In this document: piece after piece, positions 1-64,000 of the stretch
Layout of the letters: each line of letters starts with the position of its first letter
Numbering within the stretch: position 1 is the first letter of the stretch
Origin: an uncultured Halobacteriovorax sp.
GTDB taxonomy: Bacteria; Bdellovibrionota; Bacteriovoracia; Bacteriovoracales; Bacteriovoracaceae
Assembly: GCA_913061265.1 (NCBI GenBank)
Contig: CAJXVS010000007.1
Span: 186,001-250,000 of the forward strand
Direction: 5' to 3'
Length of the DNA: 64,000 bases
The notes under the pieces: model-generated
The model's database searches: none
The model's input: the letters and a program-made list of their open reading frames with translations, nothing else
What the model was told of the DNA's origin: nothing
Program-made: the position numbers and the translations under genes

Positions 1-404
1 TTGAGAGGTTGGTTCAATTTCACCTTGATTCAAAGTTTGATATTGCTACTCTTGTTAAAAAGAATGAATCCTTAGAAGAATTTAAGAATCCAAATATTGT
101 TAAGGCCATTGTTGCACCAACTGGAGCTTGTCTCTATTTCTCAAGAGAATCTATTCCTCACTTAAAAGAGGAAAAAGACTTTAAGTCTTGGTGGCAGCAT
201 ATTGGTGTCTATTCTTATAGGCCTAAAGCCTTACAGAAGTTTTGTGAGTCTCCTCTTGGAGTCTATGAAAAAACAGAAAGGCTCGAGCAGTTAAGGGCCT
301 TAGAAGAAGGTCTCAGTATTGGGGCATTAGTTACAAATTTAAACTTGATGGGAGTCGATACTCCTGAAGATATCAAAAAATTAGCCGAGGTTTTAAGTGA
401 ATAG
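1..404 (+). CDS. kdsB: 3-deoxy-manno-octulosonate cytidylyltransferase, C-terminal part
   Basis: The enzyme activates Kdo with CTP to give CMP-Kdo for the LPS inner core in the cytoplasm. Only the C-terminal ~134 residues are in the window; the frame is open from the first bases, so the TTG near base 9 is an internal codon and not a start. Family hallmarks are visible: a GVYSYRPKAL segment, then ETERLEQLRALEEG, then VDTPEDI near the end, which is the classic KdsB C-terminus. The stop overlaps the GTG start of pyrG by 8 bases. The kdsA and kdsC genes follow in the same operon, which supports the call. The CTP-making enzyme PyrG sits next to a CTP-using one. Confidence 0.93.
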   Translation, partial: ERLVQFHLDSKFDIATLVKKNESLEEFKNPNIVKAIVAPTGACLYFSRESIPHLKEEKDFKSWWQHIGVYSYRPKALQKFCESPLGVYEKTERLEQLRALEEGLSIGALVTNLNLMGVDTPEDIKKLAEVLSE

Positions 405-2022
405 TGCGAAACGGGGTAAACCCAGTAAGAAGTTTGTCTTTATCACAGGTGGCGTGGCCAGTTCTCTAGGGAAAGGTTTAGCGGCGGCATCCATCGCTTC
501 TCTACTCGAGAGAAGAGGGATTAAGATTAATATGCTTAAGATGGATCCTTATATCAATGTTGATCCAGGAACGATGAGTCCTACTCAGCATGGGGAAGTC
601 TTTGTCACTGATGATGGAGCTGAAACTGATCTCGATCTAGGTCACTACGAGCGCTTTACTTCACTTACTTTATCTAAGAGTTCAAACTTTACGACGGGGC
701 AAGTTTATCTGCAGGTTATTGAGAATGAAAGAGAAGGGAAGTATCTAGGAAAGACTGTTCAAGTTGTTCCTCATATTACAAATGAAATTAAAAGAAGAAT
801 TGATGTAGCCGCTGAAAACTGTGAGCTCTTACTTGGTGAAATTGGCGGAACTGTAGGTGATATCGAATCTCAACCTTATATTGAAGCTATTAGACAATTT
901 GCTCATGATGTTGGGCATGAAAATGTTCTCTTCGTTCACTTAGTTCTTCTTCCCTACCTTAGTGCAGCGGGAGAGTTAAAATCAAAACCAGCTCAGCATT
1001 CAGTTAAAGAACTTAGATCAATGGGGCTTTTTCCTAATATGATCATCCTTAGATCAGAGCATGACATCGATCCAAACATCATTGATAAGATTTCACTCTT
1101 TTGTAATGTTCCTAAGGGAAATGTTTTTGCTTCTATGGACGCTGATTCAATCTATAAAGTACCGCTTGCTTTTCATCAGCAAGGTCTTGATGACAAGTTA
1201 ACGCAGCTTTTAGGAATGTGGACAGCAACCCCTAAGGTCGATGATCTTGAAAAGGTTGTTTATAACCATAATAACCCTCTTAGAGAAGTTAAGATCGCTG
1301 TGGTTGGTAAGTACACTGATCTTCAAGAATCCTATAAGTCACTTGAAGAAGCTCTTACCCATGGGGCATTAGCTAATCAATTAAAACTTAATACTGTTTA
1401 TGTTGATGCTCAAGACTTAGAGGATGAATCTAAGGTAGAGGAAATCTTAGGTGAGTGTAACGGGATCTTAGTTCCAGGTGGATTTGGAGAGCGAGGAACT
1501 GAAGGAAAGATCAGAGCCGTTCGTTATGCTAGAGAGAAAAAGGTTCCTTATTTTGGAATCTGTTTAGGAATGCAACTTGCGATGGTTGAATTCGCTAGAA
1601 ATGTTGCTGGAATCAAAGATGCTACGAGTGAAGAGTTTGATAAGAATGGATCAAAACTTATTCATTATATGGAAGGACAATCAAAAGACGGATCTAAAGG
1701 AGCGACGATGCGACTAGGGGCCTATGATTGTCATTTAGAAAAAGGAACTTATGCTCATAAGATCTATGGGAAAGCAGATATAAGCGAAAGACACCGTCAT
1801 AGATTAGAGGTGAATAACGAGTATCTTGATAAGGTAAAAGAAGCAGGCATGGTGATCTCTGGGGTTAATAAGAAATTAAACCTCGTTGAAGTTATTGAAC
1901 TTGAAGATCATCCTTATTTTATCGCTTGTCAGTATCACCCAGAGTTTAAATCAAGACCTTTTGCGGCTCATCCACTGTTTAAAACGTTTATTGAAGCTTC
2001 AGATAAAAGGCAGCAGCAATAA
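397..2022 (+). CDS. pyrG: CTP synthase
   Basis: Makes CTP from UTP, ATP and glutamine in the cytoplasm. The 541 residues match the usual family length. The N-terminal synthetase domain opens with FITGGVASSLGKG, the conserved nucleotide loop, followed by the MDPYINVDPGTMSP segment. The C-terminal class I glutamine amidotransferase has the nucleophile motif GICLGMQ and the YHPEF histidine/glutamate pair near the end. The start is GTG inside the end of kdsB, and the stop overlaps the kdsA ATG by one base (TAATG), so translation is probably coupled along kdsB-pyrG-kdsA. Confidence 0.98.
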   Translation: MNSAKRGKPSKKFVFITGGVASSLGKGLAAASIASLLERRGIKINMLKMDPYINVDPGTMSPTQHGEVFVTDDGAETDLDLGHYERFTSLTLSKSSNFTTGQVYLQVIENEREGKYLGKTVQVVPHITNEIKRRIDVAAENCELLLGEIGGTVGDIESQPYIEAIRQFAHDVGHENVLFVHLVLLPYLSAAGELKSKPAQHSVKELRSMGLFPNMIILRSEHDIDPNIIDKISLFCNVPKGNVFASMDADSIYKVPLAFHQQGLDDKLTQLLGMWTATPKVDDLEKVVYNHNNPLREVKIAVVGKYTDLQESYKSLEEALTHGALANQLKLNTVYVDAQDLEDESKVEEILGECNGILVPGGFGERGTEGKIRAVRYAREKKVPYFGICLGMQLAMVEFARNVAGIKDATSEEFDKNGSKLIHYMEGQSKDGSKGATMRLGAYDCHLEKGTYAHKIYGKADISERHRHRLEVNNEYLDKVKEAGMVISGVNKKLNLVEVIELEDHPYFIACQYHPEFKSRPFAAHPLFKTFIEASDKRQQQ

Positions 2023-2825
2023 TGAGCACTAAAGCGCCTCTTGAATTATTTATTGGTCCTTGTGTCCTTGAATCAGAGGCCTTGGCCTTAGAGATTGCCA
2101 CTAGCTTAAAGAAAAACTTAGAGCCCTTTAAAGATAAAATTAAACTTACCTTTAAGGGCAGCTTTGATAAGGCCAATAGGTCTTCAATTGATTCATATAG
2201 AGGACCAGGAATAGATGAAGGCCTTCGAATCTTAGAGAAAATAAAAAAAGACTTTGGTTATCCAGTGATCACTGATTTTCATTACCCTGAACAGGCTTCT
2301 CAAGTGGCTTCGGTTTGTGATGTTCTTCAGGTGCCAGCTTTTCTTTGCCGCCAGACAGATATGATTCTTGCCGGAGCAAAGGCCTGCCAAGAAAATGGAA
2401 GCCGCTTAAAAGTTAAAAAAGGACAGTTCCTCTCGCCAGAAGAGACTTCAAATATTGTCTCTAAAGCTAAAACTTATTTAAAAGAAGATTCGATTCTTCT
2501 CACTGAAAGAGGAACAACCTTTGGGTATAATAGGCTGATTGTTGATATGGCCTCTTTTGAAATCATGAAAAGTTTTGGTGTTAAGGCCATTCACGATGCT
2601 ACTCATTGTGTTCAAAGACCTGGTGGTCTTGGAACTTCTACTGGTGGTGCTAGAGAGCAAATACCTGCTTTAGCAAAAGCTGCTATTGCCGCAGGGGCAG
2701 ATGGCGTTTTTATGGAAACCCATCCGAACCCTGATCTGGCTAAGAGTGACCCGACAAATTGTCTCTCCCTTGAGGCGATCCCTGTTATTGTTGAAAAATT
2801 ATTACGAATCTACGAGGTAGTTTAA
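2022..2825 (+). CDS. kdsA: 3-deoxy-8-phosphooctulonate synthase (Kdo-8-P synthase)
   Basis: Condenses arabinose-5-phosphate with phosphoenolpyruvate to form Kdo-8-phosphate, the first committed step of Kdo synthesis. The 267 residues fit the family. Visible signatures are the FIGPCVLES start, FKGSFDKANRSS, the RGPGIDEGL segment, TDFHYPEQA, DVLQVPAFLCRQTD and the DATHCVQRPGG stretch, all typical of the KdsA TIM barrel. It lies between pyrG (1-base overlap) and kdsC (1-base gap), so precursor synthesis, dephosphorylation and CMP activation are encoded together. Confidence 0.97.
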   Translation: MSTKAPLELFIGPCVLESEALALEIATSLKKNLEPFKDKIKLTFKGSFDKANRSSIDSYRGPGIDEGLRILEKIKKDFGYPVITDFHYPEQASQVASVCDVLQVPAFLCRQTDMILAGAKACQENGSRLKVKKGQFLSPEETSNIVSKAKTYLKEDSILLTERGTTFGYNRLIVDMASFEIMKSFGVKAIHDATHCVQRPGGLGTSTGGAREQIPALAKAAIAAGADGVFMETHPNPDLAKSDPTNCLSLEAIPVIVEKLLRIYEVV

Positions 2826-2826
2826 T

Positions 2827-3384
2827 ATGCATAATCATGACCTTCCTGACTTTCGCGCTATTGGAAAACATTTTAAAGCTAAGCTTAGTAAGATTAAAGT
2901 CTTGGCCTTTGATGTTGATGGAATCCTCACAAACGGAAATGTATATTGGGACGGAGAAGAGAGAGGCTTTAACCGGCAATTTAATGTTCTTGATGGTTAT
3001 GGAATGCGGGCCATGCAAAGACTTGGTTATAAAGTCGGAATCATCACGGGCGGAGATAGCCTAGGCGTCTTTAAACGTTTTGAAGAAAACTTAAAACTCG
3101 ATTTTGTGTATATGGGTAACGAAGATAAGAGAGAATCTTATAAGAAGCTAATGGCCGAAGGTCATGAGCCTGAAGAGATCCTTTATATGGGAGATGAGTT
3201 CTTTGACATGCCTTTAATGCAAAAGTCAGGATTCTCAGCAACTGTGGATCATGCTTCTCACGAAGTAAGAGAAGTGGCTGACTATATTTGTTACCGCAAA
3301 GGCGGAGCCGGTTGCGTGCGAGAGGTGATTGATATCTTTAGATACGCCAACGATATTGAAATACCAATTCCTCAATTTGATTAA
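2827..3384 (+). CDS. kdsC: Kdo-8-phosphate phosphatase, HAD superfamily
   Basis: Hydrolyses Kdo-8-phosphate to Kdo. The 185 residues match stand-alone KdsC enzymes. The HAD nucleophile motif is AFDVDGILTNG (first Asp nucleophile, second Asp acid/base), motif II is IITGGDS, and motif IV is GDEFFDMPLM. The C-terminal YICYRKGGAGCVREV stretch is the KdsC-specific tail that closes the active site. It follows kdsA by one base. An atypical point is GDEFFD where most relatives have GDDxxD. Confidence 0.95.
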   Translation: MHNHDLPDFRAIGKHFKAKLSKIKVLAFDVDGILTNGNVYWDGEERGFNRQFNVLDGYGMRAMQRLGYKVGIITGGDSLGVFKRFEENLKLDFVYMGNEDKRESYKKLMAEGHEPEEILYMGDEFFDMPLMQKSGFSATVDHASHEVREVADYICYRKGGAGCVREVIDIFRYANDIEIPIPQFD

Positions 3385-3386
3385 TT

Positions 3387-3650
3387 ATGGATAAAGAAAA
3401 GTTAGATAACTTACAAGCAGTCTTAGAGGCCACGGAAGTTTGGCCCTGTCAGTATATGTTCAAGTTTATTGTCCCTGTTGATAATCACGAGTACCTGATA
3501 GAGCTCGTCGGTGATGCCGAAGTCATCCTTAAGCCCAGTAAAAAAGGGAACTATATGAGCGTTACCATCAAAAAAATGCTTCAAACTCCCGAAGAAGTGA
3601 TTAAAATCTATGTAAAGGTTTCTTCAGTAGAAGGAATTATTTCACTTTAG
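3387..3650 (+). CDS. DUF493 (YbeD-like) small protein
   Basis: An 87-residue protein of the DUF493/YbeD family, a ferredoxin-like alpha-beta fold whose members are often proposed to be small ligand-binding or regulatory domains. Family features are the N-terminal FKFIVPVD strand, the central KPSKKGNYMSVTI strand (relatives have S-x-x-G-x-Y-x-S-x-T) and a C-terminal IKIYVKVSSVEGIISL helix-strand. It begins 2 bases after kdsC and ends 8 bases before gpsA, so it is part of the operon. Its precise role cannot be told from sequence. Confidence 0.85.
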   Translation: MDKEKLDNLQAVLEATEVWPCQYMFKFIVPVDNHEYLIELVGDAEVILKPSKKGNYMSVTIKKMLQTPEEVIKIYVKVSSVEGIISL

Positions 3651-3658
3651 GAGATTCC

Positions 3659-4690
3659 ATGTCCCAAAAAACGGCCCTCGTAATCGGGGCAGGTGCCTTT
3701 GGTACTGCCATTGCATCTGTTCTTGCTAATAACTTTGATAAAGTTATCTTAAAGGTGAGATCTGAAGATGTTTATACGCCAATAAAAGAAAATGATGAGA
3801 ACGCTGTTTATCTTCCGGGATTAAAGCTTCCAAGTCATTTAGTTCCGGCCCTCACTTGGGATGAAGTTGATGAGTTAAAAGAAGGCAATATTGAACTTAT
3901 CGTCTCGGGTCTTCCGACGGCCGCGATCTCTGGATTTTATAAAGAGAACCTAGAGCGTTTTCAAAACTACCTTGAAGAAGGAATTCCCGTCGTCTCTCTC
4001 TCTAAAGGGATTGATCCCGTCACACTAGAGATGGCCGATGATCTCTTTTACGAATTCTTTCCTCATCACAAAGAACTCTTCACTTTCTTATCAGGACCAA
4101 GTTTCGCTAAAGAGATCGTGCAAGCACAAATCACTCTTGTTACTTTAGCGGGTCGCTCTAGAAAAGTTCTTACAAGCGTTTCGCAAATGTTTGAGTCCCC
4201 TTATTTTAAAGCGCTACCTTCTTATGATGTTAAAGGAGTTCTTTTAGGTGGAGCTCTTAAAAATGTTCTCGCCATTGCCGGAGGAGTCATCGAAGGTCTT
4301 GGTTATAACGACAATACCCGCGCGGCCATGATCACAAGAGGAATTGCAGAGATGCTAAGATTCGGAAGAGTCTTCAACGCCAGACCAGAGACTTTCTACG
4401 GCCTCTCAGGAATGGGGGACTTAATCCTCACCACAACAGGTGGACTCTCAAGAAATAAACAATTCGGTTTAGAGTTAGCGAAGGGAAGAACTCCCGCTGA
4501 GATCATAAGCTCACAAAGAACAACTGTTGAAGGTTATAAAACAACCAAAGCGGTTCATCTTCTTTCTCAAAAGTATGAGATTCGCGCCAATATTTTTAAC
4601 GCCGCTTATGAAGTTATGTTTAATGAAAAAGAGGCCAAAGAAGTTATTGAAACTCTTATGAATACGCCTTCTCGCTTTGAATTAGAATAG
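3659..4690 (+). CDS. gpsA: NAD(P)H-dependent glycerol-3-phosphate dehydrogenase
   Basis: Reduces dihydroxyacetone phosphate to sn-glycerol-3-phosphate, the backbone of phospholipids. The Rossmann motif IGAGAFGTAIASVLA is at residues ~9-23. SLSKGID, LSGPSFAKEI, the catalytic-lysine region GGALKNVLAIAGG and the RGIAEMLRFG and GLSGMGDLILTTTGG stretches are all canonical. The 343 residues are normal length. A strong Shine-Dalgarno site (TAGGAG) lies 6 bases before ATG. It is the last gene of the operon and converges on the minus-strand gene ending at 4701. Confidence 0.97.
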   Translation: MSQKTALVIGAGAFGTAIASVLANNFDKVILKVRSEDVYTPIKENDENAVYLPGLKLPSHLVPALTWDEVDELKEGNIELIVSGLPTAAISGFYKENLERFQNYLEEGIPVVSLSKGIDPVTLEMADDLFYEFFPHHKELFTFLSGPSFAKEIVQAQITLVTLAGRSRKVLTSVSQMFESPYFKALPSYDVKGVLLGGALKNVLAIAGGVIEGLGYNDNTRAAMITRGIAEMLRFGRVFNARPETFYGLSGMGDLILTTTGGLSRNKQFGLELAKGRTPAEIISSQRTTVEGYKTTKAVHLLSQKYEIRANIFNAAYEVMFNEKEAKEVIETLMNTPSRFELE

Positions 4691-4700
4691 AGAAGGTTTC

Positions 4701-5312
4701 TTAACGTAAGTAATTTCTCTTAATAAGAGACGCGCCTTTTTCGGTGCCGGCCCATTCAACCTTGATATGACATTCGATGCCACCTACGCCTTTTGGGCAT
4801 AGTTTATCTGTAAGATTATAGTTCTTGCAGCCTTTGATATCTTTTCCTCGGATGATGCCTTTGGTTTGATAATAATTGATACACTTTTTAGCGATAGGAG
4901 TTCGTCCTTGCGGTAAGAAGGGTTTCTTAAAACCATCGACCATGACGAAGAGGTCGGCCGATCTACCGCATTGTTTTGCGTACATCTTAGTTAGTTTAAT
5001 TGCTTTTCCAGAGCCCCAGCTATTGGCCATGATAATAAGACCTAGCTTTGGACGGGCCTGAGCTTCTTTTGAGCACTCAAATTCATCAATAACTTCTTGT
5101 AGCTCGGCCTTCTTACTATAGTGAACAAGTTCAAATCTTTTATAGGCATCATAGGGAAGGTTTTCGTGAGCGCCGCTTGGTTGCCAAGCATTCTCAGCTC
5201 GTCTGGTCCCAAAGCCACTAACACCGACTAGAACATAGTCCTTAGCGAAGAGCTCTCCTACAGAGAAAAGTAATAAGAGTATAAATAGAAGCTTCTTCTT
5301 TGGCGTAAAGAT
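4701..5312 (-). CDS. Secreted hydrolase-like protein with an apparent ATC start codon
   Basis: The minus-strand frame is open from a stop near 5390 to the stop at 4701, but it contains no ATG, GTG or TTG before an internal ATG at 5030. Read from ATC at 5312 it gives 203 residues that begin with a convincing signal peptide (FTPKKK, then a leucine-rich stretch LLFILLLLF and a cleavage region GELFA|K). An AGGAG site sits 7 bases before the ATC. The mature part has ANSWGSG, resembling the nucleophile elbow of alpha/beta hydrolases, then VMVDGF, and six Cys in the whole mature protein. I think it is a periplasmic lipase/esterase-like protein, but the family is not firmly recognised. Starting at 5030 would remove the signal peptide and about half of the conserved-looking protein. 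Confidence 0.7.
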   Translation of the reverse strand: MFTPKKKLLFILLLLFSVGELFAKDYVLVGVSGFGTRRAENAWQPSGAHENLPYDAYKRFELVHYSKKAELQEVIDEFECSKEAQARPKLGLIIMANSWGSGKAIKLTKMYAKQCGRSADLFVMVDGFKKPFLPQGRTPIAKKCINYYQTKGIIRGKDIKGCKNYNLTDKLCPKGVGGIECHIKVEWAGTEKGASLIKRNYLR

Positions 5313-5401
5313 GGGTTTTCTCCTGTTAGTTAAAGCTCTATTTTGCCTTTTAAAGGGGGCCGAGGGGGAGAAATTCGTCTATTTCAGTAGAATTTATATG
5401 T

Positions 5402-5926
5402 CTAAAGATTAGACAGCTCTTTTTTAACAAGCTCTAAAAGGAAGGTTTCTCGTTGAACTGACATCCCTTTTTTCTTACTCTTTGAAATTGTGTTTAGGTT
5501 ATGGGAAATGGCCTTCTCGATGGGGATCCAGAGGGGAGTCATGCCATTTTTAATCTCATAGTCTTCAAAAGAAGTTTGTCCTAACTCTTCGTCGACTGTG
5601 CAGGTATAGCAGTAAGAGATCATATGCTGGATATCAAAATCATCTTTGTACCAAGGGCGGTGCTCTTCGTAGATGCCGAATTCTTTTATGTTTTGAATAT
5701 TCTTAGCGCCCGTCTCTTCTTTTAATTCTCGAATCATTCCTTCCACTTTCTCTTCACCATCATCAAGTCCGCCGCCAGGGAAGCTGTAATCATTGTATCT
5801 TTCAGTGAAAAGCATAAGAGCTGATTCTCCTCTGATAGCAATCGCCCTCGTTGAGTATCTTGTATGGCTAGTTTTTAACTTCTTTAATTCTATGTCCGGA
5901 TGGGTTGAAGTCTTTAGGTGTCTCAT
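5402..5926 (-). CDS. Nudix hydrolase
   Basis: A 174-residue Nudix enzyme that would cleave a nucleoside diphosphate linked to another group. The Nudix box is complete: G-x5-E-x7-REL-x-EETGA, visible as GLDDGEEKVEGMIRELKEET. SFPGGG just before the box is also typical. The C-terminal PLWIPIEKAI segment resembles ADP-ribose/NUDT-type enzymes, but the substrate cannot be fixed. It begins 4 bases after the START-domain gene and is probably in the dsbD transcript. Confidence 0.93.
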   Translation of the reverse strand: MRHLKTSTHPDIELKKLKTSHTRYSTRAIAIRGESALMLFTERYNDYSFPGGGLDDGEEKVEGMIRELKEETGAKNIQNIKEFGIYEEHRPWYKDDFDIQHMISYCYTCTVDEELGQTSFEDYEIKNGMTPLWIPIEKAISHNLNTISKSKKKGMSVQRETFLLELVKKELSNL

Positions 5927-5930
5927 AGAG

Positions 5931-6599
5931 TTAAATTAACTCTTTTAATTGGAGCCGTATTTTCTCAATCTCTTCTTTTGAATATAAGTTTTTCCTAAGC
6001 TGTCTTATTAAGGCTTGGGCCATGGTGAGGGCCTCAGATTTTTGAAAGAGGTTTACAACCCAGGTGGGGATATTCCCTTGAGGATCAGTGAAGGAGACGG
6101 CCTCTAGGAGGGTCTCTTTTTTCTCTTTATCCCAAGTCAGGGTTAGGTTGCTTGGATAGACGAGGGCACGGATATTTCCTTTTCTAATGATACGCTCATT
6201 TTGAACTGACTTGCAGTGGAGGCGGATCTTATCTAGGGAGCCTTCGATGATGGTATCGATTTGCACGAGGACTTCTCTATTATCAAAGGGAAAAGGCATG
6301 AGGACTTCTGCGTACTCAAGGCGGGAAGCTTTGCTGTTTGGAACTTCTTCGGCCCAGCTTGTTCTTAATCTAGGAATCCATTGCTTCTTTCTTTTGGTGT
6401 CTAAAAAGACGGCGATGATCTCTGGAATCGTGAAGGGTACCCAGACCTTTGCTTTGTAGGGATAGATATCGTTGATATCTTTGGTGCCCGTGAAGAGCTG
6501 GATTTTGTTTTCTTTTTCGAGAAGGACCCATTTGTTTTTTTCAGCATAAAGGGAAGTGCTTATTAATAAACAAATGGAAAATAAGAGAAATTTCATCAC
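5931..6599 (-). CDS. Secreted START-domain (lipid-binding-like) protein
   Basis: A 222-residue protein with a signal peptide (MMKFLLFSICLLISTSLYA). The mature part looks like a START/SRPBCC domain: a W-V-P-F-T-I-P strand, a DTKRKKQW helix, PFPFDNREVLV and a C-terminal FTDPQGNIPTWVVNLFQKS helix, which matches the D-P-x-G-x-I-P-x-W-x-x-N motif of bacterial START proteins. These proteins hold a hydrophobic ligand in a cavity and are generally assumed to bind lipids or sterol-like molecules in the periplasm. It lies 5 bases downstream of dsbD, so it is probably cotranscribed with it. Confidence 0.82.
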   Translation of the reverse strand: MMKFLLFSICLLISTSLYAEKNKWVLLEKENKIQLFTGTKDINDIYPYKAKVWVPFTIPEIIAVFLDTKRKKQWIPRLRTSWAEEVPNSKASRLEYAEVLMPFPFDNREVLVQIDTIIEGSLDKIRLHCKSVQNERIIRKGNIRALVYPSNLTLTWDKEKKETLLEAVSFTDPQGNIPTWVVNLFQKSEALTMAQALIRQLRKNLYSKEEIEKIRLQLKELI

Positions 6600-6604
6600 T
6601 CATC

Positions 6605-8833
6605 CTAGTCGAGTTTTGAGGCGATCTCTTTAAGGCTAATGGTTTCTCCTAAATCTATCAAGGTTCCATCTGGCTTTTGGATAAAATAAGCAGGAACACC
6701 GACATAACCCTTGGATTTAAGCCATTCTCCAATGATGGGGTCACGCTTAGTCCAGTCTGCGAGGAGGAGTTTTACTCCTTTTCTATCAATTAGCTCTTTA
6801 AAGCTTTTTGTTTCAATAACTGTTTTTTCATTCACTTTACAGGTAAAGCACCACTTCGCTGTAAAATCCATAAAGACATAATTCCCGTCTTCCTTATGGT
6901 TATTCATAGCGCTTTCACTCCAAACTTCCCAAGGAAGTCCTGTTGCTCTTTTTTCAATAACCATCTTTGAAACTCCAGAACTTAGAGCAGGAGAGTCTAA
7001 TGATGAGGTAAAGATATTAAAGAGAAAGAAGGCCGGAAATAAGTAAAAGAGAATTCTTAGTGGCCACTTCTTAGTGATCTTATGATGAGCATAGATTGCA
7101 AAGAAGATGAGGACGATGGCCGTGTTTAATTTGATAAGGGCCGATGTTCCATCTACTTGCGTGGCAAAGACATCAAGGAGCCAAACCATAGTCAGAAGGA
7201 GGGTTAGTCCTAAGAACTTCTTAACCGTGTCCATCCACATTCCAGGTTTTGGTAACCAAGAGATAAGACTTGGAAAGAATCCTGTTAAGATAAAAGGAGC
7301 CGAGAGACCTAGTCCAATTGATAGAAAGGTTGCGTAGACATCAAAGTTAGATCCAGTAAAAGCAAAGGTCAGTGCTGTTCCTAAAAAAGGAGCACTACAA
7401 GGAGTCGAAAGAATTGTCGCTAAGACTCCACCAAAGAAGTCACCACTAAAACCATCTTTAAGTTTTACGGAACCAAGTTTGCTTCCTCCTGGGGTGCTAA
7501 ACTCAAAGAGACCAAACATATTAAGCGCCATGACAAATAGAACAACGAGAGTCACTGCAATGAACTTTGGTGACTGAAGTTGAAAGCCCCAACCAATGGA
7601 CTCGCCATTTAGTTTAACGAGGACAACGATACTGGCCATCAATAAGAAAGTTGCTAGGACCCCAAGAGTATAAAAGAGGTTATGTTTTAAGATTCTAGAG
7701 CTTGATTCTTCAGAATGGGAGATAAGCCCAAAGAGCTTTATTGAAATAACCGGAAGCACGCAAGGCATGATGTTCAAGATAAGACCACCTATAAAGGCGA
7801 AGAGGATATAAGTCCAGATACTCCTTGTGCTCTTATTGACGACCTCATTTATTTCACTAGCTTCTTGATCTAAGGCAGCCTTCTCCGTTTTTATCTCAGG
7901 ATTTACATGAGGAACAGGGGTGAGGATCTTTATAAAATCATTTAGCCTTTCAGCGCCATTTAAATTAAAGGAGGTGAACTCTTTAGTAATCTTTTCAATC
8001 TTCCCGTTAATAGGGTTTGCGTATAAAAAAGAAAATTTGTAAGGACTAGCAAAGACTCCATCTGCTGGAAGCTTTAGAGGCGGCTCTGAGTATTCTCCAT
8101 CCCACTCAATAAGAATCTTTGAATAGATATTACCTTTATTATCTTTAAATTTTTCTTCGTGCTTAAAAGTAAAAGGGTCTAATGGAAAAGGAGTAAGAAG
8201 ATTAAGCGAAGGGTTAAGCTTGCTTGTCTCTGAACTTGTAAGGTTGGTAAAGAGAACAAGCCCGCCGGTTTCTTCATCTTTACTTAAGATCAAGTCGAGA
8301 TTATCAGCGATGGAAGTCTCTAATGGTAGGTTCTCTAAGCGTTGAACAGCTTCTTCGCGAGAGATAAGCTGATTTCCAATGCTCGAGCCCTTTTCAAGCT
8401 TAAGAACTTTCTTTCCAGGAATACAAATATGCTTACAGACAAGCCACTTAGAAGTGATGACCATAGTGCTCGCTTCAATCTTCTTTAGCTGATCCGTGGA
8501 GGGCTCAAAGAAGAAGCTGTATTTCTTAGCATAACCAAAGGCCAGCATATTTCCTTGTTCAAAATATCTATTAGGGCTTGGCCATTCGAGTGGGACTATA
8601 TTGATTTCTTCGCCATCAATCTTAAAGTCTGTTGAAGTAGGAAGTCCCGCATCCCCTGGGTTTTTCCAGTAAGTATGCCACTTAGGAGCAGCTTCGTAGT
8701 TTAGAACTAAGTATGTCTTTGAATCATGACTTAGTAGCTGCGCACCAAATTTAACGACATCATCTGGAACAGAGTTATCCGCGCGCAAAGAGAGAGAGAC
8801 AAAAATAAATAAGATTGTAGAGATTAACTTCAT
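6605..8833 (-). CDS. dsbD: Thiol:disulfide interchange protein, DsbD/ScsB type
   Basis: Carries electrons from cytoplasmic thioredoxin across the inner membrane to periplasmic thiol proteins. The 742 residues contain a signal peptide, a periplasmic N-terminal domain of the DsbD/ScsB type (WHTYWKNPGDAG; LVCKHICIPG with paired Cys), about eight membrane segments with the two conserved Cys in IMPCVLPV and STPCSAPFLG, and a C-terminal thioredoxin-like domain with the active site WCFTC at residues ~661-665. The long N-terminal domain is closer to ScsB-like proteins than to E. coli DsbD. It heads a minus-strand operon with the START and Nudix genes. It is divergent from the gene at 8947, and the two share a 113-base intergenic region. 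Confidence 0.93.
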   Translation of the reverse strand: MKLISTILFIFVSLSLRADNSVPDDVVKFGAQLLSHDSKTYLVLNYEAAPKWHTYWKNPGDAGLPTSTDFKIDGEEINIVPLEWPSPNRYFEQGNMLAFGYAKKYSFFFEPSTDQLKKIEASTMVITSKWLVCKHICIPGKKVLKLEKGSSIGNQLISREEAVQRLENLPLETSIADNLDLILSKDEETGGLVLFTNLTSSETSKLNPSLNLLTPFPLDPFTFKHEEKFKDNKGNIYSKILIEWDGEYSEPPLKLPADGVFASPYKFSFLYANPINGKIEKITKEFTSFNLNGAERLNDFIKILTPVPHVNPEIKTEKAALDQEASEINEVVNKSTRSIWTYILFAFIGGLILNIMPCVLPVISIKLFGLISHSEESSSRILKHNLFYTLGVLATFLLMASIVVLVKLNGESIGWGFQLQSPKFIAVTLVVLFVMALNMFGLFEFSTPGGSKLGSVKLKDGFSGDFFGGVLATILSTPCSAPFLGTALTFAFTGSNFDVYATFLSIGLGLSAPFILTGFFPSLISWLPKPGMWMDTVKKFLGLTLLLTMVWLLDVFATQVDGTSALIKLNTAIVLIFFAIYAHHKITKKWPLRILFYLFPAFFLFNIFTSSLDSPALSSGVSKMVIEKRATGLPWEVWSESAMNNHKEDGNYVFMDFTAKWCFTCKVNEKTVIETKSFKELIDRKGVKLLLADWTKRDPIIGEWLKSKGYVGVPAYFIQKPDGTLIDLGETISLKEIASKLD

Positions 8834-8946
8834 ATGACTTCCTTAACGGCAATATCTTAACAAAACTTTGTCTCTTTGTTACTAGAATACTGTCAGTTTT
8901 ATGTCATGTGTCGCCTCAAGAGGGTTTTTCGCTGCTACTATAGGGC

Positions 8947-9729
8947 ATGGCAAGATACCCCGAAAGAATCATTTGTTTGACTGAAGAATCCGTAGAAACT
9001 CTCTTTTATTTAGGCGAAGAACACCGAATTGTTGGTGTTAGCGCTTACGTTGAAAGACCTCCTGAGGCTAAGAAGATTAAGAAGGTTTCTGCTTTTACCT
9101 CGGCCAATATTGAGAAGATCTTAGAGTTAAAACCTGATCTTGTTTTAGGCTTCTCTGATATTCAAAAAGATATCGCAAGAGACCTTATTGGGGCCGGTAT
9201 TAACGTCTACTTCGCCAATCACAGAAGCCTTGAAGAAATTCTCGATTATATCCTTTGCCTTGGATCCCTTGTGGGAAAAAAAGACGAGGCCATGGAGCTA
9301 ATCAAGACCCTCGAGAATAACCTCTTAGAGGCCGCTGAGTTCTCAAGATCTCTTTCAAGAAAGCCACGTGTTTATATTGAAGAATGGGATGAACCGATGA
9401 TTAGTGGAATCAGATGGTTCTCAGAGTTAATGGAAGCTTGCGGGGGAGTGGATATCTTCAGCCAAAAAGCTCAGCAGTCTTTGGCGGGGGATCGAATCGT
9501 TACTCACAAGGATGTCATCTCTTGTAATCCTGACTTTATCTTTGGATGCTGGTGTGGAAAGAAAGTAGATATAGATCAAATCAAGAACCGCGAAGGTTAT
9601 GCTGGTATTGAAGCTATAAAGAATGACCGGGTGTTTGAATTAGACCCGGCGATCTTCTTACAGCCAGGCCCAGCGCCGTTTATAGACGGAATTCCCAAAA
9701 TTATAAATTTCTTCAAGGATTTTAGATAA
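8947..9729 (+). CDS. BtuF-like cobalamin/siderophore-binding protein without signal peptide
   Basis: A 260-residue protein of the periplasmic-binding-protein family that binds vitamin B12 or Fe-siderophores. Typical segments are RIICLTEESVETLFYLG, RIVGVSAY, the ILELKPDLVLGF helix-strand, ELMEACGG and CNPDFIFGCWCGKK. The start ATG follows the stop of no other gene, and no signal peptide or lipobox is present, which is unusual for a family that normally works outside the cytoplasmic membrane. No Shine-Dalgarno site is seen before the ATG, but a TACTATAGG -10-like element ends only 3-5 bases upstream, so the mRNA may be leaderless. No permease or ATPase gene is adjacent. It may be a cytoplasmic cobalamin-binding protein. 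Confidence 0.8.
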   Translation: MARYPERIICLTEESVETLFYLGEEHRIVGVSAYVERPPEAKKIKKVSAFTSANIEKILELKPDLVLGFSDIQKDIARDLIGAGINVYFANHRSLEEILDYILCLGSLVGKKDEAMELIKTLENNLLEAAEFSRSLSRKPRVYIEEWDEPMISGIRWFSELMEACGGVDIFSQKAQQSLAGDRIVTHKDVISCNPDFIFGCWCGKKVDIDQIKNREGYAGIEAIKNDRVFELDPAIFLQPGPAPFIDGIPKIINFFKDFR

Positions 9730-9756
9730 GTTGCCGATAAAGCTCTCGAGGTAAGT

Positions 9757-11169
9757 TTGAGAGTATTATACGTAGCATTTATTCTATCCCTAATTTGTTT
9801 GGCATCGGCCATTGCAGGTGAGCCTGTTTTTTCAAGCAAGGGTGTTAGCCTGACTTATGATAACGAGGCAGGCGTGTATGAAGTTTATAAAAATGGAAAG
9901 CTCGATAGTAAAAGAGTGATTCAAAGTTATGAAGATATCATTCACATGAACAAGCTTCTTAAGAAGTTAGGTGCAACGCCGAACGAAGAGCTTACCTTAG
10001 CCTTAAATAATAAACTAATGAAAAGTCTAGAGCCACCTTCAGAGGAGCAACTAGTTGAAGTAAGCGTTGGAAACTTAGACCTTTTAACCAAAGCAGCCAC
10101 CCTTCCTGTTGAACAAGGGGCTTCTTGTGGGGTTCAAAGTGACAAGGCTAGGTTTAAATTTAGTGATAAAAAGAAAACAAAGACAGGTAAAAAGAAGGGA
10201 TGGTTCTGTGCCTCTCCTTCAGAAAAAGAGTTATCCTTTAGTTATAATCCTAAAAAAGAAGCTGCTAAGATTAAGGACGACCGAACTTTCATGAAACGTT
10301 GGATGGGCGGTAATATAAAAAACAAAATCACCTTAGATACCTATAACGATAATCTTCTTCATGGTGGTGGAATTGCTTTAACAGGTGAACAAACTGCAGA
10401 TGACCGCGCAAGAACATATGGTCATGCCTTACAGTATGATGCTGAAGGGGATGATGGAAGTTTTAGGATGCGTTATAGCAGTAACCTTTTCACAAGGCGC
10501 TCTCCTGATGTCACTAGTACAGGTGCTGAGGATCGTTGGACGGATGATGGTAAACTACGCTTAGATGCAATGGAAGAGACAACTCTTTTTTTAAGAGGAA
10601 CTAAGAACTTTGATTCAGATAAAAACACTTATGGTATCGGAAGCTTCTCTTTTAGAGAAAGAACCGATGAGAACCGTGGATCTCAAGCACTGCAGAACTC
10701 TTGGCATGAGATGAGTGGTTCTGTTAAATATGATTATAAAGATTTTATGGACGATGAGTACTCCCTAGAACTTAAAGCAGGTGTTGGTAAGAAGTTTGAA
10801 GGTGACCTTGGTAAATGGCGCTGTAAGGCGGTTGTTGAAGGGTTAGCTGGAATTGATGCCTGGAACCTGGACCGAGCTGAAGTTGAAGTCTTCGCTTCTG
10901 TTGGCCTTGATTCTGGAAGGATGGGCGGACGTGAAGCTGATAACCCGTTTCTAGCACTAGATGCTTACACAAGACAAAGTATAGACACAGATGGACTTCA
11001 TGAATCTACCTATGGGGCTAAGGTTTCAACTTCATTTAAATGGGGAGACTCTAGAATTAGTCCTTATTTAGGAGTTGAACTCATTGATGAAGAGTCAGAT
11101 CGAATGTTTCAAACAGCCGATGAAGGCAATGAACTCATCCATACAATTGGCCTCGAAATAAAGTTCTAA
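9757..11169 (+). CDS. Secreted protein, probable outer-membrane beta-barrel
   Basis: A 470-residue protein starting at TTG with GAGG five bases upstream and a signal peptide (VLYVAFILSLICLASAIAG). Residues ~20-150 look soluble and helical (EDIIHMNKLLKKLG), with a lysine-rich stretch around residues 130-150. From residue ~190 to the end the sequence alternates polar and hydrophobic residues in strand-length blocks (FRMRYSSNLFTRR, TLFLRGTKNF, SFSFRERTDE, YSLELKAGVGKKF) and finishes with IGLEIKF, a C-terminal Phe typical of barrel proteins. I do not recognise a named family. Its stop overlaps the convergent sulfatase-GDPD gene by 4 bases. Confidence 0.72.
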   Translation: MRVLYVAFILSLICLASAIAGEPVFSSKGVSLTYDNEAGVYEVYKNGKLDSKRVIQSYEDIIHMNKLLKKLGATPNEELTLALNNKLMKSLEPPSEEQLVEVSVGNLDLLTKAATLPVEQGASCGVQSDKARFKFSDKKKTKTGKKKGWFCASPSEKELSFSYNPKKEAAKIKDDRTFMKRWMGGNIKNKITLDTYNDNLLHGGGIALTGEQTADDRARTYGHALQYDAEGDDGSFRMRYSSNLFTRRSPDVTSTGAEDRWTDDGKLRLDAMEETTLFLRGTKNFDSDKNTYGIGSFSFRERTDENRGSQALQNSWHEMSGSVKYDYKDFMDDEYSLELKAGVGKKFEGDLGKWRCKAVVEGLAGIDAWNLDRAEVEVFASVGLDSGRMGGREADNPFLALDAYTRQSIDTDGLHESTYGAKVSTSFKWGDSRISPYLGVELIDEESDRMFQTADEGNELIHTIGLEIKF

Positions 11170-13892
11170 TAAACCTCTAACATCTCAGTCGTATCAGTAA
11201 TAATCCCATCAGGCTTTATTGTAGAGCCTGATAAGTCATCCTTAATATTCGCGGTATAAACCATAACTTTAAGGCCCCTCTCATGAGCCTCTTTCATCAG
11301 TTCATTTGTTAAGACCTTGAAGTGTACATAGATCCAGCTCATGTTCATTTCATTGGCAAAATTTAAGAACTCTTCAGTTACTGGTTGTTGAAAAGGAGTA
11401 TCCCATCCTGTTTCGCACTGACAGTAAAGATTAATAGAAGCGATGAGATTGGTATCGAATGAATCTATAATGACCTTAGAGCTTTTGATGGTTTTCTTTA
11501 TTAAGTAAGCGATCTTCTTACCTAAATCTAAGGTCGCTGAAATATGTTTTTGATTCTTAGCTTCAATGAGAAAGTTTATCTTTCCATCGTATTTTTTTAG
11601 AACTTCTTCAAGAGTAAGAAGCTCTTTGAATTGAGGCAAGCTCCTTAGTTCATTGAGTGTGCTTCTAAAAATCCAATACTCTGTTCCATTATTATTATAA
11701 GTCGGATCGTGATTAAGAATTGGAATACCATCACTGGTGATTTGAATATCTAGTTCCACCCATTTAAATGGGCTTGAAATAACATTCTCTAGTGCCAGTT
11801 TTGAGTTTTCTAGTTCAGAGTTGGCTGGACCATTGATATTCCCTCGGTGGCTTATAAAAAGGGGGGCATCAGTTTCTTTAAGAGGAGATTTAGTGCTTTG
11901 CTCTAAAGTATCTTTTGGAAAGTAAGCATTATTGTTAATCGCATAAGCATGAAGGGGACTCATCTTTTCAATAAAGTTCTTCATGGTTAAGAGAAAGGGT
12001 TTTATCTCTTTTTGCTGGAGGCGCCCGAACTCTTCAGTGGCCGTCACTGTTAAAGTCTTCTTCTCTCTATCAAAGAATCCTTCCCCTTTGTTCTTCCAAA
12101 AATACATCCTCTCTTGAGATTCACCGCCAACGGCGTAGATGATCCTATCTGTAGGCCAGGTTTCATCTTCTCCTAGGAGGCTTAGACCCTGATCACAGGG
12201 GTGCCTTTGAAACTCTAAAAGAGAAGCTATAGTTGAAGGGATATCATGCTGAGCTCCTCTTCTTTTTGTGTATTGCTGATATTTATTAAGCTCTCCTTGA
12301 GTAAGGCCTACGATTGAAAAAGGAACCTTGAAACGATTATGTTCGTCAGCTCCTCGTTCAAGATAATAAGGAGTATGATCTCCAACAATCAAAAGAAGAG
12401 TTCCTTTTTCTTTTTCATTCTTTTCATACCAATCATAAAACTTCTTAAACTCAGAGTCGGCAAAGGCATAGGACTCCCAGCCCGCTAAGATCTTACCTTC
12501 GTCATCATCTTTATAGATGCTGAACCAATCTTTTCCGTCCCCGAACTCCTTATTCGCTTTAACAAACTTCGGCTTCCAAGTTTTAGGCAGTAAGTAAGGG
12601 TCGTGAGTTGAGAGGCTGAAGAATGTTGTAAAGTATGGGGAGCCTCCCTTAGATTCAATCCAAGATTGTAGCTTCTTGTACATGGTTCCATCGTCATAGC
12701 CCCAACCATAAACCTGATCGGGAAGGCTTGGGTCTAGCTCTATGATTTCGTTAAAGCCAACTCTTTTGAGAAACTCACGTTGATGCTCAAAAGAAAGGTC
12801 TGAACCATGAAAATAAGAAGTCTTGTATCCATTCGAACTTAGAATATTTGGAGTTCCTCTTACTCTCGGTGGAGGGATCTTCCATAGCATGTTGATTTGC
12901 GGCTGAGGAGGAAGGCCAGAGAATAGGGCAGGGAGGGCCTGTGAAGACTTTGATCCCGCCGCCAGAAAATGATGAAATGTTAAGTTCTCATCTAAGACTT
13001 TCTTAATATGGGGAACAATGAACTGACCTTTTACTTTTTGAGAAAGCTGGTTTGTCCCGAGTCCTTCTAAAACTAGCATGATGACAGATCTTTTATTCTT
13101 AACAAAAGTCTTAGAGGCCCTATCTTCACAAAAAGGTGCTTCAGGCTTAAGGCCGCCTCTTGGAGGAATTTGTCCTAGAGAGATTTGATAAGGGCGCAGG
13201 TTAGAGAAATCGACCTTTGCCGCTATGGCCTTGGTGTTCTTTGATTTGTCGAAAAAGTCTAAGACTAAATGGATCAGACCATGTCTTGTTCCAGCATACA
13301 TCTTGCTACTAAAACTAGAGGAGCTTGCGTGGGCCGCGATTGTTAAGACAGCGAGAATGGAAACAACAAAAGGCCTTTTAAAACTCCCAGAGAGATTCTT
13401 TTTACGAAGAAACTCGCTTAAGAAGTATGTGGTTGAAGCAAATATGAGGATGAGCAAAGCAGAAGTTACATAAGGAGCGTTCGCTCCAATTGAAGATTCT
13501 AAATGCTTAAGCTGATCAAGATAGAAAAAGACATCCTTTGAAGGAAGCTTAAAATAGAAGCTCTCGTAAAAGAAGGTCAATACCATTGCTACAAAGTAGA
13601 GGTTAATAACTCCTAGAGATGTAAAAACTAGCGCCTTAGTTTCTTGTGGGGCGATAGAGACGGGGTCTTTCTTTTCTTTTTTCTTTTTCTTCTTACTGAC
13701 TTCAGTTTTTTCTACAGAGTCCTTGAAAACAAAAAAGGAAAGAATATAGATAAAGAAGAAATTTGGGAAAAAGGAGAGAAGGATGCCAGCAAGGTAGGGG
13801 CCATCAAAAAAACTTCCTCCGACAAAGACAATAATGGATCTTAAGATAACAATGAGTATTGCTAAGGAGGCAGAGTAGATTAAGTGATTCAA
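11166..13892 (-). CDS. LtaS-type membrane sulfatase fused to glycerophosphodiester phosphodiesterase
   Basis: A 908-residue two-enzyme fusion. Residues 1-~190 hold about five membrane segments. Residues ~268-575 form an alkaline-phosphatase/sulfatase-fold domain like LtaS/OpgB phosphoglycerol transferases: MLVLEGLG (metal-binding Glu), SKSSQALPALFSG (likely nucleophile Ser/Thr region), LSTHDPY and GDHTPYY (metal-binding Asp-His). Residues ~676-908 form a GDPD domain: SHRG at ~681, WVELDIQ at ~711 and NHDP at ~727, giving the two catalytic His and the Glu/Asp metal ligands, ending with VYTANI and PDGIITD. The membrane part would hold both active sites in the periplasm. It starts 9 bases after the ROK kinase gene. 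The combination suggests handling of glycerophosphoryl groups taken from phosphatidylglycerol. Confidence 0.88.
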   Translation of the reverse strand: MNHLIYSASLAILIVILRSIIVFVGGSFFDGPYLAGILLSFFPNFFFIYILSFFVFKDSVEKTEVSKKKKKKEKKDPVSIAPQETKALVFTSLGVINLYFVAMVLTFFYESFYFKLPSKDVFFYLDQLKHLESSIGANAPYVTSALLILIFASTTYFLSEFLRKKNLSGSFKRPFVVSILAVLTIAAHASSSSFSSKMYAGTRHGLIHLVLDFFDKSKNTKAIAAKVDFSNLRPYQISLGQIPPRGGLKPEAPFCEDRASKTFVKNKRSVIMLVLEGLGTNQLSQKVKGQFIVPHIKKVLDENLTFHHFLAAGSKSSQALPALFSGLPPQPQINMLWKIPPPRVRGTPNILSSNGYKTSYFHGSDLSFEHQREFLKRVGFNEIIELDPSLPDQVYGWGYDDGTMYKKLQSWIESKGGSPYFTTFFSLSTHDPYLLPKTWKPKFVKANKEFGDGKDWFSIYKDDDEGKILAGWESYAFADSEFKKFYDWYEKNEKEKGTLLLIVGDHTPYYLERGADEHNRFKVPFSIVGLTQGELNKYQQYTKRRGAQHDIPSTIASLLEFQRHPCDQGLSLLGEDETWPTDRIIYAVGGESQERMYFWKNKGEGFFDREKKTLTVTATEEFGRLQQKEIKPFLLTMKNFIEKMSPLHAYAINNNAYFPKDTLEQSTKSPLKETDAPLFISHRGNINGPANSELENSKLALENVISSPFKWVELDIQITSDGIPILNHDPTYNNNGTEYWIFRSTLNELRSLPQFKELLTLEEVLKKYDGKINFLIEAKNQKHISATLDLGKKIAYLIKKTIKSSKVIIDSFDTNLIASINLYCQCETGWDTPFQQPVTEEFLNFANEMNMSWIYVHFKVLTNELMKEAHERGLKVMVYTANIKDDLSGSTIKPDGIITDTTEMLEVY

Positions 13893-13901
13893 ATGCTTCT
13901 C

Positions 13902-14891
13902 CTAAAGAGTCATGATGGCAGCGCCGAGTCCTCCAGCGCTATCAGATAATTGATGTTGGTAAATACTAGGAGTCCTTCCTGATACAAACATCTTCTTAGA
14001 GAGATCAGCCTCTAAGCTTTCATAGATTAAGTTTTGTTTACTGACCCCGCCACCTAAAACAAAGTAGTGTGGGTCGAAGATATTATTCAGAGCTATTAAG
14101 AAGTCCGCTAACTTTTCTTTGTAATCATTGATAACCCCTAAAGCTAGGGCGTCACCAGATTTTGCTAGAGTAAAGATTTCCTCAGCATTTATGATCTTAT
14201 TGCTGCCTTTTTGTCTTATCTTCATGGAGGATTCTATGGCCGGTCCTGCTAAGTATTGTTCAGCGCAACCGTTAAGGCCGCAGTAACAAGAATGGCCGTT
14301 AGTGACGAGAGTAAAATGTCCAATCTCTCCACCACCACCTTTTCCACCTTCAATAATCTTTCCAGCATTGATGAGACCACCACCGCAACCTGTTCCTAGG
14401 ATGACGCCAATAGATTGCTGAGAGGAAACTAAAATCCCAGTTTCTTCTTGGTACTTTAAACCGGCGCCACATAAGGCTTCAGCCAGAGCAAAACAGCTTG
14501 CATCGTTATTGGCCGAAATCTTCTTCTTAAAGTTTAAGGCCTTTGTAAAATCGGAGACAAAGTCCTTTCCGATTAACATATGAGTGTTTCCGTTAAGCAT
14601 CTGTTTCGTTTGTGGATGAACAGAACCTGGAAGGCCAAGTCCTATGCCATCAATTGAATCTATGCTTAGGTTATTTTCTTCGAGTGCAGAATGAGTCAGG
14701 GCCACAATATTTTTCAAGTAGGCTTCGTAACCATCGTCTCTAGCGGTGGGCATTCTTTTAGAAAAATTAAGTTTAATGTCGGTCGTTTGGTCTTCACGGG
14801 AGAGATTGAACTGGCCTATACCAGTGTTTAGCTGAAAAAGAGAAACCTCAGTCTTAGTCCCTCCGATATCGAATCCTAGCAAATACTCCAT
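13902..14891 (-). CDS. ROK-family sugar kinase (N-acetylglucosamine kinase-like)
   Basis: A 329-residue cytoplasmic ROK kinase. The N-terminal LLGFDIGGTKTEVSLF phosphate-binding motif, the central GTGCGGG segment and the zinc motif with CYCGLNGCAEQYLAGPA are all present. The His of the zinc site is probably in GEIGHFTLV. Sugar specificity cannot be read reliably, but the E-x-G-H and C-x-C-G-x-x-G-C-x-E pattern is shared by NagK and glucokinase-type ROK enzymes. It is the first gene of a two-gene minus-strand operon with the sulfatase-GDPD fusion. It has no DNA-binding domain, so it is a kinase and not a ROK repressor. Confidence 0.9.
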   Translation of the reverse strand: MEYLLGFDIGGTKTEVSLFQLNTGIGQFNLSREDQTTDIKLNFSKRMPTARDDGYEAYLKNIVALTHSALEENNLSIDSIDGIGLGLPGSVHPQTKQMLNGNTHMLIGKDFVSDFTKALNFKKKISANNDASCFALAEALCGAGLKYQEETGILVSSQQSIGVILGTGCGGGLINAGKIIEGGKGGGGEIGHFTLVTNGHSCYCGLNGCAEQYLAGPAIESSMKIRQKGSNKIINAEEIFTLAKSGDALALGVINDYKEKLADFLIALNNIFDPHYFVLGGGVSKQNLIYESLEADLSKKMFVSGRTPSIYQHQLSDSAGGLGAAIMTL

Positions 14892-15018
14892 ACAATCTTT
14901 CCTATTAGGCTATAGGGAATTATTCGATCTTTGATGATCCTAGTCAAGGATTTTGGGTAGTTATCTAAAGTAGTTGAACGAAAGGGGAGGTTTTGAGGAG
15001 ATTCTTTAACATCCGGTT

Positions 15019-15045
15019 TAAGTTTTTCTCCTAAGAGTCCGATTA
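15019..15045 (+). promoter_or_regulatory. Possible flagellar sigma-28-like promoter
   Basis: TAAG, a 15-base spacer and TCCGATTA resemble the sigma-28 pattern TAAA-N15-GCCGATAA with three mismatches. It lies 42 bases before the lipoprotein start at 15088. It is short and degenerate, so chance is a real alternative. Confidence 0.25.
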
Positions 15046-15087
15046 GACGTATGAAGAATAGTAATAGTCACTTTTACGGGCTGAATT

Positions 15088-15804
15088 ATGAACATGAAAA
15101 ATAAAAAATTTATCCTCCTTTTAGCAGCTACCTCGCTGTTTTCCTCTTGCGATTTGATGGATCAAATTGAATCGAAGGCCGTTGTTATTAACAACTATGA
15201 GCGAACTTCGCTTGCCTTAGCTAAGGACAATAGAGAGCTGAAGATGGAAATCGAACGCCTGCGTTTTGAAATCCAAGGGCTAGAAAGTACCAATAGCTTC
15301 TTAAAAGTTAAACTTGAAGATAAGAAAACTGAAGAGAAGGGAAGAGGATTAGCCTCAGTGGCTCCTGTTGCCGCTCAAAATGATTTAGTGAAGTACGATA
15401 TTTATAAGTGGAGTCCAAACCAGATTTTGGCCACAGCAGAGACTTCATTTAGAAAGAAGGACTTTGAAAAGTCCGCTCAATTCTTTCATGCCCTTGCTGT
15501 TCATTACCCAGAACATAAAGAAATCAATGATAAGTATCTTTTTCAAGCAGGTGTCGCGGCTTTCGAGTCTGGCGATCATCCAGAGTGGGTTATTGCTCAC
15601 CTTGACCGTCTTGTAAAAGAATACCCCGCTTCTAAATATTATAGAGGAGCAAGACTTTGGGGTGCTTTAACACATTTACAATTAGGAAATAGCGATCAGT
15701 TCTTCGAAACCGTAGAAGAATTTAGATTGAAATATAGAAACACGGACGAATGGAAAATCCTGAGTGGCCATTATGAAAAAATTGTTCAGAAGTACAAGAA
15801 GTAG
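15088..15804 (+). CDS. Lipoprotein with coiled coil and TPR-like C-terminus
   Basis: A 238-residue predicted lipoprotein: a hydrophobic signal ends in the lipobox LFSSC with the lipidated Cys at ~21. Residues ~45-85 form a heptad-rich coiled coil (ALAKDNRELKMEIERLRFEI). The rest has TPR-like helical repeats (ETSFRKKDFEKSAQFFHALAVHYP; HLDRLVKEYPASKYY), an arrangement like CpoB/YbgF, which helps Tol-Pal coordinate envelope constriction. Unlike typical CpoB it is lipidated, and no tol genes are in the window. It overlaps the start of the FecR-domain gene, so they are probably one transcript. Confidence 0.8.
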   Translation: MNMKNKKFILLLAATSLFSSCDLMDQIESKAVVINNYERTSLALAKDNRELKMEIERLRFEIQGLESTNSFLKVKLEDKKTEEKGRGLASVAPVAAQNDLVKYDIYKWSPNQILATAETSFRKKDFEKSAQFFHALAVHYPEHKEINDKYLFQAGVAAFESGDHPEWVIAHLDRLVKEYPASKYYRGARLWGALTHLQLGNSDQFFETVEEFRLKYRNTDEWKILSGHYEKIVQKYKK

Positions 15805-17035
15805 TCTGGTAATAGCTTTTTTCGCTACCCTAGGGCTTATGGCAAATGCAAACGCAATTGCTCCAATAGCTATGGTAAGCGCAGTAAAAGGTAATGCCTT
15901 TATCCATCACCTTGGGAAGACCAAGAAAGTAAAAGTGGGCGATCATATCCACAACTTTTCTGAGATCTTTACTGAAGTCGGGAGTCAGGTCAGTTTTTCT
16001 GATTACTACGATCATCAGTATCACCTAGCGGGAAGTGGACACCTTAAGTTAAACGGGAAGACCGTAGAGCTTCAAGGAGGTTATCTGTGGCTTCAGTCTT
16101 TTAATAGAGAAGAATCATTTGCAGTTGAGACTGCTAATGCTCATGTTAATTATATGTATGGAGAATCAGTCATCTCTTTTAATTCATTTGATGGAAAGAC
16201 ACAGATCATGACTATCTCTGGTGGATGGGACTTCTCTAATAAATTTGAAAAGTATAGATCAGCCAGGCTTCAAGAAGGTCAGTTTTCCTTTATCTCAAAA
16301 GATTATGAAGGTGGCTCACCAAGACAACCAACTCCAATTGGACAGGGGTCTTTTTCTAAAGTGACTGGACTATTTGGTGGTGTTAAGAGGCTTAACCAAC
16401 AAGCTTCAAGGGACTTTCAAGTTCACGCCAATGTAAAAAAGACAGAACCTACAAGCTTTAAAGTTCCTATGGTTAATCGTGGGATTGCTTCTCAAATTGA
16501 AGGGGATGAGTTTCCTACAAGAAGTGAAGAAGATAGCACTGCTCTTATTAGAGAGATTGCGGCTGCCGGAAAAGCTCCAGCTGCATCGCCACGCTATAAG
16601 CCAACCTACAAGAAGACGGCTTCAACAACAGAGAAGGAATCATTCTTAAGATATTACAACTCTAGAGTTTCAAAGATGAAGCCTACAAAGAAAGTAAGAA
16701 AGAACAGAGTTAATTATAAAAAGAAAAGTGGTGCAAAGATCTTTGTTTACGGAGCTGACTGGGCGCCTAAAGCTCAAAAGCTTTCAGGTGACATCAGAGT
16801 CTATGATCCAAAAAGACTTGAAGCAGCTGAAAAGCTAAGCCAAGTTCCAGTTGTTAAAAAAGAAGTTAAGCAAAGGGCCCCAGCTTCAGTCACTAATAAG
16901 CTAGAAGCTCCAAAAGACGTCTTTGAATCAACTCTTAGAAAAGAGTTTAAGAAGCAAACGCGTCATACTTCAGAGATTAATGACCTGATCAATGAGCTTC
17001 AAAGCTACGATCAGGACTATCAAAGATCATATTAA
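15773..17035 (+). CDS. Exported FecR-domain protein
   Basis: About 420 residues. I prefer ATG 15773 over the in-frame GTG 15764 because it begins MKKLFRSTRSSLVIAFFATLG, a clean signal peptide. Residues ~30-160 are a FecR-type domain: SAVKGNAFI, KVKVGDHIHNFSEIFTEVGSQ, LAGSGHLKL, ELQGGYLWLQ and the AVETANAHVNY strand. In other bacteria FecR domains sense or bind envelope ligands. The C-terminal ~200 residues are lysine-rich and low in predicted structure (KMKPTKKVRKNRVNYKKK), which could bind an anionic surface such as peptidoglycan or LPS. It overlaps the upstream lipoprotein by 32 bases. Confidence 0.78.
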   Translation: MKKLFRSTRSSLVIAFFATLGLMANANAIAPIAMVSAVKGNAFIHHLGKTKKVKVGDHIHNFSEIFTEVGSQVSFSDYYDHQYHLAGSGHLKLNGKTVELQGGYLWLQSFNREESFAVETANAHVNYMYGESVISFNSFDGKTQIMTISGGWDFSNKFEKYRSARLQEGQFSFISKDYEGGSPRQPTPIGQGSFSKVTGLFGGVKRLNQQASRDFQVHANVKKTEPTSFKVPMVNRGIASQIEGDEFPTRSEEDSTALIREIAAAGKAPAASPRYKPTYKKTASTTEKESFLRYYNSRVSKMKPTKKVRKNRVNYKKKSGAKIFVYGADWAPKAQKLSGDIRVYDPKRLEAAEKLSQVPVVKKEVKQRAPASVTNKLEAPKDVFESTLRKEFKKQTRHTSEINDLINELQSYDQDYQRSY

Positions 17036-17043
17036 TTCATATC

Positions 17044-17068
17044 CACTCAGTGCTTAATGCACTGAGTG
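17044..17068 (+). terminator. Hairpin between the FecR-domain gene and guaB
   Basis: Perfect 10-bp stem CACTCAGTGC / GCACTGAGTG with loop TTAAT, 8 bases after the FecR-gene stop. There is no proper U-tract (CCTTTTCCTTCC follows), so it may be a weak terminator or an mRNA 3-prime stabiliser. Confidence 0.6.
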
Positions 17069-17115
17069 ACCAATCCTTTTCCTTCCCTAGATAGACTTAT
17101 ATCCATACCTCTTCG

Positions 17116-17144
17116 TTTACGTCGGCTGCCATTTATCGTATAAT
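17116..17144 (+). promoter_or_regulatory. Sigma-70-type promoter for guaB
   Basis: TTTACG at 17116 and a perfect TATAAT at 17139 with a 17-base spacer, 23 bases before the guaB ATG. The transcript would start near 17151, giving a leader of about 17 bases that includes the TGAGG ribosome site. This leaves no room for a purine riboswitch. Confidence 0.72.
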
Positions 17145-17167
17145 TCGAAAAAAGCCTGAGGTTCTCT

Positions 17168-18634
17168 ATGTCAAAGATTTCTGATCAACCCGCACTAACT
17201 TACGATGATGTTCTCCTCAAACCTGGATATTCTGAAATCCTTCCAAGCGAAGCTATTTTAGAAACTCAGTTCACGAGAAATATCAAAATTAAAATCCCTA
17301 TCGCATCTTCTGCTATGGATACTGTGACTGAGTCTAAAACGGCCATCACAATGGCCAAAGAAGGGGGCATTGGTGTTATTCATAAAAACCTCTCTATTGA
17401 AGCTCAAGCAGCTGAAGTAAAAAAGGTGAAGAAGTTTGAAGCGGGGATGATCACTGACCCCATTACTATTCATCCTGATGAAACCTTATTCAAATTAGTA
17501 GATCTTATTTCAACTCATAAGATTACAGGTGTTCCTGTTGTAGATGAAAATGGAGTTGCCGTTGGTATCTTAACCAGCAGAGACATGCAGTTTGAAAATA
17601 ACCTAAGTCAAAAAGTTAAAGAAGTGATGACGCCTAAAGAGCAGTTAGTTACAGCTCCTGAGAATATTCCTCTTGAAGAGGCGAAGGCGCTTTTACATAA
17701 GCATAGAATTGAAAAGCTTCCAGTAGTTGATAAGGCTGGAAAATTAAAAGGGCTGATTACTATCAAAGATATTTTAAAAGATATTGATTATCCAAACTCA
17801 AGCAAAGATGAGCAAGGCCGTTTAAGATGTGCCGCCGCCATTGGTGTTGGAGAAAAAGAATTTCAAAGGGCCCTCGCTCTTTGCGAAGCTGGTGTTGATG
17901 CTATTGTTGTTGATACGGCCCATGGTCACTCTAAAGGAGTGATTGAAATGGTTAAGAAACTAAAGAAAGAGGTTTCCTGCGATATCGTTGCTGGAAATGT
18001 TGGAACCGCGGAAGGCTGTCAGGCCTTAATAGATGCGGGAGCCGACGCCATCAAGGTTGGGATTGGACCAGGTTCGATCTGTACCACGAGAGTGATCTCA
18101 GGAATTGGTGTTCCACAGTTAAGCGCTCTTCTTGATGCAAGAGATGTTTGTGAAAAAGCAGGAGTTCCTTATATCGCTGACGGCGGGATTAAGTATTCTG
18201 GAGATATTGTGAAGGCCTTAGCGGCAGGAGCAAAGTGCATTATGATCGGTTCTCTTTTTGCGGGAACTGATGAGACTCCTGGAGAGATGATCCTCTATCA
18301 AGGAAGAAGCTATAAAGTTTATAGAGGCATGGGCTCAATTGGTGCCATGGCCTTAGGTTCAAAAGACCGCTATGGGCAAGGCTCTGTCGATGAGGTTGGA
18401 AAGCTTGTTCCTGAAGGAATTGAAGGGCAAGTTCCTTATAGAGGAAGCCTTCACTCAAATATCTATCAACTTCTAGGTGGACTTAGATCTGGCATGGGTT
18501 ATGTCGGATCAAAAAATCTAGGAGAGCTTCGAGAGAAAGCTCAATTTCAAATAATTACCGCAGCTTCATTAAAAGAGAGTCATCCACACGATGTCATGAT
18601 TACTAAAGAAGCGCCTAATTACTCAATCAGTTAA
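17168..18634 (+). CDS. guaB: Inosine-5-monophosphate dehydrogenase
   Basis: Oxidises IMP to XMP with NAD, the committed step of GMP synthesis. The 488 residues match the long bacterial form. The N-terminal [17 protein letters not shown] is diagnostic. Two CBS domains lie at residues ~95-205 ([27 protein letters not shown]) and usually bind adenine/guanine nucleotides for allosteric control. The catalytic loop [11 protein letters not shown] carries the active Cys, and the flap region [12 protein letters not shown] and KDRYGQGSV is present. guaA follows by 10 bases, forming the usual guaBA operon behind the promoter at 17116. Confidence 0.98.
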
Positions 18635-18644
18635 GGGTAGAATA

Positions 18645-20201
18645 ATGGATCAACAGGAACGCCTGATTTGGATTATCGACTTTGGGTCGCAGTACACTCA
18701 ACTGATTACAAGAAAGTCTAGAGAACTAGGTTTTTCTAGTGAGATCATTACTTTAAAAGAAAGCCGGAAAAGAATTGAAGAAGGCCTAAGACCAAAGGCC
18801 ATCGTTTTATCTGGAGGCCCTATGAGTGTCTCTGAAGATAAGAATGATTATGAATTCTTAATTGGTCTTGATGATCTACCGACCTTAGGTATTTGTTATG
18901 GCATGCAATTGATGGCCAAGCATTGGGGCGGAGAAGTTGAAAAAGGTCTTCAAGGTGAATACGGTCATGCCAAGCTTCATTTCGAGGGGGATAAGATTCC
19001 TGGCTGCCCAGCTGAATTCAATGTTTGGATGAGCCACTTTGATCACGTCATAAAAGCGCCAAAAGATTTTAAAACAATCCTCATGAGTAAGAATAATATT
19101 ATCGCTGGAATCGAACATGAATCTAAGCCATATTTGGCGCTTCAGTTTCACCCTGAAGTAGAGCATTCTGAACATGGAAAAGATATTCTTCGTTACTTTT
19201 ACGAAGACATCGCAAAACTAAAAAGTGATTGGTCCGCTAAGACTATGTTGATTGAAGCAAAAGAATTGGCCTCTAGTGTTGGAGACGAGTACGTCCTTTG
19301 CGCTTTCTCTGGTGGAGTTGATTCATTAGTGGCGGCCACTCTATGTCATGAAGTTCTTGGAGATAAGGTTCACTGCTTCTTCGTAGATAACGGACTTCTA
19401 AGACCTCAAGATTATCATCATATCGAGCTTCTCAAGAGAGAGACACCTCTTAATATTGAAGTTCTTGATTGCAAAGAACTCTTCCTTTCAAAGCTTGATG
19501 GAGAGGGAGACCCTGAAACGAAAAGAAAGATCATTGGGACTACCTTTATTGAAGTCTTTGAAAAAAAGGTTCATGAATATGAGGCTTCTCATAAAATTGA
19601 ATTTAAATACTTACTTCAAGGCACCCTTTACCCTGATGTGATTGAGTCTCTTTCCCCTCATGATGAAGATGGAAAGAGTTCGACTATTAAGTCTCATCAT
19701 AATGTTGGCGGCCTTCCTGAGAGGATGAACCTTAAGCTTCTTGAACCACTTCGTTTTCTTTTTAAAGATGAAGTTAGAGTGATGGGGGAGCAGCTTGGAT
19801 TAAAACATGAATGGGTTCACCGTCATCCTTTTCCAGGTCCTGGTATCGGTATTAGAATCCTAGGAAAGATTGATCAAAAATCAATTGTTAAGGTTCAAGA
19901 GTCCGATCAAATCCTATTTGAAGAAATGCATAACTTAGATGTTTATAATTCTGTCTGGCAGGCCTTTACAGTTCTTCTTCCTGTTAACACAGTTGGAGTC
20001 AAAGGCGACGCCCGTGCATACGAGCAAGTGATTTGTCTTCGCTTAGTTAACTCTACTGACGGCATGACCGCTGAATGGTCTGATGTACCAAGGAAGTTTC
20101 TCTCAAAGGTTTCTTCTCGAATCACTAATGAAGTGGCAGGAATCACAAGAGTTGTCCTCGATATCACAAGTAAGCCCCCCGGCACTATTGAATGGGAATA
20201 A
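18645..20201 (+). CDS. guaA: GMP synthase (glutamine-hydrolysing)
   Basis: Converts XMP to GMP using ATP and glutamine. The 518 residues are normal length. The N-terminal class I amidotransferase has GICYGMQLMA (nucleophile Cys) and LQFHPEVEHSEHG (His/Glu). The ATP-pyrophosphatase domain has the P-loop AFSGGVDSLVAA, and the C-terminal dimerisation part includes HRHPFPGPGIGIRILG and ends GTIEWE as in nearly all GuaA proteins. It is cotranscribed with guaB. Confidence 0.98.
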   Translation: MDQQERLIWIIDFGSQYTQLITRKSRELGFSSEIITLKESRKRIEEGLRPKAIVLSGGPMSVSEDKNDYEFLIGLDDLPTLGICYGMQLMAKHWGGEVEKGLQGEYGHAKLHFEGDKIPGCPAEFNVWMSHFDHVIKAPKDFKTILMSKNNIIAGIEHESKPYLALQFHPEVEHSEHGKDILRYFYEDIAKLKSDWSAKTMLIEAKELASSVGDEYVLCAFSGGVDSLVAATLCHEVLGDKVHCFFVDNGLLRPQDYHHIELLKRETPLNIEVLDCKELFLSKLDGEGDPETKRKIIGTTFIEVFEKKVHEYEASHKIEFKYLLQGTLYPDVIESLSPHDEDGKSSTIKSHHNVGGLPERMNLKLLEPLRFLFKDEVRVMGEQLGLKHEWVHRHPFPGPGIGIRILGKIDQKSIVKVQESDQILFEEMHNLDVYNSVWQAFTVLLPVNTVGVKGDARAYEQVICLRLVNSTDGMTAEWSDVPRKFLSKVSSRITNEVAGITRVVLDITSKPPGTIEWE

Positions 20202-20284
20202 TCCTATAATTATAGGTAGATAGAAACGCAACTTTCTTATTGCCTCTCTCGTAATACCTTTAGGAACAAAACCTGGAGGTCATT

Positions 20285-20563
20285 ATGAAGTTCATCCTAT
20301 TTTTCTCATTACTTTTAAGCCCTTTTGTCTTTGCCGAAGAAAACCCTGAGAAAGCGGAACGCTTTAATAAGGTTAAAGAATTGGCCATGGAAAGGATCAG
20401 TTCAAAGATGAGTCTCTTAGAAAAAAATAAGTCCTGTATAAGCTCTGCTAGTTCAAGAGAAGAGCTCAAGAGCTGCCGTAAAGCAGGAAAAGAAAGTAGG
20501 CTCCAACTTAAAGAAGAATTTAAGGCAAAGCGAATGGCCTTTAAGAACTCTAGGAAAAAATAA
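20285..20563 (+). CDS. Small secreted helical protein with a Cys pair
   Basis: A 92-residue protein with a signal peptide (MKFILFFSLLLSPFVFA) and a strong GGAGG site 5 bases before ATG. The ~75-residue mature part is highly charged and helical (KAERFNKVKELAMERISS; RLQLKEEFKAKRMAFKN) with just two Cys, in CISSASSREELKSC, spaced as for a helix-hairpin disulfide. Such small periplasmic helical proteins can be chaperone-like, as in the CpxP/Spy class, but no LTxxQ motif is visible and I do not assign a family. It is followed by a hairpin terminator. Confidence 0.75.
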   Translation: MKFILFFSLLLSPFVFAEENPEKAERFNKVKELAMERISSKMSLLEKNKSCISSASSREELKSCRKAGKESRLQLKEEFKAKRMAFKNSRKK

Positions 20564-20573
20564 GTAAAAATGG

Positions 20574-20591
20574 CCCTCTTGAAAGAGAGGG
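20574..20591. terminator. Hairpin terminator between convergent genes
   Basis: CCCTCT and AGAGGG are separated by 6 bases, with A-rich sequence before and TCTTATATT after. It lies between the stop at 20563 and the minus-strand stop at 20594, so it could serve both genes. Confidence 0.6.
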
Positions 20592-20593
20592 TC

Positions 20594-21490
20594 TTATATT
20601 AGGGCTACTTGTTCAAATTTTTGTGATCTTTTCTCTTTCTTTACTCTATGTTGAAGGACTTCATTCTTAACAAAATGATCCTTATGAGTATGGATAACAA
20701 AGAAGCTCATTTCAGGATACTTTCTCTTAAGCCATTTCATCTCTTCCATTATTAATTCTACGTTATGAGGATCATCGTCACTCATCCCAAAACGATGATG
20801 AGGGCTATAGCCATAAACGCGAATCGCTTCTTCGACAGACTCTCTAATAGCCCCACGTTTTAACTCAGCGATGGAGCTCTTTAGTTCTTTATCTCCTAGT
20901 GCAATCCGAACTTCGTTATTACTAACCGGGTAGATAGAAAGAAAGTTTGGATGATTCGGAAGATGGCCTTCACTCACCATAAGCTTTACGCCTTCTTCGA
21001 TTGTTGAGGCGTCATGTCCACGGGCCGTGATCACACTCATTGGGCGGTGATTAAAAGTAGCGTGATAAAAACAGTTCCAGCTAGGCGCTTTCCAATCATA
21101 CTCAGCATTTTGAATGGCCTTAGCCACATCTTGAACAAAGGTTTGTTTCTTTCTAACGATCTTATCGAGAAGACCAAAGTTATGGTCTCTAAAGTAACGA
21201 AAGCTTCCAGAAGTATCATCGAAGTTTAAAAAGTAATCAGCATAAGGACCGCTTGATCCGATCCTTTTATTTTCCTGAGCGAATTCCCCAGAGCCAACAA
21301 AGACTTCTACATTTGTTTTTTTATGAAAGAGAACAATTGGTGTTGAGAGGTAGACAACATTATCGTCGAAGTCGAAGAAATAGAAACTCTTCCCACCAAG
21401 ATGGTGGTTGCGATCCTTTTCTTTTGGTCTCCCAAAACTAAACTCTAGTTGGGACTTTGTGACCTCTCGGCTTTTCTTACCAATGACCAT
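20594..21490 (-). CDS. HAD-like protein of unknown substrate
   Basis: A 298-residue cytoplasmic protein. Motif I of the HAD superfamily is likely FYFFDFDDNVVYLSTP, with the paired Asp at ~40 and 42. An acidic motif IV candidate is FGMSDDDPHNVEL at ~250. A third candidate is the VITARGHD segment at ~155, the place for the Ser/Thr of motif II. The large region between motif I and ITARGHD would be a cap domain. It is a monocistronic gene facing the small secreted protein. I cannot tell its substrate. Confidence 0.65.
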   Translation of the reverse strand: MVIGKKSREVTKSQLEFSFGRPKEKDRNHHLGGKSFYFFDFDDNVVYLSTPIVLFHKKTNVEVFVGSGEFAQENKRIGSSGPYADYFLNFDDTSGSFRYFRDHNFGLLDKIVRKKQTFVQDVAKAIQNAEYDWKAPSWNCFYHATFNHRPMSVITARGHDASTIEEGVKLMVSEGHLPNHPNFLSIYPVSNNEVRIALGDKELKSSIAELKRGAIRESVEEAIRVYGYSPHHRFGMSDDDPHNVELIMEEMKWLKRKYPEMSFFVIHTHKDHFVKNEVLQHRVKKEKRSQKFEQVALI

Positions 21491-21650
21491 TAATTCTCCG
21501 TATGACGAAATGCATTATCTCGTAAAATCGGGCTCTTGGCAATGGAAGTGAAAAATAGTGAGGCTTTCTAAACGGGCCGGGTTCTGACATTGATTCCCTA
21601 GTAAAATCAGGGGGATAAAAGTAGGATTAGGGAAATGAAAAGGAGATAAT

Positions 21651-23264
21651 ATGAGTGATTTAACCCGAAGAGGCTTTGTTCAATTCTTAACTGGAGCTGG
21701 TGTCCTGGCCTTAAAGGTGGGGGCGATCGGATCTCTTCTTCCTATGAGTTCTTGTTCAACTTATAAGAACCTTAAGAAACTTCCTTTTATTCCAATGTCC
21801 CCCATTCAAAGTGATGAACTTGAAAGCGTGGACGGATTAAACTTTCATATCATGGCCCGTTGGGACGATATTATAAATTCAAATGGTGAGCGTTATGGCT
21901 TTAATAACGACTTCACTTCAAGCGTTCCTTTTGAAGGAAAGATGGATGAATCCATCCTTTGGGTTAACCATGAATACCTCTACCCAAATATGTTTCATAA
22001 CAGAGATGTCTCCTACGCAGGAAAACGTTCAAGGTCTGAGATCATCAAAGAGATGAAGGCCCTTGGTGGATCTTTATTAAAGATAAAGAAATCAAAAGAT
22101 GGTCTTTGGAATATAGAAAAAGATTCTAAGTACAATAGAAGAGTCGACGGTCAGTCGGCGATCCCTTTAGTGGCAGAGAGAAAAATCTCGGGTCATAGTA
22201 TTGCTATTGGTACCCATGGAAACTGCGCCGGGGGCTTAACTCCTTGGGGAAGTTTCTTAACTTGTGAAGAAGGTTATATGCTTCACTTTACCGAGAGAAA
22301 TAGTAAGGGCGAAGTTATTCAGAAACCACCCTTTAATTGGGAGCAACACTTTAAGCACCCAGGTGAACATTATGGTTGGGTTGTAGAAGTAGAGGCCTTA
22401 ACGGGTAAGGCAAAGAAGCTAACCGCTCTTGGGCGCTTCTCTCATGAATGCGCTACTTGCGTCTTAGATAAAGATGGGAAGACTGTTGTTTATTCAGGAG
22501 ATGATAAAGAAGGGGAGCATATCTATAAGTTTATTTCCGAAAAGAAAGGAAGCTTAGACAAGGGTGAACTCTTCGTTGCTGATATCGTTAATGGAAAATG
22601 GATTAGCATGGACATTAATAAGCAGCCCAAATTAAAAGAGGCCTTCAAAGATCAAACTGAAGTCTTAACCTTTTGTCGAGAGGCCTCTAAGCTTGTTGGA
22701 GCCACTCCTTGCGATCGACCTGAAGACATTGTTATCAATCCCCATAATGGAGATGTCCTTGTTACTCTTACAAATAATAAACCTAAAGGAAATTTTCACG
22801 GATCGATTCTAAAGATTTCTGAAAAAGATTCTTATTCAGGTATGAACTTTAGCGCCTCTGACTTTATGGTTGGCGGTGTTACTAATAAGTTTGCTTGCCC
22901 CGATAATATTGAGTTTGATAGAAATGGAAACCTTTGGCTTTGTTCAGATATGTCTGGCAGCGATATGAATCGAAAGACTCCCTATCTTCCTTTTAAAAAT
23001 AACGGACTCTTCTTTATACCCTTAAGTGGAGACCTTGCTGGGACTGTGCATCAAGTGGCCTCGGCCCCAACGGATGCTGAGTTCACGGGGATTAGTTTTT
23101 CACCAGATGGGTTAAGTATGTTTTGTTCTGTGCAGCACCCAGGGGAGAAGTCCAAGAGTATGAAATCCTTAAGAAGTCATTGGCCTGATGGTGGAAACTC
23201 TTTACCACGCTCTTCGCTCGTGCAGTTTTATGGGCCTGTTATCGACCAACTTCTAGGCAGTTAA
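21651..23264 (+). CDS. phoX: PhoX-family (DUF839) phosphatase, Tat-exported
   Basis: A 537-residue member of the PhoX family, monomeric alkaline phosphatases that use Fe and Ca and release phosphate outside the cytoplasm. The N-terminus has the twin-arginine motif LTRRGFVQFL followed by a hydrophobic stretch, and then PMSSCST, which could be a lipobox, so the protein may be a Tat-exported lipoprotein. Family blocks include WVNHEYLYP, GTHGNCAGGLTPWGSFLTCEE, HYGWVVEVE, GRFSHECATC, VYSGDDKEGEHIYKF, DRPEDIVINPHNGDV and FACPDNIEFD. A strong AAGGAG precedes the ATG. Catalytic activity is inferred from the family; some DUF839 members are uncharacterised. Confidence 0.88.
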   Translation: MSDLTRRGFVQFLTGAGVLALKVGAIGSLLPMSSCSTYKNLKKLPFIPMSPIQSDELESVDGLNFHIMARWDDIINSNGERYGFNNDFTSSVPFEGKMDESILWVNHEYLYPNMFHNRDVSYAGKRSRSEIIKEMKALGGSLLKIKKSKDGLWNIEKDSKYNRRVDGQSAIPLVAERKISGHSIAIGTHGNCAGGLTPWGSFLTCEEGYMLHFTERNSKGEVIQKPPFNWEQHFKHPGEHYGWVVEVEALTGKAKKLTALGRFSHECATCVLDKDGKTVVYSGDDKEGEHIYKFISEKKGSLDKGELFVADIVNGKWISMDINKQPKLKEAFKDQTEVLTFCREASKLVGATPCDRPEDIVINPHNGDVLVTLTNNKPKGNFHGSILKISEKDSYSGMNFSASDFMVGGVTNKFACPDNIEFDRNGNLWLCSDMSGSDMNRKTPYLPFKNNGLFFIPLSGDLAGTVHQVASAPTDAEFTGISFSPDGLSMFCSVQHPGEKSKSMKSLRSHWPDGGNSLPRSSLVQFYGPVIDQLLGS

Positions 23265-23388
23265 GAGACTAACTTACATTGTCTAACTGGTCGTAATTAT
23301 AGGGGTTTTTAGTAAAAGCAAAACTGACGGATAGTGAAAAATATTATAGTCTTTTACTCAATACACACAACACTGAGAGAGACATTTA

Positions 23389-26300
23389 ATGACTGAAATT
23401 ACTTCCATTCGGGAAAGCCAACCCGACTCGTTTGTACACTTGCATCTACATACCCAGTACTCTCTTCTTGATGGTGCCATCCGCTTACCTGACCTTATTG
23501 AAAGGGCCACGGAGCTTGGTGTTCCTGCCATCGCGCAAACAGATCATGGCAATATGTTTGGGGCGATTGATTTTTATAAACGTTGTAAGAAGGCCGGAAT
23601 CAAACCGATTCTGGGTTCAGAAATATATTTTACTCCAGGCTCTCGCTTTGATCGTAAGGCCGCCAAAAGAAATAAATCAGTTAGTTCTCAAGATGAAGAA
23701 GAGTCTTCAAGACAGATTCACCATCTTATTCTTCTGGCTAAAAATAATGTTGGATATCAAAACTTATGTAAGCTTCTCTCTCATGCCTACCTTGAGGGGT
23801 TTTATTATAAGCCTAGGGCCGACCTCGATCTTCTAAAAGAATATGGAGAAGGTCTTATCTGTACGACTGCTTGTTTAAAAGGAGAGGTTGGTTATAACTT
23901 CTTTACCGGTCAAGATGAAAGAGCGGTTAAGGCCGTTACTAAGTTGCATGATCTCTTTGGTGATGACTTTTATTTAGAGATTCAAGAAAATGGAATCCCT
24001 GAGCAGAAGATTGTTAATGAAAAGGTGATTGCTTACGCTCAAGAAAATAATATCAATATTGTGGCGACTAATGACGCTCACTATATGACTCCTGAAGATG
24101 CAACGGCTCAAGAAGTTCTTCTTTGTGTTCAGACCGGGAAGACCTACGCTGACGAAAATAGGATGAGAATGACTTCTCGCGAGTTCTACTTCAAGACTCC
24201 TGAAGAGATGAGAGAGGCCTTTAGTCATATTCCTGAAGCCTGTGACAACACTCTTGTTATTGCTGATAAATGTAATGTGGAACTTAACTGGACGGATGAT
24301 GATGGAAATCAGATCTATCATCTACCAGACTTTCCTATTGAAACAGATGAAACAACTGATGACTATTTTAGAAGGCTCACAAGTGAAGGTCTTGAGGAGC
24401 GTTTTGCTGGTCCTCAGTTTGCTAAGATTCGAGTTGAAGAAAACTGGGAAGAAGATAAACAAAGTTATTACGATCGCCTGACTGAAGAAGTTGAGATGAT
24501 CATTAAGATGGGGTTCCCTGGTTACTTCTTAATCGTTGGTGACTTTATTAAATGGTCTAAAGACAACGGCATCCCCGTTGGTCCTGGTCGGGGTTCTGGT
24601 GCTGGTTCTCTAGTGGCGTATTCACTAGGAATTACTAATATCAATCCACTTCCTTATAACCTTCTTTTTGAAAGATTTATTAATCCTGAACGTATTTCTA
24701 TGCCTGACTTTGACGTTGATTTTTGTCAATTCGGAAGGCCTAAGGTTATTGAGTATGTAACAAAGAAGTACGGAGAAGATAATGTTGGTCAGATTATTAC
24801 CTTTGGTAAGCTTCAGGCCAAAGCTGTTATTAAAGATGTCTCCCGTGTCTTCGGACTCTCTTTTTCTGAATCAGATGTCCTCTCGAAACTCATTCCCGAT
24901 GAACTTGGAATCTCACTAGGTAAATCCTTAGAGATGGAGCCTAAGTTTGGCGAACTTATGGAATCAGATCCTAAGATCCGCCAGATTATAACCATCGCTC
25001 TTAGGTTAGAAGGACTCTATCGTCACGCTGGTATTCATGCGGCGGGTGTTATTATTACCAATAAGCCTCTCGTAGAATATTGCCCTCTTTTTAAAGGATC
25101 AAAAGGAGAGAAGGTTGTTCAGTTTGATAAAGACTTCTCTGAAGATATTGGGCTTGTTAAATTTGATTTCCTTGGTCTAAAGACTCTTACGGTTATTGAT
25201 CACGCAGCCAAATTTATTCAACGAGATCATGACCCTAACTTTGATATTGAAGAGATTGATATCGAAGATAGTAATGTTTATGACTATATTTCAGAAGGAA
25301 ACTCAATCGGAGTCTTCCAGCTTGAATCTTCTGGGATGATTGATCTTTGTAAAAGGATTAAGCCTGGAACACTCGACGATATTACCGCCATCAACGCCCT
25401 TTATAGACCTGGTCCCCTTAACTCTGGGATGGTTGATGACTTTATTGATATTAAACATAAGAGAAAGACTGAATCTTATCCGTTTCCTGAATTAGAACCG
25501 GTTCTTAAAGATACTTACGGGGTTATTGTCTACCAAGAGCAGGTGATGAAGATCGCTCAGGTTCTTGCCGGCTACTCTCTAGGTCAAGCGGATATTCTTC
25601 GTAAGGCCATGGGAAAAAAGAAGATCAGTCTTATTGAAGAGCATAGGGCCATCTTCTTAAAAGGGGCCGATGAGAGAGGCTTTGATCAAAAGAAAGCCGA
25701 TGAGCTCTATCAGCTTATGGCCAACTTCGCGGAATACGGATTCAATAAGTCTCACGCCGTGGCCTATGCCTTAATCGCTTATCAAACGGCTTTCTTAAAG
25801 CATTATTATCCAGCCTGTTTCTTCGCTGCACTTTTATCAACGGAATTATCTAATGTTGATAAAGTGACCATCTATATTAACGATGCGAAGAATTACGATA
25901 TTGAAGTTCTTCCTCCAGATGTTAACGAATCTCTCTGGCTCTTCAACGTTGTTGAAAAGAATATTCGCTTTGGATTAGGAGCGGTTAAGAACGTTGGTGA
26001 GTCTGCTGTTGGCTCTCTCATCGCTGAGAGAACCGAGAACGGAGAGTTCAAAGGCTTTATTGATTTTTGTCAAAGAGTCGATCTTAAAGTTATCAATAAA
26101 AGAATGATCGAATCCCTGATTAAGGTTGGTGGCTTCGATGGTTGTGAGCGCATGAATAGAAAGACCTTGCTTGAAAGCATGGAACTCATCATTGCTTACG
26201 CTCAAAAGAAACAAGAAGAAAAGGCCCTCGGGCAAGTCTCACTTTTTGGTGCAGAGGAAAGTGATCCTTCCACCACTATGGAGCGCTTAGATATTCAAGA

Positions 26301-26985
26301 GATTGCGGACTTTGATGACCGTGAAAAGCTTGGCTATGAAAAGGCCCTTATGGGCATCTTCGTAAGTGGCCATCCTCTTGATAGATTTAAGGATGTGATC
26401 AAACAGCTCTCTTCTATGGAAATTTCTACCCTTATGGATATGACTGGATCTGATAAGCGTGAGGTCACTCTTGCAGGGATGATCACAGGTAGGAAAAATA
26501 TTCTGACTAAAAAGGGCGATAAAATGTGCTTTGCGACGTTCGAGGACTTAAGCGGAAAGCTCGAGTGCATCGTGTTTCCGAGAACTTTTGCCGAGTATGA
26601 AGAGATCCTTTCATCAGATGAACCACTTGTCATGAAAGGCTTTAGTAACCTCAATGAAGAGCCTAGGAAATTTTTTCCGGAGAAGATCTTAAAACTTCGA
26701 GATCAGGCAGAGGATAGGGTTACTGGAGTAAGAATTAATGTTAAAATAGATGAGCTTAACCAAAAGAGGTTAGAGCGTTTTAAACAGGTACTTCTAAGCT
26801 ATAGAGGAACTGTTCCTTTGGATGTTATTTTTGAATCTGAAGAAGGAAAGGCTCGCTTGCCGCTAGGGCAAGAGTTCTTAGTTAACCCGACGCCGCAGAT
26901 GGCCGCAAAGGTTAACGAAGTGTTTCAATCTAACAGCGTCAAGTTTATTGTCGATGGAAGAATTGAAGAAGTGCAATTTAATTAA
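23389..26985 (+). CDS. dnaE: DNA polymerase III alpha subunit
   Basis: Replicative polymerase, 1198 residues, standard for DnaE. The N-terminal PHP domain begins with VHLHLHTQYSLLDGAI. The palm catalytic acidic residues are in MPDFDVDF, with GPGRGSGAGSLVAY before them. The Cys-free finger region has RHAGIHAAGVII, and NKSHAVAYALIAYQTAFLK is typical. The C-terminal OB fold includes MCFATFEDLSG and a tail typical of the group. The gene stands in a long run of + strand genes. The upstream 124 bases show no strong promoter that I can defend. Confidence 0.97.
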   Translation: MTEITSIRESQPDSFVHLHLHTQYSLLDGAIRLPDLIERATELGVPAIAQTDHGNMFGAIDFYKRCKKAGIKPILGSEIYFTPGSRFDRKAAKRNKSVSSQDEEESSRQIHHLILLAKNNVGYQNLCKLLSHAYLEGFYYKPRADLDLLKEYGEGLICTTACLKGEVGYNFFTGQDERAVKAVTKLHDLFGDDFYLEIQENGIPEQKIVNEKVIAYAQENNINIVATNDAHYMTPEDATAQEVLLCVQTGKTYADENRMRMTSREFYFKTPEEMREAFSHIPEACDNTLVIADKCNVELNWTDDDGNQIYHLPDFPIETDETTDDYFRRLTSEGLEERFAGPQFAKIRVEENWEEDKQSYYDRLTEEVEMIIKMGFPGYFLIVGDFIKWSKDNGIPVGPGRGSGAGSLVAYSLGITNINPLPYNLLFERFINPERISMPDFDVDFCQFGRPKVIEYVTKKYGEDNVGQIITFGKLQAKAVIKDVSRVFGLSFSESDVLSKLIPDELGISLGKSLEMEPKFGELMESDPKIRQIITIALRLEGLYRHAGIHAAGVIITNKPLVEYCPLFKGSKGEKVVQFDKDFSEDIGLVKFDFLGLKTLTVIDHAAKFIQRDHDPNFDIEEIDIEDSNVYDYISEGNSIGVFQLESSGMIDLCKRIKPGTLDDITAINALYRPGPLNSGMVDDFIDIKHKRKTESYPFPELEPVLKDTYGVIVYQEQVMKIAQVLAGYSLGQADILRKAMGKKKISLIEEHRAIFLKGADERGFDQKKADELYQLMANFAEYGFNKSHAVAYALIAYQTAFLKHYYPACFFAALLSTELSNVDKVTIYINDAKNYDIEVLPPDVNESLWLFNVVEKNIRFGLGAVKNVGESAVGSLIAERTENGEFKGFIDFCQRVDLKVINKRMIESLIKVGGFDGCERMNRKTLLESMELIIAYAQKKQEEKALGQVSLFGAEESDPSTTMERLDIQEIADFDDREKLGYEKALMGIFVSGHPLDRFKDVIKQLSSMEISTLMDMTGSDKREVTLAGMITGRKNILTKKGDKMCFATFEDLSGKLECIVFPRTFAEYEEILSSDEPLVMKGFSNLNEEPRKFFPEKILKLRDQAEDRVTGVRINVKIDELNQKRLERFKQVLLSYRGTVPLDVIFESEEGKARLPLGQEFLVNPTPQMAAKVNEVFQSNSVKFIVDGRIEEVQFN

Positions 26986-27013
26986 TTAGAATCAGGCTCT
27001 AAGGAAGGACGTC

Positions 27014-28423
27014 ATGATAAGAAAAAGTTTATTACTTTTAGTGTGCTGCCTTTTCAGTACTTTCGTTATTGCTGATAGCAATTCAGGTATTGATGGGGAA
27101 GGTCGCTTTTACGCAAAAGATGACGACTCACTTAGTTTTATAAAATCCCAATTACTTCACTCTGCCTTTAGCGATGTCATCACCAAAGAACTTAAGTTCT
27201 TAGGTCTTGATGCCTCTCAGTTTTGGAAAAGCTATGATGAGAAGTTTGAATCATACTTTTCACCGATCAAAGAACAGATGCAAAAGAAGTATGGCATGGA
27301 CAATAAGCCTAACCTTGCAGCGAAAAAGAAATTTAATCAAAGACATAGATTAAAAAGGCTTGGGTTAAAAGGAAAGTATGGTCGTTTAGATAGGGCCGTA
27401 ACTAGTTATTCAATTAAGAAGATGACGAGGTCTCCTCAGATTCCAAACTCTAGGTATATCAACCTAAGCGCTAAAGTCGATAGAAAGTTACTGAAGAAAA
27501 TCTACTTTCAAATGATCTCGGATAGAGATGCTAAAGAGATTAAAACAATCTTTGTTTCAACAGACTTTGATATTCATGATCTTAACTGGAGTGAAATCGG
27601 GGTTGAACTTGAAAAAGACTTTACCACTGTTATCAGAGATCATTGGAAGAAATGGTTATCTGAAAACTTAAAGACTCGCTTTGGTCAGATAGAGCTAACA
27701 GATCCTTCAGTTGATAAAGAGTTAGAAGGCTATTTGAAAGCGCCTAAAGAAGCGGCCGTCACGGCAACTTCTGAAGACGCCACTGATCCACTTCCCTTAA
27801 ACGAATTTAACGATGGTCTTTGGTTAAAAGTAAAGATTGGTCTTTCAAAGGTTAGTGAAGATATGCTGATGATGACTAGAGTTTATAGGTTGTCAGGGGA
27901 TTTTATTTTAGTCGATATGAATACAGGGGAGATCGTTCACAGTTTTGATCTTCCTATCCTTACCAATAAGTATAGCTTTGAGAAGACTGCCCAGCTCTCA
28001 ACAAATATTGCGACTTGGATTTATAGAAGCGCTTCATCTGAGTTTACAAGATTCGATGAGAAAATCGCGGCAATTCCTGTTCAAAAGAAATCTGTTGATC
28101 TTATGATCTCCGGAGCTGAAACATTCTTAGACTTTGAAAAAGTGAGCGATATGCTGGCCATCAAAGGCGCGAGTCAACGCTTCTCTTCAAAGTTGATTAC
28201 CTATGAAGGAAAAAAAGGAAAGCTTAGGCTTAAGTACACAGGAGATAAAGAAAGCCTCCTCGCAACACTAGCAGCTTTAACTGAGTCTAAAATAGATGAA
28301 GGCCGTTTTCTTTCTAAGGCCCCGGATGAAAGCCCTTTTAGCTTTGTCCTTGTAAGTGAAATAGCACCTGCTCTTGAAGATATAAAATCTAAGGATATGA
28401 AAAATGAAAATGTATCTCAGTAG
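27014..28423 (+). CDS. Secreted protein preceding a FlgT/CsgG-like lipoprotein
   Basis: A 469-residue protein with a signal peptide (SLLLLVCCLFSTFVIA) and an AAGGAAGGA site before ATG. The first mature ~60 residues (FIKSQLLHSAFSDVITKEL) vaguely recall N-terminal domains of outer-membrane assembly proteins of the DUF2066/FlgT sort. A middle region is rich in basic residues (KKKFNQRHRLKRLGLKGKYGRL). The C-terminal ~100 residues (VDLMISGAETFLDFEKVSDML, then KLITYEGKKGKLRLKY) look like an alpha-beta fold. The gene overlaps the next one by 20 bases, so the two products are probably made together. I do not recognise the family. Confidence 0.7.
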   Translation: MIRKSLLLLVCCLFSTFVIADSNSGIDGEGRFYAKDDDSLSFIKSQLLHSAFSDVITKELKFLGLDASQFWKSYDEKFESYFSPIKEQMQKKYGMDNKPNLAAKKKFNQRHRLKRLGLKGKYGRLDRAVTSYSIKKMTRSPQIPNSRYINLSAKVDRKLLKKIYFQMISDRDAKEIKTIFVSTDFDIHDLNWSEIGVELEKDFTTVIRDHWKKWLSENLKTRFGQIELTDPSVDKELEGYLKAPKEAAVTATSEDATDPLPLNEFNDGLWLKVKIGLSKVSEDMLMMTRVYRLSGDFILVDMNTGEIVHSFDLPILTNKYSFEKTAQLSTNIATWIYRSASSEFTRFDEKIAAIPVQKKSVDLMISGAETFLDFEKVSDMLAIKGASQRFSSKLITYEGKKGKLRLKYTGDKESLLATLAALTESKIDEGRFLSKAPDESPFSFVLVSEIAPALEDIKSKDMKNENVSQ

Positions 28424-29345
28424 CAAAGGACCATTCTCGATTCTTATTGCTTTAGTTCTCGCTTTCACCTCATGTTCAAATGAAGTGATTAAAAGAACTC
28501 AGCAAGGAAAAAGACCTCGGGCTAAGGCGCGTAAATACTTTAGTGGTGTGAAAAAGAAGGTGGCTCTTTTAAACTTCTTTAACGAGGCTCCTTATGGTGG
28601 AGAAGACTTAGGGATTACCGCTACAGAAGAGTTGAGAAAAGAGCTCTCACGTACTGGCGAATTTATTATCGATCCCATGGCCAGAAAGCTTTTCGGAAGT
28701 TCTAAAGAGATCTATGCTGGTGGTGGCGTTAAGCTTGTTCAACTTGCTCGAAAAGCAAAGGTGAGCGGAGTAAACTTTGTTGTTTTTGGCCGAATCACTC
28801 ATGCTCGTATTAGAGAAAAGATCGACGAGATTGGTGTTGTAAAAGAGACTAAGTCTTATACGGAAGCAAAAGTAGAGATAAGAATCTTTGACGTTAATTC
28901 AAATAAAGAAATCTACACAGAAACCCTAAGAGGCTATGCAGATGATGCTTCTTTTAGATTCTTTTCTCAAAAAAGGGAAGAGCGCCTAACTTATCGGCAA
29001 GAGCTTTTAAGATACGCCATTAGAGTGGCCACGAGAAAGTCAGTTCCTCGTATCTTAAACATCTCAGCTAAGCTTGATTGGGTCGGAAGAGTGGCTAAGA
29101 TCATCGGCAATAGAATCTATGTTAATGCTGGACGCAGAAGTGGAATCCAGATTAGTGATATTTTAAAAGTTATTACTGAAGGACAAGAGATCTATGATCC
29201 TGAAACTGGTGCTTTGATTGGCGTCTCTAAAGGCGAAATTAAAGGAACCGTTGAGATCATTGATTACTTTGGACCAGATGGAGCGATTGCGATCCTTCAC
29301 TCTGGAGGATCAGTACTGGAAGGGGATTTTGTCCAACTTTATTAG
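28404..29345 (+). CDS. FlgT/CsgG-like outer-membrane lipoprotein
   Basis: A 313-residue predicted lipoprotein (hydrophobic signal ending AFTSC, Cys ~24). Residues ~48-200 show the pattern of the CsgG/LpoB/FlgT middle domain: KKVALLNFFNEAPYGGEDLGITATEEL, GEFIIDPMARKLF and FVVFGRITHAR. The last ~85 residues (GRVAKIIGNRIYVNAGRRSGI, ILKVITEGQEIYDPETGALIG, GTVEIIDYFGPDGAIA) match the FlgT C-terminal domain. In Vibrio, FlgT builds the H ring around the basal body of sheathed flagella. Its neighbour at 27014 would be a partner. Its 3-prime end overlaps pyrD by 17 bases. Here the first long motif is shown only as a family resemblance. Confidence 0.78.
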   Translation: MKMYLSSKGPFSILIALVLAFTSCSNEVIKRTQQGKRPRAKARKYFSGVKKKVALLNFFNEAPYGGEDLGITATEELRKELSRTGEFIIDPMARKLFGSSKEIYAGGGVKLVQLARKAKVSGVNFVVFGRITHARIREKIDEIGVVKETKSYTEAKVEIRIFDVNSNKEIYTETLRGYADDASFRFFSQKREERLTYRQELLRYAIRVATRKSVPRILNISAKLDWVGRVAKIIGNRIYVNAGRRSGIQISDILKVITEGQEIYDPETGALIGVSKGEIKGTVEIIDYFGPDGAIAILHSGGSVLEGDFVQLY

Positions 29346-30405
29346 CCAAGCCTCTTATAAGCTTTTCAAAACAGCTGCCTTTCAGCTGGACCCTGAGTTT
29401 GTTCATGAGCATTCAATGGGTTTTCTCTCAAAGTTCCCTGGCCTCTCCTCTAAGATTTTTGGGGAGAATGACTTAGGGACAAGGTACACTCTCAATATTG
29501 GTGGAAACTCTTGGCCTTTTCCAATAGGACTTGCAGCGGGCCTTGATAAGAATGCCATGGCCATAGATTTCTTTAGCAAGCTTCCCCTTGGCTCTGTGGA
29601 AGTGGGAACTGTGACTCCTAAGCCGCAAGCAGGAAACGATAAACCAAGGCTGTTTCGCATAGTTGAAGAAGAGAGCCTTAGAAACCGTATGGGTTTTAAT
29701 AATGATGGGGCTGATGTCCTATTAGAAAGAATTAAAAGATCACAAAAGAACGGAAGAGTCCTCGGCGTAAACTTAGGTAAGAATAAAACCACGCCCGCGG
29801 ATAAGGCCTGTGACGACTATGCAACTCTTTATAAAAAATTTGCTTCTGATTGTGATTACCTAGTCATCAATGTGAGTTCACCAAACACTCCTGGTCTTAG
29901 AGACCTTCAAGGGGAAGAGGAGATGGACCGCATCTTTGATGCTCTAGCTCCTCTTAGAACTGAGAAGCCTCGTCCTCTTTATTTAAAGATAGCGCCAGAT
30001 CTCTCTGATGAGGGAATCTTAAGTCTCGTTGAGATAAGTAAAAAACATAATCTAACCGGATTGATTGCTACTAATACAACCATCATGGAAGAGAGAGGTC
30101 CCGGTGGCGTCTCTGGTAAGCTTCTTGCTCAAAAGGGTAGGGAAGTAAGGTTTAAGATTCTAGAGGCCTTAAAAGAAACTCCTGATATTGACCTTATCGG
30201 AGTAGGAGGAGTCTCCTCTTCTCAAGACCTTTTTGATTTTTGGAAAGCAGGTGGAAACTTAATGCAGGTTTATTCAGCCTTTATCTTTCAAGGACCAGCT
30301 CTTCTTCAAGGAATCTTTCAAGACGTAGAGAAACTTCTTCAAAGAAATGATAGCGATAGCCTCTCTCAGTTATTAGAAAATAGGGATAAGATAGATTGGT
30401 TATAA
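29329..30405 (+). CDS. pyrD: Dihydroorotate dehydrogenase (quinone), class 2
   Basis: Oxidises dihydroorotate to orotate at the inner membrane, passing electrons to quinone. The frame is open further upstream, but I place the start at TTG 29329, preceded by AAGGGG. The product then begins MSNFISQASYKLFKTAAFQLDPE, which matches the N-terminal membrane-binding helix of class 2 enzymes and gives 358 residues. The FMN and active-site motifs are GLAAGLDKN, SVEVGTVTPKPQAGN, RMGFNNDG, NVSSPNTPGLR (catalytic Ser) and LIGVGGVSS. The start lies within the last 17 bases of the FlgT-like gene. Confidence 0.95.
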   Translation: MSNFISQASYKLFKTAAFQLDPEFVHEHSMGFLSKFPGLSSKIFGENDLGTRYTLNIGGNSWPFPIGLAAGLDKNAMAIDFFSKLPLGSVEVGTVTPKPQAGNDKPRLFRIVEEESLRNRMGFNNDGADVLLERIKRSQKNGRVLGVNLGKNKTTPADKACDDYATLYKKFASDCDYLVINVSSPNTPGLRDLQGEEEMDRIFDALAPLRTEKPRPLYLKIAPDLSDEGILSLVEISKKHNLTGLIATNTTIMEERGPGGVSGKLLAQKGREVRFKILEALKETPDIDLIGVGGVSSSQDLFDFWKAGGNLMQVYSAFIFQGPALLQGIFQDVEKLLQRNDSDSLSQLLENRDKIDWL

Positions 30406-32354
30406 CGAAATCAGTTATCGTCTTTACTCTTAGTCTTCTCTCGGGTCTTCTCTTTAACCTTTTCTTTTTTAATCTAGGACTCCTTCAAGTTCTCTCTCTC
30501 TATACATGGCTAGGGAGTCTTCTTCTTGGGAGCTTCTTTGGTTCTTCTCTTTTTACGAAGATGGGTCACAAAGAATTGATTCCTTTTTCACTCCCAATAA
30601 CTCTACTCTTATGTTCGTGGGCCTCTTGGCTAGTCTTGCATCTCATCCCTGTTAACTTCACAGCACCCTTGGTTCTCCTTCTTGGTGCCTATGGTTTTTA
30701 CAAACAAAAAACTCAAGAAAAACTAGAGCAGCTTAAATACTTAAATGCCTTTATCATCATCTTTTGGTTGATCCTAATCTGCCTCTCCTTTCACCCTGAA
30801 ATCTATTGGGGGGAGAAGCCCATGGATTTTAACCTCTTTAATTTCTTTGGCCGTAATACTGAGTTCCCCCCTAATGATCCTTGGTTCGCAGGGCATAGAA
30901 TGAAGTACTATTACTTTGGCTACTTTATGTTTGGAGGAATGGGAGAGAGCTTAGGTATTGATTCAGCTATTAGTTATCACTTATCTCTCGGGACAATCGC
31001 AGGTTCCTTTTTCCTCGCGGGATTGGCCCTCATGAAAAGTTTAGGGCATAGATTCTCTAAAGCTCTTATGGGAAGTGGCCTTCTCTTCTTTGGTTCTAGC
31101 CTTGGCAGCCTTAGCGCCTATTTTATTGATGGAAAACGGGGATACTTGGCCTTTTGGGGAGGAACAAGAGTCTTTAAGAACCATTGGTTCTCTGAGTTTC
31201 CTTCATGGTCTTTTCTCTTTGCTGATCTTCACCCTCATGTCATGAGCTATCCTTTTACGCTTTTTGGTTTCTTAATCCTTTATAAGATTGTCACTGAGAA
31301 GAAGAGAGTTTACTCACTCTTAGAATGCTTTATCTTTGGGTTCTCCCTCTTCTCACTCTTGGCGATAAATAGTTGGGATATTATCTTTTTAAGCTTTCTC
31401 TTTATTCCATTATTTCTTTTGAATTTTAAGAAAACCTTTTTGAATAAGTCTTTCTACTTCTCCATCCTTTTTGGATTCGGGGCGTGGGGCATCTCACTTC
31501 TTAGCCTATTAGGAAGAAGTGAAGGAGCTATGTTTAGCATCTTTAAAGGTGAATCTAATAGCGTGCTTAATTATTTTACCCATCAAGGTGCGTGGTGGAT
31601 CTTAGGGGTACTTTTATTGATTAAGAATCGAGAGAAGGTTAGTCGGAACATCATCTTTTTAGGTCTTACTTATATAGCTCTTCTTCTTTTTACTGAAAAT
31701 ATTGTCTTTCTAGATAGGATGAACACTATTTTTAAGTTTGGTAATCAGCTCTTTATCTTGGCCGGTTGCCTCTGCCTTCTTTTATACAAAGAAACTAAGT
31801 ACACAAAGATCGTCCTTTCATTAGGTCTAGTCTTCTTCATTTCAGTCTTTAGCTTTAATCAATTTAGCCTGAACCGCTACAATCCTTTTGGCACAAGAAG
31901 ACCGACCCTTGATGGAAGCTATTACCTTAGAAAGACCGCTAACGAAGATAGGTTATTCGTAGACTATATAAATGAAAATATAAAAGGGACTCCGCTTATC
32001 CTAGAGACCTATGGAAAGAGTTTTGAAAACAACCGCTCCCGGATTAGTATGCATACAGGATTACCGACATACTTAGGTTGGGAAGGGCATGTCATTATTA
32101 GAGGCGCCAATCCGAGGCTAACTCTCAGAAGAAAGAAAGAAATTGACGCAGCCTATAGTTCGACTGATCCCCTAAAGACCTATGAGTGGTTAGTAAAAAC
32201 TGGAATAAAATACTTGGTCGTCGGTGGGGCTGAGCATGTTAAGTACGAAGAAAAAGGAATCGCAAAATTCAATCAATATATTGATTTATTTACGCCTCTG
32301 ATTCAGACTAGAAGAGGAAATAAGATATTCGGACTTTATAAAGTAGGAAAGTGA
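30396..32354 (+). CDS. Polytopic membrane protein, DUF2298/Chlor_Arch_YYY type
   Basis: A 652-residue membrane protein with about 12-14 hydrophobic segments, starting at TTG and overlapping pyrD by 10 bases. It carries the YYY signature of the DUF2298 family: EFPPNDPWFAGHRMKYYYFG, and later FSEFPSWSFLFADLHPHVMSY. The last ~170 residues are a soluble tail (GTPLILETYGKSF; GLPTYLGWEGH; KYLVVGG), as in GT-C glycosyltransferase-like proteins. The LHPH and YYY segments could be the active site of a lipid-linked sugar transferase, but no function is established for the family. It is followed immediately by the TPR gene. Confidence 0.85.
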   Translation: MVITKSVIVFTLSLLSGLLFNLFFFNLGLLQVLSLYTWLGSLLLGSFFGSSLFTKMGHKELIPFSLPITLLLCSWASWLVLHLIPVNFTAPLVLLLGAYGFYKQKTQEKLEQLKYLNAFIIIFWLILICLSFHPEIYWGEKPMDFNLFNFFGRNTEFPPNDPWFAGHRMKYYYFGYFMFGGMGESLGIDSAISYHLSLGTIAGSFFLAGLALMKSLGHRFSKALMGSGLLFFGSSLGSLSAYFIDGKRGYLAFWGGTRVFKNHWFSEFPSWSFLFADLHPHVMSYPFTLFGFLILYKIVTEKKRVYSLLECFIFGFSLFSLLAINSWDIIFLSFLFIPLFLLNFKKTFLNKSFYFSILFGFGAWGISLLSLLGRSEGAMFSIFKGESNSVLNYFTHQGAWWILGVLLLIKNREKVSRNIIFLGLTYIALLLFTENIVFLDRMNTIFKFGNQLFILAGCLCLLLYKETKYTKIVLSLGLVFFISVFSFNQFSLNRYNPFGTRRPTLDGSYYLRKTANEDRLFVDYINENIKGTPLILETYGKSFENNRSRISMHTGLPTYLGWEGHVIIRGANPRLTLRRKKEIDAAYSSTDPLKTYEWLVKTGIKYLVVGGAEHVKYEEKGIAKFNQYIDLFTPLIQTRRGNKIFGLYKVGK

Positions 32355-33001
32355 TGGCTGCAGGACAGTTTAATTTAGGGCATAAGATTGGCGCAGACCT
32401 TCGAGAAGTTGCAGAAGATACTGCAGAGATGAAGATGGGCGTGGCCGCTCTTATGATTAAGAGTGAGAAAGAAGAAGATCCTGGAAAGAGAGGGCTTCTC
32501 CTAGCAAAAGCCGGAATCCTTAACTGCTACCTTGGACACTTCGATCTATCTGAAACACTTCTGAGTGAATCATTTAAACTCCTAAAAGATAATGACAAAA
32601 AAGCGGAGGCCTACGAAGTAAGAATAAGGCTCTCCATCACTCAAGTCTACAAAGGTAAGTACGAAGAATCTGAAAAGATCTTTAACGACATCATAGAAAA
32701 AGCAAACGCCAAACAACCACCAGAGCCAGGTTTAAGTAAATTAAAAGAACTCGCTCTCATCGGACTCGGTAAATCAAAGTTCGAACAAAATATGACCCCC
32801 GCCGGTATCAGAAGTTATAAAGAAGCAGGCGAGTTAAAACTCGATCGAGGAGATTCCGCTGGCTTTTCAAAGTGTAATGAGATCATTGCCATGGCCAAGA
32901 AAAAAATGGCAGAAGTTACTGGGGCGGTAAGTACTGAGTCTCAACCTGATAATTATATTGATCCTCTTCTTGCGGGAACCGCTGATGAGGATCAAGAGTG
33001 A
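32354..33001 (+). CDS. TPR-like cytoplasmic protein
   Basis: A 215-residue soluble helical protein starting at ATG 32354, which overlaps the preceding stop (TGATG) and has AGGAAAG upstream; a GTG three bases earlier is less likely. TPR-type repeats are visible: AKAGILNCYLGHFDLSETLL, RIRLSITQVYKGKYEESEKI and ALIGLGKSKFEQNMTPAGI. There is no signal peptide or membrane segment. The tight coupling to the DUF2298 membrane protein suggests the two act together. It converges directly on the protease gene, with stops one base apart. Confidence 0.75.
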   Translation: MAAGQFNLGHKIGADLREVAEDTAEMKMGVAALMIKSEKEEDPGKRGLLLAKAGILNCYLGHFDLSETLLSESFKLLKDNDKKAEAYEVRIRLSITQVYKGKYEESEKIFNDIIEKANAKQPPEPGLSKLKELALIGLGKSKFEQNMTPAGIRSYKEAGELKLDRGDSAGFSKCNEIIAMAKKKMAEVTGAVSTESQPDNYIDPLLAGTADEDQE

Positions 33002-33928
33002 TTAGTGGGCAGCGAGGATCTTATCTAAAGTTCTTGTGTAGTGAGTAGAATCTGTGAACAAAGTCTTTGAATTGTCATCTCCATTTCTTCCACCAACAAT
33101 TGATCCAACAAAGTAATGCTGAACTTCAGTATGATAATCTTCGTCGGCATAGTCTTCAGAGATTTTAGCTGTTACAACAACTGGTCCACCAGAGGCTCCA
33201 CCGTATGAGTAGCAATAACCTTTCTTTTTTCCAGAAGCTCCGCCATTAAGACGACATTTTTCATCATAGGTCATTACTTTTCCTTTTTTACCTAAGCCTT
33301 TGTCAGCACTAAACCCCGCCATAGTAGCGAATGGCTTAAATCCTGTTTGTGAAACCTCTTCATCAAGTAAATCCGCATAGTCATAAGGAGCATTTAAAAG
33401 AGGCTTAATATCTTTTCTTGAAATAGGAGCGTTCAACTTTACGATGGCATAATCTGAACCAACTGTTTCAGCTTTAAGAACTTTACTAATAGATCTTCTA
33501 ATTGTTTTTTTATTATTAGTTGTGAATGTTACTTCGTTCTTTCCAACTTCAAAGTTCCCATCCCCTTGGTACCAATGATCCACGCAGTGAGCAGCTGTTA
33601 TGGCTATAACTCCATCTTTTTCAGGGGAATCCGAAACAATGCTCAAAGAGCACTGTTCTTGAGTTGTTGATGAAGTAGTAGAAACAAGTCTCCCTACAGC
33701 TGCCAACCATTTAGGCGAAGAAGAACCTCTAACTTTACGAGTGTCGCCCGCCAGTGTTTCTGGATAGCCTGGAGTGCCTGAATAACGAGAAATATTCGAA
33801 AGTGCTTGGATTAGTGATGAGTCAAACTCTGAAGCTATTTTTTGACCACAAAGACCATCACAGTCTACATCAGTGCTAGCTAGAGTTGTTGTTGAGATTA
33901 TGATTGAAATTAAAACTAAAAGTTTCAT
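33002..33928 (-). CDS. Secreted trypsin-like serine protease (S1 family)
   Basis: A 308-residue exported protease. After a signal peptide (LLVLISIIISTTTLAS) come the catalytic triad motifs in order: ITAAHCVDH with His ~114, SDYAIVKLN with Asp ~159 and YGGASGGPVVV with Ser ~246. Several Cys (23, 27, 93, 115, 225, 239) are placed to form disulfides. It lacks an obvious long propeptide. It may act in the periplasm or outside the cell. For a predatory bacterium a role in degrading prey protein would be natural, but this is inference. Confidence 0.92.
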   Translation of the reverse strand: MKLLVLISIIISTTTLASTDVDCDGLCGQKIASEFDSSLIQALSNISRYSGTPGYPETLAGDTRKVRGSSSPKWLAAVGRLVSTTSSTTQEQCSLSIVSDSPEKDGVIAITAAHCVDHWYQGDGNFEVGKNEVTFTTNNKKTIRRSISKVLKAETVGSDYAIVKLNAPISRKDIKPLLNAPYDYADLLDEEVSQTGFKPFATMAGFSADKGLGKKGKVMTYDEKCRLNGGASGKKKGYCYSYGGASGGPVVVTAKISEDYADEDYHTEVQHYFVGSIVGGRNGDDNSKTLFTDSTHYTRTLDKILAAH

Positions 33929-34099
33929 GCAGGTTCTCCCCAGAAGTGCTTGTACTTATATTTAATGCAGGTTTGATGCCAAAAGTGGTCCAATCTAGTC
34001 AAGTTAAGAGGCCTTGTTCATGGGACTCTAGGGCATTACCCCCTATAAGAGGGGTGTTAGGTAGCTGACAATGACCAGAAAATAGACAGAAAAGGCCTT

Positions 34100-34130
34100 A
34101 AGTACTTTAAATTTAGGGCGATAAGTACTT
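34100..34130 (+). repeat. Two copies of palindrome AAGTACTT before the start at 34131
   Basis: AAGTACTT occurs at 34100-34107 and 34123-34130, start to start 23 bases (about two helical turns). The second copy ends at the base before ATG 34131, within the longer palindrome ATAAGTACTTAT. It could be a paired operator that blocks the ribosome or polymerase, or chance in AT-rich DNA. Confidence 0.4.
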
Positions 34131-36650
34131 ATGCGTTTTTACTTATTAACTCTATTTTTATGCTTAGGCACTACTGTCTTAAAAGCGGAGGACTTTTCGA
34201 AGCTTTGTGCTGATAGCGAGATAACCGGAAACAATGTTTCCCTTTTTAATTGCTCTCAATCGGCCCTTCCAAAGTCTCTTCAAAAGTTGGTAGAAGCTAA
34301 TGATTCTATTGGAAAAGTACAATGTGAGAAATGGTATAAGAGGTCATCACGTAGTAGCAGTGACTTCGATTTTGATTCACTCAAAATATTTGATAAAGAT
34401 AAAGAGAAAGTAATCCCACTTCGCTGTTATTGTGGAAATAAAATAGGTAAGAAACTCTGTGACAATAAAGAAAACTTTGAAAAAAAAGTCAGGGTCATTA
34501 AAGAAGTTTTTGAAGTAAGAGCTTGGTCAGTCTTTTTGAAAGACCTGATTAGTTACTCAGAAGAAAATGGTAACGATTGTATTGAAAAAATAAAGGAAAA
34601 GAGCCTTGAACTGGGATGCTTTGAAAAAATTGAACAGATTCATGTGTCTTCTCAGTTACATCTTGAGTCTTTTAACTTTAATGAAAAAGAGAGAAATCGA
34701 TTTACCGAGAAAAATTTAGATAAATATTTTGATTCCCTTTATAAAGAGAATAAAATACCTGAAGGCATGACTAAAGACGGACTGTCTTATTTTCCTTCAG
34801 TTGCGATGGAGCGAAAGACTTTTCTCGAAAAGAATTCTTTAAAAGAAGATGAGTTTTACGGGCTTTCTAGCAGCTCTTTTGAAAAGAAATTAGATGAAAT
34901 TGGAAAAGGCGAAGTTATAGAATCTTTTCTTTCTCTTCTTAGGTCAGATGCAAGTTTCGAAAATAAGATGAAAAAACTTTCTCCGAATGGAGAGCACTTT
35001 TTTTCACTAACCGGAAAAAAACTTAACGAAGAGGATAGTGAAAAACGAACTATTCTAGCAAGCCATCCTGATTTGGGATGGATGTTTAATCTAAATGAAT
35101 ATCATTCAAATCAAGATAATGTTGAGGTTAGAAGAAAGTTTAAAGAATTTTCTAGTATCGCGAAAAATAACAAGTTCTCCTCCCTCAGAGAATTAAAAGA
35201 AAAATTTATAAATAAAGAGCATGGAGAATGTAAGCAATCTTTGGAAGGCCTTGAGAGTATTTGTAAAATAACAGGAGGCCATGTTTTAAGAGGGGCTAAG
35301 AACGTTCTTGATCAAGGAGAAGGAACAAATTTCTTTGGCTTTGTTACAGAGAACTCTAGCGAGACCTCTTTTATAAATAAAATTGAAAAGAACTTAGAAT
35401 GTTTTGATTTTAAAGTATTAGGACAAGGAGAAGATGACTCTCATTTGCTCATTTCAGAAAGAAATGGGCCTTTAAGTAATCCACATGGAGATTCTCCAAG
35501 AAGAGTTGTTAGCAAAATTGAGTCGGATGTGAGTTCTGCAATCAACAGAGTCGAAGGATTCGAAAGAATCGCTGAAAGAATTGGAAAAGAAAAAATAGAA
35601 GCTAGTAACTCTGAAGCACCAGTGAAGTCTGAAAAGGTGGAAGCGCTTGAAGAGGACTTCAAAGGTTTTCTAAGTAACCTAAAACTTCCTAGCGGAAGAA
35701 ACTTTTCTTATCCGGCGGGGATGGACCCAGCTCAAGCAGTAGCGAATTATAAGAGTGAAGTTTATAAGTGGGCCGATGATGCAGTTGAGAAGAGGATCTC
35801 TGATATTCAGGGTGAGACTGACCGGATTGTGAATAGTGATCTTCCACCACTGGCCAAGAAGAAGAAGCTTAAAGAGCTTCTTGATGAAGTGGATAGGTTA
35901 AATAAAGGTGAATTCTTAGAAGAGATCTATAAAGAAAAACAAAATATTGGTGAGTATATTGCTCGCTATGAAGATAAGAAGAGGGACTGGGAATCTCAGT
36001 ATGGTGCTGAGGCCCTTGAGAATCCTAAGGCCGTTCAGGCAGTTGCTCCTCCAAGAGATAAGACAAGATCTGTTGGTAGAGGCGGCTCTAATAGTTATAA
36101 GAATGTGGCAGGGAATACTTCTGCTTATGTGGGAAGTGATAGTGGTAGTGCAGCGGCTAGCTCGTCAGTGAACGATGCTACGGCCTATATTCCACCAGCT
36201 CCAAGTGTTCCTTTTGCACAGGGAAGTTTGATGACTCGAATTGTACCTAAAGATGAATTTCAAAATAATACGGTTAAGGCGAGCTTGCTGGCCAAGCATA
36301 AAGGTTATCCTATTGCTGTTTTAGATGAGAAGTCTCAGCAGGTTGAACTCTATACGCCTAAAGGTGGGACGAGCTATAAGCTTCAAGAGACTCTGACTAT
36401 TAGTCAGGCAGAAGCGAGAGGTTATGTCTTTCCTGATGATGTCAAAAAACTGGTTGAAAGTTATAGAAAAGATAAACCAAAAGGTAGAGCGCCTTCAAGC
36501 TTTGATGAGTACGAGCCAACCAAAAAAGAGCTTTTAGAGAAACAGAAAAAATTAGAGAAGCTTCAGAGCTTGTCTGATGTAATGGAAAGGCAGGGTGTAC
36601 CTCGGCGAGCGAGAGTGGTCAGGCTTAATTCAATCTTAGATAATCTTTAA
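34131..36650 (+). CDS. Large secreted protein of unknown function
   Basis: An 839-residue protein with a signal peptide (MRFYLLTLFLCLGTTVLKA). Residues ~25-170 contain several Cys (CYCGNKIGKKLC; CIEKIKEKSLELGC). A charged, mostly helical middle follows, then a coiled coil (~500-630). Next is a Ser/Ala/Gly-rich linker (~645-690), and the last ~120 residues look globular (PIAVLDEKSQQVELYTPKGG). The first two-thirds look more AT-rich by eye than the last third, so a composite origin is possible. I recognise no family. It lies alone between convergent and divergent genes. Confidence 0.7.
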   Translation: MRFYLLTLFLCLGTTVLKAEDFSKLCADSEITGNNVSLFNCSQSALPKSLQKLVEANDSIGKVQCEKWYKRSSRSSSDFDFDSLKIFDKDKEKVIPLRCYCGNKIGKKLCDNKENFEKKVRVIKEVFEVRAWSVFLKDLISYSEENGNDCIEKIKEKSLELGCFEKIEQIHVSSQLHLESFNFNEKERNRFTEKNLDKYFDSLYKENKIPEGMTKDGLSYFPSVAMERKTFLEKNSLKEDEFYGLSSSSFEKKLDEIGKGEVIESFLSLLRSDASFENKMKKLSPNGEHFFSLTGKKLNEEDSEKRTILASHPDLGWMFNLNEYHSNQDNVEVRRKFKEFSSIAKNNKFSSLRELKEKFINKEHGECKQSLEGLESICKITGGHVLRGAKNVLDQGEGTNFFGFVTENSSETSFINKIEKNLECFDFKVLGQGEDDSHLLISERNGPLSNPHGDSPRRVVSKIESDVSSAINRVEGFERIAERIGKEKIEASNSEAPVKSEKVEALEEDFKGFLSNLKLPSGRNFSYPAGMDPAQAVANYKSEVYKWADDAVEKRISDIQGETDRIVNSDLPPLAKKKKLKELLDEVDRLNKGEFLEEIYKEKQNIGEYIARYEDKKRDWESQYGAEALENPKAVQAVAPPRDKTRSVGRGGSNSYKNVAGNTSAYVGSDSGSAAASSSVNDATAYIPPAPSVPFAQGSLMTRIVPKDEFQNNTVKASLLAKHKGYPIAVLDEKSQQVELYTPKGGTSYKLQETLTISQAEARGYVFPDDVKKLVESYRKDKPKGRAPSSFDEYEPTKKELLEKQKKLEKLQSLSDVMERQGVPRRARVVRLNSILDNL

Positions 36651-37349
36651 TTAAGAAAAGCTTGGTCTTTTATCGTACTCGATAGGATCTTCAAGGCCTG
36701 CTTTTGCAAATCCTCGCAGTCTTAAGGCGCATGAATCACAAGTTCCACAGGACTTATCCCCACGTTCGTAACATGACCAGGAAGATTCAAGGGGAGCTTT
36801 TAACTCTACGGCCTTCTTAACAATCTCTTCTTTTTTTAAGTGAATAACAGGAGTGATGACTTCGATGTCACCATCTTTTGTTCCTTCTTTTATAAGGGCG
36901 TTGAGGGCCTTATAATATGATGGGCGGCAATCTGGGTAGCCACTGCCGTCTTCTTCAACGGCGCCGATATAGATCTTCTTGGCGCCTATGACTTCAGACC
37001 AACTTACGGCCATTGAAACGATATGAGTGTTTCTAAAAGGGACGTAGCTGTCTGGGATTTCATCTGAATCACCATCGTACTTTTTAACATCGATTGAATC
37101 ATCAGTTAAAGAAGAGCCGCCAATTTGTTTTAAAAAGGAGACATCAATGATCTTTCTGCTTCCAGCGGGAACCTTATAGTGATCTGCAATCTCATGAAAG
37201 CACTGAAGTTCTTTATCTTCAGTGTTCTGACCATAGTTTAGATGAAGAAAGGCAAGTTTCTCATGAGCTTCGTTTGCAAGAGCTGCCGTGACTAAAGAAT
37301 CCATGCCACCACTTACAAGAACAACTGCTAATTCACTACTTTTTGCCAT
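36651..37349 (-). CDS. queC: 7-cyano-7-deazaguanine synthase
   Basis: Makes preQ0 from 7-carboxy-7-deazaguanine and ammonia with ATP, for queuosine in tRNA. The ATP loop is VVLVSGGMDSLVTAA (SGGMDS at residues 13-18). The zinc site is at the C-terminus: Cys 193, 201, 204 and 207 in CYERGDKSCGTCDSC. The 232 residues are normal. FRNTHIVSMAVSWSE and the EEDGSGYPDCR segment are also typical. It lies 2 bases after the phosphohexomutase gene. Its pathway partner queG is at 57857. Confidence 0.97.
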   Translation of the reverse strand: MAKSSELAVVLVSGGMDSLVTAALANEAHEKLAFLHLNYGQNTEDKELQCFHEIADHYKVPAGSRKIIDVSFLKQIGGSSLTDDSIDVKKYDGDSDEIPDSYVPFRNTHIVSMAVSWSEVIGAKKIYIGAVEEDGSGYPDCRPSYYKALNALIKEGTKDGDIEVITPVIHLKKEEIVKKAVELKAPLESSWSCYERGDKSCGTCDSCALRLRGFAKAGLEDPIEYDKRPSFS

Positions 37350-37351
37350 TC

Positions 37352-39106
37352 CTAAATCCTCTCTGCTGCTTCTTTAATATAGTTTAAGATCTTCTCTGTT
37401 TTATCAATAGCCTTCTTCTTTTTCTCAACGAGGCTGCCTTCAGTTACTTGAAGCATAATATAAAACTTAATCTTAGGCTCTGTGCCTGAAGGTCTTAAGA
37501 AAACCAAGTCACCAGATTTTAGAAAGTAACCTAGAACATTTGAACTCGGTAGATCTAATTCTGTCGTTGTGTTTTCATAGTAGTTTTTTATCTCACGAGA
37601 CTGATAGTCTTTAAGAGTATGAACGGCTTCGTTGGCAAAGATTGGTTCTGGAAGGTTACGGAAGTGTTCCATAATCCTAGCGATCTTTTCCGCGCCGGAC
37701 TTTCCTTCGTAAACAAGGCAAAGGAGCTCTTCGTTACTAAAGCCATACTCTGTGTAGATTTCATCTAAGGCATCAAGAAGGTCCATTCCTTTAAGTTTAT
37801 AAAAGAGAGTGACTTCAGAGAGAAGAGTGATTGAGCTTACTCCATCTTTATCTCTTACATATTCATGATTGAGGTAACCAAAAGACTCTTCAGTAGCGAA
37901 GATAAAATTACGCTCAGGTTCTGTTTGTTCAATCTCATTCATGCGGCCACAGATCCATTTAAAACCTGTAAGAGTATTTTCAACTCTTACTCCAAAACTC
38001 TCAGCGATCTTATCTTGAAGGGGAGTCGTGACAATCGTTTTTACAAAGTATGGATTAGTCGGCATTCTCTTTTGTTCTTTAAGACTTGAACAAATATAGT
38101 GAAGCATAAGGATCCCAATTTGGTTTCCGTTGAGATAGATAGTTTTGCCATCTTTATCAAACGCGACACCAACTCTATCGGTATCAGGGTCTGTTCCAAA
38201 GACAATATCCCCTTGCTCTTTTTTCATTAGTTTTACACCAAGCTCTAGAGCTTCAGCATTTTCTGGATTAGGGGAGGAAACAGTTGGGAAGTCTCCATTT
38301 GGTTCTTTTTGTTCAGGGACATTGAGAATATTTTTAAAGCCTAGATCATTAAGAGCTTTGTTACAGGGATAATCTCCTGTTCCATGAAGAGCGGTATAAA
38401 CGATCTTAAGCTTTTCGCCTTCTTCTTGGCACATCTTTGGGTTAACAGATTTTCCTAGAATGGCATCGTAGTAGAGATTCTCCACTTCTTCGCCAACCCA
38501 AACAATCTTTCCAGAAGAGACGCCTTCTTCGAAGTCCATCATCTTAATTGATCCGTAATCTTCAAGTGAATTGAATTGATCGATTACATTTCTATCGTTC
38601 GGTGGTGTTACCTGTGCGCCATCGGCCCAAAATACTTTAAAGCCGTTATACTCAGGAGGGTTATGACTAGCAGTCACCATGACGCCAGCATTACATTTAT
38701 GATGCCTGATAGAAAAAGAAACTAAAGAAACAGGGTTTAGTCGCTTATAGATATAGGCCGTAATTCCATTTCCAGCGAAGACCGCAGCGGCCTCTTTCGC
38801 AAATTCAAACGAGAACCTTCTACTATCAAATGAGATGGCGATTCCATGAGGTCCGTCTTCTTTGAGGGCCACGGAAGCGAGGGCCTGTGAGGCCTTTCTG
38901 ATATTATACTTATTCATCCGGTTGGTGCCTTGACCGAGAATGGCACGCATACCGCCGGTTCCGAACTCAAGGTCTTTATAGAAACGTTCTACAAGCTCTT
39001 CTTTAAAGTCACCTTCAATTAGGTTTTGAATCTCCTGGCGGTCTGCTTCGTCGATTGCAGTGCTTGAGGCCCAGTATTTAGCTTTTTCAATAGCCTGTTC
39101 TTCCAT
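37352..39106 (-). CDS. pgcA: Phosphoglucomutase/phosphomannomutase, alpha-D-phosphohexomutase family
   Basis: Interconverts glucose-1- and glucose-6-phosphate (or the mannose forms) in the cytoplasm. The 584 residues are typical of the PgcA/PGM2-like subgroup. The phosphoserine loop is VTASHNPPEYNGFKVFW, the metal loop is GTDPDTDRVGVA, the sugar-specificity loop is ATEESFGYL and the phosphate-binding tail is PSGTEPKIKFYI. GTGGMRAILGQGTNRMN near the N-terminus is also characteristic. It probably shares a transcript with queC. The symbol is by resemblance and specificity is not certain. Confidence 0.9.
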   Translation of the reverse strand: MEEQAIEKAKYWASSTAIDEADRQEIQNLIEGDFKEELVERFYKDLEFGTGGMRAILGQGTNRMNKYNIRKASQALASVALKEDGPHGIAISFDSRRFSFEFAKEAAAVFAGNGITAYIYKRLNPVSLVSFSIRHHKCNAGVMVTASHNPPEYNGFKVFWADGAQVTPPNDRNVIDQFNSLEDYGSIKMMDFEEGVSSGKIVWVGEEVENLYYDAILGKSVNPKMCQEEGEKLKIVYTALHGTGDYPCNKALNDLGFKNILNVPEQKEPNGDFPTVSSPNPENAEALELGVKLMKKEQGDIVFGTDPDTDRVGVAFDKDGKTIYLNGNQIGILMLHYICSSLKEQKRMPTNPYFVKTIVTTPLQDKIAESFGVRVENTLTGFKWICGRMNEIEQTEPERNFIFATEESFGYLNHEYVRDKDGVSSITLLSEVTLFYKLKGMDLLDALDEIYTEYGFSNEELLCLVYEGKSGAEKIARIMEHFRNLPEPIFANEAVHTLKDYQSREIKNYYENTTTELDLPSSNVLGYFLKSGDLVFLRPSGTEPKIKFYIMLQVTEGSLVEKKKKAIDKTEKILNYIKEAAERI

Positions 39107-39283
39107 AATAACTCTCTGAATTTGGTTGATTAAAGCGATCCAATTTTCGCAAATTTAGGGCCCACAGGCAATGAAGCACGGCAAAATATTGCCTTTTAAG
39201 ATTTGACTCAATTTAGATTGATAGAATACCGATAAAAAGGTAATAAATAGTTGAAATTGTCTTATTAAATAGAGGAGTTATAT

Positions 39284-39535
39284 ATGGCTAATCCAGAAAT
39301 GAAGCATGAAAAGAATATCGAAGGTGCATGGTATTGTACTGATCCTGATGATGATAACGGAGAGGGATGCATCGCCTGTAACGTTTGTTACACGGGCGCT
39401 CCAGACTTCTTTGCTGAAGATGAAGATGGTAATGCTTATGTTATTAAGCAACCAACAACACCTGAAGAAACTGAGCTTTGCGTTGAACAACTAGAAGCTT
39501 GTCCAGTTGCATCTATCGGAAGCGACGCTGCTTAA
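39284..39535 (+). CDS. Single-cluster [4Fe-4S] ferredoxin
   Basis: An 83-residue electron carrier. The cluster ligands are Cys 29, 32 and 35 (GCIACNVC) and Cys 73 in CPV, as in monocluster Fer4_13/15 ferredoxins, with the APDFFAEDEDGNAYVI pattern between them. Two further Cys, 18 and 66, are placed to form a disulfide as in Bacillus or Desulfovibrio-type monocluster ferredoxins. The protein is strongly acidic and cytoplasmic. Good GAGGAG upstream of ATG and a textbook terminator downstream mark it as a monocistronic gene. Confidence 0.93.
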   Translation: MANPEMKHEKNIEGAWYCTDPDDDNGEGCIACNVCYTGAPDFFAEDEDGNAYVIKQPTTPEETELCVEQLEACPVASIGSDAA

Positions 39536-39566
39536 GAAGTAGCTAATCAATTCAGTCAGACTTAGA

Positions 39567-39594
39567 GGCCAGTTTTTATAACTGGCCTTTTTTT
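39567..39594 (+). terminator. Rho-independent terminator after ferredoxin gene
   Basis: GGCCAGTT and AACTGGCC form a perfect 8-bp stem with a 5-base loop, directly followed by seven Ts. It lies 31 bases after the ferredoxin stop. Confidence 0.93.
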
Positions 39595-39597
39595 GTC

Positions 39598-39668
39598 TTT
39601 TATCTCAAGTTCAAAAAATGGCAATTATTAAAGGCATTACTCTTAAATATGAAGAATTTGAGATAAAA
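39598..39668. repeat. Inverted repeat with 49-base spacer
   Basis: TTTTATCTCAA at 39598-39608 is the exact reverse complement of TTGAGATAAAA at 39658-39668. Extending inward gives TTC against GAA after one mismatch, for a 15-bp arm. The stretch lies in the 273-base gap before the FG-GAP gene. Function unknown. Confidence 0.5.
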
Positions 39669-39739
39669 AAGGTCTTTTCTGGGCCTGCTTTTTTGGTCGT
39701 AACTATCCGTAGTTACACGATTTGCCTAGGGAGAGAGCT

Positions 39740-39768
39740 TTGCTTAAAAAATGAATCTCGTTTATAAT
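39740..39768 (+). promoter_or_regulatory. Sigma-70-type promoter for the FG-GAP/FGE-like cassette
   Basis: TTGCTT at 39740 and a perfect TATAAT at 39763 with a 17-base spacer. It is 40 bases before the ATG at 39809, which has an AAGGGG site. The -35 is weak (three of six). Confidence 0.6.
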
Positions 39769-39808
39769 TAGGGTTGAATATTCTCAATTTTAAGAAGGGG
39801 TTTTAGTA

Positions 39809-42328
39809 ATGAAAGTTACTCTTTTTTCATTAGCCATTTTATCTAGCTTATTTTGTTTTTCCTCATTTGCAGATGTCTCGAAAGGACAACAATCCGCCAT
39901 TAACTTGAAGAAGATTCAGAAACAGCTCCAAATGAATCGAGAGGAAACTTTTAAGGCCGATGTAAGCCATGAAAAGATAAATGCAAACCTATGTGATGCT
40001 GACGAATTCAGATTCTCTAAAATCGATAGAAGCTTATTAGATGACTTCAGAACCAGTTTATCTAAAAGAGAATTTAAGAAACTATCTAAGCTCTTTTCTA
40101 GTAAACCAATATTTCCTATTTATTCAAAGCCTGTTCTAAAAGATATTCAGAACTATGGAAGTGTTGAACTATCAAATCAGGTTTTCAATCTAAGCGCTAT
40201 GACTCAGCGAGGAGTCAGTGAGCAACTATTATCTCGATTTAAGAATATTAAAGAGATCGTATTCCTAGATTTACACACAGAGTCTTACCACGCCCTAAAT
40301 AAAAAAAGAGATTTATCTAAAGAAGAGTTCGAAAGAGTTGAGCTCTTTACTAACTTTGACATCAGAATGCGAGACTCTAAAAACCAAAAGGTTCAGTTTA
40401 GAGAGAGAGTTAAGCTCATCGTTGTTAAAGAAAAAAATGGTTATAAGATTGAATCATTCGTTCCAGTAAAGTCCGAAAAATTAATAGCTAGTAGCTCATC
40501 ATTTTCAACTGATACAGCTGTTTCAGGAATAAAGGCTTCTGTTCCTACTTATTTAAGAACAGAGGCCATTAGAAGAGGTGGATACGCCTTAGCTATTGAT
40601 GATTACAATAAAGATGGTCAACTTGATATGTATGTTGGTGCAGCAGGGGCAGCCAGTCTTTTAAAAGGAATGAAGAATAACAAGTTCGAAAAGGTTGATA
40701 ATAAGTCACTTGGTTTAGAGGATCATGTCTTAGTAAAGTCTGCAGCCTTTGGTGATTTCTTTAATACAGGAAATAAAGATTTATTAGTTGTTACTTTTAC
40801 TCCCGGAAAGGAAAACGTAACTAATTCAACGGATATCGTTTTATACAGAAACAACAAAGGGAAGTTTAAAAAGACTGCTAATCTTTTTGATCATAGGTTC
40901 TCAAGCCGCTATGCCATGCCTACAGCTATAGGTGATTTCAATGGTGATAGCTTTCTCGATTTTTATATAGGATTCCCTGGAGCTAAGGATTTTACAACTT
41001 TAAAGGAACGTGAAATCTCTAGTAAAAAATATCAAGTCCAAGGGCTATACGTAAATAACGGAAAAAATGGGTTTAAAGATCACTCAAAGAAAGCCCTTAA
41101 AGAAGCTTCATTTGCTTCTGATATCTATCCTCATTCAGCCGTTGCAGTTGATTATGATAAAGATGGTGATATCGATTTAGTGGTAGCTGATGATAGAGGG
41201 AATGTTAGTCCTATCTTTGAGAATCTTGGTAATGGTGAGTTTCAACAATCAAATAAAAAGATTGGTGTTATCAATGAAGACTATGCCATGGGAATGGCCA
41301 TTGGAGATTTGAATAATGATGGTTTTGAAGACTTGGCAATTTCAAGTGTAAACTTTCATGCCTCTAAAAGGGTTAATGTCTCGTGTGAGATGAATTGGAA
41401 TGAAGCTAAGAGGCATACTCTTGGAACAAATGGATTGAGAATCTTTTATGGTTCTAAATCTGGAAAGTATTTAGAAATGGTCTCGCAGCTTGATGTAGGT
41501 CAAGGTGTAGGCGGGGTTGAATTCGTTGATTATAATAATGATGGTCTATTAGATATTTACGTAGCAAACGGTCTATGGAGTGGAACCTCTGCAGAAGCAA
41601 AATACGACCTATCAAGTACCTTTGTAACGGCAAGTGCGACTGAGATCTTTGAAGATGAACTTAACTTTAAAGGGAAACCTTTTAAAAGCAATGGCTTCAA
41701 AGACGATCATAGCTTCTTAAAGTTTCGCGATAAGTCTCAATCTTCAATTATGGATATCCTAAGTAATTACAAAGGTGAGCTTTCAAAAGCTTCAGGAAAG
41801 CTTAAAGGTCATCGTCCATCTCTTGCAGGATTTGAGAGAAATAGGCTCTTTAGAAATAATGGCAATGGTGGCTTTGTTGAAGTTGGGTACCTAGAGGGAG
41901 TTGATAGTATCGCTGACGGCTATATTCTAGGTTACGGAGACTTTGATAAATCAGGGCAAATGGATATTGTGCTAAGAAATGCAGACCCAGGTAGTAAAGA
42001 TGTCGATTTTCCAACTTTAGAATTCTTTAAGAATAAGAATAAAGAAGGGAAGTCTGTTACGATTTCACTAAAGTCTGATTACTCTAATAAAGACGCTATC
42101 GGCGCAAGAGTTGTAGCGAAGGTTCAAAATAAGAAAATCTACCGGAATATTATTGCCAATAATGGTACAAGCCAATCTGAAAAGTTAATCCATATAGGAC
42201 TTGGAAATAGCTCTCAAGTTGAAGAACTTGAAATCATTTGGCCTAGTGGAAAAACTGAGCTTAGAAAAAATATAAAGCCAGGGCATTATGTTATTGAAGA
42301 AACAAGAAAGACTCTAACTTCAAAATAG
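39809..42328 (+). CDS. Secreted FG-GAP/VCBS repeat protein with ASPIC/UnbV C-terminus
   Basis: An 839-residue exported protein (signal peptide LFSLAILSSLFCFSSFA). From residue ~255 it has at least six calcium-type repeat loops: DYNKDGQLD, DFNGDSFLD, DYDKDGDID, DLNNDGFED, DYNNDGLLD and DFDKSGQMD, which together form a beta-propeller like integrin alpha chains. The last ~90 residues (DAIGARVVAKVQNKKIYR, LHIGLG-like HIGLGNSSQVEELEIIWPSGK) are an ASPIC/UnbV domain, as in CRTAC1-like proteins. Residues ~25-230 are a separate helical region. It likely acts at the surface or outside the cell, binding Ca. The next gene starts on its last base. Confidence 0.9.
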   Translation: MKVTLFSLAILSSLFCFSSFADVSKGQQSAINLKKIQKQLQMNREETFKADVSHEKINANLCDADEFRFSKIDRSLLDDFRTSLSKREFKKLSKLFSSKPIFPIYSKPVLKDIQNYGSVELSNQVFNLSAMTQRGVSEQLLSRFKNIKEIVFLDLHTESYHALNKKRDLSKEEFERVELFTNFDIRMRDSKNQKVQFRERVKLIVVKEKNGYKIESFVPVKSEKLIASSSSFSTDTAVSGIKASVPTYLRTEAIRRGGYALAIDDYNKDGQLDMYVGAAGAASLLKGMKNNKFEKVDNKSLGLEDHVLVKSAAFGDFFNTGNKDLLVVTFTPGKENVTNSTDIVLYRNNKGKFKKTANLFDHRFSSRYAMPTAIGDFNGDSFLDFYIGFPGAKDFTTLKEREISSKKYQVQGLYVNNGKNGFKDHSKKALKEASFASDIYPHSAVAVDYDKDGDIDLVVADDRGNVSPIFENLGNGEFQQSNKKIGVINEDYAMGMAIGDLNNDGFEDLAISSVNFHASKRVNVSCEMNWNEAKRHTLGTNGLRIFYGSKSGKYLEMVSQLDVGQGVGGVEFVDYNNDGLLDIYVANGLWSGTSAEAKYDLSSTFVTASATEIFEDELNFKGKPFKSNGFKDDHSFLKFRDKSQSSIMDILSNYKGELSKASGKLKGHRPSLAGFERNRLFRNNGNGGFVEVGYLEGVDSIADGYILGYGDFDKSGQMDIVLRNADPGSKDVDFPTLEFFKNKNKEGKSVTISLKSDYSNKDAIGARVVAKVQNKKIYRNIIANNGTSQSEKLIHIGLGNSSQVEELEIIWPSGKTELRKNIKPGHYVIEETRKTLTSK

Positions 42329-43122
42329 TGCAAATAAGCTTTCTCGTTCTTATATCATTGATCTTTGGATTAAGAGATGCCTTTGGCATCTCTTTTTATT
42401 CACCAAACGAATTCGCCTCAGTCGGAATGGGGTCATACAAAGTTAAAGATGAGAAAAGAATTATTCCTATAAAAGTAGATAGGGCCTACGATATATTAAA
42501 AACCGAAGTCACCCAAGAGACCTTCTTTAAAGTCACAGGATATAACCCCTCCTATTTTAAGTATCAAAAATACTGTAAAAAAAGTCATGTTAAAATGGCT
42601 CAACATCAATATTGTCCTCGATTACCTGTTGAAAACATTACAAGAAAAGATGCCCTTTATTTTTTAAGCCTCTTAAACAAGAAAAAAGATGGGTACCACT
42701 ATAAGCTTCCTAACTACTTCGAATGGGATAAAGCCGCGAGAGGAATTAAAGGCTCTTCCCAGTTTGAGTTTGAGCTTGATATGTACAAGGAAGTTCTAGA
42801 TAAAGTTTCTTGGTATAAAGAAAACTCAGAGGGACAAGCTCGAGAGGTTAAATCTAAGAAGGCCAATGCTCTTGGAATCTATGACCTTAGAGGAAATGTG
42901 TGGGAAATCTTAGAGGAAATGACAGATGACCCCGATATCACCGAAATCTATGAGAGATCAATTTACAAGATGAAAATAAAAGAGTCTGGACGTTATTTAC
43001 TAATGAGAGGTGGGGCTTGGTATTATAAGAAATATTTTAGTAACTTCTTTGAAGTTAGCCAAGAATTAAGAAATGTCTCAAGCAATGTCATGGGTTTTAG
43101 AATCGTTAGGGTTAAAAGGTGA
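42328..43122 (+). CDS. Exported formylglycine-enzyme-like (SUMF1/FGE-sulfatase) protein A
   Basis: A 264-residue protein starting at GTG on the last base of the previous stop codon, with a signal peptide (ISFLVLISLIFGLRDAFG). The fold is that of FGE-sulfatase domains: KTEVTQETFFKVTGYNPSYF, LPVENITRKDALYFL, YKLPNYFEWDKAARG, GIYDLRGNVWEILEE, LLMRGGAWY and VMGFRIVRVKR. The paired active-site Cys that true FGE enzymes carry after RGG are absent, so it is not a standard formylglycine-generating enzyme. It could be a structural or ligand-binding member. It overlaps the next gene by 4 bases. Confidence 0.85.
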   Translation: MQISFLVLISLIFGLRDAFGISFYSPNEFASVGMGSYKVKDEKRIIPIKVDRAYDILKTEVTQETFFKVTGYNPSYFKYQKYCKKSHVKMAQHQYCPRLPVENITRKDALYFLSLLNKKKDGYHYKLPNYFEWDKAARGIKGSSQFEFELDMYKEVLDKVSWYKENSEGQAREVKSKKANALGIYDLRGNVWEILEEMTDDPDITEIYERSIYKMKIKESGRYLLMRGGAWYYKKYFSNFFEVSQELRNVSSNVMGFRIVRVKR

Positions 43123-43922
43123 AGATATTTATAAAAATCGCTCTAGTTCTTATCTCTGGAAGCCTTCTGGCTGAAGAGCCGAACTATTCAAAGGTTGAAA
43201 AAGGGGAGGGTATTGCCCTTGAGCAGAATGACTCTAATGAAAATACCTTTACCAAGGTTATCATTGTAAATGACTTTGACATCATGAAGAACGAAGTCAG
43301 CCAGGAATACTTTTATAATGAGGTGAAATATAACCCTTCTTATTTTTCTCGAAAGGAGTTTTGCCCAAAGAGTTTTAAAATTATCAATAAAGTAGGCTTA
43401 TGTCCTGATCATCCTGTAGAGAGTCTTTCGATTCTTGATGTTAAAAAGTTCTTAAAACATTTAAATAAGTCGAAAGACTATCACTATAGGCTACCAAAAC
43501 TCTCTGAATATTATTATTTAATATCTAAAGGGGTAGAGAATAATAGAGAAGGCTACAGAAAACTCCTAAAGAGTATTTGGAGCTTCTTTAACTCTTATCA
43601 AAATGGTCATGAAGGTAAGGTACAAACTTCTAGTAGTAAATCGAGCATGTCCTTTAATAAGAATCAGAATTATCTAATAGGAAATGTTTGGGAATTTACG
43701 GGTGATTATCTCGACTACTCAAAAAATATTTTCAAAAAGGACCCTTCGACTTCGATAGAGCAGAGCAAAGGCCAAAATATAGCCTTTTTCGGTCTTTCAT
43801 TTGGGATGGAGCTATCAAAGGAAGAGTTTTTTGATAATCAAAAGGTCCTAAGGCAAAGCGACCGCCATGCTTGGGCCTCTAATATGCTAGGCTTTCGGTT
43901 GGTGCGGATTAAGAAAAGATAG
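43119..43922 (+). CDS. Exported formylglycine-enzyme-like protein B, diverged paralogue
   Basis: A 267-residue protein starting at GTG that overlaps the previous stop, with a signal peptide (IFIKIALVLISGSLLA). It aligns with its upstream neighbour by eye: IMKNEVSQEYFYNEVKYNPSYF, HPVESLSILDVKKFLKHL, YHYRLPKLSEYYYL, LIGNVWEFTGDYL and NMLGFRLVRIKKR. The RGG strand has been lost (FFGLSFGMELS), and the active-site Cys are absent. This is a degenerate paralogue. A tandem pair of FGE-like proteins behind an FG-GAP protein suggests a joint extracellular assembly. Confidence 0.8.
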   Translation: MKIFIKIALVLISGSLLAEEPNYSKVEKGEGIALEQNDSNENTFTKVIIVNDFDIMKNEVSQEYFYNEVKYNPSYFSRKEFCPKSFKIINKVGLCPDHPVESLSILDVKKFLKHLNKSKDYHYRLPKLSEYYYLISKGVENNREGYRKLLKSIWSFFNSYQNGHEGKVQTSSSKSSMSFNKNQNYLIGNVWEFTGDYLDYSKNIFKKDPSTSIEQSKGQNIAFFGLSFGMELSKEEFFDNQKVLRQSDRHAWASNMLGFRLVRIKKR

Positions 43923-44039
43923 CCGACTAAATAACTTTTTTCTTGTTCAGATTCTCTAAGAAAATACCTTTTATATTGCTAGATTTTTGAGTCCTGATAG
44001 AATTATCTTAATCAACAATTTGAATTTACTGGAGTTTTC

Positions 44040-45392
44040 ATGAATCCCTCAACAATTGAAATCATTGGAACGGTTTGCTTTGGCCTAGCCGTTGCCCACA
44101 CTTTTATGGTCAAAAAATTTCAGGAGATAGCTCATAAATATCCTGAAGGCTCTATGGGCGAGAACTTCTGGCATTTTATGGGAGAAGTCGAAGCCGTCTT
44201 TGGTATCTGGGGAGCCGCTTTTTTAGCCTGCTACGCAGGACTAAAGGGCTTTGCTAACTACGATGATGCCCATCATTTAATCTTAGGTGTCGATAGAGGT
44301 TATTTAGATGCAAGTGGCGTTCATGTTAAGGGTGCTGTTAATTATCTCTCTGGTCTAAATTTTACAGAGCCTGCCTTTGTCTTTGTGATCATGGCCATTG
44401 CGGGAACAAGACCTATTATTTTAATGGCTGAAAAGCTTATTGGAATGTTCGCAAAAGTTATGCCTTTTGGTCCGAAGATGTCTTTTTATTGTGCGGCCCT
44501 TATTTTTGGTCCACTTCTTGGCTCTTTTATTACTGAGCCTGCTGCCATGACTGTGACGGCGCTTATCTTATTAGATTATTTTTATAGTTCTAAGATGAGC
44601 CGAAAATTTATGTACGCAACTATCGGATTACTCTTTGTTAATATTTCGATTGGAGGAACTCTGACTCACTTTGCTGCTCCTCCTGTCTTAATGGTCGCCG
44701 GTAAATGGGGATGGGGAATGGGCTTTATGTTCACTCACTTTGGTTGGAAGGCCATCATCTCAATTCTTATTTGTACTTTTGCTACAGCAGTCTACTTTAA
44801 ATCAGAACTTACTGGTGAATTAGAGATCAAGCAAAAACATGATAATTATATGGTACCAACTTGGTGGATGACTCTTATTCATTTAATCTTTATCGCCATG
44901 GTAGTGCTTCTGGCCCATCATATTGTCGCCTTCTTGGCCCTTTTCCTTTTCTTCTTAGGTTTTACAACTGTGACTCAAGAATATCAGGATCGTATTCAGT
45001 TAAAAGAATCACTCTTAGTAGGTTTCTTTTTAGCGGGGCTTGTGACTCTAGGGTCTATGCAAGCTTGGTGGATTAAAGAAGTTCTTGGAATGCTAGGTGA
45101 GTTTAGCCTTTTCATTGGAACAACTGGATTAACTGGTATTACTGATAACGCTCTTTTAACTTATCTTGGCTCTCTTGTTGAACTCTCAGACTCTAAGAAG
45201 TTTGCCTTAGTGGCTGGTGCCGTTACTGGTGGTGGTTTAACTGTGATTGCTAATGCACCAAACCCTGCTGGGTTTGGTATCTTAAAAGGTAGTTTTGGAG
45301 ATGATGGAATTAACCCATTAAAACTTTTAATGGGTTCATTGATTCCAACAATTGTCGCTGGAATTTGTATGTGGTTATTACCTAACTTATAA
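44040..45392 (+). CDS. Putative Na+/H+ antiporter (DUF1504-type membrane protein)
   Basis: A 450-residue membrane protein with about 11-12 hydrophobic segments. Ordered features: VAHTFMVKKFQEIAHKYP and GEVEAVFGIWGAAF near the N-terminus, GTRPIILMAEKLI, LGSFITEPAAMTVTALILLD, GGTLTHFAAPPVLMVAGKWGW and ITDNALLTYLGSLV, AGAVTGGGLTVIANAPNPAGF. These match the family often annotated as putative Na+/H+ antiporter, related in layout to the ArsB/NhaD ion-transporter superfamily. Conserved acidic and Thr/Pro residues in the two helical-hairpin motifs suggest ion coupling. Function is by family only. It is a single gene and converges with ilvE. Confidence 0.82.
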   Translation: MNPSTIEIIGTVCFGLAVAHTFMVKKFQEIAHKYPEGSMGENFWHFMGEVEAVFGIWGAAFLACYAGLKGFANYDDAHHLILGVDRGYLDASGVHVKGAVNYLSGLNFTEPAFVFVIMAIAGTRPIILMAEKLIGMFAKVMPFGPKMSFYCAALIFGPLLGSFITEPAAMTVTALILLDYFYSSKMSRKFMYATIGLLFVNISIGGTLTHFAAPPVLMVAGKWGWGMGFMFTHFGWKAIISILICTFATAVYFKSELTGELEIKQKHDNYMVPTWWMTLIHLIFIAMVVLLAHHIVAFLALFLFFLGFTTVTQEYQDRIQLKESLLVGFFLAGLVTLGSMQAWWIKEVLGMLGEFSLFIGTTGLTGITDNALLTYLGSLVELSDSKKFALVAGAVTGGGLTVIANAPNPAGFGILKGSFGDDGINPLKLLMGSLIPTIVAGICMWLLPNL

Positions 45393-45397
45393 AAAAA

Positions 45398-46471
45398 CTA
45401 AACGGGTGGGTTGATCTTAACAACCCATCCTTCTGGTCCTTCTTTTCTTCCTTCTTGAATATCTAAAAGTGTCTTTCTTAATTTCGCCGCAACAGGACCT
45501 TCAGGATTTTGAAGCTTGTACTGAGTATCATCAGATTCTTGTAAAGCATTGATTGGGGTAATAATGGCAGCAGTTCCACAGGCGAAGGCCTCAGTACATT
45601 TTCCAGACTTAATCCCCTCAATAACTTCCTCAATAAGTAATTCCTTTTCGATAACTTCAAAGCCTTCACTTTGAGCAATCTCTAGGATTGATTTTCTGGT
45701 GATCCCTGCAAGAATGGTTTCTGTGAGCTCTGGAGTGACTAGTTTTCCATCAATGACGGCAAAGAAGTTCATGCCACTCATCTCTTCAATTCTTGAATGA
45801 TTGACAGCATCGAGCCATAGGATTTGTTGGCAGTTCTTTGCAATGGCCTGATTAGCAGAAAGAAGAGAGGCTGCATAGTTTCCGCCAGTCTTGGCCATAC
45901 CTACTCCACCTGGAGTTGCACGTACGGCATCTCTTTCGATACCAACTGTCACTGATCCAGACTTAAAGTAGTCACCACTTGGAGAAGCAATAATAAGAAA
46001 CTTAAACTTCTCACTTGGCTTTATGCCGAGGCTTCCTTCAGTTGCAAACATAAAGGGACGAATATAAAGAGTCTCACCACTATTTGGCGGAATAAATTCA
46101 GAACAATAAGATGTGATGGTTTTTGAGCCCTCAACAAAGTATTCGATGGGAAGATCTGGCATGGCCATTCTTCTAGCAGAAGCGTTGAAGCGCTTGGCAT
46201 TTTCATCTGGTCTAAAAAGAAAAGGTCCATTCCCATCAGTCTTGTAGGCCTTAAGACCTTCAAAGATTTCTTGGGCGTAGTGAAGAACCTTTGCAGTCGG
46301 GTCTAGAGTAATTGGACCATAGGCTTTCAATTGAAGAGGTCCCCATTTTCCATCTGCATAATCAGCCTCAATCATAATAGGGGCCATTATTTTGCCAAAG
46401 CCAACTTCTTTTGGAAGTTCAAACTTCCTAAGAACTTCGTTCACTTCTGGAAGAACTTCAATAATACTCAT
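45398..46471 (-). CDS. ilvE: Branched-chain amino-acid aminotransferase
   Basis: A PLP fold-type IV enzyme that transfers the amino group between Leu/Ile/Val and 2-oxoglutarate. The 357 residues are of the longer BCAT type. Signatures are HYAQEIFEGLKAYKT, RPDENAKRFNASARRM, ETLYIRPFMFATEGSLG, AKTGGNYAASLLSANQAI with the PLP-binding Lys, EMSGMNFFAVIDG and TEAFACGTAAIITPI. It is monocistronic and starts 127 bases from the divergent gene at 46599. Confidence 0.96.
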   Translation of the reverse strand: MSIIEVLPEVNEVLRKFELPKEVGFGKIMAPIMIEADYADGKWGPLQLKAYGPITLDPTAKVLHYAQEIFEGLKAYKTDGNGPFLFRPDENAKRFNASARRMAMPDLPIEYFVEGSKTITSYCSEFIPPNSGETLYIRPFMFATEGSLGIKPSEKFKFLIIASPSGDYFKSGSVTVGIERDAVRATPGGVGMAKTGGNYAASLLSANQAIAKNCQQILWLDAVNHSRIEEMSGMNFFAVIDGKLVTPELTETILAGITRKSILEIAQSEGFEVIEKELLIEEVIEGIKSGKCTEAFACGTAAIITPINALQESDDTQYKLQNPEGPVAAKLRKTLLDIQEGRKEGPEGWVVKINPPV

Positions 46472-46598
46472 ATGCTGCCTCGCGTTTTAATTCTCAATTA
46501 ATGTTCATACATACCAAAACTTTAGTGCTTTGCCATTTGCCCCACGCCAAAGATTTCCGGTAAACTATAGGTAAGCTATTAATTAAACGGGATCATTT

Positions 46599-47765
46599 TT
46601 GATAACTAGATTTTTATTACTCATTTTCATTTCTCTTTCTTTTACTGGGCCTTTAATGGCCAAGGTCAATAAGAAGCCTTTCAAGGTCCGCTTCAGCGGA
46701 GCCCCTGGCAGTATAGCCAGCTTGAAAAAAAGAACAGAATTAAAGATGGCCCGAAGCACCTCTTTTTGCCGTGGCTTTTATATGCCAAAGGCCGTGAGTA
46801 CTTGGTCTTGTAAAGGGAGCGCCCCAAGAACTGAAACCTGTGCATTGACTTATAAATGTAAGCCGACAACTAAGAACTTTAACCGTAGCTCTGAAACAAA
46901 AAGACTTCGTAGAGATCTTAGAAAGATGAAAGTAAGTAACGATCGTTTAAAGATCAGAGTTAGCCGTAAGCCTTATAAGAAACTCTCGAGGGGTGGTAAG
47001 AAACTTGTCTCCCGTCTTAAAAAAGCAAAGGGAAGTTCTAAGTCAGTTAGGAAGCCATCGCCTAAGATAAGCGCGCCGAAAGCCGTTGTTAGTCAGTCCA
47101 ATCTTAACGACGAGCTTGATGAACTCTCAAAGTTTAATGAGAACGATAAAGTTGATGAAGCTCTAGTAAAATCAGGAGTTGATAAGGCCCTAAGCGAAGA
47201 CCTTGAAGACGAACTCGACGAAGAGATTGACTCCCTCAAAGAAGAAAGCCAAGAGTCTGAGCCTTCTAATGAAGACTTTGCCTCTGCTGAAGAGAGTTCT
47301 GGGGAAGAAGATAGCCCTTATTCCGATTCAGGTGATGCAAAGCTGGCGGCCTTTAGTTTTGAATTGATTCAAGTAGCTGATGACTTTGACTCCATCGTGA
47401 CTATGGGCGCGAGTTGGACTCCTAGAAAAGAATTCAATTCAAAGATTGGAATGAGAGGACAGTTTGGTTTAAAGACTCTAAAGATTCTCTCTGGAACTGC
47501 TCTAGAGGAAACCTTTCTAGTCTATGACTTAGGTCTTTATATGGATCTAAACTTTACCAATAACCTCTTCGCTGAGGTTGGTTACTTTCTAGAGAAGTGG
47601 AATAGCGAAGCAGGGGAATCTCATAGCGCTTTTAGTTTTGGTTTTGGATACAAGTTTACTAATAAGCTCCTAAAAGTTTTCGACCGAGTCTTTATAGATT
47701 ATTCAACACTTTCCAATGAAACTTCAAACCGAGAGCTGAAGTTTGCAACAGGAATTTCTTTTTAG
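46599..47765 (+). CDS. Exported protein with basic and acidic segments and a C-terminal barrel-like domain
   Basis: A 388-residue protein starting at TTG with a signal peptide (ITRFLLLIFISLSFTGPLMA). Residues ~22-150 are strongly basic, with four Cys (FCRGFYMP; WSCKGSAPRTETCALTYKC). Residues ~165-245 are strongly acidic (DLEDELDEEIDSLKEES). The last ~140 residues consist of strand-like blocks (FSFELIQVADDF, MRGQFGLKTL, LYMDLNFTN, FAEVGYFLEKW, SFGFGYKFT) ending FATGISF, typical of an outer-membrane beta-barrel of about eight strands. The basic segment could contact LPS or peptidoglycan. No family recognised. Confidence 0.72.
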   Translation: MITRFLLLIFISLSFTGPLMAKVNKKPFKVRFSGAPGSIASLKKRTELKMARSTSFCRGFYMPKAVSTWSCKGSAPRTETCALTYKCKPTTKNFNRSSETKRLRRDLRKMKVSNDRLKIRVSRKPYKKLSRGGKKLVSRLKKAKGSSKSVRKPSPKISAPKAVVSQSNLNDELDELSKFNENDKVDEALVKSGVDKALSEDLEDELDEEIDSLKEESQESEPSNEDFASAEESSGEEDSPYSDSGDAKLAAFSFELIQVADDFDSIVTMGASWTPRKEFNSKIGMRGQFGLKTLKILSGTALEETFLVYDLGLYMDLNFTNNLFAEVGYFLEKWNSEAGESHSAFSFGFGYKFTNKLLKVFDRVFIDYSTLSNETSNRELKFATGISF

Positions 47766-47872
47766 CCCACCGTATTATAAATGTCATATTGAAACCTATT
47801 TGTCGGGGCACTCTGATACTAGTGCCGAATTGAAAGATACCAAACTTTTTCACTCTGAATTAAATTAGATTC

Positions 47873-47900
47873 TTGACGCGTGGTCAAAGAAACTTATTTT
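47873..47900 (+). promoter_or_regulatory. Candidate sigma-70-type promoter before the Cys-repeat gene
   Basis: TTGACG at 47873 and TATTTT at 47895 with a 16-base spacer, 51 bases before the ATG at 47951, which has an AAGGGGG site. The -35 is good (five of six) and the -10 is moderate. Confidence 0.45.
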
Positions 47901-47950
47901 GGCCCTAGTGTTGCAACAGGCTAAGCAATATAAATTTTAAGGGGGAATAT

Positions 47951-49084
47951 ATGAAAAGTTATCTATTAGTTTGCTGCGCTGTTCTTTTAGTTAGTCTAAA
48001 TGTTCAAGCAGGATCAAAAGAAGAAGTTAAGTATTACGGTCAGAGCACTGAAACTCTAGGCTTAGATATTATTAAAAATGAAACTAGGTATACCTACCGC
48101 GATATCAACACAACATGTACTCGTCAGGTTCCTCATACTTCTGAAGTTTGTGGTTATGAGACATATTACCGTCAGGGAGCTTGTCACTGGGAATCAGGAG
48201 ATGAGGTTTGTTCTACTGAAGGCGGAGGAAGAGAATGTCACTGGGAAGCAGGCAGAACACAGTGCCGAACCAATGGTTCAGGCAGAGAAGTTTGCCGCGA
48301 TCTACCAGGTCATCAAATCTGTGAAAATAAGCCAGGTCGTAGGGTTTGTCATACAACTCCAGGAAGACAAGTTTGTCCTCAGGAGTCTTATCAAGAATGG
48401 GAATGCCATGATGAGACAACTTACACTACTGAGACTTATGCCTGCGTTCAAACAATTGCAGAACCGTATATTGTAAAAAGAAAAGTAAACGCTTCAGTTG
48501 ATCTCTCATTCAAGTCTCTTGATGTTTCGGAACCAAAGTTTCTTGTAGCCGTTGAGTTAGAAGAAAGTGGAAACGTTAAGATCACGGCTAAGAATACTTC
48601 TTCTAAGGCAGCTCTTATGTTTGCCAAGTCTAATATTGATATTGACGACGCTGGGGATGAAGACATTACTGTAAAAGCAACAATCGAAACCCGAGTTGTT
48701 GATAAGGCGACCTTTTTAGCTCCTGTTACTAAGGGAATCAAAAGCGTTAGGCTTTCAAGCAAAGAGATCTCTTTTGTTGTTGGAAAGATTAGAAATAAAA
48801 AAATGATTACTGTCTCTCTTATGATTAAGAAAAAAGGCTTTATCGGAATTGGGCGATCAAAGGTTATTGATAAGACTCTTAAAGCGACTGATTTTGAAAT
48901 CACTGAAGTTGATGGGAAGTCTAAACTTACTCTTAAAGCGGATAAATTCTCTAAAGCACCAAAGGCCGGTAAGAAATATAATGTTGAAATTTCTGTGAAG
49001 ATGGATGCTAGTCATAAAGAATTGATCACTCCTGTGAGTGGGGATCTTAAGGCTAGTTTTTCTGAGAAGTTGAAGGCTAAGTAG
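47951..49084 (+). CDS. Secreted protein with a nonapeptide Cys repeat
   Basis: A 377-residue exported protein (signal peptide SYLLVCCAVLLVSLNVQAG). The mature N-terminal part has 12 Cys at residues 56, 67, 78, 87, 96, 105, 115, 124, 133, 142, 152 and 165. Eight of these (78-142) are spaced 9-10 residues apart with a repeat pattern resembling C-x(3-4)-G-x-x-x-C (CHWESGDEV, CHWEAGRTQ, CRDLPGHQI, CENKPGRRV, CHTTPGRQV). The C-terminal ~200 residues are strand-rich and charged (VDLSFKSLDV; ITAKNTSSKAALMF) with no further Cys. This could be an extracellular or adhesive protein with a regular disulfide ladder. No family recognised. A strong terminator follows. Confidence 0.78.
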   Translation: MKSYLLVCCAVLLVSLNVQAGSKEEVKYYGQSTETLGLDIIKNETRYTYRDINTTCTRQVPHTSEVCGYETYYRQGACHWESGDEVCSTEGGGRECHWEAGRTQCRTNGSGREVCRDLPGHQICENKPGRRVCHTTPGRQVCPQESYQEWECHDETTYTTETYACVQTIAEPYIVKRKVNASVDLSFKSLDVSEPKFLVAVELEESGNVKITAKNTSSKAALMFAKSNIDIDDAGDEDITVKATIETRVVDKATFLAPVTKGIKSVRLSSKEISFVVGKIRNKKMITVSLMIKKKGFIGIGRSKVIDKTLKATDFEITEVDGKSKLTLKADKFSKAPKAGKKYNVEISVKMDASHKELITPVSGDLKASFSEKLKAK

Positions 49085-49111
49085 ATTTTTTAAACGTAGA
49101 ATATTTGAGGG

Positions 49112-49140
49112 GGGCTGACTTTTGTTGGCCCTTTTTTTTT
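49112..49140 (+). terminator. Rho-independent terminator after the Cys-repeat gene
   Basis: GGGCTGAC pairs with GTTGGCCC (8 bp including two G-T pairs, loop TTTT), followed by nine Ts. It lies 27 bases after the stop. Confidence 0.9.
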
Positions 49141-49160
49141 GTTTGGGGGCTAGGGCTTAT

Positions 49161-49277
49161 GACCGTCTGTACGACCAACTTATTTAAGATTCTTTCTTGG
49201 ATGTTTGCAGAGATACTCCGCGTGCTTTGGGTCGCGCTTCCGCTTGACCGTCGCTTACGACCATTTGTTTAAAAATC
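49161..49277. repeat. Imperfect direct repeat of ~32 bp next to tRNA-Val
   Basis: Two stretches, 49161-49192 and 49246-49277, align with about three-quarters identity: both begin GACCGTC, contain TACGACCA and end with an AT-rich TTTAA-type block. The 54 bases between them are noticeably GC-richer than the neighbourhood. They contain no readable gene. This fills most of the 346-base space between 49085 and 49430, together with the terminator, hairpin and tRNA. Confidence 0.5.
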
Positions 49278-49297
49278 AAAGATTTTTAAACAAATGG
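49261..49297. repeat. Perfect 17-bp inverted repeat at the 3-prime end of tRNA-Val
   Basis: Arms 49261-49277 (CCATTTGTTTAAAAATC) and 49281-49297 are exact reverse complements around a 3-base loop. The inner arm includes the tRNA CCA end. With a 3-base bulge the pairing extends further into ACGACC of the acceptor stem. It may be a processing or termination structure for the tRNA. Confidence 0.85.
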
Positions 49298-49369
49298 TGG
49301 TCGTGACAAGGATTGAACTTGTGACCCCCTCGATGTCAACGAGGTGCTCTCCCACTGAGCTACACGACC
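49295..49369 (-). tRNA. tRNA-Val (GAC)
   Basis: Read on the minus strand, 75 nt including encoded CCA. Acceptor GGTCGTG pairs with CACGACC, D-stem GCTC/GAGC, anticodon stem CCTCG/CGAGG with loop TTGACAT (anticodon GAC), T-stem ACAAG/CTTGT with loop TTCAATC. All stems are perfect. Confidence 0.97.
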
Positions 49370-49487
49370 AGTTAATGAGACAAATTTAAGGGCCAAGCTT
49401 GCAACTGTCAATTTTAATGCTCTAAGTTATATGAAAAGGGAATATGATGGGTGCCAACTCATTTTCTCCCTAGTATATTCATGCCTC

Positions 49488-51143
49488 ATGAATTCGGGAT
49501 TAGAGAAATCACTTTTAGGTTTTATTGCTTATCAAATCAAAAGATTTTGGGGCTTCTACCTAGGCGCTATGGTGGCGCTCTTTCTCACTCATTTAACCAG
49601 TTCTTACTTACCTCAATTAGCAAAAGAATTAGCCGAGTTAGTTGAAAGCGGAGCAGAGAACTTTAAGACTTCTCAGTTCTTTTGGTTGGCTCTTGGCATT
49701 GTTGTCTTTAGAACTTCCTCAAGGCTTCTCTTTTTCTATCCAGCGAGAGTAATGGAAAAAGATATTCGAGTCGATATCTTAAATAAATTAGAGACCACTA
49801 GACCTGAGCGTTACGAAAGCTTTTCTTCTGGTCAGCTCTTTCAAGCTTTAAATGCAGATACTGAGCAGATGCGAGCCCTTATTGGTTTTGCTCTTCTTCA
49901 AGTAGGAAATATTATTGTAGGGCTCTCTGTCTTGATTCCAAGGCTTATGGATTACAACAAAGACTTAGTTATAGCTTTGATTCCCATGCTTGCGGGAACT
50001 CTCTTCTTCGGTGTCATCACTGCAAGAACTAGAAATTATTGGCGCCTTGGTGCCGACGCCCAAGGTGATGTGCAAAACTTCATCATGGAAAGTTACGCAG
50101 GTAAGAAAAGTATTAAGAACTACTTGGCGGAAGGGAGTTTTATTAAGCTTTTTTCAAGTTTTTCATGGAAAGAACTTTTCTACGCTTATAAAGCTGGAAT
50201 CGGTATTGGTATTTCCATGCCTCTTGTACCTCTTGGTGTCGGCCTGTCCCTCGTATGGGGGGGCTTTATTATTAAAGATCAGGAACTAGGAGCTAGTGCT
50301 CTCATCTTTTTTGGTGGCTATGTCTTTTTATTCTTAGAGCCATTAGCTTTTCTTTCTTGGATCGGCGTGGTCATCGTAGGATCAAAAGCCTCATGGGATA
50401 GAATTAAAAAGTTGATGAACGCTACTGAGACTCCAGGCAAGAGAGAGCTTTTTTTAAAAGAGACTCATCCTTTAGAATTAAGTAACGATTCATTTATTGG
50501 AGCGGTTGAATATTGGGATAAGCCCTTAACCCTTGAGTTAAAGCAAAAGAGCTGGAATGTTTTTATTGGGAAAACGGGAGCTGGAAAGTCTTATGTTTTA
50601 AATCAATTGGCCTGTCTCTTCTTTGACAAGGGGATGACTCATTCTCTGGTTGGTCAATCTCCTTATTTATATAACGATACTTTAATTAAAAATATCTTTC
50701 TTGGAAAAGAAGCGACAGCTGAAGAGATTGAATTGGCCTATGAGCTCTTGACTCTCTTTGGGCTTGATTACCTTGAAAGAAATAAAGAAAAACTCTTGTC
50801 TATGGAAGTGGGTGAGCATGGAAAGAGGCTCTCTGGTGGTCAAGCTAAAAGGCTTTGTCTTGTCAGGTCTATTTTAAGTAATGCAGAAGTCCTCTTATGG
50901 GACGATCCTTTTAGTAGTGTTGACGTTATCTTAGAAAAAGAAATTATTACCGAACTTAAGAAATCAAAGTGGCTTGATGGAAAAACAATCATCCTCTGTT
51001 CGCACAGACTCTCTACCGTGAGGATGTGTGATGAATTATTTTTTATTGATACTATTGAGGGCATGCTTGAAAAAGGTAGTGTCGATAGTTTATTAAAAAC
51101 GGATACGAAAACTTATGAGTACTTTGAAAAACAGCTTGTCTGA
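49488..51143 (+). CDS. ABC exporter half-transporter 1 (permease-ATPase)
   Basis: About 551 residues from ATG 49488 (MNSGLEKSLL), chosen because the upstream in-frame codons read as non-membrane sequence. Residues ~1-320 contain six membrane segments (type IV exporter fold). The ATPase domain has Walker A GKTGAGKS, the LSGGQ signature (RLSGGQAKRLCL), Walker B VLLWDDPFSS and an H-loop CSHRLS. Asp replaces the catalytic Glu after Walker B, which makes this site non-canonical. The partner gene starts inside its last 29 bases, so the pair forms a heterodimer. Substrate unknown. Confidence 0.92.
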   Translation: MNSGLEKSLLGFIAYQIKRFWGFYLGAMVALFLTHLTSSYLPQLAKELAELVESGAENFKTSQFFWLALGIVVFRTSSRLLFFYPARVMEKDIRVDILNKLETTRPERYESFSSGQLFQALNADTEQMRALIGFALLQVGNIIVGLSVLIPRLMDYNKDLVIALIPMLAGTLFFGVITARTRNYWRLGADAQGDVQNFIMESYAGKKSIKNYLAEGSFIKLFSSFSWKELFYAYKAGIGIGISMPLVPLGVGLSLVWGGFIIKDQELGASALIFFGGYVFLFLEPLAFLSWIGVVIVGSKASWDRIKKLMNATETPGKRELFLKETHPLELSNDSFIGAVEYWDKPLTLELKQKSWNVFIGKTGAGKSYVLNQLACLFFDKGMTHSLVGQSPYLYNDTLIKNIFLGKEATAEEIELAYELLTLFGLDYLERNKEKLLSMEVGEHGKRLSGGQAKRLCLVRSILSNAEVLLWDDPFSSVDVILEKEIITELKKSKWLDGKTIILCSHRLSTVRMCDELFFIDTIEGMLEKGSVDSLLKTDTKTYEYFEKQLV

Positions 51144-52875
51144 TTTTTTCTTATTTAAAGGGGCTAAGCCCTTGCTTGCCTTTGTCCTCACTTGCTTGGT
51201 GTTATCCTCCATTCTGGGCTCATATTTACCTAAGCTAATGATTGAATTAGCAGGCAGCTACTCAGATACTGCAAGGTTTGAAACTTCTCTCTATACATTG
51301 ATGGGCTACTTCTTCCTCGTTTATCTAAACCGAGTCGCCTACCAACTCGGAATTAACCGTTATGTTCTTAAACTAGTTCAAAAAGTGAGAACGGAAGTTT
51401 ATGAAAAATGGCTTTTGGCCTTCGAAGTTCAAGCGAAAGAAAAAGGAAAAGACAATTATCCTCAGGGTGAAGTCATGGCGAGGATCATGAGTGATACCAT
51501 GGCGATTCGTGAATTGATGACTTCTGGAACTTTTGGGATCTTGATTGATATCTTCTTTGTTCTTGCTTGCTTAATCTCATTGGTTCAAATCAATTCTCTA
51601 AGTGGGGCTTTTCTCGCTATTACTGAAGTTAGTGTTGCCGTCCTTTTAGTTTGGGGCGGAAAGTATATGAGATCCGTCTTTCATGATGTTCGTAAGAGTA
51701 GAGGTATGGTTTCTCAAAGTGTCGCCAATGTTGTTGGCGGGCTCGGTGAAGCTTATTTTACTGATCATCATAATTACGCATCAAAGTCTTCAACAGTGCA
51801 ATTCAAAGACTTTCTTTATAAGCAACTCAAGGCCAATGTTTGGGATGCCTCTTACTATTCAATTGCTGAATCACTTTATCCACTTCTTTTAGCCTTAATG
51901 GTTTTTATCTTTCCTTATAGTCAGATAACAGAAGCTGCGGTGATCTTTGCCATTGTTGATCTTATTCAAAGAAGCATTAGCCCCATTAAAAACATCGCGG
52001 GTAAGATTACTAATATTCAAAGGGCAGCCACTGGTATTCAAAGAATCAATGAGTTCACAGGTGATTTGGCCCTCGCCCCACGCTCTCCTAAGGGACAAGT
52101 TTATTCTCCTTTTAGCATGGAGAAATTAAGCGTCGAGATAAATGAATTTCAATACAATACTTCTGAAAGCGAAGACCATACTCCTTTTAAGATTGAAGAT
52201 GTTTGTTTTGAAGGAAAGACGGGGGAGCTTATTGGTCTCGTTGGGCTCTCTGGTTGCGGGAAGTCGACTGTTCTTAATATTTTAGCGGCTAATATTATTC
52301 CTGACTCCGCCAAGATCGAATTAGTTTCTCCTATTCAGGATAATTTGATCTTTCCGGGAGAGTCTTTAGATGATGCTGTCACTTATCGTCAGCAGATAAG
52401 CTTAGTCTCTCAAGAATCGCATATCTTTTCTGAGAGCCTATCTTTTAATATTACCTTGAGTTCTGAAAAGGACCCTGAGTTTGATAAGTTTTGGGAATGG
52501 ATCCTTGAAAAGATTCCTTATTTAAAGTCATGGGGTATTCAGCCGGATGAGGCTTTAACGCCAGATTCATTATCTCTCGGTCAGAATCAGCTCATCTGTG
52601 GACTTCGAGCTTGTTATCTAAAGCGGCCAGTAGTTCTCTTTGATGAAATATCTTCGGCCTTAGATTCCGAGCTTGAACTGGCCCTGCGTAGGGTTGTTTT
52701 ACTGGTTCAAGAGCAATCATTGACGGTTATTGTAGCCCATAGGTTAGAGACTATCCTTGAGGCGAGCCGCATTATAGTCATGGATAGTGGAAAGATCGTT
52801 GGTTCAGGGACTCACCAAGAGCTTATCTCTAGCGTGGCGCAGTACCAAGAATTCATGGCCGAGATGACTTCCTAA
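51115..52875 (+). CDS. ABC exporter half-transporter 2 (permease-ATPase)
   Basis: A 586-residue partner of the preceding gene. The N-terminal membrane domain has six hydrophobic segments. The ATPase domain has Walker A GLSGCGKST, a normal Walker B with Glu (VVLFDEISSALD) and H-loop VAHRLE, but its signature is LSLGQNQL instead of LSGGQ. Because each site uses the Walker motifs of one half and the signature of the other, the deviations in the two proteins would fall in the same site. That gives one normal and one degenerate ATP site, as in TM287/288-type heterodimeric exporters. The start overlaps the previous gene. Confidence 0.93.
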   Translation: MSTLKNSLSDFFLFKGAKPLLAFVLTCLVLSSILGSYLPKLMIELAGSYSDTARFETSLYTLMGYFFLVYLNRVAYQLGINRYVLKLVQKVRTEVYEKWLLAFEVQAKEKGKDNYPQGEVMARIMSDTMAIRELMTSGTFGILIDIFFVLACLISLVQINSLSGAFLAITEVSVAVLLVWGGKYMRSVFHDVRKSRGMVSQSVANVVGGLGEAYFTDHHNYASKSSTVQFKDFLYKQLKANVWDASYYSIAESLYPLLLALMVFIFPYSQITEAAVIFAIVDLIQRSISPIKNIAGKITNIQRAATGIQRINEFTGDLALAPRSPKGQVYSPFSMEKLSVEINEFQYNTSESEDHTPFKIEDVCFEGKTGELIGLVGLSGCGKSTVLNILAANIIPDSAKIELVSPIQDNLIFPGESLDDAVTYRQQISLVSQESHIFSESLSFNITLSSEKDPEFDKFWEWILEKIPYLKSWGIQPDEALTPDSLSLGQNQLICGLRACYLKRPVVLFDEISSALDSELELALRRVVLLVQEQSLTVIVAHRLETILEASRIIVMDSGKIVGSGTHQELISSVAQYQEFMAEMTS

Positions 52876-52926
52876 GAGAGTCTAAGTTGGTTACAATTTC
52901 TAAGAAATTAATTAAGGAGTTTTTTA

Positions 52927-53967
52927 ATGAAAAAATATTCATGGGTATTCGCACTAGTTATCACAGCTTTAGTTTGGTCTTGCACTAAAGAAGCTAAATC
53001 AAAAGCAAGTTATGTGTTTAAAAAAGCACCAGACAGCACGACAGCTGCAAAGTTAAATGGAAAAAGTATTTCTAATGCTGAAATCTCTGAAGGGATTGAG
53101 GCTGAGTTATATGAAGCTAAATTAAAGGTTCATGAATTAAAGATGAATAAGCTTAAGGCCATCGTTCTTGAGAAACTGATGAACAATCACCCTAAGAAAA
53201 AAGGTCTAACAAACGATCAGTTCCTAGAGACTGTTATTGCTTCTAAAGCAAAAGTAGAAAAGAGTGATATCGATAAATTTATTAAAGAAAGAAATATTCC
53301 AACAGATCATATTAATGATCAAATGACGGAAAGAATTAAAGGCTTTCTCATTAGAGAAAAGAAGAAACAGGCCATTGATTCATGGGTAGACGAGCAAACC
53401 TCTAAGAACCCAGTTGAAGTTTATATGACTCCTCCGACTCGTCCAGTCTTTGATGTTCAAGCAGGGGACGCTCCTTTTATGGGCGGAGCTGACGCGAAAG
53501 TAACAGTGATTGAATTCTCTGACTTTCAGTGTCCGTTTTGTGCAAAGGGTGCAGAGATAGTGAACCAAATTAAAAAGAAATATGGAAATAAAGTCAAAGT
53601 AGCCTTTAAGAACTACCCACTACCATTTCATAACCATGCTCAAAAAGCCGCTGAAGCTGGTCTTTGTGTTGCTGAACAAAACAAAGCTAAGTTTTGGGAA
53701 ATGCACGATGCTATGTTTGCTGATCAAGCAGGTCTTGCTGAAGAAGCTCTAAAAACAAAGGCAGGGAAGATTGGGGTTGATGTCTCAAAGTTCACAAAAT
53801 GTTTGAGCTCTGGAAAGTTTGCTGAAAAGGTTAAGGCAGATATGGAAGAAGGGAAGAAGATCGGCGTGAAATCAACACCGACCTTTTTCGTCAACGGTAT
53901 GATGATCAACGGTGCCCATCCAATTGAGGTATTTAGCGAACTTATAGACGCTGAACTCGCAAAGTAG
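52927..53967 (+). CDS. Lipoprotein with SurA-like N-domain and DsbA-like thioredoxin domain
   Basis: A 346-residue predicted lipoprotein: signal ending LVWSC with Cys 19. Residues ~40-150 resemble the N-terminal helical chaperone domain of SurA/PpiD-type proteins (AAKLNGKSISNAEI, then helices). Residues ~165-346 form a DsbA/thioredoxin_4 domain: EFSDFQCPFCAKG with the redox pair Cys 202/205, AFKNYPLPFHNHAQKAAEA, and the cis-Pro loop STPTFFVNG. Two more Cys (CVAEQ; FTKCLSS) may pair. It would be a membrane-bound periplasmic oxidoreductase that both holds and oxidises or reduces clients. DsbD in this window could be its electron source. Confidence 0.88.
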   Translation: MKKYSWVFALVITALVWSCTKEAKSKASYVFKKAPDSTTAAKLNGKSISNAEISEGIEAELYEAKLKVHELKMNKLKAIVLEKLMNNHPKKKGLTNDQFLETVIASKAKVEKSDIDKFIKERNIPTDHINDQMTERIKGFLIREKKKQAIDSWVDEQTSKNPVEVYMTPPTRPVFDVQAGDAPFMGGADAKVTVIEFSDFQCPFCAKGAEIVNQIKKKYGNKVKVAFKNYPLPFHNHAQKAAEAGLCVAEQNKAKFWEMHDAMFADQAGLAEEALKTKAGKIGVDVSKFTKCLSSGKFAEKVKADMEEGKKIGVKSTPTFFVNGMMINGAHPIEVFSELIDAELAK

Positions 53968-53975
53968 ACTCTTTC

Positions 53976-54029
53976 AGGCGGCTATTTTTGCCGCCTAGGG
54001 TAAATTTTTACCATAGGGGCGCTCGCCCC
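53976..54029. promoter_or_regulatory. Three consecutive hairpins downstream of the DsbA lipoprotein
   Basis: AGGCGGC/GCCGCCT (53976-53996, 7-bp stem, T-rich loop), GGTAAA/TTTACC (53999-54012) and GGGGC/GCCCC (54016-54029) follow one another with gaps of two or three bases. The first could be the terminator of the lipoprotein gene, though no U-tract follows it directly. The remainder may be a leader element for the next gene. Confidence 0.5.
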
Positions 54030-54061
54030 AATAATTAGATACAATAAGAGAAGCGACAATA

Positions 54062-54084
54062 GAGGTCTTCAGTAAGAAGGCCTC
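54062..54084 (+). promoter_or_regulatory. Hairpin in the leader of the helical-rod gene
   Basis: GAGGTCTTC pairs with GAAGGCCTC (9 bp, one T-G pair, loop AGTAA) followed by ATTTTAA, 31 bases before the ATG. It could be a weak terminator/attenuator or an extra end for the upstream transcript. Confidence 0.45.
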
Positions 54085-54115
54085 ATTTTAACTACCTAGG
54101 AAGGGTCTTTAGTCG

Positions 54116-56080
54116 ATGGAAATATCTGATTACAACGCAAAACTCTCAGAAGCCAGAACACGCTATAGCGATGCTGCCACAGAGATGCGTGAAAATCATG
54201 CGGATGAGAAGAGGGGATTAGAAAAGGTCCATAAGGCTCGTCATGAAAAAACTGTCAAAGTTTTCGGTGATCAAAAAGGTAATCTAGAAGCCCAGAATAA
54301 AGCTAACCATGACCGTTATATTAACGAGACTAGGCAAGAAATCGACAAGCGTACAGATCGTTTTGTTAAGAACTTATCGGCGACTAAGAATGAATTCGCT
54401 AGGTCTCAAAAAGAAAATAAAAATAAATATGATTCTAGGTTAAAGAACATTTCAACGAGTTTCTCTACTCAAATGAAAGAGAGGGACCGTCTTGGAACTC
54501 TAAGAGCTGAGTCAGCTGAATCTCATTTTAAAGATGCTTCTTTTCAAAATCAAAGAACTTTCGATAAGAACCTTGCGAGCATTCAAGCAAACAATACTGA
54601 TAAGTTTAATACCTATAGAGATAACACTCTTGTGGAAAGACAGGATCAGGATCGTAAGCACCTTGGTGAGAAAAAAGAGTTAACTCAAGATGCCAGTATT
54701 AGACAAAACCTAATGAAGAACTCTTTTCAAAAAGAGAAGCAAAGGCTGAGAGACTCTCATGAAGTTTCTTATAAGTCTCAAAAGAACCATACAGAAAACC
54801 AGCTTGAAAACTTAAGAAATAATAATACAGCTGAAAAAGATAAGATGAAGTCTAATTTCGAGTATATAGCTCAAAATATTACTGATAAGGGCAACCACGA
54901 ACTTAGAAAGTTACAAGATGAGAATAGGCAAGACCTTGCCAAGAGAGAAGCTAAGTTTGCGAACTCAAGGCTCTCTCTAGAGCAGAAGATAAACAAAGCC
55001 GTAAATTCTGGTGAGAGTAATCAATCCGATTTAATGCTTAGAAAGAATAAAGAGTCTTATGAAAATAGACTTAAGAATTATGATCATAGACTGGCTAAGA
55101 TGAACTTTTCTCATCAGCAGGATAAGTCTAGAGGAATTGAGAAACAGCAAGAGTCTAGAAACTTGATGAAGATTAAGAACAGACGTGAGATCGATAAGAA
55201 AGATAACACCATTAGTAATATTAGAAGATTTGAAATTGGTGATCTAAAGAAAAAACAACAAAATGAAATTGAAAAATTGATGGAATCTAGAGACCTCGCT
55301 GGTCTAGAAGGGAAAGAGAAGGTTGTTTCAACGGCTCTTTCTAAAGATATGAAGATTAAGACTCAACGTGAGGACCTAATCCGTCAGATGAATAAAGCTA
55401 ATGAACAGTCACAAAATGAAGTTCGTGAGATGGCTCAATCTTTCTCTGAAGAGCAGAGCACATTTATCGCTAGTGAGAAGAGAAAGAATAACCAGGATAA
55501 GGCAGACATTAGACTTAAAATGGGACTTGATCGTGAAGTCGCAGCAGCTAGCTTTGAAGATAAGATTACAAGCCTAGAGAATGATAAGAAACGCCTTGTT
55601 GAACAATATGAAGATAAGCTTGAAGTTCAAATGGGTAAATCGGCTAGAGAGATTCAAAGGCGAGAGATTGCTGAGAATGAAAGAAATATGGAGATTCAAC
55701 GAGCTACTCGTAGAACTCTTCAGCAAAAGGACAGAGAAGCCTATCTGAATATGGTTAAGTTAAAGGGAGATTTTGAGAAACGCTTAGAGCAGCAACAAAA
55801 TCAGCAAGAGATTCAACTAACGACTTTAACAAGAAAGTACGAAGATAGAATTGAGCAAAACAACCTAGAAGCTAAGCAAAAGAAAGAACTCGCCATCAAT
55901 ATGGAGAGGAATAATTATATTAAATTAAAAGAAGCTAAAGAGATCGAAATGCGCGCCATGGACAATAAGTATCAGCTTAAGATGGACAAGCTAAAGAACT
56001 CTAATCAAAAGATGCAAATCGTTCAAAGTATGAGAAACGAAGCGTTAGAAGCAAGAAAAGCTGACAATAAAGATTCTTAA
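54116..56080 (+). CDS. Long cytoplasmic helical rod / coiled-coil protein
   Basis: A 654-residue protein with no signal peptide or membrane segment. I find no Pro, Cys or Trp in the whole sequence. It is dominated by Lys, Glu, Asn, Gln, Arg and Asp with heptad-like runs (LENLRNNNTAEKDKMKS; EKRLEQQQNQQEIQL), so it should be nearly all helix, about 95 nm long if continuous. The start ATG has an AGGAAGGG upstream. It stands alone between a hairpin and a strong terminator. I recognise no family; a cytoskeletal or spacer role is a guess. Confidence 0.8.
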   Translation: MEISDYNAKLSEARTRYSDAATEMRENHADEKRGLEKVHKARHEKTVKVFGDQKGNLEAQNKANHDRYINETRQEIDKRTDRFVKNLSATKNEFARSQKENKNKYDSRLKNISTSFSTQMKERDRLGTLRAESAESHFKDASFQNQRTFDKNLASIQANNTDKFNTYRDNTLVERQDQDRKHLGEKKELTQDASIRQNLMKNSFQKEKQRLRDSHEVSYKSQKNHTENQLENLRNNNTAEKDKMKSNFEYIAQNITDKGNHELRKLQDENRQDLAKREAKFANSRLSLEQKINKAVNSGESNQSDLMLRKNKESYENRLKNYDHRLAKMNFSHQQDKSRGIEKQQESRNLMKIKNRREIDKKDNTISNIRRFEIGDLKKKQQNEIEKLMESRDLAGLEGKEKVVSTALSKDMKIKTQREDLIRQMNKANEQSQNEVREMAQSFSEEQSTFIASEKRKNNQDKADIRLKMGLDREVAAASFEDKITSLENDKKRLVEQYEDKLEVQMGKSAREIQRREIAENERNMEIQRATRRTLQQKDREAYLNMVKLKGDFEKRLEQQQNQQEIQLTTLTRKYEDRIEQNNLEAKQKKELAINMERNNYIKLKEAKEIEMRAMDNKYQLKMDKLKNSNQKMQIVQSMRNEALEARKADNKDS

Positions 56081-56108
56081 ACCTCATAAACATCGTTACA
56101 GAGCATCT

Positions 56109-56135
56109 AAAGGGCCATTTTCAGGCCCTTTTTTT
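56109..56135 (+). terminator. Rho-independent terminator after the rod gene
   Basis: AAAGGGCC and GGCCCTTT form an 8-bp stem with a 7-base loop, followed by a T-run. It lies 28 bases after the stop and 33 bases before the pyruvate-kinase ATG. Confidence 0.92.
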
Positions 56136-56168
56136 ATGTGGTAGTCTTATCCTGAAAAAGGATAAATC

Positions 56169-57860
56169 ATGCGTAGAGCGAAAATTGTAGCGACCCTAGG
56201 TCCCTCGTCAGATACTGTTCAAAAGATTCAAGACTTAATTGAAGCTGGGATGAATGTAGCAAGAGTAAATATGAGTCATGGAACTCATGAAGCTCATGCG
56301 AAGGTCATTGCCAATATTAGAGAGGCCTCCTCTCTTGCTGGAAAAGAAGTAGGCATCCTCTTAGACCTTCAAGGTCCTAAGATTCGTGTTGATAAAGTTC
56401 CAACCCCACTAGAGCTCAAAGATGGTGAAGAATGGGTCATCGGTCAATCTTGTTTTGAAACAGATAAGAAATACGCAAAGTACAAGGATAAGTTCATTCC
56501 TACTATTTATGAAAACTTAGTGAATGATTGTCACGATGGTGCTCGGATTCTTTTTGATGATGGTCTTATAAGCGCTACTGCCATTGAAAGAGATGGAGAT
56601 GTTTATAAAATCAAGGTTCATATAGGGGGAACCTTAAAATCAAACAAGGGAATCAATCTTCCTGATTGTGATGTAACGGCCCCTAGTTTTACCGAGAAAG
56701 ACCGAGCGGATCTAATGTTTGGCCTTGAAGAAGGGATCGACTTCGTCGCTCTTTCTTTTGTTAGAAAAAAAGAAGATGTAAAAGAAGTTAAAGCAATACT
56801 TCATTCGCTTAAGATGACGACTCCCGTAGTCGCGAAGATTGAAAAACCTCAGGCCATAGATAACCTCTCAGAGATTATGGAAGCGGCTGATATCATCATG
56901 GTTGCCAGAGGTGACTTAGGTGTAGAGGTGGGGAATCATCATGTTCCAGGGCTTCAAAAAGAAATCATAAGAGAATGTAATGAAAAAGGAGTTCCTGTTA
57001 TTACAGCGACTCAAATGTTAGAGAGCATGACTGAGAACCCAACTCCTACAAGGGCAGAGGCTTCAGATGTGGCCAATGCTATTTGGGATGGAACTGATGC
57101 TGTTATGCTCTCCGGAGAGTCAGCTGCAGGAAAATATCCTATTGAAGCGGTTAAGATGATGAGTATGATTGTCTTAGAAGCTGAGAGAAGTCCTAAAGAG
57201 AGACCCTTTTTAAGAAACTTAGACCTTTCAAATGTTAACGCAGCAGTCATGGTGGCAGCTTCGATGATAGCAGAGAAGGTTTACGCCGCTAAGATCTTAT
57301 CAGTAACTGAATCAGGGCAATCTTGCCAAAAGATTGCAAAGTTCCGACCTTCAACAGAAGTCCTAGGTGTTACAAATAAAATTGATACAGTGAGAAGGAT
57401 TAGCCTCTACTGGGGAATTCAGCCTTATTATTTAGTAGACTACAAAGCCGATAGTTTTAACTTTCAAAAAGATGTCCTGCAAAAAGTTAAAGATGACCTC
57501 AAGTTAAAAAATGGTGACAAGCTCGTTATCACTAGAGGGGATGGACGCTTTTTTTCACATGGTTCTTCAAACTCAGTAAAAGTTCACACCATCAAGGATC
57601 GACCAAAGGTTCTTGGAGGCTCTGATGGGCTTGAGATTGAGCGCGATGAAAAAAAAAGAATTCTTTTAGACACTAACCTCTGTGCAGGCTGCCAGAACTG
57701 CGTCTCTATCTGCCCCCACGATATTTGGGCCGTAAGCGATGATGAGGAAAAAAGAACTTATATAGATCCTACCAAGATTCATGCCTGCACTATGGATAAT
57801 CAATGTATTGATGCCTGTCCTACAGGCGCCATTGAGATTCATCCAAATCTTCAAGGATGA
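56169..57860 (+). CDS. pyk: Pyruvate kinase fused to a C-terminal dicluster ferredoxin domain
   Basis: Residues 1-~475 are a complete pyruvate kinase (PEP + ADP to pyruvate + ATP): RAKIVATLGPSSD, VARVNMSHGTHEAH, LLDLQGPKIRV, the active-site blocks VAKIEKPQAIDNL, MVARGDLGVEVG and TATQMLESMTENPTPTRAE, and a full C-terminal allosteric domain. Residues ~500-555 add a ferredoxin domain. The first motif, Cys 505, 508, 511 and 515 (CAGCQNCVSICP), is complete. The second has Cys 540, Asp 543, Cys 546 and Cys 550 (CTMDNQCIDACP), so Asp takes the place of the usual second Cys. The extra domain is in the same open frame, with no sign of a frameshift. The gene overlaps queG by 4 bases (ATGA). Confidence 0.95.
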   Translation: MRRAKIVATLGPSSDTVQKIQDLIEAGMNVARVNMSHGTHEAHAKVIANIREASSLAGKEVGILLDLQGPKIRVDKVPTPLELKDGEEWVIGQSCFETDKKYAKYKDKFIPTIYENLVNDCHDGARILFDDGLISATAIERDGDVYKIKVHIGGTLKSNKGINLPDCDVTAPSFTEKDRADLMFGLEEGIDFVALSFVRKKEDVKEVKAILHSLKMTTPVVAKIEKPQAIDNLSEIMEAADIIMVARGDLGVEVGNHHVPGLQKEIIRECNEKGVPVITATQMLESMTENPTPTRAEASDVANAIWDGTDAVMLSGESAAGKYPIEAVKMMSMIVLEAERSPKERPFLRNLDLSNVNAAVMVAASMIAEKVYAAKILSVTESGQSCQKIAKFRPSTEVLGVTNKIDTVRRISLYWGIQPYYLVDYKADSFNFQKDVLQKVKDDLKLKNGDKLVITRGDGRFFSHGSSNSVKVHTIKDRPKVLGGSDGLEIERDEKKRILLDTNLCAGCQNCVSICPHDIWAVSDDEEKRTYIDPTKIHACTMDNQCIDACPTGAIEIHPNLQG

Positions 57861-58846
57861 AACCTCTTAAAGGAATAACCCCGGAGTTTCTAAGCTCTCT
57901 TGGTGTGGCCGATTGGGGTTATACAGAAGATCCTATTCCTAGTTCTTTTGAAAAGTATGAAGACTGGGTTGAGAGAGGGGAGAATGGACCTCTTAAATAT
58001 CTATCAGATCATAGAAAGGATTTAAGAAAGAACTTGGACTCTGTTCAATCGGGTTTTCAATCCGCCGTGGTCTTTTTGTTTAGCTACTCTGAAGAAAAGA
58101 TGGCCTTAGAGAACTTTTATAAAACAGATCAATCAAATAAATTAAAGGTGGCAGGCTACTCGTTAGCTTTTGAAGGCGGGGACTATCATAATGTCCTTCG
58201 CGAAAAGATGGCCATGATTGGATCTAAGTTAGGTGTTGAATACTCTTTCTCATTAGATATTCATCCCGTTTTAGAAAGAGACTTGGCCTATAGAAGTGGC
58301 CTTGGTTGGTTTGGAAAGAATTCCATGCTGATCCACCAGAAAAAAGGAAGCTTCAATATGATTGGGGCCCTCCTACTAAAGGAAAAACTAGGTCTTGAAG
58401 AAAATGAAAAGCAACTCGATCATTGTGGTCAGTGCACTGCCTGTTTTGATATCTGCCCCACTGATGCCATTGATTTAGAAAAACGAGAGATTAGCGCTTC
58501 TAAATGTATTAGTACTTTTAGCATTGAACTCTTTAAAGACGCCGAAGCTCCAGCAGGCTATGAGAGCGCCCAAGAGATCTTTGGCTGCGACCTCTGCCAA
58601 GATGTTTGTCCTTGGAATAAAAGAAGAGAGAGAAACGGTGAGATTGAAATGACAGCAGACTGGCCAAAAGGAGCGGCTAAAGAAATAGTCGATTTCTTTT
58701 TAGTGCCAAAGCCAAGTGAGCTTAAAGAAAACTTGGAAGAATTAAGTAATAGAGGCTTCATTAGAAAATTTAAAGGAACCAGCTTTGAGCGAACAGGAAA
58801 GCAGGGCCTTCTCAAGAACCTAGCTAAAAAATCCTTCCTTCTTTAA
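57857..58846 (+). CDS. queG: Epoxyqueuosine reductase
   Basis: Catalyses the last step of queuosine synthesis in tRNA, reducing epoxyqueuosine with a cobalamin and two [4Fe-4S] clusters. The 329 residues fit QueG. N-terminal WVERGENGPLKYLSDH, the DIHPVLERDLAYRSGLGWFGKNSMLI block that belongs to the cobalamin-binding region, ferredoxin motif 1 CGQCTACFDICP and motif 2 CDLCQDVCPWN are all visible. The start overlaps the end of the pyruvate kinase-ferredoxin gene, so translation is coupled. queC is at 36651. It converges with the esterase gene and overlaps it by 27 bases. Confidence 0.96.
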   Translation: MKPLKGITPEFLSSLGVADWGYTEDPIPSSFEKYEDWVERGENGPLKYLSDHRKDLRKNLDSVQSGFQSAVVFLFSYSEEKMALENFYKTDQSNKLKVAGYSLAFEGGDYHNVLREKMAMIGSKLGVEYSFSLDIHPVLERDLAYRSGLGWFGKNSMLIHQKKGSFNMIGALLLKEKLGLEENEKQLDHCGQCTACFDICPTDAIDLEKREISASKCISTFSIELFKDAEAPAGYESAQEIFGCDLCQDVCPWNKRRERNGEIEMTADWPKGAAKEIVDFFLVPKPSELKENLEELSNRGFIRKFKGTSFERTGKQGLLKNLAKKSFLL

Positions 58847-59602
58847 AAATTTCTTAATAAAACTAGCGGCAAGTTCAGGCTGGTGATGGGCAAGTTTTGG
58901 CGGTAAGTCTAAGCTGACAACATTACCTTGAGCTTTTAAGTTCTCAATCATCCTTTCAGATCCACCCTCTCCAACAACTAAGTCATCGGCTCCAGTGATA
59001 AAGTGAATTCTTTTACCTGAGATCTTAAAGTCTTTTTTCATCTCATTGATCCACGGAAATACTTTATCCGGATGGAGTTCTTTTGAAACAAGTTGGGAGC
59101 GGATGCTTAAAGTTGATTTATAAAAGGCCGAAGTAAAAAGATGTTTTGCACCCACTGGTAACTGACCAAGGCCCACGCAAACTAAGGTTTGTTTTAAGTC
59201 CTTGAGCTCCGGAAGCTTGGAGGCCATTAAAGCAAAGCTGGCCCCGAGACTATGGCCACCTAGGACAACTTGAGTTGGCTGGGTGTTTGAAAGTGATTTT
59301 AGTTTCTCAAAAGCCGCTACAAAGAGGTTAGGCGAATTTAGTTTAAATGATTCAAAGCTTAGAGCTTCAGAGTATCCACCAAGATAATGACCGGGCAAGT
59401 CAAAAATGACAGAGGGCATCCCTTCTTCGGCCAGTCGAATAGGCCAGTTAAGCAGAGAGCCCTTATGACTTGAATAGCCGTGGCTAAACACCGCTAGGGC
59501 CTTGGGAGAGGGGATTTCTCCCTCTGGGATAAAGGCAAGGGCGTTTATTTGTTGCCCTTCGTAATCAATAATAAACTTATGAACCTTAGTTTCAATTTTC
59601 AT
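58820..59602 (-). CDS. Alpha/beta hydrolase (esterase-like)
   Basis: A 260-residue cytoplasmic hydrolase. The oxyanion segment is VFSHGYSSHKGS, the nucleophile elbow is GGHSLGASFALMAS, the acid is likely in TGADDLVVGEGG and the His is in KLAHHQPEL. The fold and size fit small carboxylesterases/acyl hydrolases. Substrate unknown. No signal peptide. It is a single gene whose last 27 bases overlap the end of queG, with the divergent tRNA-Phe starting 74 bases from its start codon. Confidence 0.88.
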   Translation of the reverse strand: MKIETKVHKFIIDYEGQQINALAFIPEGEIPSPKALAVFSHGYSSHKGSLLNWPIRLAEEGMPSVIFDLPGHYLGGYSEALSFESFKLNSPNLFVAAFEKLKSLSNTQPTQVVLGGHSLGASFALMASKLPELKDLKQTLVCVGLGQLPVGAKHLFTSAFYKSTLSIRSQLVSKELHPDKVFPWINEMKKDFKISGKRIHFITGADDLVVGEGGSERMIENLKAQGNVVSLDLPPKLAHHQPELAASFIKKFLKKEGFFS

Positions 59603-59676
59603 ATGAAATAGACTACCAAATTACATTGACGAAGGAAGGCCTTTCTATTAATTTTGTAACCTCAAAAAGAAGTTGT

Positions 59677-59752
59677 GCCCTGATAGCTCAGTCGGTAGAG
59701 CAAGGGACTGAAAATCCCTGTGTCCGTGGTTCAAATCCGCGTCGGGGCACCA
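59677..59752 (+). tRNA. tRNA-Phe (GAA)
   Basis: 76 nt including CCA. Acceptor GCCCTGA pairs with TCGGGGC (one T-G pair), D-stem GCTC/GAGC, anticodon stem AGGGA/TCCCT with loop CTGAAAA (anticodon GAA), and a T arm with loop TTCAAAT. A T-run follows the CCA. Confidence 0.96.
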
Positions 59753-59770
59753 TTTTTTTATGAATTTTTA

Positions 59771-59801
59771 AAAAGCCCAGTTTAACCCACTGGGCTTTTT
59801 T
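59771..59801 (+). terminator. Rho-independent terminator after tRNA-Phe
   Basis: AAAGCCCAGT and ACTGGGCTTT form a 10-bp stem with a 7-base loop, followed by Ts. It lies 20 bases after the tRNA. Confidence 0.92.
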
Positions 59802-59885
59802 GTTCCCAAAATCTAAGTGGATTTGATCCAAAAACATTTCCCCTATAAAATTCCCCATATAGCAAACTCAAAAAAAGGAATAAAA

Positions 59886-60248
59886 ATGAAAGGAAATTAC
59901 ATAGACGGATTCCTAATCCCAGTTCCAGAAAACAAATTATCTGAATACGAAGAACTAGCAAAAAAGATGGCAAAGGTATTTAAAGAACTCGGTGCTCTTG
60001 AATACGTAGAGTGCATAGCCGACGATGTTAAACTAGGAAAAGTAACTTCATTCCCTCAAGCAGTACTGGCCAAAGAAAATGAAAAAGTTATCTTCGCTTG
60101 GGTAACTTACGAATCAAAAGAAAGCCGAGATGAAATTCAAAAGAAGTTCATGGAGCATCCAATTATGAACGAAATGGATCCAAGTACTATGCCTTTTGAT
60201 GGAATGCGAATGATGATGGGTGGTTTCAAGGCCTTGATTAATTGCTAG
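59886..60248 (+). CDS. DUF1428 family protein
   Basis: A 120-residue protein with the DUF1428 pattern: YIDGFLIPVPENKLSEY at the start, KVFKELGALEYVECIADDV, SFPQAVLAKENEKVIFAW and a MPFDGMRMMMGGFK tail. It has a dimeric alpha-beta barrel fold (ferredoxin-like) and no known function. The start at 59886 follows AAAAGGAA and is preferred over an in-frame ATG 69 bases upstream that would overlap the region after the tRNA terminator. No operon partner. Confidence 0.9.
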   Translation: MKGNYIDGFLIPVPENKLSEYEELAKKMAKVFKELGALEYVECIADDVKLGKVTSFPQAVLAKENEKVIFAWVTYESKESRDEIQKKFMEHPIMNEMDPSTMPFDGMRMMMGGFKALINC

Positions 60249-60357
60249 GGCATTAACTCTTCTTGGGAAGTAGCGTTAAAAACTTTTAAGCTACAGAGGA
60301 TATTTTAGTTAGTTCTATCTGTAATTAGCGCGGAGAACATTTTACTATAGAAGCCTG

Positions 60358-61650
60358 ATGAGATTGAAATATATAAAGATCCTTTTATTGATAAGTTTGG
60401 GGCTTCTAGTCTTTTTAGAAGCTGTGTTCTTTTCTTTTAATTATCTTAGCTCTTCCAATAAGAAAGATGATTTAAATATTAAACCCATGCCCTCAAAGCA
60501 TAGGATTCTTTGCCTTGGTGAATCGACAACGGAAGGGGGCTATCCCAAGGTCCTTCAAGAGAAGCTAGATCTTATTCATCCTGGAAAATACTTTGTTTAT
60601 GATTTTGGGAAAACAGCGGTTACCAGCTCTTACTTCAAAAGGAATATTGAGAGTATCATAAAAGCAGTTAAGCCCCATACCGTCATAAGCATGTTAGGAA
60701 TTAATGATAACTTCATGCTATCACAAGCTATTTCTCATAAAGAAAGTTGGTACCATAACTCTCTTACTTATCGAGTCCTACTTCTTATTCAAGATTACAA
60801 AAAAAATAGTTTTGAACTTCAAGCGCTTAGACTCATTAATGCAAATAAAAGAGACTATGGGTTTTTCATTTTAAAAACTTTATATCAATTTAATAAAACC
60901 TTGTTACCAGAATCTTATCTCTTTTTAGCCGATTACTATGACCAGGATAAACAAGACTTTAAGGAGTCCCTCGCCATACTGAATGCGGCCCTTGAGATAT
61001 ATCCAAAGGACCAAGACATTCGCTTTAATCGCCTTTGGTCTTTAAATGAATTTCCCGAATCTAAAGAGTTACTAGCTAAGGAACTTCAGTATTTTACTCA
61101 AGTTGAAAGTTACTTTGATGATCTCGCTGACTTTTACTTAAATGCCGTTCAAGATAAGAAAATGGCGCTTCAATTTTATGAAAAATCCTATACCTTAAAG
61201 CTCCTCCCTCCACGAAAGAAAGTTCTTTACTCTAACCTCTTAATTGCCGAAGGCAGCCCTGGGCTAGATCAAGAACTTCTTAGAGGGCCCAAGAACATAG
61301 AAAATAATATGATATCTCAAACTATAGAGCGTACCAGGCTGACTCCCTCGCTTGTCGATAATCTGTCCTATGTTTTTGAGAGAGTTGGCTCAGCAAGCTT
61401 AAACTCAATTGTTATGAGCTATCCACTTCGCTCGATAATTCCAACTAAAGAAATGCTTGGAGCAAATCATTTATACTTAAGTAATGAGGAAGTCTTTAAA
61501 AAGGCAATTTCAGACCTAGGCTATCATGTAGTCTTTAGTGATTCTTTTGCAGGGGACTTTGGGCATCTGACATCTAAAGGGCAAGAAATCTTAGTAGATC
61601 ATCTTGTTAAGACATTTTTTAAAAATGCTTCCTTTAAATTAAAAGAATAA
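60358..61650 (+). CDS. Membrane-anchored SGNH hydrolase-like protein with TPR-like insert
   Basis: A 430-residue protein with a single N-terminal membrane anchor (ILLLISLGLLVFLEAVFF). Block I is LCLGESTTEG with Ser ~56, block III/V is SMLGINDNF at ~114, and the catalytic pair DFGH (Asp ~400, His ~403) lies at the C-terminus in FAGDFGHLTSKGQ. Between ~150 and ~300 a helical TPR-like stretch (ESLAILNAALEIYPKDQDIRFN) is inserted in the catalytic domain. It probably acts as an exported acyl- or acetyl-esterase on the envelope. Substrate unknown. Confidence 0.8.
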   Translation: MRLKYIKILLLISLGLLVFLEAVFFSFNYLSSSNKKDDLNIKPMPSKHRILCLGESTTEGGYPKVLQEKLDLIHPGKYFVYDFGKTAVTSSYFKRNIESIIKAVKPHTVISMLGINDNFMLSQAISHKESWYHNSLTYRVLLLIQDYKKNSFELQALRLINANKRDYGFFILKTLYQFNKTLLPESYLFLADYYDQDKQDFKESLAILNAALEIYPKDQDIRFNRLWSLNEFPESKELLAKELQYFTQVESYFDDLADFYLNAVQDKKMALQFYEKSYTLKLLPPRKKVLYSNLLIAEGSPGLDQELLRGPKNIENNMISQTIERTRLTPSLVDNLSYVFERVGSASLNSIVMSYPLRSIIPTKEMLGANHLYLSNEEVFKKAISDLGYHVVFSDSFAGDFGHLTSKGQEILVDHLVKTFFKNASFKLKE

Positions 61651-61658
61651 TTATTGTG

Positions 61659-61664
61659 TATAAT
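61659..61664 (+). promoter_or_regulatory. TATAAT immediately before the GST start
   Basis: A perfect TATAAT ends 6 bases before the ATG at 61671, so transcription could start at the A of ATG and give a leaderless mRNA. No good -35 is seen. Confidence 0.35.
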
Positions 61665-61670
61665 AGCGAT

Positions 61671-62339
61671 ATGAGTTTACCTATTCTTTATTCTCTTCAA
61701 CATTGTCCCTACGCTATGAGAGCTCGAATGGCCCTTCTTATGGCCAAACAAGAAGTCATGTTACGGGCCATTGTCACTAAAGATAAGCCCGCTGATATGT
61801 TAGAGCTTTCTCCGAAAGGGACAGTTCCTATTCTTTTACTTTTAGATGGAACTCTCATTGATGAAAGCTTAGACATTATGATTTGGGCCTTGAATCAGAA
61901 TGATCCAGTAGATCTACTCTTCAAAGAGAAGCCTGAAGTTTATACAAGGATGAGAGAGCTGATTAAAGAAGGGGATGGAGAGTTTAGGACTAACCTGAGC
62001 GCCTATAAACATAATAAGCGTTACCACCTTGAAGATGAGGTTAAGTTTCGCACTAACTGTGAAACCTATATCAGCAGCCTTGAATCCCTTTTATCAAATC
62101 AAGACTTCTTTATGGGAGATAGGCTAAGCCTCGCTGACCTGGCGATTCTACCCTTTGTTCGGCAGTTCGCTAATGTTGATAAAAAATGGTTTCGATCAGC
62201 CCCATATCCGCGTTTAACTCTTTGGCTTAAGAATCAGATGCAAAGCTTATTGTTCACAAAGACCATGCGGAAGTATCCACTTTGGCTGGAGAGTAAGGAG
62301 CAGTACCTTTTTTCTTGGGATAGTAAGACGAACCTATAA
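61671..62339 (+). CDS. Glutathione S-transferase-like protein (glutaredoxin-2 type)
   Basis: About 222 residues from ATG 61671, preferred over a GTG 15 bases upstream. The N-terminal thioredoxin-type domain has LQHCPYAMRARMALL with CPYA, close to Grx2 (CPYC), and LSPKGTVPILLL, the cis-Pro loop that binds glutathione, then DESLDIMIW. The C-terminal all-helical domain has MGDRLSLADLAILPFVRQF, the N-capping GST motif. It probably uses glutathione to reduce or conjugate a small substrate. The end overlaps the convergent U32 peptidase gene by 6 bases. Confidence 0.88.
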   Translation: MSLPILYSLQHCPYAMRARMALLMAKQEVMLRAIVTKDKPADMLELSPKGTVPILLLLDGTLIDESLDIMIWALNQNDPVDLLFKEKPEVYTRMRELIKEGDGEFRTNLSAYKHNKRYHLEDEVKFRTNCETYISSLESLLSNQDFFMGDRLSLADLAILPFVRQFANVDKKWFRSAPYPRLTLWLKNQMQSLLFTKTMRKYPLWLESKEQYLFSWDSKTNL

Positions 62340-64000
62340 TCCTTGAACGTATTGATCGTTCGTAGAGACAGGTATCATCTTCTTTAAAGTATCCGTTGGA
62401 TTATTAATATCATTGAGTGCATTTTCAAACTCTTGAATCAATACTTCTTTATCTAATCTTTCTTTTGATCCAGCCCCGATATCAGTTAAATCGATGAAGA
62501 ATTCATCAAAGAGTCCGCTGAAGTCTTTCATGGCCTCAATATTTAAGAACTGCTCGTGGTTATAAATACTAGGGTAACCACCTTTTTGCTTATCTACGGC
62601 AAAAGAGATTCCCTTAACATTAGTGATCGTCGTGGCCTTTTCACAGCTGAGCATACAGGCGGCATCGATACTTGGCTTATTACAACCAACTGTCCGTTGA
62701 AAGAAGCACTGACGGCTCGTCATGAGGAGGATGGGATGATAGATGCTATAGAGAAGCTTAAAGTCTTTAGGTCTTCTGATCTTCTTAATTTGATTCTTAT
62801 TTATTTCGTTAGAGATAAAAGCGCCTGAACAATTTAACTCTTCTTTAAGAGTGTTGAGGGCGTAAGAGTTTGTTGTATTGAGAAGAGGACCTGCGATCCA
62901 TTCAATACCCATTTCAAAAGCTTTATAAGCTATACCTGTATTATTCGAGATGATCTTTGAAGGCTTGGCTACTTCTAAGATCTTAACCGCCTCAAGATAA
63001 TCTTTTCCAATCATCACGGCAGGGAACCATGGAACTAAGCGAGGGTTCCTAAGAAGAAGGTCACTATAAAAAGTGGAGTCCTTTTTAATACTCTCTGGAA
63101 TCTTAAAATAGATATCAGCATCTGTTTTCTCTAAAAGAGAAATGTCTTTCTCGTCACTTATTAAATAGGAGAGCTTTGGTTCTTTCTCAACTTTTTCAAA
63201 AAGAGGGAGCTTTGGAATCTCTACCGGGGCCACAACTTCTTTTGAGCCGTTTAGTAAAAAGGCTAAACGCTTTTTCATTTGAGTTATTTCTTTAAAAGGA
63301 ATAACGAGGCCTTCATCAAAGCTTGAAAAGTCAGAAGAGACCAACATAAAGGAAGCGTCGTTAAAACTTTTAAAACGCTTCTTTAGAGACTCTGCAGTTA
63401 TAGAGCTCTCGATGGAGGTGCTTAAAATATCTGTTGATTCAATAATATAGGTTTCTTCACCAGTAACAGCAGTTATAGTCAAAGGAGAGCCAGCTTTAGC
63501 TGTAAAAGAAAGCGTAAGCTTGGGCTTTTCAATATTAAGGTCTTTTATTTTATCAGAGAGGCTTGCTCCAATGGCATTCCTGTCCTCAAATAAATCCTTA
63601 TTAACCTTTTTGACCTCTTCTTCAGAGGTGGCTTCTGCTTCATCGATAGCATGAATCTTACTATAGTCTCTAGGGCTATCGATAAACATGTCTTTAGTAA
63701 GATTTCCTTTTAGGAATGAGTTGGTAAAACTTCTATTAAAGACTTTATGTAAGTTTGAATCATCACCAACGAGTTTTCCTGAGTCAATAAAGCTATTGAT
63801 CTGCTTTCTCCAGGTATCGATGACAGTATAGACGTAGTGAGCGCCCTTGATTCTTCCCTCAACTTTAAGAGAGTCAACTTGAGCATCAACTAATTCAGGA
63901 AGGTCAAAATAAGCGGAGTTATCTTTTAGATTGAGAGGATACTTGTTTCCTGCGGCCGTGATTTCATACTCATCTCTGCAGGCCTGGCTACAACGACCTC
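62334..64000 (-). CDS. U32 family peptidase (YhbU/RlhA-like), cut by the right window edge
   Basis: The minus-strand frame stays open beyond an internal ATG at 63689 to the window end, with protein GRCSQACRDEY...SLKVEGRIKGAHYVY before it, so the gene starts outside. The U32 signatures are the GRCSQAC-x-R-x-x-Y Cys cluster, the SLKVEGR motif, and the C-terminal RQCFFQRTVGCNKPS...CMLSC Cys set of the DUF3656/RlhA-like group. Family members modify rRNA (hydroxylation) or handle collagen-like substrates; the first is more likely in bacteria. About 555 residues are visible. Confidence 0.9.
   Translation of the reverse strand, partial: GRCSQACRDEYEITAAGNKYPLNLKDNSAYFDLPELVDAQVDSLKVEGRIKGAHYVYTVIDTWRKQINSFIDSGKLVGDDSNLHKVFNRSFTNSFLKGNLTKDMFIDSPRDYSKIHAIDEAEATSEEEVKKVNKDLFEDRNAIGASLSDKIKDLNIEKPKLTLSFTAKAGSPLTITAVTGEETYIIESTDILSTSIESSITAESLKKRFKSFNDASFMLVSSDFSSFDEGLVIPFKEITQMKKRLAFLLNGSKEVVAPVEIPKLPLFEKVEKEPKLSYLISDEKDISLLEKTDADIYFKIPESIKKDSTFYSDLLLRNPRLVPWFPAVMIGKDYLEAVKILEVAKPSKIISNNTGIAYKAFEMGIEWIAGPLLNTTNSYALNTLKEELNCSGAFISNEINKNQIKKIRRPKDFKLLYSIYHPILLMTSRQCFFQRTVGCNKPSIDAACMLSCEKATTITNVKGISFAVDKQKGGYPSIYNHEQFLNIEAMKDFSGLFDEFFIDLTDIGAGSKERLDKEVLIQEFENALNDINNPTDTLKKMIPVSTNDQYVQGL

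Follow-up and report, generated by a model that had tools for sequence, protein, structure and literature searches.

A membrane-anchored LtaS/OpgB-type transferase domain fused to a glycerophosphodiester phosphodiesterase in a Gram-negative-type genome

The 64,000-nt stretch of DNA analysed here (the window) contains a minus-strand open reading frame whose product appeared to join an LtaS-type sulfatase-like domain to a glycerophosphodiester phosphodiesterase (GDPD) domain. The locus raises the question of whether such a fusion is genuine and, if so, what its two halves might do at the same membrane. A preliminary description had proposed that one chain carries both domains in a Gram-negative-type organism, and had noted that a recent frameshift fusion of two genes would undo the idea. 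We found that the 908 codons are uninterrupted and hold both Pfam domains; in the assembled genome, the Sulfatase and GDPD matches lie within a single 911-codon open frame with zero internal stops. Among the 41 non-overlapping ORFs of at least 200 aa in the window, the fusion gene shows the smallest deviation in codon usage (KL 0.026; GC 39.5%). The unbroken frame and this lowest deviation rule out a recent frameshift or assembly fusion, and the assignment to a Gram-negative-type genome was likewise upheld. We conclude that the gene is a true, rare domain fusion, native-looking and with intact catalytic residues.

The gene begins with a TTG codon, and a ribosome-site-like AGGAG about 6 bases 5' of it overlaps the stop codon of a ROK-family kinase gene. 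From this arrangement, the ROK and fusion genes look co-transcribed and translationally coupled. The ROK start is preceded, at a distance of 28 bases, by a promoter-like TTGACT-17-AATAAT, a kind of match that is about equally frequent in shuffled sequences. At the other end, a plus-strand gene for an outer-membrane-like protein terminates within the last codon of the fusion gene (bases in common, 11166-11169). The features of the locus are collected in Table 1.

Table 1. Features of the fusion gene and its locus, in positions of the window.
Feature	Positions	Strand	Basis
908-aa fusion protein, LtaS/OpgB-type transferase domain plus GDPD	11166..13892	-	ORF list, Pfam, genome search
N-terminal region, five predicted transmembrane segments, residues 1-195	13308..13892	-	hydropathy
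Sulfatase/phosphotransferase domain, residues 270-559; E276, S316, H362, H430, D505, H506	12216..13085	-	Pfam, conservation, PDB relatives
Linker of ~120 residues (560-681), without detectable relative	11850..12215	-	
GDPD domain, residues 682-903; H682, R683, E713, D715, H728, E777, K779	11184..11849	-	Pfam, conservation, structure mapping
ROK-family sugar kinase, lying upstream in the apparent operon	13902..14891	-	Pfam, homologue search, synteny
Segment that both congeners lack at the syntenic locus	11170..13901	.	empty site, outer-membrane-protein stop to ROK stop

Both domains were recognised well above the Pfam cut-offs: Sulfatase (PF00884) with an E value of 2.9e-24 (86.4 bits, cut-off 25) and GDPD (PF03009) with an E value of 1.2e-21 (78.4 bits, cut-off 23.6). 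The protein had been described as membrane-anchored, and the five predicted N-terminal segments agree with this; beyond residue 195, hydropathy indicated no more membrane segments. Two loops rich in K/R, at residues 56-86 (11 K/R) and 163-174 (5 K/R), are predicted to be cytoplasmic. Taken together, hydropathy and the positive-inside loops predict that the N-terminus lies inside and that all of the chain after residue 195 is periplasmic. Since no membrane segment follows that residue, the prediction includes the GDPD, consistent with the earlier proposal that the two domains share one compartment. Five transmembrane segments followed by an extracytoplasmic domain is the layout of the LtaS/OpgB branch, and the predicted five-segment topology is like that of LtaS and YejM. 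AlphaFold2, run on a three-sequence input, gave a mean pLDDT of 40.5, too low for the model to be used. Within the linker, residues 579-680 aligned with a GDPD from genome G075 in a manner that might have indicated a common extension; we took this alignment as chance, because in a second relative (G257) the blastp alignment does not begin until the GDPD domain.

The fold model and an E, Ser/Thr, H, H, D-H site place the first domain in the LtaS/OpgB branch of the alkaline-phosphatase superfamily. Its best PDB sequence matches are Vibrio VP1736 (3lxq, E 3e-18), LtaP (4uop) and LtaS (2w8d, 4uoo). VP1736, an uncharacterised LtaS/OpgB-type protein, is the closest match with a solved structure and has a Ser nucleophile like the fusion, but its matched chain lacks a GDPD. 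We assessed conservation in an alignment of 44 LtaS-like rows, 43 of them independent (L050 is a truncated copy of the fusion gene) and two from a Chlamydiia contig. E276, D401, H430, P436 and D479 are invariant, as are D505 and H506 in all ungapped rows, and H362, at the position of LtaS His347, is His in 35 of the 44. At the nucleophile position, S316, 34 rows have Ser and 10 have Thr, with a second alignment concordant. The catalytic set of the transferase half is thus complete, and the concern that its nucleophile region might not be conserved is answered by a column that is Ser or Thr throughout the LtaS-like relatives. The formylglycine-sulfatase signature C/S-x-P-x-R is missing at the nucleophile, where the fusion reads S316-S-Q-A-L, and its absence there favours a phosphotransferase over a true sulfatase. 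As a separate observation, most LtaS-like relatives in the phylum (L022, L030, L032 and others) carry a Ser nucleophile in a motif like NGRRSIE; Thr is the nucleophile described for LtaS, EptA and MCR, and Ser seems to be the rule of this phylum.

The label LtaS-type itself held for the branch and not for the details. LtaS and LtaP, like the fusion, combine five transmembrane segments with an extracytoplasmic metal-dependent phosphotransferase domain bearing the E, S/T, H, H, D, H set. LtaS, however, has a Thr nucleophile and no GDPD, and its substrate residues include Trp354 and Arg356 (PMC7576196), which by our reading of the alignment to 2w8d are replaced by Glu369 and Gln371. The NCBIfam models tell the same kind of story: the fusion scores 39.6 bits against a cut-off of 970 for LtaS (NF053595), and 19.8 against 572 and 14 against 574 for OpgB/MdoB (NF009027 and NF003000). 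Because both substrate residues are replaced and these scores fall so far under their cut-offs, phosphatidylglycerol as the donor is a family-based guess and not a certainty.

In the GDPD half, 14 aligned GDPDs show no variation at the H, R, E, D, D, H, E and K positions, and the HR...ExD...HD...ExK pattern is present in the fusion, so that the complete catalytic His and metal ligands ascribed to it earlier are indeed there (Table 1). GlpQ-type GDPDs (B. subtilis 5t91; 2pz0) belong to the same family and carry the same full set of catalytic and metal residues, but are stand-alone enzymes. When the domain was mapped via its profile to B. subtilis GlpQ (5t91), Phe190 and Tyr259 corresponded to F812 and Y879, while Gln188 and Phe279 corresponded to Asp810 and Ile898. 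These two replacements suggest that the specificity of the domain may differ from that of GlpQ. Another membrane-tethered GDPD is LpgD, the lysophosphatidylglycerol phospholipase D of S. aureus, a membrane-anchored lysophospholipase D (PMC10404611); unlike the fusion, it has a single transmembrane anchor and no transferase domain, and the fusion reaches 27.5 bits against the 450 of its NCBIfam model (NF053857).

The preliminary description had called for a search for the Sulfatase and GDPD pair. We searched with the full protein in the family, order and class sets, which are the same 129 genomes, and in the phylum set of 369 genomes including the source. The pair is fused here, but no second fusion was found among the other 368 genomes of the phylum: each match listed covers a single domain, in an open frame too short to hold both. 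The best matches are stand-alone LtaS-like proteins with 33% (G184) and 32% (G181) identity, and the neighbours of these nearest sulfatases include no GDPD. Residues 561-908 retrieved stand-alone GDPD frames only, of at most 357 codons and 24-35% identity. No plasmid or phage record covered 80% of the fusion chain, a pattern scan of viral contigs revealed no relative, and in the literature we found no description of a transferase-GDPD fusion. Within the genomes searched, the fusion is a singleton. In the tree, the transferase domain falls outside both main groups, with modest support, and stands alone on a very long branch (5.1 changes per site); a branch of this length suggests that transferase function may have drifted.

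How did the gene come to lie at this locus? We compared two congeners, G037 (100% complete) and G038 (81%), which share with the present locus the order guaB, FecR-like, YfiO-like, ROK, outer-membrane protein, DsbD. In both, the stop codons of the ROK and outer-membrane-protein genes directly abut, whereas here they are separated by ~2.7 kb that contain the fusion gene only; elsewhere in the two congeners there was no match to the fusion at E 1e-10. Because no other genus has the fusion, the simplest reading is a ~2.7 kb insertion, a lineage-specific gain in one species; a less simple alternative would be that an ancestor shared by the two congeners lost the gene. Since the codon usage is native, either the insertion is not very recent or its donor was of similar composition. 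Two further genes of the region were noted. A Peripla_BP_2 (BtuF-like) gene with no obvious signal peptide (8947-9729, +) is missing at the syntenic place in both congeners and seems to have moved, because each holds a 60-63% homologue elsewhere. The conserved gene by guaB and the YfiO-like gene (15764-17035, +) has no Pfam match and was judged FecR-like by eye only.

The adjacent ROK kinase had been taken to suggest that the fusion protein is linked with a sugar. A close ROK homologue occurs in 35 of the 129 family genomes, and the gene is found without the fusion in the two congeners and in eight genomes of other genera. In several genomes outside the genus, the genes that come after it encode either an extracellular solute-binding protein together with an alpha-amylase or a 4-alpha-glucanotransferase; these sugar-binding and starch-related neighbours suggest that the ROK protein is, most simply, a sugar kinase for starch or maltodextrin use. 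The simplest reading of the synteny is that the ROK gene pre-dates the fusion gene at the locus and that their adjacency is inherited from an earlier arrangement. The proposed sugar linkage is therefore not supported, and on the synteny we rejected the ROK kinase as a partner of the fusion.

Our results suggest that the protein may be a periplasmic phospholipid-headgroup transferase or lipase whose tethered GDPD acts on other glycerophosphodiesters, a reading to which we give a little less than an even chance. A covalent phospho-serine transferase and a metal-dependent glycerophosphodiesterase are compatible with the residues, which constrain the mechanism only partly. The protein would sit in the inner membrane with its entire catalytic part in the periplasm, and its N-terminal half would act like the LtaS/OpgB/VP1736 branch: Ser316, activated by a putative metal held through E276, D505 and H506, would take the headgroup phosphate, most likely the glycerophosphate of phosphatidylglycerol, as a covalent intermediate and pass it to a presumed acceptor or to water, leaving diacylglycerol. 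In the same compartment, the GDPD barrel would cut other glycerophosphodiesters by the usual two-step H682/H728 chemistry, yielding glycerol phosphate or lysophosphatidic acid; candidate substrates are deacylated phospholipids, lysophospholipids and sn-3 glycerophosphate substituents. Lipid-derived substrates are favoured by stereochemistry, as phosphatidylglycerol donates sn-1 glycerophosphate and GlpQ-type GDPDs hydrolyse sn-3 esters only (PMC7086022), and by the precedent of LpgD. Both activities would be tethered at the membrane surface for headgroup processing and would not have to share a target bond.

This stereochemistry bears directly on the idea put forward originally, in which the transferase decorates an envelope polymer from phosphatidylglycerol and the GDPD removes or recycles the same groups. 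Two intact active sites in a single periplasmic chain are what such a cycle would use, and a pocket that departs from GlpQ at Gln188 and Phe279 leaves room for a GDPD tolerant of sn-1 groups. We nevertheless consider the cycle unlikely: sn-1 polymers are not cleaved by GlpQ, no polymer gene adjoins the fusion, and the ROK gene appears to have occupied the locus before the fusion did. In the Gram-negative periplasm, OpgB (phosphoglycerol transferase I, MdoB) carries out phosphoglycerol transfer from phosphatidylglycerol. MdoG (OpgG, PF04349), of the backbone pathway for the OPG acceptor, had no match in the source genome or nine relatives, with a positive E. coli control, which weakens the case for an E. 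coli-type glucan acceptor. In its strictest form, the idea would make the chain a 'writer and eraser', a phosphatidylglycerol-dependent transferase with a tethered sn-1-specific GDPD that edits the same substituent of a Gram-negative envelope. Such a GDPD would be unlike the known sn-3-specific GlpQ enzymes, and we regard this version as quite improbable.

Two other readings shift the weight between the halves. The first half could be mainly a phosphatidylglycerol lipase, with the GDPD digesting the resulting or external glycerophosphodiesters to supply the cell with glycerol phosphate. The substrate hydrolysis seen with LtaS and EptA soluble domains (PMC7576196) is consistent with this, as are five additional GDPD genes elsewhere in the genome and, at 8 kb from the fusion, a PhoX-type alkaline phosphatase (21651-23264, +) whose start is Tat-like and which offers a possible phosphate-scavenging context. 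PhoX and the fusion are not in one operon, however, and full-length membrane-tethered relatives are transferases in vivo (PMC7576196); we view scavenging as possible, though rather unlikely. Alternatively, the first half could be a sensor or weak phosphatase like YejM, with the GDPD as the sole true enzyme. YejM is a five-segment sulfatase-like protein that regulates outer-membrane and LPS properties and whose phosphatase activity requires its five-segment part (PMC7576196), and the transferase domain of the fusion is very diverged. Yet the fusion keeps the LtaS-type E, S/T, H, H, D, H set where the YejM site is Asp268/Asn403/Arg451, and no YejM model of NCBIfam matched it, so we hold a regulatory role to be very doubtful. 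We accordingly retain headgroup transfer or lipolysis with a tethered GDPD as our preferred, if tentative, account.

The domain architecture is new, while its component enzyme families are ordinary and well known. If both halves work, the protein offers a test of whether a Gram-negative periplasm couples headgroup transfer to the hydrolysis of glycerophosphodiesters, and also of GDPD stereospecificity. Its restriction to one species, together with the empty site in the congeners, permits a simple comparison with gene-free relatives.

The only other Pfam Sulfatase protein of the genome is weakly EptA/CptA-like and has a counterpart in one congener. The genome of a relative, G181, encodes two Sulfatase-domain proteins in open frames of more than 1000 codons (L072:1399-3915 and L079:1396-3921). 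We also considered a locus in a Chlamydiia MAG (L039:1414-5765) as a second fusion and rejected it, as it consists of two tandem LtaS-like genes with no GDPD. The C-terminal part of the second of these genes gave no Pfam match, and by eye it resembles leucine-rich repeats; if real, these would make it another fusion involving an LtaS-like domain.
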